Assembly (NCBI GenBank): GCA_028285165.1
Contig: JANQQB010000276.1
Span: 1-32,899, forward strand
From: Rhodobiaceae bacterium
GTDB taxonomy: Bacteria; Pseudomonadota; Alphaproteobacteria; Rhizobiales; JANQQB01
Length of the DNA: 32,899 nt
Direction of reading: 5' to 3'
In this document: positions 1 to 32,899 of the stretch, one piece after another
Layout: the number at the start of each line of letters is the position of its first letter
How positions within the stretch are numbered: position 1 is the first letter of the stretch
Position numbers and translations under genes: made by a program
Notes under the pieces: generated by a model
The model's input: the letters and a program-made list of their open reading frames with translations, nothing else
Databases searched by the model: none
Told to the model about the DNA's origin: nothing

Positions 1-305
1 TAGCTCTCCGCGAACCGGTCGATCACCGCATCCTGGAAGCGGGATTCGTAATCGAGGACGTAGTGCGGAATGCCGAGGGTTTCGGCAACCCGGCGGGCGT
101 CGTGAATGTCCTGACCGGCGCAGCAGGCGCCCTTGCGGTGCACAGCGGCGCCGTGGTCATACAATTGCAGCGTCATGCCGACGACATCGTAACCGGCACG
201 GGCCAGAAGCCCGGCGACGACGGAGGAATCGACGCCGCCCGACATGGCGACAACAACCCGCGTGTCAGCCGGCTTCCCGGGCAGATCCAACAGGTTTCCA
301 GACAT
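1..305 (-). CDS. mnmA: tRNA-specific 2-thiouridylase MnmA, N-terminal part (runs off window start)
   Basis: Reverse-strand translation [52 protein letters not shown]...[31 protein letters not shown]-loop SGGVDSS plus MnmA-type GMTLQLYD and [11 protein letters not shown] motifs. Confidence 0.92.
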
Positions 306-496
306 GGTATCGACCTTCAACAAGCCACGCGAACCGTCGGTGCGGATCGACGCGGGGTGTCTTGCGCGGGTCTGCTGCCTCGGCCGGTCCGGTCAGCCGT
401 GTCCTGAACCGGTATGCTCCTGGGTGCGACTGCCGCGCGTGTGTTTCAGGATATATAGAGGAGGCACGCAAAAAACGCCAACTTTGTGGGAAAGAC

Positions 497-520
497 TTGC
501 CGGACGGCAACTTGGTGCCG
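497..520. promoter_or_regulatory. Candidate FlbD/enhancer-type inverted repeats upstream of the fliK promoter
   Basis: TTGCCG-GA-CGGCAA (497-510) overlapping CGGCA-N6-TGCCG (505-520), about 80-100 bp upstream of a sigma-54-like promoter; flbD lies in the same cluster. Confidence 0.35.
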
Positions 521-598
521 GCGGTTTTGCGCTGTGCCGCTGTCCGTCACTTTTGTTAACCCTCTGCAATTGCTCATTTAAACTCCATGCTTCCGGTT

Positions 599-614
599 TG
601 GCATCGCACTTGCT
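599..614 (+). promoter_or_regulatory. Sigma-54-type (-24/-12) promoter for fliK-flgD
   Basis: TGGCATCGCACTTGCT aligns to TGGCACRNNNNTTGCW with exact GG-N10-GC spacing, 37 bp upstream of the fliK start. Confidence 0.7.
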
Positions 615-650
615 TCTGACTCGGCGAACGTTGCTTGCGCGAGGGCAATC

Positions 651-2390
651 ATGGCATTGAATGGATCTTTGCTGATCGATCAGCTGGCACCGGTGGATCG
701 GAGCCAGACAAATCCGGCCCGGAGTGCCCGGACCGAACGATCGCCAGCAGATGCCAGGACCGACGCGGATGCCGGATCCGGGTCCTTCGATGCGGCGCTC
801 CGGGAAAGCACGGCCGAAAAACCTGAGCCGCGTGCCACCAAAACGAGCGACAGGTCCAACGAAACCGCTGCGACCGAGACCGCATCCGGAACCTCACCGG
901 AGGCTGAAACTGACACATCAAGGAATGCGACGGGCGCTTCGGACAAGACCTCCGACACTGGCTCCGAGGCTGGCGGGCCGGGTGAAACGCCGGCTGAGGA
1001 TATCGCTTTCTCCGGGCCGTCCGACGGCGAGACACCCGACAGCCAGGCGGCTGCACTGCCGGTCGCCGGGGCGACCGGAACGGCTCCGGTTCTCGGCAAT
1101 CTGTTGGGCGCTGCCGGCGTCACCACCGACATCGTTCTGGAGGGTGCGCCTGCCGCGGCGCGTGGCGGTCTCGCCGGAGCGGTGACCGATGCAGCCGAGG
1201 CCATCCTGCCGGGGTCGGAAGCGCGCCCAGCGGCCGGTGCCGGAGCGGCCGGTGCTGCTGCGTCCGGTACCGGCGCGGACGCGGCTGAGACACCTGTGCC
1301 GACAGTGCCCCGCTCTCCGGTTACGCCGACACCAGCGGGCACGGCCGCGGTGCCGGCCGATAACCCGTCGACGGCTGTGAGGCCGGACCTTGCCGCTGCC
1401 GTGAAGTCGGCGCTCGCGGAAGAAGGGCTTACGCCTGACGTTGCCAAATCCGGATCGACCCAAGGCCAGCCAAGTGCACCGACCGGCAGTGTCGAGCCGG
1501 CGCTTTCACCCGACGCGGCCAAGGCGCTGACGCCGCGTCCGGTTCCGGGCTTCGAAAACGCCCTGGTGCGCGGCACCCGGGTCGAAGGTGCTGCATCCGG
1601 TCCCGTGTCCCCCGACGCCGACGCGGCGTTGACTGTCCTTGACGGTGAAACTCTGGACGACGCGTTGTCGGACGGCGACCTGTTGCCGTCCTCTCGATCC
1701 CGTGTCGCTGCCGAGGCAGGTACGGGCTCGAACCCGACCCAGGCTGCGGTACCGAGTACGTCCCTGGCGGGCCTGCAAGGGGCGGTGTCCGGTGCGGCAG
1801 GCCGGTTCGCCGCTCTTGTGGGGCAGGGGGCCGCAGGTCAGGCAGAGGCCGCAGACCTGCCCGCCGGGCTCGGCGGTCTGGAAGCCGCCGGCGCCGTCAA
1901 ACCGGATACAGCCTTTGCCACCCTGACACCGCAGGCGGTTTCGGAAGCGGCCGGGCCGCGGACGCTCTCGCCGGCCATCGTGTCGGCCGCCGGTGCGATC
2001 GCGCGCGGGGCTGCCGCCGGTGAAAACCGGTTTTCCATCCGTCTCGACCCGCCGGAACTCGGACGGGTCGATGTGCGCCTGAAGATCGGCGATGACGGTG
2101 TGGCGCGCGCGCATCTGATCGTCGAGCGGTCGGAAACACTGGATCTGTTCCTGCGCGATCAACGCAACCTGGAACGCGCCCTGGAGCAGGCCGGCGTCAA
2201 GACCGATGCGGCATCGCTGCAATTCAGCCTGAAGGGCGACGGTGACGGGCAGGCGGGATTTGCGGCATCCGAGGGCAATGACGCGAGCGGACTTGCCGGC
2301 TCAGGCGCAGAGGATCCCGACGCCGTCGACCTGTCGGCTTCCGACCCGTCGGACCGCAGCCATGACGGGGTCCTGAACATCACGATCTAG
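651..2390 (+). CDS. fliK: Flagellar hook-length control protein FliK-like
   Basis: Long Ala/Pro/Thr-rich N-terminus and C-terminal Flg_hook domain (NRFSIRLDPPELGRVDVRLKIGDDGVARAHLIVERSETLDLFLRDQRNLERALEQAGV); immediately upstream of flgD. Confidence 0.85.
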   Translation: MALNGSLLIDQLAPVDRSQTNPARSARTERSPADARTDADAGSGSFDAALRESTAEKPEPRATKTSDRSNETAATETASGTSPEAETDTSRNATGASDKTSDTGSEAGGPGETPAEDIAFSGPSDGETPDSQAAALPVAGATGTAPVLGNLLGAAGVTTDIVLEGAPAAARGGLAGAVTDAAEAILPGSEARPAAGAGAAGAAASGTGADAAETPVPTVPRSPVTPTPAGTAAVPADNPSTAVRPDLAAAVKSALAEEGLTPDVAKSGSTQGQPSAPTGSVEPALSPDAAKALTPRPVPGFENALVRGTRVEGAASGPVSPDADAALTVLDGETLDDALSDGDLLPSSRSRVAAEAGTGSNPTQAAVPSTSLAGLQGAVSGAAGRFAALVGQGAAGQAEAADLPAGLGGLEAAGAVKPDTAFATLTPQAVSEAAGPRTLSPAIVSAAGAIARGAAAGENRFSIRLDPPELGRVDVRLKIGDDGVARAHLIVERSETLDLFLRDQRNLERALEQAGVKTDAASLQFSLKGDGDGQAGFAASEGNDASGLAGSGAEDPDAVDLSASDPSDRSHDGVLNITI

Positions 2391-2446
2391 GCCCCGTTGT
2401 TACACTACAGACCCGCGCCGGAACCGGCGCGTCGAGGGACACACAC

Positions 2447-3121
2447 ATGAGTGATTTTGCGCTTTTCGGCGTCAATACGGCCAACCCGCAGACCGCTACG
2501 TCAGCATCGAGCGACAATTCCGAACTGGCCAGCGATTTCGATACGTTCCTGACGCTGCTCACGACGCAACTGGAAAACCAGTTGCCGACCGATCCCCTGG
2601 ATTCCAACCAGTTCACCGAGCAGTTGGTGCAATATTCCACGGTGGAACAGCAGATCAAATCGAATGAGCACCTGGAGAGCATTCTGGGCGCGTTGTCGAC
2701 CGCAAATGTTGCGAGCCTGGCCAGCTATATCGGAACCGAGGTCGCGGCTTCCGGCGAGACCACCCAGCTCGTCAACGGCGAAGCGACCTGGGCGTTCGAT
2801 GCCGCCAGCCCGGCAGCGGAAGCCACGATCCGCATTCGCGACGCATCCGGCAACGTGGTTTACAACGAAGTGAGGTCGCTGGAGAGCGGCAAGGGGTCGT
2901 TCGTCTGGGATGGACGCAGCGATACCGGAGTTCAGATGCCGGACGGCTTCTATACGATTTCGATCAACGCCCAGAACCAGGGCCGGCCGGTCAATGTGTC
3001 GACCAACGCTGTGGAAGGCCTTGTGACGGCGATCGACACAACCGGGACCGAACCGACGCTGACCGTGGACGGCCAGCGCGTGCCGCTGTCGGCCGTCAGT
3101 TCGATCAAGGGCGCGAGCTGA
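2447..3121 (+). CDS. flgD: Flagellar hook assembly (capping) protein FlgD
   Basis: DFDTFLTLLTTQLENQLPTDPLDSNQFTEQLVQYSTVEQQIKSNEHLESI and FlgD Ig-like region (GSFVWDGRSDTGVQMPDGFYTISINAQ). Confidence 0.95.
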   Translation: MSDFALFGVNTANPQTATSASSDNSELASDFDTFLTLLTTQLENQLPTDPLDSNQFTEQLVQYSTVEQQIKSNEHLESILGALSTANVASLASYIGTEVAASGETTQLVNGEATWAFDAASPAAEATIRIRDASGNVVYNEVRSLESGKGSFVWDGRSDTGVQMPDGFYTISINAQNQGRPVNVSTNAVEGLVTAIDTTGTEPTLTVDGQRVPLSAVSSIKGAS

Positions 3122-3222
3122 TCGATCCCTGCTGCCTCCGGGCTAGTACCTCTGAGCAGAAGTCCTGACGCGTTTGATGGTGAAGATTTTCCCTTTGGCT
3201 AGGCGCGTTGTGCAGCGCGATC

Positions 3223-3246
3223 GCAACGGCGATGTTTCGCCGTTGC
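3223..3246. repeat. Hairpin H1
   Basis: GCAACGGCGA-TGTT-TCGCCGTTGC, 10 bp perfect stem. Confidence 0.9.
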
Positions 3247-3256
3247 CCTTTCCTGA

Positions 3257-3280
3257 TCAAATCGGAAACATCCGATTTGA
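3257..3280. repeat. Hairpin H2
   Basis: TCAAATCGGA-AACA-TCCGATTTGA, 10 bp perfect stem. Confidence 0.9.
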
Positions 3281-3330
3281 CGCGCATCGGGCAAACAACG
3301 CAACGACGTCCAAAGGGCAAATGTTCCCCA

Positions 3331-3356
3331 CCAAACACGGATGTTTCCGTGTTTGG
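3331..3356. repeat. Hairpin H3
   Basis: CCAAACACGGA-TGTT-TCCGTGTTTGG, 11 bp perfect stem. Confidence 0.9.
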
Positions 3357-3367
3357 CAGCTAAAGTA

Positions 3368-3395
3368 GCGCAAGTCGGAAACATCCGACTTGCGC
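3368..3395. repeat. Hairpin H4
   Basis: GCGCAAGTCGGA-AACA-TCCGACTTGCGC, 12 bp perfect stem. Confidence 0.9.
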
Positions 3396-3438
3396 GGCCG
3401 TCTTTCCCTGGCCTTCGGACGTCGTTGCGATCATTTCA

Positions 3439-3454
3439 TGGTGCTACAGCACCA
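3439..3454. repeat. Short hairpin H5 near the right arm of the element
   Basis: TGGTGC-TACA-GCACCA. Confidence 0.6.
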
Positions 3455-3572
3455 CATCAATGACCGCGCCTAGCCGAAGACCAGGAAAAGTCGGTCAAAC
3501 GGGTCAGGATTTCTGCTCAGAGGTACTAGCTGGCGAGGCAACTCAAAGTGTTACCGAGAGATTGATTACGGT

Positions 3573-3587
3573 TTAGGCAAATTTTAA
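3573..3587 (+). promoter_or_regulatory. CtrA-type box upstream of sciP
   Basis: TTAG-N7(GCAAATT)-TTAA, one mismatch to TTAA-N7-TTAA, 53 bp upstream of the sciP start. Confidence 0.5.
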
Positions 3588-3639
3588 AGCGCGGCTGCTA
3601 CTCTGCCCTTCGTCCAGGTCAGGATGAGTAGAGAGTAGT

Positions 3640-3915
3640 ATGACCGAGAGTATTCGACCACGCGTAAAATATGTGATCGGACCGGACGGCAGTCCGTTGA
3701 CGGTCGCTGATCTGCCGCCGCCGACGACGCGGCGCTGGGTGATCCGCAGAAAGGCCGAGGTGGTGGCGGCCGTGCGCGGTGGACTTCTGTCGCTTGACGA
3801 AGCCTGCCAGCGTTACACACTGACTGTCGAGGAGTTTCTTTCCTGGCAAGCTTCGATCGACAACCACGGCCTTGCCGGCCTGCGCACGACGCGTATCCAG
3901 CAATATCGCGGGTGA
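3640..3915 (+). CDS. sciP: CtrA inhibitor SciP (DUF1153 family)
   Basis: VKYVIGPDGSPLTVADLPPPTTRRWVIRRKAEVVAAVRGGLLSLDEACQRYTLTVEEFLSWQ, characteristic SciP/DUF1153 sequence. Confidence 0.92.
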   Translation: MTESIRPRVKYVIGPDGSPLTVADLPPPTTRRWVIRRKAEVVAAVRGGLLSLDEACQRYTLTVEEFLSWQASIDNHGLAGLRTTRIQQYRG

Positions 3916-4023
3916 TCCGTTCCGGCCTGCGGCCGGATCATTGTCACCGTAGCGGATCATAATACAAAGAAACTTGGAACAGGGGGCGCGCAGCGATTCC
4001 CTGACCGGGCGTCATTACCGAAA

Positions 4024-4063
4024 AAAGGGCCGGCCGATTGCGCCGGCCCTTTCGCTTTTTTGC
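4024..4063 (+). terminator. Rho-independent terminator upstream of the fliF promoter region
   Basis: AAAGGGCCGGC-cgattgc-GCCGGCCCTTT followed by cgcTTTTTT. Confidence 0.75.
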
Positions 4064-4164
4064 CGGAATTCCGCCATCAATCCTCCGTCCGACCCGCCCG
4101 CATTGCCGGGAGTGTGCGCCACCGCGCACGGATCGGTCCCGGATCGGCAATTTTTACCCAGCCG

Positions 4165-4179
4165 TTAATCCCTTGTTTA
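4165..4179 (+). promoter_or_regulatory. CtrA-type box upstream of the fliF operon
   Basis: TTAA-N7(TCCCTTG)-TTTA, one mismatch to TTAA-N7-TTAA. Confidence 0.5.
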
Positions 4180-4299
4180 CCATGATGGTGGGAAATTCCT
4201 GCCCAGCCGAAGCGCTGCGGTCCGACCCTGTCCTGCCACTCCCCCAGGACCGCCCGCGCGGCGGCCGAGTGCAACAAAGGCGACGGGCGGATACACGTT

Positions 4300-5973
4300 G
4301 TGAAAGGGTTTTTCGAATTCTTGCGATCTCTCGGCCCTGCCCGTCTGGGCGCCATGGGGGCGGTCGCGGCGATCATGGTGGGGTTTCTGGCCTTCATCAC
4401 GCTGCGTATTTCCGCCGATACCATGGCGCCCCTTTACACCGATCTCACGTTTGACGATTCGGCCGCGATCGTCAGTGAACTGGAAGCCCGCAACATCCCT
4501 TATCAGACCCGCCGCGACGGATCGGCCATTCTCGTGCCGAGCGACGACGTGCTGCGGCTGCGGTTCCAATTGGCCGAACAGGGCCTGCCGACCGGCGGCT
4601 CGGTCGGCTACGAAATTTTCGACAAGACCGATACGCTCGGGGCGACGAATTTCGTTCAGAATATCAACCATCTGCGGGCGCTGGAAGGCGAGTTGACGCG
4701 AACCATCCGGGCAATCGACCGGGTCGTCGCCGCCCGGGTCCACCTGGTTATCCCGGAGCGGGAATTGTTCCGGCGCGAACGCAAGGAACCGAGCGCGTCG
4801 ATCGTCGTCAAATCGCGCGGCGCACTGGATTCCAGCCAGATCAAGGCGATCCAGCACCTTGTGGCGACCGCCGTCGAAGGTCTCGACCCGCGCCGGGTCT
4901 CCATCGTCGACGAAACCGGGCGCTTATTGGCGAGCGGCGTGGCGATCGACAGTCCGGGCGGCGTCGCGGGCGATTCAGATGAGCGAAACCTCGCCTTCGA
5001 GACCCGGCTGAAACGCGAGATTGAAGAGATCCTGACCAGCGTGGTCGGCCCCGGTCGGGCACGGGTGGAGATCTCCGCCGAACTCGACTTCAACCGCATC
5101 ACTGAGACATCGGAAGAATTCGACCCCGAAGGCCAGGTTGTGCGCTCGACCCAGACGCGGGAGGAAACGTCATCGAGCTCGGAAGACGAGGACGGCGTGA
5201 CCGCGGGCAACCAATTGCCGAACGCCGACCAGCAGGGTGCCGACGGCGGTCCTTCCAATCAGCAGGCCAGTTCCTCGACCGAGGAAATCGTCAATTACGA
5301 GGTCTCCAAGACCACCAAGACGCAAGTTCTGGAAGCCGGCCGGATCAAGCGTCTGTCCGTCGCCGTCCTGGTCGACGGTGTCTACACTCCCGATGCCCAG
5401 GGCAATTTGGGCTACCAGCCCCGGCCGGCAGAGGAAATGGACCGCATCGCCGCGCTGGTGCGTTCCGCGGTCGGTTTCGACCAGACCCGCGGCGACATCG
5501 TCGAAGTGGTCAATCTGCGGTTCGCCGAGCGCCCGGACCTGCTTGCCGGATCGGAAGACGGCCCCGGTCTGTTCGACTTCACCAAGGCCGACATCATGCA
5601 ATTGATCGAGCTGGGCGTGACGCTGTTGCTCGGCCTTCTGGTGCTTCTGTTCGCTGTTCGCCCGCTGTTGAAGCGGGTGTTTGCCGAAAGTGATCCGGCG
5701 CCGGCGATTGCAGCGGAGGGAACGCCGGCGCTGAACGCCGACGGAACACCCGCGCTCGAAGGTCCGTCTGCGGAGGAGACCGAGGGCGCGCTTACGATGG
5801 CCGAAAAGGCGGCCGCCAGCGAAAGCGTCGTGGCAAATCTGGAATGGATCGAAAAGGCCAAGGCGGACGGGGCCGTCCAGTTGAAGACCATCCAACACGT
5901 GTCGGACCTGATCGAGGAATATCCGAATGATGCCGTGGCTCTGGTGCGCAGCTGGCTGCAGGAGGCTGCCTGA
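4300..5973 (+). CDS. fliF: Flagellar M-ring protein FliF (GTG start)
   Basis: [100 protein letters not shown]. Confidence 0.97.
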
Positions 5974-5975
5974 GG

Positions 5976-7037
5976 ATGGCGAATACACCGGCCACCGTCG
6001 AACCCGGTCAATACCTCGACATTCAGGAGGGCGGCGAAACGCGCGAGCTGAATGGCGCGGAACGGGCAGCCGTTCTGCTTCTGGCGCTCGGCAACGAATA
6101 CGGCAAGCATTTGTGGGAGAAGCTCGACGACATCGAGATCAAGCAGATCTCCATTGCCATGTCCCGGCTCGGGCCGATCACGCCCGGCATGCTCGACGAC
6201 CTGATCGTCGACTTCGTGACGAAGCTGTCGGCGCGCGGCGCGCTGATGGGCAATTACGATTCGACCGAACGCCTGCTCGGCGCCTTCCTGCCGCCCGACC
6301 GGGTGAACGGCATCATGGAGGAGATCCGCGGGCCCGCCGGCCGCAACATGTGGGAAAAGCTGTCGAACGTTCAGGAGAACGTGCTCGCCAATTACCTCAA
6401 GAACGAATACCCGCAAACGGTCGCGCTCGTGCTGTCCAAGATCAGCGCCGACCATTCGGCCCGGGTGCTCGGCAATCTGCCGGAAGATTTCGCGCTGGAA
6501 GTGGTCAACCGCATGCTGCGGATGGAAGCGGTCCAGAAGGAAGTGCTGGAAAAGGTCGAGCAGACGCTGCGCGTGGAATTCATGTCCAACCTGTCGCACA
6601 CGACCCGACAGGATTCGCACGAATTGATGGCCGAGATCTTCAACAATTTCGACCGCCAGACCGAGGCCCGGTTCATCACCGCGCTGGAAGAAGAAAACCG
6701 GGAAGCCGCCGAACGCATCAAGAACCTGATGTTCACGTTCGACGACCTGTCGAAACTGGACGCGGCCAGTGTGCAGACCCTGCTCAGAACCGTGGAGAAG
6801 GATCAATTGTCGATCGCGCTCAAGGGCGCAAACGAGACCATCCGGGAATTCTTCTTCAGCAACATGTCCGGACGCGCGTCCAAGATGATGCGCGACGACA
6901 TGGATGCCATGGGGGCCGTCCGGTTGCGCGACGTGGACGAGGCGCAGGGCGCCATGGTCAATGTCGCCAAGGATCTGGCAGCCAAGGGCGAAATCACCAT
7001 CGCCAAGAACAATTCCGAAGACGAACTGATTTACTAG
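5976..7037 (+). CDS. fliG: Flagellar motor switch protein FliG
   Basis: [85 protein letters not shown]. Confidence 0.97.
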
Positions 7038-7046
7038 GCACGAAAG

Positions 7047-7811
7047 GTGCAGAGCGCAGGCACAATGACCAATCCGGTCCGGTTTCTTTTCGACAACGAC
7101 TTTGCGGCGCCGCCGCCTGATGCGGCGGTGCCGGAAGAGGAGCTCACGCCGATGATCCCGGTGTCGGAGCACGAGGCTCGCCTGGCCCAGGTCGAGGCCG
7201 AGGCCGTCGAGCGCGGCCGCCGGGAAGGTGAGGCGGGTGCCGTGGCCGCCGCGCAGAACCGGCTCGCGGCGGACACCGAGCGGCTTGCCGACGCCGCGAA
7301 CCGCATGATCGAACTGCTCGACGCCGACATGCGCCGGATCGAAGGCCAGGCTGTCGACCTCTGTGCGGAAATTGCCCGACGCATTGCCGGCCATGCGCTC
7401 GAAGCCTATCCGCATGCGCAAATCCTGGCGCTGATTGAAGAATGCCTGTCGCCGCTGCGGCGGGTCCGGCACCTGGCGATCCGGGTCAACGAAGACGAGG
7501 CCGAGCACCTGAAGGAGCCGATCGAGACTCTGGCTGCAAAGAACGGCTTCGAGGGCCGGCTCCTGATCCTCGGCGAACCGGACACGGCGCCCGGCGATTG
7601 CCGGATCGAGTGGGCGGATGGCGGTATCCTGTTCGAAAGACAGAACGTCCTGCAGGCCGTGAACGAAGCCGTTGAAACTTTTCTTGCAGACCGCGGCGGG
7701 ACCGCGGACCCGGTCGGGGACAACCGGCCGGACCCAGATGAAACGCATGACGGTAGCGGTCCGGATGCGGCAGAGGTCGTGACCGGGCCGGGAGACAGCG
7801 ATCATGGATGA
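7047..7811 (+). CDS. fliH: Flagellar assembly protein FliH-like (alternative start at 7065)
   Basis: Coiled, charged N-terminus and C-terminal FliH-like region (RVRHLAIRVNEDEAEHLKEPIETLAAKNGFEGRLLILGEPDTAPGDCRIEWADGGI); position fliG-fliH-fliN; overlaps fliN start. Confidence 0.85.
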   Translation: MQSAGTMTNPVRFLFDNDFAAPPPDAAVPEEELTPMIPVSEHEARLAQVEAEAVERGRREGEAGAVAAAQNRLAADTERLADAANRMIELLDADMRRIEGQAVDLCAEIARRIAGHALEAYPHAQILALIEECLSPLRRVRHLAIRVNEDEAEHLKEPIETLAAKNGFEGRLLILGEPDTAPGDCRIEWADGGILFERQNVLQAVNEAVETFLADRGGTADPVGDNRPDPDETHDGSGPDAAEVVTGPGDSDHG

Positions 7812-8172
7812 AGACGACATCGAGATGGAAGACCATGTCGAGGATGCCGGCGGATTGGAACTGGCCGAACATGAACGGGCGGCCACGCCCGACGCGCCGG
7901 CCGACGAAGATGTGTCCCTTCAACAGACGGCGGCCGAACTGGAAGCCGTGTTCGATGTGCCGGTACGTGTGTCGGCCATTCTCGGGCGCGCCCGCATGCA
8001 GGTCTCCGACCTGTTGAAAATGAGCTCCGGCACGGTGGTCGAACTCGACCGGAAGGTCGGGGAAGCCATCGACATCTATGTCAACAACCGGCTCGTCGCG
8101 CGCGGCGAAGTCGTGCTGGTGGAAGAAAAACTCGGCGTGACCATGACGGAGATCATCAAGAATGACCGCTGA
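7804..8172 (+). CDS. fliN: Flagellar motor switch protein FliN
   Basis: FDVPVRVSAILGRARMQVSDLLKMSSGTVVELDRKVGEAIDIYVNNRLVARGEVVLVEEKLGVTMTEII (SpoA domain). Confidence 0.96.
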   Translation: MDEDDIEMEDHVEDAGGLELAEHERAATPDAPADEDVSLQQTAAELEAVFDVPVRVSAILGRARMQVSDLLKMSSGTVVELDRKVGEAIDIYVNNRLVARGEVVLVEEKLGVTMTEIIKNDR

Positions 8173-8215
8173 CCGCTCACGCACCGAAACCCCAATAAGA
8201 ACCGGAGACTGACCA

Positions 8216-9586
8216 ATGCGCCTCCTTATCGTGGGTGTCCTGGACGGACAATTGTCGACGGCGACCAAGATCGCCATGGACCGCGGGGCCTCCGTCACCC
8301 ATGCGGAGACGATCGACAACGCGCTGGCGTCGCTGCGCTCGGGGCGGGGCGCCGATCTTCTGATGGCCGATGTCGCCCTGGAAATCGGCGACCTCGTGAC
8401 CCGGCTCGGCGACGAACACATCCATGTGCCGATCGTCGCCTGCGGTACCAAGACCGATGCCGCCGCGGCGGTGCGGGCGATCCGCGCCGGGGCGAAGGAA
8501 TATGTGCCGCTGCCGCCGGATCCGGAAATCATCGGGGCCGTGCTTGCCGCCGTTGCCCAGGAAAGCCTCGACTTCATCGTGCGCGATGACGCGATGCGGT
8601 CGGTCGTGGAGCTTGCCGAGCAGGTGGCGCGGTCGGATGCCTCGATCCTGATCACCGGGGAATCCGGAACCGGCAAGGAAGTGCTGGCCAAACATGTGCA
8701 CAGCAAGTCGAACCGGGCAAAAAAGCCCTTCATCTCCGTCAATTGCGCGGCAATCCCGGAAAACCTCCTGGAATCGGAATTGTTCGGGCACGAAAAGGGC
8801 GCCTTTACCGGTGCGATCGCGCGGCGCATCGGCAAATTCGAAGAAGCGACCGGCGGCACGCTTCTGCTCGATGAGATCTCCGAGATAGATGTGCGCCTGC
8901 AGGCCAAGCTCTTGCGCGCCATCCAGGAACGCGTGATCGATCGGGTCGGCGGATCGAAGCCGGTGCCCGTCGACATCCGCATCATCGCCACCTCGAACCG
9001 CAACCTTGCCGATGCGGTCCGGGCCGGAACGTTTCGCGAGGATCTGCTTTATCGGCTGAACGTGGTCAACCTCAAGATCCCGGCGCTGCGCGATCGTCCG
9101 GCCGACATCCTGGCGCTCGCCCGGCATTTCGCCTTCCGGTATGCCGAAGCGAATGGCCTGGAGGCCAAGGACCTTACCGCCGATGCCGAAGCGCACCTGT
9201 CGTCGAGCCCCTGGCCCGGCAACGTGCGGGAGCTGGAAAACACCCTGCATCGCGCGGTGCTGCTCGCCACCGGACCGCAGATCGATATCGACGCGATCCG
9301 GACCCCGGACGGCGCGATGATCGGCATGGCCGCGTCCGGTCCGGAGGCCCGGGCGGCGATGACGGCCGAAACGGTCAGCCGGGCCTTTGTCGGGCGGACC
9401 GTGGCCGACGTGGAACGGGACCTGATCATGGACACGCTCGACCACTGCCTCGGCAACCGCACCCATGCCGCCCGGATCCTCGGCATTTCCATCCGCACGC
9501 TGCGCAACAAGCTGAACCAGTATTCCGATGACGGATTACCGATCCCCGGACCTGGCGAAGTTCGACCCGCGATGACGGCTGGCTGA
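8216..9586 (+). CDS. flbD: Sigma-54-dependent flagellar regulator FlbD
   Basis: AAA+ sigma-54 activator motifs GESGTGKEV, ESELFGHEKGAFTGA, GGTLLLDEISEI and Fis-type HTH (NRTHAARILGISIRTLRNKLNQY) downstream of fliN. Confidence 0.92.
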   Translation: MRLLIVGVLDGQLSTATKIAMDRGASVTHAETIDNALASLRSGRGADLLMADVALEIGDLVTRLGDEHIHVPIVACGTKTDAAAAVRAIRAGAKEYVPLPPDPEIIGAVLAAVAQESLDFIVRDDAMRSVVELAEQVARSDASILITGESGTGKEVLAKHVHSKSNRAKKPFISVNCAAIPENLLESELFGHEKGAFTGAIARRIGKFEEATGGTLLLDEISEIDVRLQAKLLRAIQERVIDRVGGSKPVPVDIRIIATSNRNLADAVRAGTFREDLLYRLNVVNLKIPALRDRPADILALARHFAFRYAEANGLEAKDLTADAEAHLSSSPWPGNVRELENTLHRAVLLATGPQIDIDAIRTPDGAMIGMAASGPEARAAMTAETVSRAFVGRTVADVERDLIMDTLDHCLGNRTHAARILGISIRTLRNKLNQYSDDGLPIPGPGEVRPAMTAG

Positions 9587-9611
9587 CGTCAAACCGCCCT
9601 AAGAGCCGAAG

Positions 9612-9640
9612 CCGACACAGGAAAACCCTTTCTGTGTCGG
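9612..9640. repeat. Inverted repeat between flbD and tetR (operator or weak terminator)
   Basis: CCGACACAG-N11-CTGTGTCGG, 9 bp perfect arms. Confidence 0.6.
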
Positions 9641-9663
9641 GACAAAGTGCCTACATTGCCGCC

Positions 9664-10260
9664 ATGAACACGCGCGGCAGACCCCTTTCGTTCGACAAGG
9701 CCATCGTCCTGAAAACGGCGATGGAGGTTTTCTGGCGCAAGGGATTCGTGGCGACCTCCATACAGGACCTGACCGATGCGACCGGGCTGTCGCGGGCGAG
9801 CCTCTACAACGCCTTCGGCGACAAGGAACAGCTTTTCCTCGCCGTCATCGATCATTATGCGGCGACCGAATCGATCAAGCTCCTCGATGTCCTGCAAAAC
9901 GAGGAAACGGACGGCGCCACGGCGATTCGGACCTATTTCGACCGGCTGGTGACGTTTTCCTGCGAGGAAGGCCGGCGGCTCGGATGTCTCCTGACCAACA
10001 CGGCAACCAGTTTCGACCAGACCTGCGGCGGACTGGAAGCGGTGCTCGACCGGATGTTCGGCCGGGTCGAGGGTGCCCTGGTGGAAACGCTCGCGCGCGG
10101 TCAGACCGACGGCAGCCTCTCGCGGGACCTCGACACGGAGAAGACCGCAAAATTCCTGATCGCCTTCGCCCAGGGTTTGCGCGTTCTGAGTCGTGGCGCC
10201 CTGCGTGACGAGGCCTTCCTGCGCGATGCCGTGGATGGGGCGCTGACGGTGCTCAAATAG
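9664..10260 (+). CDS. TetR/AcrR family transcriptional regulator
   Basis: MNTRGRPLSFDKAIVLKTAMEVFWRKGFVATSIQDLTDATGLSRASLYNAFGDKEQLFLAVIDHY, typical TetR HTH. Confidence 0.92.
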   Translation: MNTRGRPLSFDKAIVLKTAMEVFWRKGFVATSIQDLTDATGLSRASLYNAFGDKEQLFLAVIDHYAATESIKLLDVLQNEETDGATAIRTYFDRLVTFSCEEGRRLGCLLTNTATSFDQTCGGLEAVLDRMFGRVEGALVETLARGQTDGSLSRDLDTEKTAKFLIAFAQGLRVLSRGALRDEAFLRDAVDGALTVLK

Positions 10261-10286
10261 CCCGGCGGCGAACCGCCGGATTGTGC

Positions 10287-10997
10287 TTAAACAACCTCGA
10301 CCCGAATTGTATCGATGCCGTCGACACCGCCGGTGATCACGTCGCCGCGGGATACCGGGCCGACGCCGGCCGGCGTGCCCGTCATGATCAGGTCGCCCGG
10401 TACCAAAGTGAAGAGCCCGGACAGGAAGGCAATCACTTCCTCGGTCTTCCAGATCAGTTGATTGAGGTCGCCGGACTGGCGGGTTTCGCCGTTGATTTCC
10501 AGATGAACCGTGCCTGCTTTCGGGTGTCCGATGGCAGCGCTGGTGTGGACCGGGGACATCGGCGCGGAATGGTCGAAGGATTTTCCAACCTCCCAGGGAC
10601 GCCCCGCCTTCTTGGCCTCGCCCTGAAGATCGCGGCGCGTCATGTCGAGGCCGACGGCATATCCGAAGACGTGATCGAGGGCGGATTCCAACGGAATGTC
10701 GGTGCCGCCCGTTCCGATCGCGACGACGTGTTCGATTTCATGGTGCACGTCGGTTGTCTTGTCGGGATAGGGGAACACGCCGCCCGGCTGGACGATGGTG
10801 TCGGCGGCCTTGATGAAAAAGAAGGGGGGTTCCTTGTCCGGATCATGTCCCATTTCGATGGCGTGGGCGGCGTAGTTGCGTCCGACGCAATAGATCCGGT
10901 TGACGGGGAAAAGCTGTCCCGTATCGGCGACCGGCAGGGAGACCTGGGCGGGCGGTGCGAAAGCGAACGTATCGCCGACGCTGGAAGGCACGTTCAT
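10287..10997 (-). CDS. Fumarylacetoacetate hydrolase family protein (fumarylpyruvate hydrolase-like)
   Basis: FPVNRIYCVGRNYAAHAIEMGHDPDKEPPFFFIKAADTIVQPGG...HHEIEHVVAIG...GYAVGLDMTRRDLQ. Confidence 0.9.
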   Translation of the reverse strand: MNVPSSVGDTFAFAPPAQVSLPVADTGQLFPVNRIYCVGRNYAAHAIEMGHDPDKEPPFFFIKAADTIVQPGGVFPYPDKTTDVHHEIEHVVAIGTGGTDIPLESALDHVFGYAVGLDMTRRDLQGEAKKAGRPWEVGKSFDHSAPMSPVHTSAAIGHPKAGTVHLEINGETRQSGDLNQLIWKTEEVIAFLSGLFTLVPGDLIMTGTPAGVGPVSRGDVITGGVDGIDTIRVEVV

Positions 10998-11013
10998 GAT
11001 TCTCTCCTCTTTG

Positions 11014-12072
11014 TCACGCGGCGAGAGCCGGGATGTCCAGTTCGGCTGCGATGTCGGCAAGAACCGACACAAGATTGGCATGCAAGGGGATGCCTCTATC
11101 CAGGCGTTGTTTACGCACCGCGTCGCGATTGCTGCCAGGAATGCGCACCGCATCGTGGCCGGGCAGCGGCGGCGAGGCGCACAGATCGGCGAATACCGCG
11201 TCGGCCGTCGCCTTGAACGCTGAAACATCCCCGAAGGCTTCGATCGACAGGGCCGCGACGAACTGGCCGGTATTCGTCGGGCTTGTCGTGTCCTTGGAGA
11301 ATTCCACGACGTCACGGCCGAACGCAGCGCCGTTCAAAGTGCCGGCAAGCAGGCCGAGCGCCATCGCCAGGCCGTATCCCTTGGCCCCGCCGATCGGCAG
11401 GAGAAAGCCTTCCTCCCGTCGTGCCGGGTCGGTGAGCGGCTTGCCGTCGAGGCCGACCATCCAGCCCTCGGGCATGGTTTCGCCGCGCTGGGCGAGCGTC
11501 TTGATGCGGCCTGCAGCCGCGACCGTCGTCGCCATATCGAGGACGAAGGGCGGTGCGGTTCCGGCCGGGACGGCAATCGCCATCGGATTGGTGCCGAGCA
11601 ACAGATCCGTGCCGCCAAAGGGCGGTACGTGGTTGGCGCTGCCGACCGCGCCATAAAGGCCGATCATGGTCCGCTCGGCAATGCGCGTCACATAAAGCGC
11701 GGCCGGTCCGGCATGGTTGCCGTTGCGCACACCGACCCAGCCGATGCCGTGGGCGCGCGCCTTTTCGATCGCAAGGTCTGTTGCGTGCAGCATGGCGAGA
11801 TGCCCGAGGCCGTTATCGCCGTCAACCAGCGCTGTCGCCCCGGCGTCGCGAATGGTCTTTATCGTCGGTTTCGGATTGGTGCCGCCGTCGCGCAAACGAT
11901 TGGCGTATTGGCGCAGGCGAAAGACGCCGTGTGTGTCCTGGCCATGCAGGTCCGCTTCCACCATCAGGCCCGCGACGATATCGGCGTCCGGCTTGGGGAC
12001 GCCGAGGGCGACAAAGGCGCGGGAGACAAAACCGCTCAGGTCGTCGGCCGGTACATGCGTGTCCTGCTGCAC
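11014..12072 (-). CDS. Ldh2/malate-L-lactate dehydrogenase family oxidoreductase
   Basis: EADLHGQDTHGVFRLRQYANRLRDGG, GHLAMLHATDLAIEKARAHGIGWVGVRNGNHAGPAALY, GTNPMAIAVPAG, GGAKGYGLAM. Confidence 0.9.
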   Translation of the reverse strand: MQQDTHVPADDLSGFVSRAFVALGVPKPDADIVAGLMVEADLHGQDTHGVFRLRQYANRLRDGGTNPKPTIKTIRDAGATALVDGDNGLGHLAMLHATDLAIEKARAHGIGWVGVRNGNHAGPAALYVTRIAERTMIGLYGAVGSANHVPPFGGTDLLLGTNPMAIAVPAGTAPPFVLDMATTVAAAGRIKTLAQRGETMPEGWMVGLDGKPLTDPARREEGFLLPIGGAKGYGLAMALGLLAGTLNGAAFGRDVVEFSKDTTSPTNTGQFVAALSIEAFGDVSAFKATADAVFADLCASPPLPGHDAVRIPGSNRDAVRKQRLDRGIPLHANLVSVLADIAAELDIPALAA

Positions 12073-12094
12073 GGATATCGCCCCTCAGCCGCGT

Positions 12095-12850
12095 TCAGGT
12101 CCGGGTGCCGGCATAGTACTCGACCTTTTGTTCCAGCCAGCCGATGGCGGAGGAAAAGCCGAGCGCAAAGACGAACAGGATCAGGGTCAGGGCCCAGAAT
12201 TCCTCGAACTGGAAATTGTCCGAAAAGGTCCGGAACATGCGGCCGAAGGCAACGACCGACACCAGCAATTGGCCAATGACTATGCCTTTCACGGCGCGGA
12301 TCAGGCCGAGCCGGATGCCGGCCAGGATTTCCGGCAGGGCCGCCCAGAACAGGATCTTGATGAGCATCTGCCGCCGATTGGCGCCGAACGAGCGCCCCAT
12401 CTCGAAGAGCGACGGTGAGATATGCTTCACGCCGGCATAGGTGTCGAGCGCTATGATCCAGATGGAAAACAACACGACGATCACGATGATCGTGGTCTGC
12501 CCGAGCCCGAACAGGAGCATGATCACCGGCACGAGCGAGGAAAGCGGCGCACTGGCAAAAACGTTGACCCACATGCCGAGCACACTGTTGGCCATCGGGT
12601 ACATGCCCATCACGAAACCGATCATGATGCCGCCCGTAATGGCAATCACCATGCCGATGACGAAGGCCTGAATGGTTTCCCAGGCTGCGATCTGGAAGCC
12701 GGTGCGCTGGACCAGTTCGAACAATTCCATGACCACGGCGGAAAACGGCGGCAGGATGAAGGCGACCTCAAGGTGGCCGGCGACTTCCCACAGGCCGATC
12801 CAGATCAGGAGCGAATAGGCCGGGGGTATGCGGGTTCCAAAGAGGGTCAT
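12095..12850 (-). CDS. ABC transporter permease (NitT/TauT-like)
   Basis: Multi-TM protein with EAA-like segment (FEMGRSFGANRRQMLIKILFWAALPEILAGIRLGLIRAVKGIVIGQLL); next to an ABC ATPase. Confidence 0.88.
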   Translation of the reverse strand: MTLFGTRIPPAYSLLIWIGLWEVAGHLEVAFILPPFSAVVMELFELVQRTGFQIAAWETIQAFVIGMVIAITGGIMIGFVMGMYPMANSVLGMWVNVFASAPLSSLVPVIMLLFGLGQTTIIVIVVLFSIWIIALDTYAGVKHISPSLFEMGRSFGANRRQMLIKILFWAALPEILAGIRLGLIRAVKGIVIGQLLVSVVAFGRMFRTFSDNFQFEEFWALTLILFVFALGFSSAIGWLEQKVEYYAGTRT

Positions 12851-12853
12851 GGT

Positions 12854-13666
12854 TCAATCCAGATATTTCCGGAGGTTTGTCCAGATTTCCTCGACCGTAT
12901 CGAGATAGGCTTTGTCGCGGCGAATCTCGTCCGGTGTGGCGGTGCGGCTGATTTCGGGGCGGATCTTGGAGTGGATGCGACCGGGGCGCGGCGACAGGAT
13001 GACGATCTGGTCGGAGACATAGACCGCCTCTTCGATCGAGTGGGTGACGAAGATGACGGTCTTTTTCTCCACCGACAGCAGGTAGAGCAGGTCTTCCTGG
13101 AACTTGCGGCGGGTCTGTTCGTCGACGGCGGAAAACGGCTCGTCCATCAACAGCACGTCGGCATTGACCGCGAGCGCCCGGGCGAGCCCCACACGCTGGC
13201 GCATGCCGCCGGACAATTCGTGCGGAAACTTGTTCTCGAACCCCGACAATCCAACTTCGGCGATGTAGTGGCGGGCCTTGTCCTCGCGTTCGGCTTTCGA
13301 CACGCCGGTCAGTTCCAGGCCGAAGGCGACATTGCGCACGACCGTGGCCCAGGGCAGAAGCGCGAAGTCCTGAAAGACGAAGGCGCGTTCCGGTCCGGGC
13401 CCGGTCACCGGCTTGCCCTTGACGAAAACTTCACCGGAGCTCGGTTCGAGAAGGCCCGCAATGATTTTCAAAAGCGTGGTCTTGCCACAGCCGGACGGTC
13501 CGAGCAGCGTCGTCATCTGGCCGACCGGAAAATCCAGGTTGATGGAATCGAGCGCGTGCACATCCTCGCCGTAGAACTTGGTGATGTTGCGCACCTCGAT
13601 GATCGGAGCCGGATCCGCTGCCGGGTCTCCCGGCACGGCCTTCAGGGCGGTTGCTTGCGCCATCAT
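12854..13666 (-). CDS. ABC transporter ATP-binding protein (NitT/TauT-like)
   Basis: Walker A GPSGCGKTTLLKIIAGL, signature LSGGMRQRVGLARALA, Walker B VLLMDEPFSAVDEQTR; start chosen at MMAQAT. Confidence 0.93.
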   Translation of the reverse strand: MMAQATALKAVPGDPAADPAPIIEVRNITKFYGEDVHALDSINLDFPVGQMTTLLGPSGCGKTTLLKIIAGLLEPSSGEVFVKGKPVTGPGPERAFVFQDFALLPWATVVRNVAFGLELTGVSKAEREDKARHYIAEVGLSGFENKFPHELSGGMRQRVGLARALAVNADVLLMDEPFSAVDEQTRRKFQEDLLYLLSVEKKTVIFVTHSIEEAVYVSDQIVILSPRPGRIHSKIRPEISRTATPDEIRRDKAYLDTVEEIWTNLRKYLD

Positions 13667-14484
13667 TGGCTTTTCCTCTTTTCGGGCCGGAAGTAACGGG
13701 TCTCGGCCTGTTCCAGGGCGCCGACGACCAGGGCGGAAAACACGATGATCGTGAAGACAGCGGCGTACATGTGCGCGTATTCGGCGACGGATTGATGGTA
13801 GGAGATGATGTCGCCGATACCGGTCGGCGTGATCAGCAATTCGGCCAGGATGACGCCGATGAAACCGGCGGCGACGCCGAGCCGCAATCCGGCGAAGATC
13901 ACCGGCGCGGCGGCCGGGATGATGACCTTCCAGACTTCCTGCGCCCGCGTGCCCTGAAAGGAGCGGCACATCTGGACCAGGTTCGGACTGGCATTGCGCA
14001 CCGCCTTATAGGTGTTCAGCACGATGATCGGCGCGGCAAGTATGATGACCGCGACCGTCTTGGCCGTGATGCCGATGCCGTAGACATAGGTGATGAGCGG
14101 GATAAGGGCGGCGACCGGCGAGGCCTGGAGCACGACGAAGATCGGTTCGAACACCCATTGCGTGCGCGCGTTGAGCCCCATGCCGACGCCGATCCCGACG
14201 CCGAAGACCGCCGAGATCAGAACGCCGACGGCCAGCGGTTTCAGGGTCTCGCCATAGGCGGCGAACAACCGGCCGTCGAGGATCATTTCCCAAAGCGCGA
14301 TCATGGTTTCGCTGAACTTCGGAAAGGCGACGCTGATCGGCACCATGCCGGCGATCTCCCAGGCTGCGAAAAGCCCGATGACCGACAAAACGCGCAGGAT
14401 GAAGACCCGGGACAGTCCGGTCCGGCGTCGTTTCGGTTCGGGCAGGCCGGTGAGGCCCTCGGCGGGAGTTGTCGAGATCGACAT
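13663..14484 (-). CDS. ABC transporter permease (NitT/TauT-like)
   Basis: Multi-TM; EAA-like segment CRSFQGTRAQEVWKVIIPAAAPVIFAGLRLGVAAGFIGVILAELL; overlaps ATPase start. Confidence 0.88.
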   Translation of the reverse strand: MSISTTPAEGLTGLPEPKRRRTGLSRVFILRVLSVIGLFAAWEIAGMVPISVAFPKFSETMIALWEMILDGRLFAAYGETLKPLAVGVLISAVFGVGIGVGMGLNARTQWVFEPIFVVLQASPVAALIPLITYVYGIGITAKTVAVIILAAPIIVLNTYKAVRNASPNLVQMCRSFQGTRAQEVWKVIIPAAAPVIFAGLRLGVAAGFIGVILAELLITPTGIGDIISYHQSVAEYAHMYAAVFTIIVFSALVVGALEQAETRYFRPEKRKSQ

Positions 14485-14549
14485 CAGGTGTTTCCAACCT
14501 CGGTCAGGCTACGGGATGGTTCGGGTCCGGCGACGCCGGTGCTCCGTTC

Positions 14550-14580
14550 GAAAACGGGCGGCGGGGCGCCGCGCGTTTTC
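14550..14580 (-). repeat. Strong hairpin between binding-protein and permease genes (attenuator or mRNA-stabilising stem)
   Basis: GAAAACG/CGTTTTC outer stem (7 bp), one mismatch, then 6 bp GC stem with GGG loop on the + strand. Confidence 0.65.
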
Positions 14581-14596
14581 CAGTTCTGGATTCCAG

Positions 14597-15598
14597 CTAC
14601 GAGGCACCGAGCTTGCGAACGGCTTCCTCGACCGGTGCGAGGTACCAGTAGTCCTCGATTTTCATCTCGTCCGGATTGCCTTCCAGCGAGCCGGAGGTGG
14701 TGAAGAATACGAAGTCTTCCTTGACCGAGTCCGCTGTGCCGCCATCGTTCGGGAACAGGTTGATCTCGACACCCTGGGTGAAGGCGGGCACGAGTTCGTC
14801 GACTTCGAGCTGTTCGATGTCCGGCAAGACGTTGTACTGCTCACGCAAGGTCGCGATCGATGCCGGGTCTTTGTTGATTTCACGCCAAGTCTTGACCAGT
14901 TCCTCGACCAGGATCGCCACCGCTTCCTTCTCTTCTTCCAACCAGGTGCGATTGGCGTAGAGCGCTTCGTCGGTTGCCTTCAAGTCGGGCATCGGCAGGA
15001 AGACGAACTTGCCGGGCGCTTCGCGCTCCAGGAGGCGCTTGCGTTCGTAATCGACGATCGAAACGTCGATCCGGCCTTGCAACAGGGCGCCGGCCCGCAC
15101 GCCGGAGCCCGGCACGAAGCTGACATTCTTGTAGGAAACGCCGTTTTTCTTGGCCATCCATTGCATGATCGCCTCGGTTCCCGATCCCCGGCCGTGTACG
15201 GCCACTGTCGCGCCGTCCAGGTCTGTCCAGGCCTGGTACTTCTCTCCGTTCACCACCGGATAGAAGCGCAGCATGGACAATTGATAGAACATGCGGATCG
15301 GGGCCTTGACCTTCTGGATCAGGGCATATGGCGTACCGACACCAATATCCGCCTGACCGCTGACCACGGCCTGCGCGGCCAAGTCTTCCGACTTCAGGAA
15401 GATCGTCTCGACATTGACACCGCGCTCCTTGGCCCGGGCGACGCCGATCATGAAGTTGGTCATCTCGCCACCCGGCACATCGCCGAAGGCGACGCGCAGC
15501 GAGCCCTTGTCGGCCTGGGCCGGCAGCGCCGAGAGACTTAAGACGGCTGCGGCCGCCAGCAGTTTTCCTGCCATCTTGAAGTGCGCAGTCCTGAGCAT
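14597..15598 (-). CDS. ABC transporter substrate-binding protein (NMT1/TAXI-like)
   Basis: Signal peptide (KLLAAAAVLSLSALPAQA); SEDLAAQAVVSGQADIGVGTPYALIQ; GSGVRAGALLQGRIDVSIVDYE; adjacent to permease/ATPase genes. Confidence 0.85.
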   Translation of the reverse strand: MLRTAHFKMAGKLLAAAAVLSLSALPAQADKGSLRVAFGDVPGGEMTNFMIGVARAKERGVNVETIFLKSEDLAAQAVVSGQADIGVGTPYALIQKVKAPIRMFYQLSMLRFYPVVNGEKYQAWTDLDGATVAVHGRGSGTEAIMQWMAKKNGVSYKNVSFVPGSGVRAGALLQGRIDVSIVDYERKRLLEREAPGKFVFLPMPDLKATDEALYANRTWLEEEKEAVAILVEELVKTWREINKDPASIATLREQYNVLPDIEQLEVDELVPAFTQGVEINLFPNDGGTADSVKEDFVFFTTSGSLEGNPDEMKIEDYWYLAPVEEAVRKLGAS

Positions 15599-15656
15599 GG
15601 GTTCCTCCCTTTCACGTCCCGTTCTACGGGTTCAGGTTGTCTGCCGCGTCGTTCGG

Positions 15657-16604
15657 TCAGGCCGCCGACACGGCACGCGTTCGGTCGCGAACGGTGTTCT
15701 CCAGCCTGCCGATGCCCTCGATTTCACAGGTCACCACGTCGTCGTGGCCGAGAAAGTTCGGCGGTGTCATGGCGTAACCGACGCCGGACGGCGTTCCGGT
15801 CGCAAGCAGGTCGCCCGGTTCGAGCGTCATGCCTTCCGACAGGGATTCGATCAGCCGCGCGACCGGAAAGATCATGTCGCCGGTATTGCCGTCCTGGCGG
15901 GCTTCGCCGTTCACGCGCGCTGAAATGCGCAAATCTTCGAAATTGGGCAGGGCGTCGAGGGTGACGATTTCCGGACCCATGGGGCAGGACGTGTCGAGCC
16001 CCTTGCCTTTCAGGAACTGGCCGCCGTGACGCCGTTGCAGGTCGCGGGCGGTGATGTCGTTGATGATCGTAAAGCCGAAAACGTGATCGATTGCCCGCGC
16101 CGCCGGGATGTCACGGCCTGCCTTGCCGATGATCACGCCGAGTTCCACCTCGTAGTCGATCTTTTCCGAGATCCGCGGGTCGAACTCGATAATGGCATCC
16201 GGGCCGACCACCGAGGTCGGCGGTTTGGTGAAGAACACGGGGTGTTCGGGCGTCTTGTCCTCTTTTGCCTGGGCGCGGCTCGCCTCGGTGACATGCGCCC
16301 GGTAATTGCTGCCCACGCAGAACACGTTTTTCAGCGGCCGTGGGATCGGTGCAAGCAGTGTGACGGCGGCCCGCGCAAGGACGGTATCCATATGCCGGCC
16401 GGCCTCAGCCTGGGCCGCGCAGTCCCCGATCGCCTGCAGAACGGGGTCACCGCCGACAATCACATCCAGAAGCGTGTTCGGGACGGGGCTATCCGGTGCG
16501 CGACTGCCTTGAGACAATGCCTTGCGGATATCGAGCACATGATCATCGCCGATCATCAGTCCGGGATTGTCCATCCCCTTATGGTGGAACGTGACCAATC
16601 GCAT
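15657..16604 (-). CDS. Fumarylacetoacetate hydrolase family protein
   Basis: NVFCVGSNYRAHVTEASRAQ...EHPVFFTKPPTSVVGPDAIIEFDPRISEKIDYEVELGVIIGKAGRDI...GFTIINDITARDLQRRHGGQFLKGKGLDTSCPMGPEIV. Confidence 0.93.
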   Translation of the reverse strand: MRLVTFHHKGMDNPGLMIGDDHVLDIRKALSQGSRAPDSPVPNTLLDVIVGGDPVLQAIGDCAAQAEAGRHMDTVLARAAVTLLAPIPRPLKNVFCVGSNYRAHVTEASRAQAKEDKTPEHPVFFTKPPTSVVGPDAIIEFDPRISEKIDYEVELGVIIGKAGRDIPAARAIDHVFGFTIINDITARDLQRRHGGQFLKGKGLDTSCPMGPEIVTLDALPNFEDLRISARVNGEARQDGNTGDMIFPVARLIESLSEGMTLEPGDLLATGTPSGVGYAMTPPNFLGHDDVVTCEIEGIGRLENTVRDRTRAVSAA

Positions 16605-16677
16605 CGGACATTCCTCCCTTGCCGGTCAGCCCGCGCGCCAGCGGCGCGGCGAGCGCATAGCGCGCCGTTGAGCAAAT

Positions 16678-16693
16678 CCAATTTGTAAATTGG
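16678..16693. promoter_or_regulatory. Candidate GntR-family operator O1
   Basis: CCAATTTGTAAATTGG, near-perfect palindrome. Confidence 0.6.
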
Positions 16694-16783
16694 TTGCCCG
16701 TGGGCGGTTTCCTCGATCCGGTTCTGTCGATTTTTCTTTTGATTATTCAGCCTTTCCTGCGAAAAGGAACCGGCAAAACGAAC

Positions 16784-16799
16784 CCAATTTGAGGATTGG
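16784..16799. promoter_or_regulatory. Candidate GntR-family operator O2
   Basis: CCAATTTGAGGATTGG, second copy of the motif, 7 bp upstream of the GntR start codon. Confidence 0.6.
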
Positions 16800-16805
16800 T
16801 TCAGA

Positions 16806-17489
16806 ATGACGGCTTCCCGGATCACGGATCAAATCGCGCTCAAGCGATTGCGGGACTTCCTTGCGGATCAGCAACTTGCGCTGAACGCGCGGTTGCCCGT
16901 GGAGCGGGAATTAGCGGGCACCCTCGGCCTGTCGCGCGCCAAGTTGCGGGCGGCACTGGCCGTGCTGGAAGCGGAGGGCCAGATCTGGCGGCATGTCGGG
17001 CGCGGCACGTTCATCGGACCGCGACCGATCCTCAATCTGAACGACGTCGAATTCCTCAGCACGCATACCAGTATCCGGGAGATCATGGAGGCGCGGCTTG
17101 CCGTCGAGCCGCAATTGGCGCGGCTTGCCGCCCTGCACGGCACCGAAGCGGATTTTTCCGCCTTGCGGCGTTGCAATCAGCTGTCGCGGTCGGCGCGCGA
17201 CTGGCGGGTCTACGAAGCCTGGGACAACAATTTCCACCAGGCCGTCGCGGCGGCGACGAAGAACAAACCGCTGATCACCCTGTTCGACACGCTCAACATC
17301 GTGCGGCGCTCGACGGTGTGGACCCAACGGCGCAAATCCGCGTCTCCACCGAAGGACCACGAGAGTTTTGCCGAACACGAAGCGATCTACGATGCGATCG
17401 TCGCGCGCGATCCCGACCAGGCCGCCGCGTGCATGACGGCGCATCTGAAGACGGTGCGCAATCGGATCCGGGAATCGCTGGATCTGTGA
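16806..17489 (+). CDS. GntR/FadR-family transcriptional regulator
   Basis: LNARLPVERELAGTLGLSRAKLRAALAVLEAEGQIWRHVGRGTFIG wHTH and FCD-like C-terminal domain (REIMEARLAVEPQLARLAA). Confidence 0.92.
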   Translation: MTASRITDQIALKRLRDFLADQQLALNARLPVERELAGTLGLSRAKLRAALAVLEAEGQIWRHVGRGTFIGPRPILNLNDVEFLSTHTSIREIMEARLAVEPQLARLAALHGTEADFSALRRCNQLSRSARDWRVYEAWDNNFHQAVAAATKNKPLITLFDTLNIVRRSTVWTQRRKSASPPKDHESFAEHEAIYDAIVARDPDQAAACMTAHLKTVRNRIRESLDL

Positions 17490-17557
17490 TGATCTCTGTC
17501 AGACTTCATTTGGCAAGCCTGGCGGTTTTGTTGAATTGATTATCTAAGGATTGTGTC

Positions 17558-18091
17558 TTGGCTAAATTAAAAGAGAGCGCATCTATTCTTCTCTCAATTT
17601 CGATATCATCTTATTTAATATATATTCCTGTCATATTCATAATTGCATATAGGCGCTTTATATTGAATGATGAGGATTTTTATTATTATGCAATATACTC
17701 GGCGCTACAAAGGATGCCAGTTTTTTCTTTTGAGTACTGGTCATTTGTATTTTTAGGCGTGTTTGTTTTCATTGTTTTGAAAATGTTTTATTCGAGGATG
17801 TCTATTTTGAATTATTATCCGTTGTTCTTCATCGTGATAGTGGTTTCGTTTCTTGTGCTCAATATGGAATATGTCGGCGCATATGCCGCATTGGATTACA
17901 TGCCGGATAGAAATCAATTTTATAATGAATACATCGATTTCATTTGCGGGAGCAGTGAATATAACTGCTATATGAGAGTTATTCTCATGAATATATCTTT
18001 TTCGATTATCCTGGGATATGTCTATGTTGTTATTTTTATTATTTTCATGAAGCTGTTTTCTTATGTCATGCGTCTTATGCCTGACATCTGA
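17558..18091 (+). CDS. AT-rich orphan multi-pass membrane protein, hypothetical (TTG start)
   Basis: 177 aa ORF with several hydrophobic segments; AAGGA ribosome-binding site at 17546-17550; composition sharply different from neighbours. Confidence 0.7.
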   Translation: MAKLKESASILLSISISSYLIYIPVIFIIAYRRFILNDEDFYYYAIYSALQRMPVFSFEYWSFVFLGVFVFIVLKMFYSRMSILNYYPLFFIVIVVSFLVLNMEYVGAYAALDYMPDRNQFYNEYIDFICGSSEYNCYMRVILMNISFSIILGYVYVVIFIIFMKLFSYVMRLMPDI

Positions 18092-18103
18092 CACCATGGT
18101 GTC
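18090..18103. repeat. Perfect 14 bp palindrome overlapping the stop of the AT-rich ORF
   Basis: GACACCATGGTGTC. Confidence 0.7.
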
Positions 18104-18305
18104 GCGCCGGGAATTCGCTCTCCCTTCGTGTTCCGCGACGCATTCCGGATGTTGCGCAGATCCGGTGTGTTGCTGTCGGCGGCACAATCCCTTGCGCTCC
18201 CGGACACACACATCGCCGTCCACAAAAAACCGGATCATGCTGAGCGGATTTCGTCCCGATCGGCGGTGCAGTCTTCTATAACGGGATCACCCGCGAACTA
18301 AAGAC

Positions 18306-20114
18306 ATGATCAGGAGGGCCCGGATGGATCGGAGCGCCGCATCCATTCTGACGGAGGTGTTCGGCTATAAGGCTTTCCGGCCCGGGCAGGAGCGCATCAT
18401 CGGGCACCTGATCGATGGCGCCAACGTTTTGGCCGTCATGCCGACGGGAGCGGGCAAGTCGCTGTGCTACCAGATCCCGGCGCTCGCCTCCGACGCGATC
18501 ACCGTCGTCGTCTCGCCGCTTGTCGCGCTGATGGACGATCAGGTGGCGGCGCTGCGGGCAAACGGCGTGCCGGCGGTGTCGATCCATTCCGGCATGCCGC
18601 GCGAGGATCAGGTCGCGGCCTGGAAAGCGCTGCGCGCCGGCGACAGTTCGATCGTCTATCTGTCGCCGGAACGGCTGATGACGGAGCGCATGCTGGAGGC
18701 GCTTACAAAGCTCGGCGTCGGCATGTTCGTCGTCGACGAGGCGCATTGCATCTCCAAATGGGGTGCCAATTTCCGGCCGGAATATGAACAGCTCTCGCGC
18801 CTGAAGGAACGGTTTCCTGATTCCAGGCTCGCGGCCTTCACGGCAACGGCGGACAAGGCGACACGGGCCGATATCGCCGGCAAGCTGTTTGCCGGCCCGG
18901 CGGAAATCATCGTCCAGGGTTTCGACCGGCCGAACCTCAAACTGGCGGTCGAGAGTAAGGAGTCCTGGCGCCGGCAATTGATGGCGTTCCTGGACGACAA
19001 ACGCGCCGTTTCCGGCATCGTCTATTGCCTGTCGCGCAAACTGACGGAGGAGGTCGCCGCGTTCCTGTGCGAGGAAGGCTTTTCGGCGATCGCCTATCAT
19101 GCCGGCCAGGAGGCCGACATCCGCAAGGCCAACCAGGACCGGTTCATGAGCGAACAGGCGGTGGTCATGGTGGCGACGATCGCCTTCGGCATGGGCATCG
19201 ACAAACCCGACATCCGCTATGTCTGCCACCTCAACCTGCCGGGCAGCATGGAAGCCTATTACCAGGAGATCGGCCGGGCCGGGCGCGACGGCCTGCCTGC
19301 GGAAACCCTGATGCTCTACGGCCTCGACGACATCCGCATGCGCCGCACCTTCATCGATCAGGACGGCGAGGATGCCGACCACAAACGCCGGGAACACAAA
19401 CGGCTCGACGCGCTCCTGGCCTATTGCGAGGCGGCCGAATGCCGGCGCAAGGCGCTGTTGGCCTATTTCGACGAAACCATCGAGCCTTGTGGCAATTGCG
19501 ATACCTGTCTCGCGCCGCCGACCCGGATCGATGGGACGGAACAGGCCCAAATGGTGCTGTCGGCGATCTACCGGACGGGACAGGTTTTCGGCGTGGCGCA
19601 CATCGTCGACGTGCTGCGCGGATCGGAGAACGCCAAGATCCTGGAACGCGGCCACAACGCATTGCCGACCTATGGCGTCGGCAAGGAGAAATCGAAACGG
19701 TTCTGGCAAGTCTTCGTGCGGCAGATGGTGGCGGCCGGTCTGGTGACCATCGACATCCAGAATTACGGCGGCTTGCGGATTACGGAGACCGGACGCGACC
19801 TGCTCCGCGGCGAGGGGGCCTTTGCCTATCGGGAGGTGCCGGAACAGAAGCCGTCGCGCAAACGGCGTGCGACACCGGCACCGGTGAGTGACGTGCCCGT
19901 TGATGAGGATCTGCTTCAGAAATTGAAATCGCTGCGGCTCGACATCGCCCGGTCCCGCAACGTGCCGGCCTATGTGGTGTTTTCCGATGCGACGCTCGTC
20001 GACATGGCCGCACGCCGACCGTCCGATCTCGACAGCTTTGCCGATGTCTCCGGCGTCGGCCCGAAAAAGCTGAAGGATTTCGGCGACCAGTTCCTGTCGG
20101 TGATCAACGCCTGA
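18306..20114 (+). CDS. recQ: ATP-dependent DNA helicase RecQ
   Basis: FGYKAFRPGQERIIGHLIDGANVLAVMPTGAGKSLCYQIPAL, VVDEAHCISKWG, QEIGRAGRDGLP, Zn-binding cysteines (CGNCDTCLAPP), C-terminal HRDC-like domain. Confidence 0.96.
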   Translation: MIRRARMDRSAASILTEVFGYKAFRPGQERIIGHLIDGANVLAVMPTGAGKSLCYQIPALASDAITVVVSPLVALMDDQVAALRANGVPAVSIHSGMPREDQVAAWKALRAGDSSIVYLSPERLMTERMLEALTKLGVGMFVVDEAHCISKWGANFRPEYEQLSRLKERFPDSRLAAFTATADKATRADIAGKLFAGPAEIIVQGFDRPNLKLAVESKESWRRQLMAFLDDKRAVSGIVYCLSRKLTEEVAAFLCEEGFSAIAYHAGQEADIRKANQDRFMSEQAVVMVATIAFGMGIDKPDIRYVCHLNLPGSMEAYYQEIGRAGRDGLPAETLMLYGLDDIRMRRTFIDQDGEDADHKRREHKRLDALLAYCEAAECRRKALLAYFDETIEPCGNCDTCLAPPTRIDGTEQAQMVLSAIYRTGQVFGVAHIVDVLRGSENAKILERGHNALPTYGVGKEKSKRFWQVFVRQMVAAGLVTIDIQNYGGLRITETGRDLLRGEGAFAYREVPEQKPSRKRRATPAPVSDVPVDEDLLQKLKSLRLDIARSRNVPAYVVFSDATLVDMAARRPSDLDSFADVSGVGPKKLKDFGDQFLSVINA

Positions 20115-20244
20115 CCGTGTTTTCCGGTCACGGCTTTCTGATCACCCAACGGAACGCCGGACTTGCCAGCATCCGCCGATCGACTATATCTGGAACGATC
20201 AGTCCAATAATTTCCCATCCCGTCTCCAGAAAAAGGAATCCCCC

Positions 20245-20799
20245 ATGTCCGACATGACCCCGCTGCTGCCGCGCCAGGCCGTTCCCGCCCTTACCGTCCC
20301 GCTGCTCGACGGCGGAACCTGGTCGCTGGCGGACTCGAACCCGGAAAACTTCACCATGGTGGTGTTCTATCGCGGCCTGCACTGCCCGATCTGCAAGGCC
20401 TATCTGAACGAATTGCAGACCACGCAGCCGAAATTCGCCGAACGCGGCGTCACCGTGATCGCCCTGTCCTCCGACACACAGGAGCGGGCGGCCGAGGCCC
20501 GTCAGAAGTGGGGTCTCGATCAACTGACCATTGGCCACAGCCTCGACCTGAAGACCGCTCGGGTCTGGGGCCTCTATGTCTCGGCCGGCAAGGGCAAGAC
20601 CTCGATCGGCATCGAGGAACCGGCCCTGTTCTCCGAACCCGGTCTGTTTTTGGTGCGCCCCGACGGCACGCTTTATTTCGGGGCAGTCCAGACCATGCCG
20701 TTCGCCCGACCGCATTTCGCCGACCTCGTGCCGGCGCTCGATTTCGTGCTCAAGTCGGATTATCCGGCGCGCGGAGAAGTCGCGGATCTGGCTGCCTGA
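20245..20799 (+). CDS. AhpC/TSA-family peroxiredoxin-like protein
   Basis: NFTMVVFYRGLHCPICKAYLNELQTTQPKFAERGVTVIALSSDTQERA, thioredoxin-fold CPIC motif. Confidence 0.88.
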   Translation: MSDMTPLLPRQAVPALTVPLLDGGTWSLADSNPENFTMVVFYRGLHCPICKAYLNELQTTQPKFAERGVTVIALSSDTQERAAEARQKWGLDQLTIGHSLDLKTARVWGLYVSAGKGKTSIGIEEPALFSEPGLFLVRPDGTLYFGAVQTMPFARPHFADLVPALDFVLKSDYPARGEVADLAA

Positions 20800-20821
20800 C
20801 GCCACCAACAGCGTCGGATCA

Positions 20822-22165
20822 TCATCCCTGCGTCGGCCATTGCCGGTGCAGGGAATCGATCAGGAAGACATGGGTGTGTCGATACCCGGCTTCGGTCTTT
20901 TCCGCGCCGTGCAGATGCGGGTGATCGGGGGGCAGGTCGTCATGCACGTGCGGCAGGGCGCTCTGCGATCCCGCCGGCCAGAACCGAAGCGCCGCGATCA
21001 GGCCAAGCGTACCGAGGCCGACAAGGGCAAACGCCGCCGCGGCGAGGCCGATATGGGCGCCGGCATAGCCGGCAAGCGGATAGGCGACCAGCCAGCAAGC
21101 GTGCGACAGGGCGAACTGGGCCGCGAAGATCGCCGGCCGATCTTCTGGTGCGGCCGAGCGGCGGAGCAAACGCGCCGACGGTGTCAGCACAGCAGAATAG
21201 GCCAGACCGAAGCCGAACCAGAAAATGAGGAAAGCCGGCCAGGGCACGAGACTGGACGACCACAGGGCGGCGAAGAGCGTCATGGCGACAAGCGCCAGAA
21301 CGCCGGCTGAAATCATGACCGAGCGATCGCGGATCCGGTCGAGCAGGCCGGGTAGGGCAAGGGCGCTCGCCATCGAGCCGGCGCCGAAGGCCGCAAAGGC
21401 TATCGCCACATCGTCGTCGGCTCGACCGAAACTGTCCCGCACGAACACAACTGTGTTGACAATAACGAGGCTGCCGACAGCCGATATCGTCAGATTCAGT
21501 GCGAGCAGACCGCGCAGACGCGGCGTCGCCAGAAAAATCCGCCAGCCGGAGCCGACCCGGGACCAGAACGCGCCGTTGTCCTGCCGGTGCGCCATGGCGG
21601 GAAAGGTGCAGGCCATGATCAACAGGGCGGAAGCGACAAAGCCGAAGGCCGTTCCGGCAAACAGGGCGTGGAACGGGACCAGCGTCAGGAGCGCCGCCGC
21701 CAGCACCGGGCTTGCCAGGCTTTCCAGATCGTAGGCGAGGCGGGACAGGGAAAGCGCGCGTGTATATTCGCCCTCGTCGGGCAGGATCTCCGGAATGACG
21801 GCCTGGAATGTCGGAGTGAACGCCGCCGATGCCGATTGCAGTAGAAAGATCAGCAGGTAGATCTGCCAGATTTCGGTCACAAAGAGCAAGCTCGCGGCAA
21901 GCCCGGCCCGCACGAGATCGAGGCCGATCAAGACCGTGCGGCTCGGATAGGATTCCAAAAGCGCACGGGCCAATGGCGAGACGCCCACATAAGCGACCAT
22001 CTTGATCGCAAGCGCCGTGCCGAGCACGGCGCCTGCCTGGTCGCCGGCGAGCTGGTAGGCCAAAAGACCGAGCGCCACCGTCGCCAGCCCGGTGCCGGCC
22101 AGCGCCACAACCTGCGCCGCGAATAACAGCCGATAGGTCGGATGGCGGAAAAGGGCGAGCATCAT
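20822..22165 (-). CDS. MFS transporter
   Basis: MLALFRHPTYRLLFAAQVVALAGTGLATVALGLLAYQLAGDQAGAVLGTALAIKMVAYV..., many TM segments; His-rich C-terminus. Confidence 0.87.
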   Translation of the reverse strand: MMLALFRHPTYRLLFAAQVVALAGTGLATVALGLLAYQLAGDQAGAVLGTALAIKMVAYVGVSPLARALLESYPSRTVLIGLDLVRAGLAASLLFVTEIWQIYLLIFLLQSASAAFTPTFQAVIPEILPDEGEYTRALSLSRLAYDLESLASPVLAAALLTLVPFHALFAGTAFGFVASALLIMACTFPAMAHRQDNGAFWSRVGSGWRIFLATPRLRGLLALNLTISAVGSLVIVNTVVFVRDSFGRADDDVAIAFAAFGAGSMASALALPGLLDRIRDRSVMISAGVLALVAMTLFAALWSSSLVPWPAFLIFWFGFGLAYSAVLTPSARLLRRSAAPEDRPAIFAAQFALSHACWLVAYPLAGYAGAHIGLAAAAFALVGLGTLGLIAALRFWPAGSQSALPHVHDDLPPDHPHLHGAEKTEAGYRHTHVFLIDSLHRQWPTQG

Positions 22166-22311
22166 GCCACCCCGTGCCGGCCGACAGGGTGGGGACCGTC
22201 GAGACGGGCGGGCTGGAGGGAAGGGGATCGGGCGGCAATCCCGCGGCGGCCATGCGGCTCGAGGGCAGCACCGAATGCCGCATTGTCCAGGCCGCGCGGG
22301 ATATGGGTGCG

Positions 22312-22337
22312 ACGGAGCGCGCTCCGTTTACAAACGG
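22312..22337. promoter_or_regulatory. Overlapping palindromes upstream of the MFS gene (candidate operator)
   Basis: ACGGAGCGCGCTCCGT (22312-22327, perfect 16 bp) overlapping CCGTTT-AC-AAACGG (22324-22337). Confidence 0.45.
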
Positions 22338-22435
22338 TATCGCTCTGTTTTTTCGGCAAAGTCATTGCCGGATCCATTGCCAGCACCGTCACCGATATCA
22401 TTCGTCTTTTCTGCCGCTTGCATCGCTGCCCGCGT

Positions 22436-23488
22436 TCAGGCCGCGTCGTAGTAGGATTGAACGCCCTCGATTGCCCGTACGACATCCTCGCGTGAGACAT
22501 CGTGGTGAAACACCACGCGGATCTTCTCCGCGGGCGCGCCGATACGAATGCCAAGGCCGGCAAGATGGTCGACAAGCGGGAGCCGATCGCTTTCGCGCGG
22601 TGCGAGAAACACCATGTTTGTCGGGCCGGCCTCGACGTTCAGGGCATCGATGCCGGTCAGTCCGCCGGCGAAAGCGGCAGCGTTTTCATGATCTTCGGAA
22701 AGACGCGGGTAATTGTGGTCGAGGGCGTAGAGACCGCATGCTGCAAGCAGGCCCGCCTGACGCATGCCGCCGCCAAGCATTTTTCGGGCGCGGCGTGCCT
22801 TGGCGATCAGATCGCGATGCCCGACAAGCACGGTGCCGGCCGGAGCGCCGAGACCCTTGGACAGACAGGCTGAGACCGTGTCGAACGGTTCCGCGATCCG
22901 GGCGAGACTCTCGCCGAGCGCTGCGGCCGCATTCCATACCCGTGCGCCGTCAAGATGCAGGGACAGGCCATGAGTGCGTGCAATCGCGCACAGGGCGTCG
23001 ATCGATTCCAGCGACTGCACGTAGCCCGAGACGGTGTTTTCCAGCGACAGAAGCCGGGTGACGGCAAAGTGGCTGTCGTCAGGCTTGATTGCAGCGGCAA
23101 CCTGACCGGCATCGAGGCCGCCGGTCTCGTTTGTCGGCAGCGGGCAGGCCACGATGCCGCCGAGCGCCGATGCACCGCCCGCTTCATACTTGAAAGCATG
23201 GTAGCGGTCGCCGACAATGACTTCCTCGCCGCGGGCGCAATGGCTTAGCAGTGCCGCGAGGTTGCTTTGCGTGCCCGACGGCATCAGCACCGCCGCTTCC
23301 TTGCCGAACAGGTCCGCTGCCCGGTTTTCGAGCTGCAGGACCGTCGGATCCTCGCCATAGACGTCGTCTCCGACATCGGCGGCGGCCATGGCGGCGCGCA
23401 TGCCGGCCGAGGGCTGCGTGACGGTGTCACTTCTCAGATCGATCGTCCGGTTGCTGATGGACGGGGACGGGGAAGCGCTCGCATACAT
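22436..23488 (-). CDS. ltaE: Low-specificity L-threonine aldolase family protein
   Basis: IDLRSDTVTQPSAGMRAAMAAADVGDDVYGEDPTVLQLENRAADLFGKEAAVLMPSGTQSNLAALL...LHLDGARVWNAA...SKGLGAPAGTVLVG. Confidence 0.92.
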   Translation of the reverse strand: MYASASPSPSISNRTIDLRSDTVTQPSAGMRAAMAAADVGDDVYGEDPTVLQLENRAADLFGKEAAVLMPSGTQSNLAALLSHCARGEEVIVGDRYHAFKYEAGGASALGGIVACPLPTNETGGLDAGQVAAAIKPDDSHFAVTRLLSLENTVSGYVQSLESIDALCAIARTHGLSLHLDGARVWNAAAALGESLARIAEPFDTVSACLSKGLGAPAGTVLVGHRDLIAKARRARKMLGGGMRQAGLLAACGLYALDHNYPRLSEDHENAAAFAGGLTGIDALNVEAGPTNMVFLAPRESDRLPLVDHLAGLGIRIGAPAEKIRVVFHHDVSREDVVRAIEGVQSYYDAA

Positions 23489-23649
23489 TTTGTCGATCCT
23501 GATCAGTCGATGCGGGATTGCCGCCCGCAACCCAAAACCAAGGCCGGAGAGGCGTGGCGGATGTCCCGGTCTAATCGGGCCCTTCCGGTTTGTACAGCCG
23601 GACCGGTCTGAAGGCGTCGGTCATGAATCGACGATCTTTCGCACGGCCA

Positions 23650-23664
23650 TTAACCGCTCAGTAA
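23650..23664 (+). promoter_or_regulatory. CtrA-like box upstream of flhA
   Basis: TTAA-N7(CCGCTCA)-GTAA, one mismatch to consensus. Confidence 0.35.
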
Positions 23665-23717
23665 CCATAATGCGGCAGTTTTTGCCTAGGCAGTAATTGC
23701 CGGGCCCGGTCCCTGCC

Positions 23718-23786
23718 GGGAAATTTGTGCCGGTCTCCGAGGCGTCATGCCAATCCCCCTGCCGAGGAGACCGGCACGCATTTCCC
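23718..23786. repeat. Inverted repeat in the flhA upstream region
   Basis: GGGAAATTTGTGCCGGTCTCC (23718-23738) versus GGAGACCGGCACGCATTTCCC (23766-23786): 21 bp arms, two mismatches, 27 bp spacer. Confidence 0.75.
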
Positions 23787-23843
23787 AAGACGATCGCCGC
23801 GGCCCGGCGCGCTGACACCGCGTTTGTCATCTTGAGGCGTTGA

Positions 23844-26030
23844 ATGTCCGATACCACGACTGCCGACGGGGCGTCCCTGCCAGCCGCGCCCGCCGACACT
23901 CCCGCCTCTCCCGCTGCCGCACCGAATGCCGGCGCCGCGCCGGCGCTTGGACTGCCCTTCGATCTCGCCCGCATCACCGATACGCTGCGCAGCGGCGACA
24001 TCGCGCTCGCTGTTGGTGTGATGACGATCCTGGTCGTGCTGATCATGCCGATGCCGGCCATGGCGCTCGACCTGTTCCTGGCGATCTCACTGATCTTTTC
24101 GGTGCTGATCCTGATGACCGCCCTGTTTATCCAGGGGCCGCTGGAATTCTCCGCGTTTCCGACCGTGCTCCTGATCGCGACCATGATGCGGCTGGCGCTC
24201 AACCTGGCGTCGACGCGGCTGATCCTGGCAAACGGACATGAAGGCAGCGATGCCGCCGGTCACGTCATCGAAGCCTTCGGGTCGTTCGTGATGCGCGGAA
24301 ACTTCATCATCGGTCTGATCGTGTTCGCGATCCTGGTGATCGTGAATTTCATCGTGATCACGAAGGGCTCGGGACGGATCGCCGAAGTCGCGGCCCGGTT
24401 CACGCTCGACGCCATGCCGGGCAAGCAGATGGCGATCGACGCCGACCTTTCGGCCGGGCTGATCACCGAGGACGAAGCCCGCGAGCGGCGCAAGACGCTG
24501 GAAGACGAATCCTCGTTCTACGGCGCCATGGACGGTGCCTCGAAATTTGTGCGCGGCGATGCCATTGCCGGACTGCTGATCACGTTCATCAACATCATCG
24601 GCGGCATTATCATCGGCATGACGCAGCAGAGCCTGACCTTCGTCGAAGCCGGCGAGGTCTATACGCTGCTGACGGTCGGCGATGGTCTGGTGTCGCAGAT
24701 TCCGGCGCTCATCGTGTCGACCGCCGCCGGCCTGCTGGTCTCCAAGGCCGGTGTGCGCGGCGCCGCCGACAAGGCGCTGGTCAAACAATTGTCGGGCTAT
24801 CCGAAGGCGCTCGGCATGTCCTCCTTCGTGATGGTCGTGCTGGCCATGCTGCCCGGCATGCCGGCCATCCCGTTCCTGGGTCTGGCCGCGGGCGCGGGCT
24901 ACCTGGCGTTCACGGCCGATCGGCAACATCGGCAGGCGCTTGCGGAACAGCAATTGGCCGAGCAACGGGCGGCCGAACCCGCTGTGCCGGCCGAGGAGCC
25001 GATCAGCAGCGCGCTCAAGATGGACGAAATCCGGATCGAGCTCGGCTACGGCCTGTTGCCGATGATCAATGGCCCGGACGGCAAGGACCAGCTCACCGAC
25101 CAGATCAAGGCGCTGCGCCGGCAGATGGCCGGCGAGATGGGCTTCGTCATGCCGCCGGTGCGCATCCTCGATAATGTGTCGCTCGCGGGTAACGATTATG
25201 TGATCAAGATCAAGGAAGTGGATGCCGGGACCGGAACCCTGTTTCCGAACCAATATATGGTGATGGACCCGGAAGGGCGTCCGATCGACCTGCCGGGCCA
25301 ACAGACGACGGAGCCGACCTTCGGCCTGCCGGCGACATGGGTCGACCGCAATCTGCGGGAAGAAGCGAGCGTGCGCGGATACACCGTTGTCGACCCGGCC
25401 ACCGTGATTTCGACGCACCTGACCGAGGTTCTGAAAGGCCACGTGTCGGAGCTGCTGTCCTATGCGGATGTGCAGAAATTGCTGTCGGACCTGTCGCCGG
25501 AAATGACCAAGCTGGTCGAGGACATCGTGCCCTCGCAGATCACCGTGTCCGGCATCCAGCGGGTGCTGCAATCGCTGCTGGAAGAACGCATTTCGGTGCG
25601 CGATCTGCCGACCATCCTGGAGGGCATCGCCGAAGGCGTCGGTGTGTCGCGCAATCCGCAAACCATCACCGAACACGTGCGGGCGCGGCTGTCCCGTCAG
25701 ATCTGTGCGCTGAACCAGGCGCCTGGCGGCTATCTGCCGCTGATCACCATGTCGCCGAAATGGGAACACGCCTTTGCCGAGGCGATCGTCGGCGAAGGCG
25801 AGGACCGGCAATTGGCGATGGCGCCTTCCGACCTGCAGGATTTCGTCACCCTGGTGCGCGACCGCTTCGAAGAGGCGGCAATCCAGGGCGAAGTGCCGGT
25901 TCTTTTGACATCACCGGGCATCCGCCCCTTCGTCCGGTCGATCGTCGAACGCTTCCGCCCGCATACCACAGTCATGAGCCAGAGCGAGGTGCATCCGCGT
26001 GTCAAGCTCAAGACGGTCGGTGTGATCTGA
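23844..26030 (+). CDS. flhA: Flagellar biosynthesis protein FlhA
   Basis: MPMPAMALDLFLAISLIFSVLILMTALFIQGPLEFSAFPTVLLIATMMRLALNLASTRLIL, GSGRIAEVAARFTLDAMPGKQMAIDADLSAGLI. Confidence 0.98.
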   Translation: MSDTTTADGASLPAAPADTPASPAAAPNAGAAPALGLPFDLARITDTLRSGDIALAVGVMTILVVLIMPMPAMALDLFLAISLIFSVLILMTALFIQGPLEFSAFPTVLLIATMMRLALNLASTRLILANGHEGSDAAGHVIEAFGSFVMRGNFIIGLIVFAILVIVNFIVITKGSGRIAEVAARFTLDAMPGKQMAIDADLSAGLITEDEARERRKTLEDESSFYGAMDGASKFVRGDAIAGLLITFINIIGGIIIGMTQQSLTFVEAGEVYTLLTVGDGLVSQIPALIVSTAAGLLVSKAGVRGAADKALVKQLSGYPKALGMSSFVMVVLAMLPGMPAIPFLGLAAGAGYLAFTADRQHRQALAEQQLAEQRAAEPAVPAEEPISSALKMDEIRIELGYGLLPMINGPDGKDQLTDQIKALRRQMAGEMGFVMPPVRILDNVSLAGNDYVIKIKEVDAGTGTLFPNQYMVMDPEGRPIDLPGQQTTEPTFGLPATWVDRNLREEASVRGYTVVDPATVISTHLTEVLKGHVSELLSYADVQKLLSDLSPEMTKLVEDIVPSQITVSGIQRVLQSLLEERISVRDLPTILEGIAEGVGVSRNPQTITEHVRARLSRQICALNQAPGGYLPLITMSPKWEHAFAEAIVGEGEDRQLAMAPSDLQDFVTLVRDRFEEAAIQGEVPVLLTSPGIRPFVRSIVERFRPHTTVMSQSEVHPRVKLKTVGVI

Positions 26031-26082
26031 GCCTGTTATCCGAACCCCTCCATTCCCTATTCGAGCCCACGAAAGCCGTTCC

Positions 26083-26361
26083 ATGACTGCAGACCTTCTC
26101 GGCACCGTACAATTCGCCTGCCTGGCCCTCGGCGCACTGCTGGCCCTTGCGACGGTCCTTGTCGCCTGGCAGCAGGCCCTGGCCCATCAACGTCTGACCG
26201 GCAGGACGCATTTCGGTGTGACCGGTACCACCGAGACCTCGATGCCGACAACGGCGGGTGCCGACCTTGCGAACCCCCGGCAAACGGTCATGCGGTTTCG
26301 GCCGCCGCGTACCCTGGCTGCTTCGCGACCGGTTCTGTGTCCGGCAACGGGTGTCCGGTGA
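26083..26361 (+). CDS. Hypothetical small protein with one N-terminal hydrophobic segment
   Basis: 92 aa ORF just downstream of flhA; no recognisable family. Confidence 0.3.
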   Translation: MTADLLGTVQFACLALGALLALATVLVAWQQALAHQRLTGRTHFGVTGTTETSMPTTAGADLANPRQTVMRFRPPRTLAASRPVLCPATGVR

Positions 26362-26487
26362 CTATGTTTGCATGAGGGTCGGACCGGTTCGGATCTGTGG
26401 CCTGACAGGGGCTTGCGGTTTCTGCGGGCTTGTGATCTTCAAGGCAACGCCAACCCCCATGCCAATCGAAAAGGCCGTGTCATTCCG

Positions 26488-27117
26488 GTGCGCGATGTCA
26501 TCGATCTCAGCCTGAACGGCTATACGGACCTGCCGGATGGCAAGGTTGCCCAAATCGTCACCTATCTGGAGACGACGGAGCCGGCCGACTGGCGTCTGCC
26601 GACGCCAGAGGGGGCGGAACTCGTCACGGCTGAAACCGTGGGGCTGGACCGCTATCGGGCGCTGTTCCGGGAAATCGGCTCGGACTGGCTCTGGTTTTCC
26701 CGCCTGATCCTCTCCGATGCCGAACTGCAAGCGGTGCTCGCGGAGCCGGGCCGGCAGATCCGCATCGCGCGCATCGACGGGCGTGATTGCGGTCTCTTGG
26801 AACTGGAATTCTCCGATCCCGCCAATGTTGAAGTATCATTTTTCGGTCTTGTGCCATCGGCCGTCGGGCGATCGATCGGACGCTGGATGATGGGTGAGGC
26901 ATTGGCGATTTGCTGGGCGGCCCCGCAGACCGAACGGGTGTGGCTGCACACCTGCACGCTCGATCATCCCAGTGCCCTGTCATTTTACATGAAATGCGGT
27001 TTCCGTCCGTATCGCCGGGCGATCGAGGTGGCCGACGACCCGCGGCTTTCCGGTCATCTGCCGGACACTGCCGGTGTGCGCCTTCCGTTGCTCCAACGAT
27101 CTCCCGGCGCGGACTGA
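26488..27117 (+). CDS. GNAT-family N-acetyltransferase (start uncertain; ORF opens at 26368)
   Basis: FFGLVPSAVGRSIGRWMMGEALAICWA...RVWLHTCTLDHPSALSFYMKCGFRPYRRAIEV, GNAT motifs. Confidence 0.83.
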   Translation: MRDVIDLSLNGYTDLPDGKVAQIVTYLETTEPADWRLPTPEGAELVTAETVGLDRYRALFREIGSDWLWFSRLILSDAELQAVLAEPGRQIRIARIDGRDCGLLELEFSDPANVEVSFFGLVPSAVGRSIGRWMMGEALAICWAAPQTERVWLHTCTLDHPSALSFYMKCGFRPYRRAIEVADDPRLSGHLPDTAGVRLPLLQRSPGAD

Positions 27118-27161
27118 TCGCGCGCGAGTCGCTCGGGGAAATCGGGACGAATGCCGCTGCC

Positions 27162-27662
27162 TCAGGCGCGGGCGCTCTTTTCAATCGCAAGCGCGGCGAC
27201 GGCCGATAACAGCGTGGCAGCGCCGAAAAACCAGATGCCGGGCAAGGCCACGGCCGACGCCATGCCGCTGGTCTTTGCCGCAAACACCACGATCGCCACG
27301 AGCATCACATCCATCATCGACCACTTGCCGAGGGCCGACAGCCAGACCAGGCGCCGCACGTGCAGTGTTCCGAACCCGATCAGGAACAGGACAACAAGTT
27401 TCGAGATCGGGAAAACAATCGAGAAAATCCCGATTACAGCCGCCAGGAGCGCGTCGCCCGCGTCCCACAAACCGGTGACGACCTCGATAAGCGACGGGGT
27501 TTCCTCGAACACGAAGAACTTTTCAAGGCTCATCAGCGGCAAGGTGAGGCCGAGCGGAAAACACAGGGCCGCACCCAGAAGGAGAAGGGGAATCAAGACC
27601 ATCGTCGGCCCGACGCGATCTGCGTCGTGAAGGTTCCCGCTGTTGGTTCCCGGATCAATCAT
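27162..27662 (-). CDS. Paraquat-inducible protein A (PqiA)-like membrane protein
   Basis: ALCFPLGLTLPLMSLEKFFVFEETPSLIEVVTGLWDAGDALLAAVIGIFSIVFPISKL...LGKWSMMDVMLVAIVVFAAK. Confidence 0.85.
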   Translation of the reverse strand: MIDPGTNSGNLHDADRVGPTMVLIPLLLLGAALCFPLGLTLPLMSLEKFFVFEETPSLIEVVTGLWDAGDALLAAVIGIFSIVFPISKLVVLFLIGFGTLHVRRLVWLSALGKWSMMDVMLVAIVVFAAKTSGMASAVALPGIWFFGAATLLSAVAALAIEKSARA

Positions 27663-27772
27663 GCTCAGCGACCATGGCGGCAGGCGTGGGCGAGGTCAAA
27701 CCGAAAAGCCCGGAGCATTGTCCGGGCCGGCTTCATCGTGTGAGAAGGAGGTGCAGTCGATCGACCTTCCGG

Positions 27773-28189
27773 TCAGCCGCCCACTGCATGGCGCCGGGCG
27801 GCGATTTCGTCCATGTCGTCCTGTTCCGCGGCTTCTGCTTCCGCCTGCTCGCGGGCATTGTCGCGTTCTTCGAGCTGTTCGAACTTCTTCAGCTCCTCGA
27901 CCGCTTCGGCCAGGGCTTCGCGGGCATTTTCAAGCTGCGAATCCAGATCGTTCGCCGACGCTTGCAGATTGTCGCGGCGCTGGATCGCGGCCTTTGCGAA
28001 GGTCGGATAGGCAAAATGGGTGACATCGGTAATGCCGACCCGTTCCTGTTCGGATGAGATCTGATTATCCAGCTCATCGGCCATCCGCTGGAAATCAGCA
28101 ATCATGGCTTCGATCTGAGCGACCTGTCGACGCTTTTCGTCAACCTGGAACCTTTTCAGCCGCAAAAGGCTTTCACGAGACTTCATCAC
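27773..28189 (-). CDS. fliJ: Flagellar export protein FliJ-like
   Basis: MMKSRESLLRLKRFQVDEKRRQVAQIEAMIADFQRMADELDNQIS..., coiled-coil; directly downstream of fliI. Confidence 0.88.
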   Translation of the reverse strand: MMKSRESLLRLKRFQVDEKRRQVAQIEAMIADFQRMADELDNQISSEQERVGITDVTHFAYPTFAKAAIQRRDNLQASANDLDSQLENAREALAEAVEELKKFEQLEERDNAREQAEAEAAEQDDMDEIAARRHAVGG

Positions 28190-28215
28190 GCAACACTCCG
28201 TTCAATGAAGCCACC

Positions 28216-29538
28216 TTACGACAGACTCATTTCCAAAAGGTTGGCCAAACGTTCGAATCCATCCTTGAATCCGGTAATTTCCTCCTTTTGTTGGGCCAAA
28301 AACTGTTCCAATTCGGGATTCCGGTGAATCGCGAGGTCGGTCAAGGGATCGGATCCCTTGCGATAAGCCCCCAGCCGGATCAGTTCCTCCATGTCGGCAT
28401 AGGCGGCCATCAGCCGCCGGGCTTCGGTCAGGACGGGGCGGCAGTTTTCCGGAATACAGGCGGGCATGGTCCGCGACACCGATTTCAATACATTAATGGC
28501 CGGATAGCGCCCGCGTTCGGCGATCGCCCGTTCCATGACCACGTGGCCGTCAAGGATGCCGCGCACGGTGTCGGCAACCGGCTCGTTGTGGTTGTCTCCC
28601 TCGACGAGGACGGTGAACAATCCGGTGATCGTGCCGCCATCCGGGTGGCCGGGACCGGCCCGTTCCAGGAGTTTCGGCAGTTCGGAAAAGACGGTCGGCG
28701 TATAGCCCTTGGACGTCGGCGGTTCGCCGGCCGACAGGCCGATCTCGCGCTGCGCCGTGGCGAAACGGGTCACTGAATCCATAAGACACAGCACATCCTT
28801 GCCGGCATCGCGGAAATATTCACAAAGGGCCATCGTCAGGAAGGCCGCCTCGCGGCGCATCAATGCGGGTTCATCGGATGTCGCTACGACAACGATGGAG
28901 CGGCGCAGGCCCTCCTCGCCGAGATCGTCTTCGATGAACTCCCTGACCTCGCGGCCGCGTTCGCCGATCAACCCGATTACGGCGACATCGCAATCGGTGT
29001 TGCGCGCCAGCATCGACAGGAGCACCGACTTGCCGACACCCGATCCGGCGAAGATGCCCATGCGCTGGCCGCGGCAGCATGTGGTAAATGTATTGAGAGC
29101 CCGGACGCCAAGGTCGATCGGCGCGCCGACACGGCCCCTTGCATTGGCGCTCAGCGGCGGGGCCCGCGTCGGTCGCGGTTCGTGTCCGGTCGGCATCGGT
29201 CCGTTGCCGTCGATCGGGTCACCAAAGGCATTGACCACGCGGCCGAGCCAGGCATCGGTTGGTCGCACCGCGCTCTCCTGTGCGCCGAGCAGCGCCCGAC
29301 AGCCGAGCCGCACGCCTTCAATCGGTGCGAACGGCAGGCACAGCGCCTTGTCGTCTTCGAACCCGACGACCTCGCACGGCACCATGCGGTCGCCGGACGC
29401 CTCGATCGTCAGACGGCTGCCGACGCTCATGGCAAACAACGGTCCGGCAACTTCGACCAGCAGGCCGCGCACGCTGGCCACACGCCCATAAATTGTGGTG
29501 GCAGCAATATCGGAGACGGCGCGTTTCAGGGATTCCAT
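28216..29538 (-). CDS. fliI: Flagellum-specific ATP synthase FliI
   Basis: [91 protein letters not shown]. Confidence 0.97.
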
Positions 29539-29565
29539 GGGATGTCTTTCGGCCCGTCCTTAACG

Positions 29566-29580
29566 GTAACGGATCGTTAA
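29566..29580 (-). promoter_or_regulatory. CtrA-type box in the fliI/ctrA divergent intergenic region
   Basis: GTAA-N7(CGGATCG)-TTAA, one mismatch to consensus, 28 bp upstream of fliI. Confidence 0.45.
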
Positions 29581-29759
29581 GAGGTTTCGACAATGATTAA
29601 CGCAAGTGCTTGAAGGCAACTGGATCCGGTTGCCGGCTCTACAAGGATAGAGATCCGCATTTCGGCTGTTCCGACTTTGGCAGGGTAACGAACAGTCCGG
29701 TTGCATTGCGTTTCCGTCCGCCGGCGACTTTCAGACGGCCCTTAATCACTTGCTGTGAC

Positions 29760-29867
29760 GAATCGCTATCTGTTAACCATATCACTATCTGATTCGGGTT
29801 GACGTACCGCTCTTCGTTGTAGCCGCGTGCTGGGCCGGATCCTCTGATCCGGACGAGGCAGGGATTC
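29760..29867. promoter_or_regulatory. Cluster of three GANTC (CcrM-type) sites upstream of ctrA
   Basis: GAATC 29760-29764, GATTC 29791-29795, GATTC 29863-29867. Confidence 0.55.
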
Positions 29868-29881
29868 TAAGGGGATTTAGC

Positions 29882-30583
29882 ATGCGCGTTTTACTGATTG
29901 AAGACGACAGCGCTACGGCGCAAAGCATCGAATTGATGCTGAAATCCGAAAGTTTTAACGTCTACACGACGGATCTCGGCGAAGAGGGCATCGACCTCGG
30001 CAAGCTCTACGATTACGACATCATTCTCCTTGATCTGAACCTGCCTGACATGTCCGGTTACGAAGTTCTTCGCACGCTGCGCGTGTCGAAGATCAAGACG
30101 CCGATCCTGATCCTGTCCGGTCTTGCCGGTATCGAAGACAAGGTGCGCGGTCTCGGCTTCGGCGCCGACGACTATATGACCAAGCCTTTCCACAAGGATG
30201 AACTGGTTGCCCGGATCCACGCGATCGTGCGCCGCTCCAAGGGGCATGCGCAATCGGTGATCACGACCGGGGCACTGACGGTCAATCTCGATACGAAGAC
30301 GGTCGAGGTGAACGGCCAGCGGGTGCATCTGACCGGCAAGGAATACCAGATGCTGGAACTGCTGTCCTTGCGCAAGGGCACGACGCTCACCAAGGAAATG
30401 TTCCTCAACCACCTCTACGGTGGCATGGACGAACCCGAACTCAAGATCATCGACGTGTTCATCTGTAAGCTGCGCAAGAAACTTGCCGCGGCCACCGATG
30501 GCACGAACTTTATCGAGACCGTCTGGGGACGCGGATACGTGTTGCGCGAACCCGAACAGGAAGTCATGCGCGAATCGGCCTGA
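29882..30583 (+). CDS. ctrA: Cell-cycle master response regulator CtrA
   Basis: [64 protein letters not shown]...[34 protein letters not shown]...[50 protein letters not shown]. Confidence 0.98.
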
Positions 30584-30625
30584 CCGGCTCGACGCGCACC
30601 CCTTCTCCCCTTTCTGACACTTTTT

Positions 30626-30652
30626 CCGCCCGGTCGCCGCCGGGCGGTTTTT
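30626..30652 (+). terminator. Rho-independent terminator of ctrA
   Basis: CCGCCCGG-tcgccg-CCGGGCGG-TTTTT. Confidence 0.85.
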
Positions 30653-31197
30653 CATGCCGGCTCATGGTTGATGACCGGCCAGGCTTGCGTTATGCCGGCC
30701 TGAACCGGTCGTTCCAGATAGGTGGACAGGACAACATAGGACCGGGTCGCCTTGACCCCGGGTGTTGCATAGAGCAGCGACAACAGCGCTTCCAGATCCC
30801 TTGTATCGCGGGTCCGGACCTTGAGCAGCATGCAGGTGTCGCCGGCGACCGAATGGATCTCCTCGACTTCGGGATAGTCCGCCAGTGCCATGGTCTGTTG
30901 GCTCTTTCCCCAGCCGACCGTATCGACATGGACAAAGGCGAGGAGCGGCTTGCCGACCGCGACCGGATCCATCACGGCTGCCATCCGGCGCAGGACGCCG
31001 GCTGCACGCAGCTTCTTGACCCTTTCGTGAACCGCCGGCGCCGACAGGCCGACTTCTTCTCCGAGCGCGGCGTAGCCGCGGCTGCCGTCCTGTTCGAGAG
31101 CGCTTAATATTTTTCGGTCGAAAGCGTCGAGGCGGCGCGCCGGACTGTCGTTTCGGTGAGGTTTGTCTGTTTTTGCCATTGATTTCGAGTTTTCCAT
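30652..31197 (-). CDS. Lrp/AsnC-family transcriptional regulator
   Basis: LDAFDRKILSALEQDGSRGYAALGEEVGLSAPAVHERVKKLRAAGVLRRMAAVMDPVAVG, typical Lrp/AsnC HTH. Confidence 0.93.
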   Translation of the reverse strand: MENSKSMAKTDKPHRNDSPARRLDAFDRKILSALEQDGSRGYAALGEEVGLSAPAVHERVKKLRAAGVLRRMAAVMDPVAVGKPLLAFVHVDTVGWGKSQQTMALADYPEVEEIHSVAGDTCMLLKVRTRDTRDLEALLSLLYATPGVKATRSYVVLSTYLERPVQAGITQAWPVINHEPA

Positions 31198-31267
31198 AGG
31201 AAGCTGAATGTCATCTGGATAATTTACGGTTCTGCTGAATACCATACAAGAAACTGGGATTCGATCG

Positions 31268-32422
31268 ATGATGATTCTGGTTGCCGTGCTGACCGGATGC
31301 GTCGCGGTGATCGGCGCGAACTCGCTGGCGCTCGGACCGATCGCACCGGCGATCGGCCGCGATCTGGAGAGCGGCATTGCAACAACGATGATCGCCGCCG
31401 CCGGCTACGGGTTCGGCACGACCATCGGTGCGCTGTTCCTGTCGCGGCTGATCGACGGGATCGGCGTCAAACAGGCGTTGTCGGCCGCCCTTGGCGGTCT
31501 GATCGCCGCCTTCGTGCTGAGCGCGGCGGCACCGTCCATCCTGGTTCTGATCCTGGCGCAATTCGCTGCCGGACTGGGGGCGGGGGTCGGCTTGCCGGCG
31601 ATCTATGCCTTCACGGCCCTGGTTGCTCCGAAGGGACAGGAAAGCACTGTCCTCGGGCGGGTTCTGGTCGGCTGGACAATCAGCATGGTGGCCGGTGTGA
31701 GCCTGTCCTCCCTGCTTGCCGATCTGTTGCATTGGCGGTTCGTCTACGGCGGTCTTGCGCTGTGCGGGGGCGCCGCGCTGCTTGCTCTGAGGCGGTACGC
31801 ACCGGACACCGCACCCAACCCGGCCGGGCCGGCAGGATCCGCGCTATCGGCCCTAAACATCCCGGGTGTCCTGCCGCTGATCGGGATTTGTCTTGCCTAT
31901 ATGACGGCGTTCTACGGCACCTATGCCTATCTTGGCGACCACATCCATGCCGCACTCGGCCTGCCGGTTAGCGCCGGCGGACTGGCCGCTCTGGTCTATG
32001 GTGCCGGCTTCGGGGCCGCGGCCCTGGCCAATCCGCTGGTGGATCGCTTCGGACGGCGGCGGGTAATGCCGGCGAGCTTTCTCTTCATCGCCGTCGTCTA
32101 TGGCCTGCTTGGTCTCGCCGGCCAGGCCTTTGGCGCGCTGCTTGTCCTGTGTTTTGCCTGGGGGCTGGCCAACCATTTCGGTCTGAACCTGATCGTCGCC
32201 GGGCTGTCCGATATCCGGCCCGACCGGCGCGGCAGTATTCTTGGCCTGAACAGCGCTGCAACCTATCTTGCCGCCAGCACCGGGGCGCTCGCTTTCGGAC
32301 CGCTATACGAAACCTACGGGTTTGCGAGCCTTGCCCTGACCGCGGCCCTGCTCACGGCCGGTGCTGCGGTGCTGGCCGTCTTCTGCGGGCGCCGGGACCG
32401 TGCCCTCAAAGAGCCGGCTTGA
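31268..32422 (+). CDS. MFS transporter
   Basis: About 12 hydrophobic segments; GPIAPAIGRDLESG...GYGFGTTIGALFLSRLIDGIGVKQAL; divergent from the Lrp-type regulator. Confidence 0.88.
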   Translation: MMILVAVLTGCVAVIGANSLALGPIAPAIGRDLESGIATTMIAAAGYGFGTTIGALFLSRLIDGIGVKQALSAALGGLIAAFVLSAAAPSILVLILAQFAAGLGAGVGLPAIYAFTALVAPKGQESTVLGRVLVGWTISMVAGVSLSSLLADLLHWRFVYGGLALCGGAALLALRRYAPDTAPNPAGPAGSALSALNIPGVLPLIGICLAYMTAFYGTYAYLGDHIHAALGLPVSAGGLAALVYGAGFGAAALANPLVDRFGRRRVMPASFLFIAVVYGLLGLAGQAFGALLVLCFAWGLANHFGLNLIVAGLSDIRPDRRGSILGLNSAATYLAASTGALAFGPLYETYGFASLALTAALLTAGAAVLAVFCGRRDRALKEPA

Positions 32423-32427
32423 ACGGC

Positions 32428-32458
32428 AAAGGGCCGGAAACTTCCGTTCCGGCCCTTT
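32428..32458. terminator. Bidirectional terminator between convergent MFS and cheR
   Basis: AAAGGGCCGGAA-cttccg-TTCCGGCCCTTT. Confidence 0.75.
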
Positions 32459-32501
32459 GTGTTTCAGATGACAGGCTTGCGCCGGTATTCGAATGCGACG
32501 G

Positions 32502-32899
32502 TCAACCGGCCTTGCGGATCGAATTCGAACCGGCCAGGCCGGCCAGGCGGTCGACCGCGGACGGCGTCGACGCTTTCGCCGCAGCGGGAGCGGATTGCGC
32601 GCCGCTTGTGCCGTTCGGCTGAAACAGGCCGCGTTTGCCGTCGACGGGCACAAAACTGTCCGTCAGGCCGATCACGGTTTCGGCCGCGCCGAGCACGAGG
32701 AAGCCGTCGGGCGCCATCTGCTTGGCGATGCGCGCAAGGATGTCGATCTTGGTCTGCTGATCGAAGTAGATGAGCACGTTGCGGCAGAACACAATGTCGA
32801 AGCGTCCGAGCGCCACCATCGAATCGAGCAGGTTGAACGGGCGCCATTGAACCATGCCGCGCAGTTCCGGTGCGACCTGCCACAGGTCACCCTGCTGGG
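32502..32899 (-). CDS. cheR: Chemotaxis protein methyltransferase CheR, C-terminal part (runs off window end)
   Basis: QQGDLWQVAPELRGMVQWRPFNLLDSMVALGRFDIVFCRNVLIYFDQQTKIDILARIAKQMAPDGFLVLGAAETVIGL. Confidence 0.92.
   Translation of the reverse strand, partial: QQGDLWQVAPELRGMVQWRPFNLLDSMVALGRFDIVFCRNVLIYFDQQTKIDILARIAKQMAPDGFLVLGAAETVIGLTDSFVPVDGKRGLFQPNGTSGAQSAPAAAKASTPSAVDRLAGLAGSNSIRKAG

Follow-up and report, generated by a model that had tools for sequence, protein, structure and literature searches.

A palindromic element between flgD and sciP in a Rhodobiaceae bacterium is, with a probability of roughly 0.7, a non-autonomous MITE in which a shell moved by IS630 would carry two selected hairpin arms as cargo, the arms most likely having a use at the RNA level. 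The terminal inverted repeats of the shell would insert at CTAG with duplication of TA, most likely through an IS630-family transposase acting in trans, and the cargo would consist of homologous inverted hairpin arms with an asymmetric internal loop, kept by selection as single-stranded folds. Each arm would work on the strand running inwards from that arm's end of the element, so that a transcript arriving from either neighbour would encounter one arm able to fold correctly, and this arm could block the transcript's 3' end or protect it and so make the insertion harmless or useful. In the copy studied here, the loops would also have taken up two hairpin pairs as separate nested modules. By "the window" we mean the whole stretch of DNA that was analysed, 32,899 nucleotides in length.

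The exact inverted ends that the initial annotation had described are borne out, as GCTAGTACCTCTGAGCAGAA at 3142-3161 recurs inverted at 3511-3530 without a mismatch. Complementarity is 94% between 3142-3177 and 3495-3530 and 93% between 3193-3207 and 3465-3479; 34 of the 36 outer bases match, whereas 20,000 stretches of 389 bp drawn at random from the window reach 21 at most. Folded as single-stranded DNA, the palindrome reaches -148.8 kcal/mol, whereas shuffled sequences average -66.3 (z = -18.6). The absence of a credible coding interior was also confirmed, with no long open reading frame and only chance frames of 61-77 amino acids. Other claims held in part. The outer CTAG, read earlier as part of the repeat or as a 4-bp target duplication, is indeed the target, but the duplicated part is probably the 2-bp TA alone, which begins 22 nt after the flgD stop; with the outside bases assigned to this duplication, the element proper extends over about 3146-3526. 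The motif GGCTAGGCGCG does pair with its inverse, but to see it just as the place where a long terminal repeat stops would be incomplete: its two occurrences are one motif in two homologous arms (Table 1). The initial annotation anticipated neither the homology of the two arms nor the inserted hairpin pairs, nor a distribution across the class.

Table 1. Features of the window copy and its neighbouring genes
Feature	Position	Strand	Basis or remark
flgD, upstream neighbour	2447..3121	+	PF03963, PF13860, PF13861
Left TA target duplication (probable)	3144..3145	.	Within CTAG 3143-3146; position shared by other copies; from the empty site in a related genus
Left terminal inverted repeat	3146..3177	+	Tip GTACCTCTGAGCAGAA, inner motif CCTGACGCGTTTGA
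Left folded arm	3172..3336	+	Covariance model R1, 86.6 bits
Left-arm internal-loop strand GGCTAGGCGCG	3197..3207	+	Almost invariant across arm alignments
Inserted hairpin, tip GATGTTTC, first of left-arm-tip pair	3223..3246	+	Absent there in copies C210 and C383
Inserted hairpin, tip GAAACATC, second of left-arm-tip pair, inverted	3258..3279	-	Absent in copies C210 and C383
Left-arm internal-loop strand CGCAACGACGTCC	3299..3311	+	Almost invariant across arm alignments
Central hairpin, tip GATGTTTC	3331..3356	+	Central pair missing from own-genome loci with abutting arms (gap -5)
Central hairpin, tip GAAACATC	3368..3395	-	Central pair missing from own-genome loci with abutting arms (gap -5)
Right folded arm, the left arm's module on the opposite strand	3392..3500	-	Covariance model R1, 109 bits
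Right-arm internal-loop strand CGCAACGACGTCC	3417..3429	-	Sequence and alignment of arms
Right-arm terminal hairpin TGGTGCTGTAGCACCA	3439..3454	-	Alignment of copies
Right-arm internal-loop strand GGCTAGGCGCG	3465..3475	-	Arm alignments
Right terminal inverted repeat	3495..3526	-	Inverted match to left end; other copies
Right TA target duplication (probable)	3527..3528	.	Same basis as the left TA
sciP (CtrA inhibitor), downstream neighbour	3640..3915	+	NF051866, PF06627

Copies were gathered by sequence search and by a covariance model of one arm (R1). BLAST found 69 matches to the palindrome sequence in the bacterium's own genome, many of them at contig ends, which removes the earlier concern that the element might be conserved only as a single copy at this locus. 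R1 matched 107 places in the same genome; 100 R1 matches (E up to about 1e-4) group into 71 loci, 28 of which hold more than one arm, and the two-arm loci are inverted pairs in 27 cases out of 27. The aligned copies share one layout of outer ends, left arm, centre and right arm, the two arms being a single module in opposite orientation with a long stem, an asymmetric internal loop (AGGCGCG / CGCAACGACG) and a terminal hairpin. The arms abut in copies C383, C132 and C173, whereas others, including the window copy, have a central hairpin pair of about 60 bp between them; of 50 inverted pairs of arms, 43 abut, with a gap of -6 to -3. The tip of the left arm also varies, being short in C210 and enlarged by a second hairpin pair in the window copy, whose left arm otherwise has the long stem and asymmetric internal loop of the module. 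Subfamilies within the genome have a common core and differ in their outer ends.

The hairpins themselves follow a regular pattern. Among the own-genome loci fetched, the order GATGTTTC then GAAACATC is found in 47 of 48 neighbouring hairpins, which come partly from overlapping loci and are not all independent; the spacing within a pair is 9-12 nt in nearly all, and the stems vary by compensation. Such hairpins occur outside these elements too, in two other genomes, and are therefore read as separate nested modules. On this reading, the pairs were probably inserted into the window copy, rather than lost from the copies without them. Pairs of the GATGTTTC/GGTGTTCC type also sit in a different palindrome, CCCTCACCCGGCGC...GACCTCTCCC, in a genome from another family of the order (G040: L032, L036, L038, L041), which means that the hairpin pair is independent of the present element.

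Mobility could be followed in a related genus, distinct from that of the window, in which four genomes carry the family (G039, G079, G114 and G144). The G144 element at 1463853-1464119 is missing from the orthologous sites of the other three, and the G144 site minus the element and one TA, GACCCTAGAGACAGCC, aligns without gaps over 16 bases to CGCCCCAGGGACAGCC of G114. This base-exact empty site establishes TA duplication at CTAG in that genus, and by comparison with it the window copy probably duplicated TA as well. A G039 copy at 4248168-4248432 has no counterpart in three congeners. Copies are mostly 90-97% alike within G039 or within G144 and about 80% alike between these two genomes, as expected from recent amplification. 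The ends of the element show TAGTACCTCTGAGCAGAA at pairs of ends, with C preceding TA on one side and a varying base following TA on the other. Palindromes made of the two ends alone are also present in the bacterium's genome, at L060:1501-1526, at L061:1501-1524 and around L063:1501 (e.g. CTAGTACCTCTGAGCAGAGGTACTAG); their junctions differ, as if the interior had been deleted, and they are most simply deletion derivatives. The element thus has terminal inverted repeats, a TA target duplication (in the related genus), and dispersed copies without transposase coding capacity, all of which belong to the definition of an IS630-type MITE. Together with the empty orthologous sites and IS630-like ends, these findings support the MITE-like reading offered in the initial annotation.

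Members of the IS630 family typically duplicate TA at CTAG. G144 contains nine hits to PF13358 (the IS630 DDE domain), and the three kinds that were examined are named IS630 by NF033545. The IS630-family sequences of this genome end in TATACCAA...TGACCCA, TAGAGCGTCGGGCG and TAGTGGATTG: a group whose ends were set by near-identical copies ends in TATACCAAAGTCAGAAATCACTGACCCACATGA, a second kind carries CTAGAGCGTCGGGCG at each of its ends, which are separated by 1,056 bp, and a third ends in CTAGTGGATTG. Elements elsewhere end in TATACCAAGG...TTGACCC or TAGAGCATCGGGCG. Because the ends of the element resemble IS630 ends in the related genus, the mover is likely to be an IS630-family transposase acting in trans. 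We rate this as likely rather than demonstrated, since the end matches in G144 are short, were picked from several comparisons and partly after the fact, and PF13358 is absent from the bacterium's own genome; it is also absent from G335 and G043, both rich in copies. When the TAGTACC end was used to look for an autonomous partner, all matches were elements or solo palindromes of the ends, apart from two single ends that look like chance. There was no match to the element in plasmid and phage collections, and plasmids likewise gave none for three relatives.

The evidence for selection on the interior comes from the arms. Across 129 distinct arms, 93.4% of cells are paired, compared with 62.5% when shuffled and 31-46% when slid; the arm covariation score is 0.827 versus 0.240, and double changes occur in 30 of 31 pairs. 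The internal loop AGGCGCG / CGCAACGACG is almost invariant in the alignments. As the covariance model leans towards its own structure, the comparison of G·T with A·C was redone by plain alignment of the stem strands, which has no wobble preference. In one arm type G·T exceeds A·C by 96 to 10 (34 genomes in favour, 0 against), and in the other by 85 to 15 (28 genomes in favour, 1 against); the per-genome counts are the better guide, arms across related genomes not being independent observations. The terminal repeats lack such a bias (18:19, ungapped comparison). In each arm the excess is on the strand that enters the element from that arm's side, and this strand-specific bias leads us to conclude that the arms appear to be selected as single-stranded folds, either of RNA or of single-stranded DNA.

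Since the two arms point in opposite directions, they do not share a functional strand, so that a single transcript cannot use both arms equally and transcripts entering from either side each meet one good arm. A structured RNA, one of the options in the initial annotation, is supported in part for the interior, by its strong covariation and the one-sided G·T bias of each arm. A possible role for the arms, which fits this geometry, could be that of an RNA-level barrier or protector of 3' ends. No T-run of the kind found in intrinsic terminators is present in the arms. Copies are fewer between divergent genes (4/41 versus 19/64, p = 0.017), a weak signal that depends on crude gene calls; this depletion is compatible with an RNA-level role, and could equally be explained by the rarity of CTAG inside genes.

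Within the order, arm matches occur in 49 of 398 genomes, spread over 33 of 141 genera; the arm is also found in 35 of 395 genomes of the class and in 17 of 399 genomes of the phylum, where those outside the Alphaproteobacteria are few and mostly weak matches. A genome-wide name scan uses a loose pattern that gives chance hits in other phyla, and only hits confirmed by the arm model were counted. Carriers confirmed in this way include Hoeflea poritis, Nitratireductor soli, Roseibium aggregatum, an Afifella MAG, Kiloniellaceae MAGs, and Hellea and Robiginitomaculum MAGs. In some carriers both the shell around the arm and the second arm are different. Single arms lie in other TA-flanked shells (CTAGGGCCTGTGGACA..., TTAGGCTGTGGTGACC..., CTAGGGTCTGTTGAG...) at L137, L139, L152 and L159 (MAG.172), at L145 and L189 (Hoeflea poritis) and at L193 (Nitratireductor), and the second arm of these shells is of a different kind, its loop having ATATGCA...GCATGTCC. 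Arm matches of weak to moderate bit scores (L151, L185, L190, L210), with a GGCGTAC-type terminal hairpin, were also seen in MAGs labelled Oscillospiraceae, and these may reflect mis-binning or a wider spread. More tentatively, and with odds that we place below even, the arm could be a new class-wide structured module with a conserved asymmetric internal loop, which would bind a specific partner; IS630-type MITEs and other shells would have acquired this module as convergent pairs and would have spread it as bidirectional RNA elements at gene borders across the Alphaproteobacteria and sporadically beyond.

The main rival to an RNA-level role is recognition of single-stranded DNA during transposition, in which the arms, as single strands or as an extruded cruciform, would be recognised by the transposase or by a host factor and would have no role in RNA. 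The arms are always in mobile units, usually as the abutting inverted pairs described above, their internal loop hardly varies, and G·T is better tolerated than A·C in single-stranded DNA too, all of which would suit this explanation. IS630-type transposition with TA duplication, however, normally acts on double-stranded ends, none of the matches was a longer element combining these ends with the arms, no arms were seen in the IS630 sequences found, and the arms are also present in shells of other kinds, next to a different second arm, so that we hold a purely transpositional role to be possible but rather unlikely. Long inverted repeats are corrected by template switching, and a passive MITE might owe its palindromy to such correction between its inverted repeats, with an interior that has no function. 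The terminal repeats behave in this way, being matched within a copy, different between copies and free of G·T bias, and the solo end palindromes are in keeping with it. For the interior, this explanation is already disfavoured by the G·T excess of the arms and appears improbable, as correction would erase the non-complementary internal loop and would not yield a strand-specific G·T excess, both of which are found in dozens of genera.

The other explanations concern relationships to repeats that have already been described. A REP/REPIN-type repeat moved by an IS200-like (RAYT) transposase would account for modules in inverted pairs, and the genome does hold two Y1 transposase genes; high copy number and an intergenic position are further features that the element shares with REP. 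Neither gene is flanked by these repeats or tips, and REP/RAYT was rejected as a candidate; with no GTAG or CGTC tag beside 20-40 bp hairpins (the definition of PMC3733652) in the window copy, and with a TA duplication, long terminal repeats and a far larger unit, we regard this explanation as very improbable. REP dimers nested in palindromes have been reported (PMC3733652). As a separate observation, head-to-head CGTC-tagged REP hairpins (CGTCATCACCCGAATTTTTCGGGTGATCCA) lie about 90 bp downstream of a gene for a Y1 (RAYT-like) transposase (C298, L073:939-1086); CGTC repeats have been reported as unassociated with transposase genes (PMC3733652). The CIR, the CcrM-associated intergenic repeat of Caulobacter, is another alphaproteobacterial repeat that combines a pair of hairpin arms with terminal TA (PMC2229807). 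It is about 110 bp long, has no end-to-end terminal repeat and carries GANTC in a terminal loop, and in these last three respects the element is unlike it; identity with CIR was rejected, as GANTC is present in 1 of 131 arm tips and absent from the window copy.

The element could also belong to a family already described under another name, such as RIME, Bru-RS or an unnamed MITE of ISfinder. RIME is about 100 bp long. Bacteria of the same order carry palindromic repeats between genes, RIME in Rhizobium and Bru-RS in Brucella (cited in PMC2873474 and PMC2267715), and the units given for Bru-RS in PMC2267715 are 103-118 bp, against 265-380 bp for the elements here. The comparison with these two families covered their description and size. 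Paired arms with this internal loop were not described in the literature searched, and we judge a known identity to be unlikely. In Rfam, nothing reached the gathering score in a covariance search, the best of the weak matches having E = 0.57, so that the palindrome corresponds to no catalogued family there. The closest likeness is with IS630-type MITEs (RUP with IS630-Spn1; Correia/NEMIS), which also have terminal inverted repeats, TA ends, little or no coding capacity, dispersed copies and likely movement in trans. The element differs from them in its length of 265-380 bp, its two covarying arms, its strand-specific G·T bias, its nested hairpin pairs, its class-wide distribution and its exchangeable ends. 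We call it a member of an IS630-type MITE superfamily with a conserved, ornate interior.

Bacterial MITEs have mostly been regarded as passive deletion derivatives. Here the fold of the interior is kept in dozens of genera though nearly all of its paired positions have changed, and the strand bias separates a shell that acts at the level of DNA from a cargo that appears to act at the level of the single strand, within one small element. The family therefore provides a testable case of a MITE with its own selected structure, and the arm model R1 can be used to annotate hundreds of unannotated intergenic repeats, which also break draft assemblies.

Follow-up and report, generated by a model that had tools for sequence, protein, structure and literature searches.

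The locus and its enclosing element

The window (the whole 32,899-nucleotide stretch analysed, from a draft genome of a Rhodobiaceae bacterium) contains four hairpins, H1-H4, within a flagellar cluster, with flgD (2447-3121) on one side and a DUF1153 gene (3640-3915) on the other (Table 1). A preliminary description, made from the letters alone, had reported perfect stems with the loops TGTT, AACA, TGTT and AACA, gaps of 10 bp between H1 and H2 and 11 bp between H3 and H4, and a compensatory change between H2 and H4; each of these observations was confirmed. No other perfect hairpins with a 4-nt loop and arms of at least 10 bp were present in the 32.9-kb window, and simulating the window 30 times with a first-order Markov model produced none. 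The proposal that the unit is a duplicated hairpin dimer was likewise borne out, H1-H2 and H3-H4 being two copies of one module, here called the twin hairpin. The extent originally given, 3223-3395, covers the core of the structure and misses the 381-bp MITE-like element, with its TA flanks, that encloses it.

Table 1. Features of the MITE-like element and its hairpins (positions in the window)
Feature	Positions	Strand	Remarks
Whole MITE-like element, 381 bp	3146-3526	.	Terminal inverted repeats about 32 bp; TA on both sides; two inverted long arms
TA, left flank	3144-3145	.	Context CTAG; presumed target duplication, shared by most complete copies
Left terminal inverted repeat	3146-3177	+	GTACCTCTGAGCAG...; 94% complementary; in other copies
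Left long arm	3197-3311	+	Conserved GGCTAGGCGCG (3197-3207) ... CGCAACGACGTCC (3299-3311)
Twin hairpin 1 (H1-H2)	3222-3281	.	Apical loop of left arm; covariance model 52.8 bits, E 7.3e-12
H1	3223-3246	.	Perfect stem; loop TGTT 3233-3236
H2	3257-3280	.	Perfect stem; loop AACA 3267-3270
Twin hairpin 2 (H3-H4)	3331-3394	.	Between arms; covariance model 75.4 / 75.1 bits by strand
H3	3331-3356	.	Perfect stem; loop TGTT 3342-3345
H4	3368-3395	.	Perfect stem; loop AACA 3380-3383
Right long arm	3417-3475	-	Inverted copy: GGACGTCGTTGCG (3417-3429) ... CGCGCCTAGCC (3465-3475)
Right terminal inverted repeat	3495-3526	-	
TA, right flank	3527-3528	.	

The limits of the element rest on reading its ends as TA/GTACCTCTGAGCAG ... 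CTGCTCAGAGGTAC/TA. An inverted repeat of 36 nt, 94% complementary (3142-3177 and 3495-3530), encloses H1-H4. Inside it, the two arms are related and inverted, with 79% identity between 3142-3207 and the opposite strand of 3465-3530. Folded as a single RNA strand, the element gave -235 kcal/mol, with z about -20. Each long arm keeps the asymmetric pair GGCTAGGCGCG / CGCAACGACGTCC, which would form a conserved internal loop and is also present in other subfamilies whose termini differ; this internal loop is possibly a second protein site.

Further copies, envisaged in the preliminary description, were found in the same genome: BLAST returned tens of related loci, and CGGAAACATCCG had 68 matches (34 per strand) versus one for the reversed control. 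Most complete copies have TA at both ends, an exception being L008, with TC at one end. Neither hairpin pair is present in L004, L008 and L009, only H3-H4 in L002 and L003, and H1-H2 without H3-H4 in L026 and L027; further, one interior was found with the unrelated termini GTACCTCTGAGCAG, GAGCATTGTGTGATTAGA and ATACCAACGGTG. Because the pairs are present or absent independently among the copies, and because the same interior occurs under unrelated termini, the hairpin pairs behave as modules. Many copies are terminal on their contigs (C460, C466, C91, C121, C19 and others); the elements thus break up the draft assembly, and their copy number is a lower bound. At two loci, L080 and L093 (1491-1530 in each), TA-flanked remnants of about 20 bp are left, the two terminal repeat tips having fused with loss of the entire interior.

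Like MITEs with a TA target duplication (IS630- or IS5-type), the window element has terminal inverted repeats, flanking TA dinucleotides that are presumably a target duplication, many copies with discrete ends and no coding sequence, and it is probably mobile DNA. Unlike typical TA MITEs, it has a nested interior, in which two inverted arms are combined with up to two twin hairpins, depending on the copy. The element was probably moved by a TA-targeting transposase of the IS630 or IS5 type. A parent transposase with the same ends was not found in the draft genome, where DDE_3 was absent and DUF4096 had no usable match, a weak negative because the assembly is incomplete. A degenerate IS5-type transposase match (DUF4096, with one internal TGA) lies at L259 (G000:C290), without matching terminal repeats. 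The whole element had no match in the plasmid and phage collections.

Geometry and covariation of the twin hairpin

The twin hairpin consists of an 11-bp stem with a 4-nt loop, a spacer of 10-14 nt and a second such hairpin. Its stem and spacing properties were derived from 106 dimers, with 168 distinct hairpins, selected only on TGTT...AACA loops with the adjoining GG/CC. Because the loci were fetched by the loop pattern, the frequencies of the loops carry a bias from which polarity, stem length and any pairing outside the pattern are free. Across the 168 hairpins, stem positions 1-10 were Watson-Crick paired in 94-100% of cases, position 11 in 83% and position 12 in 23%, a drop that sets a sharp stem limit at 11 bp. 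Bases at positions 1, 6, 9 and 10 are freely exchanged with pairing kept (position 9 was paired in 164 of 168 hairpins, while the best of 500 shuffles reached 92), and sequence conservation at positions 2-4 and 8 spans 23 genera. The distance from loop to loop is 34-40 bp, with a mode of 36. In 18 genomes the order TGTT then AACA was found in 77 pairs, and the reverse order in none. The excess covariation that the preliminary description had proposed to look for was found in 39 diverged dimers, which scored 0.602. Shuffling lowered the score to 0.156 (sd 0.013), the best slid control reached 0.129, and double changes were present in 17 of the 22 base pairs.

In a scan of 18 genomes with a common stem held constant and any loop allowed (N3-12), the matches listed had mostly 4-nt loops, TGTT/AACA being the most frequent. 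Variants included TACA, TAGA, TAAA, TGCA and AAAA, and the loop-closing pairs were A-T, G-C or C-G. Kissing of the TGTT and AACA loops is at most a possibility as the conserved feature and gained no support, several variant loop pairs being non-complementary and most others being one change from TGTT/AACA. In the Rhodobiaceae MAG G048 (L061, L065, L069, L075), the loop of some like hairpins is TATA; such hairpins stand alone or are paired with others whose loops are TGTT/AACA.

The arms of palindromes are corrected against each other during replication, and the perfect stems may be kept by such templated correction instead of by recognition. The module would then be a passive fossil: a single ancestral nested palindrome would have been amplified together with its host repeats, quasi-palindrome correction alone would have kept the stems perfect, and no recognition would take place now. 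Arm-against-arm correction is a known process, and the failure to find a partner protein fits this reading; however, correction could not yield the near-constant loops, the perfect polarity, the sharp 11-bp limit or the 34-40 bp loop spacing, and it leaves unexplained the conserved stem positions 2-4 and 8. We consider a passive origin improbable.

We also considered that the module might be an RNA element transcribed in 3' untranslated regions, which would act as an mRNA stabiliser, a terminator or a decoy and offer its two hairpins to an RNA-binding protein. Such an element would be consistent with the strong RNA fold, with the scarcity of intergenic copies between divergent genes (4 of 49, versus a background of 43 of 198, with crude gene calls for both), and with the observation that REPs, as described, often lie 3' of genes and are transcribed (PMC3733652). 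However, G.T and A.C mismatches were equally rare in the 168 hairpins, at about 1% each, and so give no sign of one strand being RNA; further, both strands score alike with the covariance model, there is no T-run, and no Rfam 15 family reached the gathering score in the window or in the modules at 19 further loci (the 'Rhizobiales-1' candidate, PMC2864571, has no model there). An RNA element is thus a rather unlikely explanation. A hairpin-ribozyme match in Rfam, with E 0.55, was taken as chance.

Distribution and carrier repeats

A covariance model, with H3-H4 of the window in its training set and H1-H2 left out, matched in 48 of 398 sampled Hyphomicrobiales genomes, representing 23 of 141 genera. 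Over the class, 3 of 395 genomes matched, two from Hyphomicrobiales and one from outside the order, the latter with a weak, degenerate match. Scanning 85,488 species genomes for the pattern yielded 66 stretches, of which almost all came from named Hyphomicrobiales (Microvirga, Stappia, Hongsoonwoonella, Chelatococcus, Hansschlegelia, Azorhizobium, Bosea and Tepidamorphus) or from alphaproteobacterial MAGs. A match in Thermodesulfovibrionia (L177), with stems of 4-5 bp, was taken as chance.

The module was found within several unrelated dispersed repeats, i.e., REP-like pairs, CTCTCCC palindromes and MITEs. By a simple classifier, CTCYCC..GGRGAG repeats surround the module in 40 of 103 cases, and hairpins like CGTCATGCCCGGGCTTGACCCGGGCATCCA fall in a class of 17; other palindromes also occur. 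Outer stems of at least 7 bp were present around 41% of modules, versus 0.7% with shuffled flanks. Dispersed units that contain the module have sharp limits and unrelated flanks. In G312 these units are about 205 bp long, compared with 190 bp in Microvirga and 93-119 bp in the MAG AP_16. When folded, the G312 unit has its twin hairpin between two large hairpins, comparable to the succession of arm, H3/H4 and arm in the window. The surroundings of the G312 cluster and of an IMG/VR contig gave no candidate for a gene regularly flanked by twin hairpins. L190, an IMG/VR contig classed as viral, has two twin hairpins (5329-5382 and 8223-8274), 2.9 kb apart and inverted.

With a probability of roughly 60%, we read the window's element as a non-autonomous mobile palindrome, MITE-like, and the module as the conserved core of several palindromic repeat families, read as folded DNA. 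On this reading, H1-H2 and H3-H4 are copies of one twin hairpin, the structured core around which unrelated dispersed palindromic repeats are built in Hyphomicrobiales. The equal rates of G.T and A.C, the equal strand scores, the near-constant loops and the constant spacing suggest that the module would act as folded DNA, either single-stranded or cruciform. A trans-acting factor may read the hairpins as an inverted pair set about 36 bp apart, which would support propagation or maintenance of the carrier palindrome.

Relation to REP families

Like the GTAG REPs, REPINs and BIMEs associated with RAYTs, twin hairpins are inverted hairpin pairs dispersed between genes; unlike them, they have neither the GTAG tag nor an association with RAYTs. 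The likeness to paired REPs or BIMEs drawn in the preliminary description holds as a general resemblance (inverted pairs, many copies) and breaks down at the GTAG and CGTC tags and at the RAYT link. The GTAG tag was found at 0 of 40 outer feet; CGTC was found at 0 of 40 outer feet and in 2 of 40 on the inner side, in a count confined to the tetranucleotide CGTC itself. The module lacks the tag and the stem length of both REP superfamilies. Mobilisation by a RAYT, as of a REPIN or BIME, had been suggested at the outset; it would suit inverted, intergenic hairpin pairs in many copies per genome, and the genome of the window has two Y1 matches. However, Y1 matches were absent from 13 of 18 positive genomes, including the single-contig G234 and G312, both with many copies, and no twin hairpin was found near the fetched Y1 genes. 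Together with the missing tags, these results count against the proposed link: RAYT mobilisation is very improbable, and a Y1/RAYT transposase as a requirement for the module is largely refuted.

The closest known relatives of the twin hairpin are the CGTC REPs, alphaproteobacterial repeats that form head-to-head dimers with structured spacers and have no dedicated transposase (Di Nocera 2013, PMC3733652). They are recognised by a CGTC tag (also TGTC, CCTC) with a CCA tail, a stem of 8-9 bp and a loop of 4-5 (PMC3733652). The twin hairpin is likewise alphaproteobacterial, made of inverted hairpin pairs and without a dedicated transposase; unlike CGTC REPs, it has no CGTC tag and seemingly no CCA tail, its stem is 11 bp rather than 8-9 bp (with a loop of 4), its loops and polarity are near-fixed, and its outer repeats are unrelated to one another. 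CGTC REPs also have stem-loops in the spacer, and the spacers of the A. tumefaciens CGTC-3 dimers hold two (PMC3733652). The twin hairpin may generalise these spacers, which is the main doubt about its novelty. In A. variabilis GTAG-15 and H. neapolitanus CGTC-1 (PMC3733652), REP dimers lie inside long palindromes, and the twin hairpin is nested likewise; those families have one host palindrome each, whereas the twin hairpin is in several unrelated families, order-wide. We found no description of the twin-hairpin module in the open-access literature, subscription papers being outside the scope of the search.

We tentatively raise the possibility of an undescribed recognition module that is order-wide: the twin hairpin would enter unrelated palindromic repeats, or be common to them, and an enzyme other than Y1 would read it as folded DNA. 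If true, such reading would give bacteria without RAYTs a second way of spreading REP-like repeats. The strict geometry common to unrelated repeat families provides a defined 64-bp probe for the responsible protein or process. The alphaproteobacterial CGTC REPs were described without a dedicated transposase (PMC3733652), and the twin-hairpin probe makes that question directly testable. Some twin hairpins are flanked on both sides by CGTC-REP-like hairpins.
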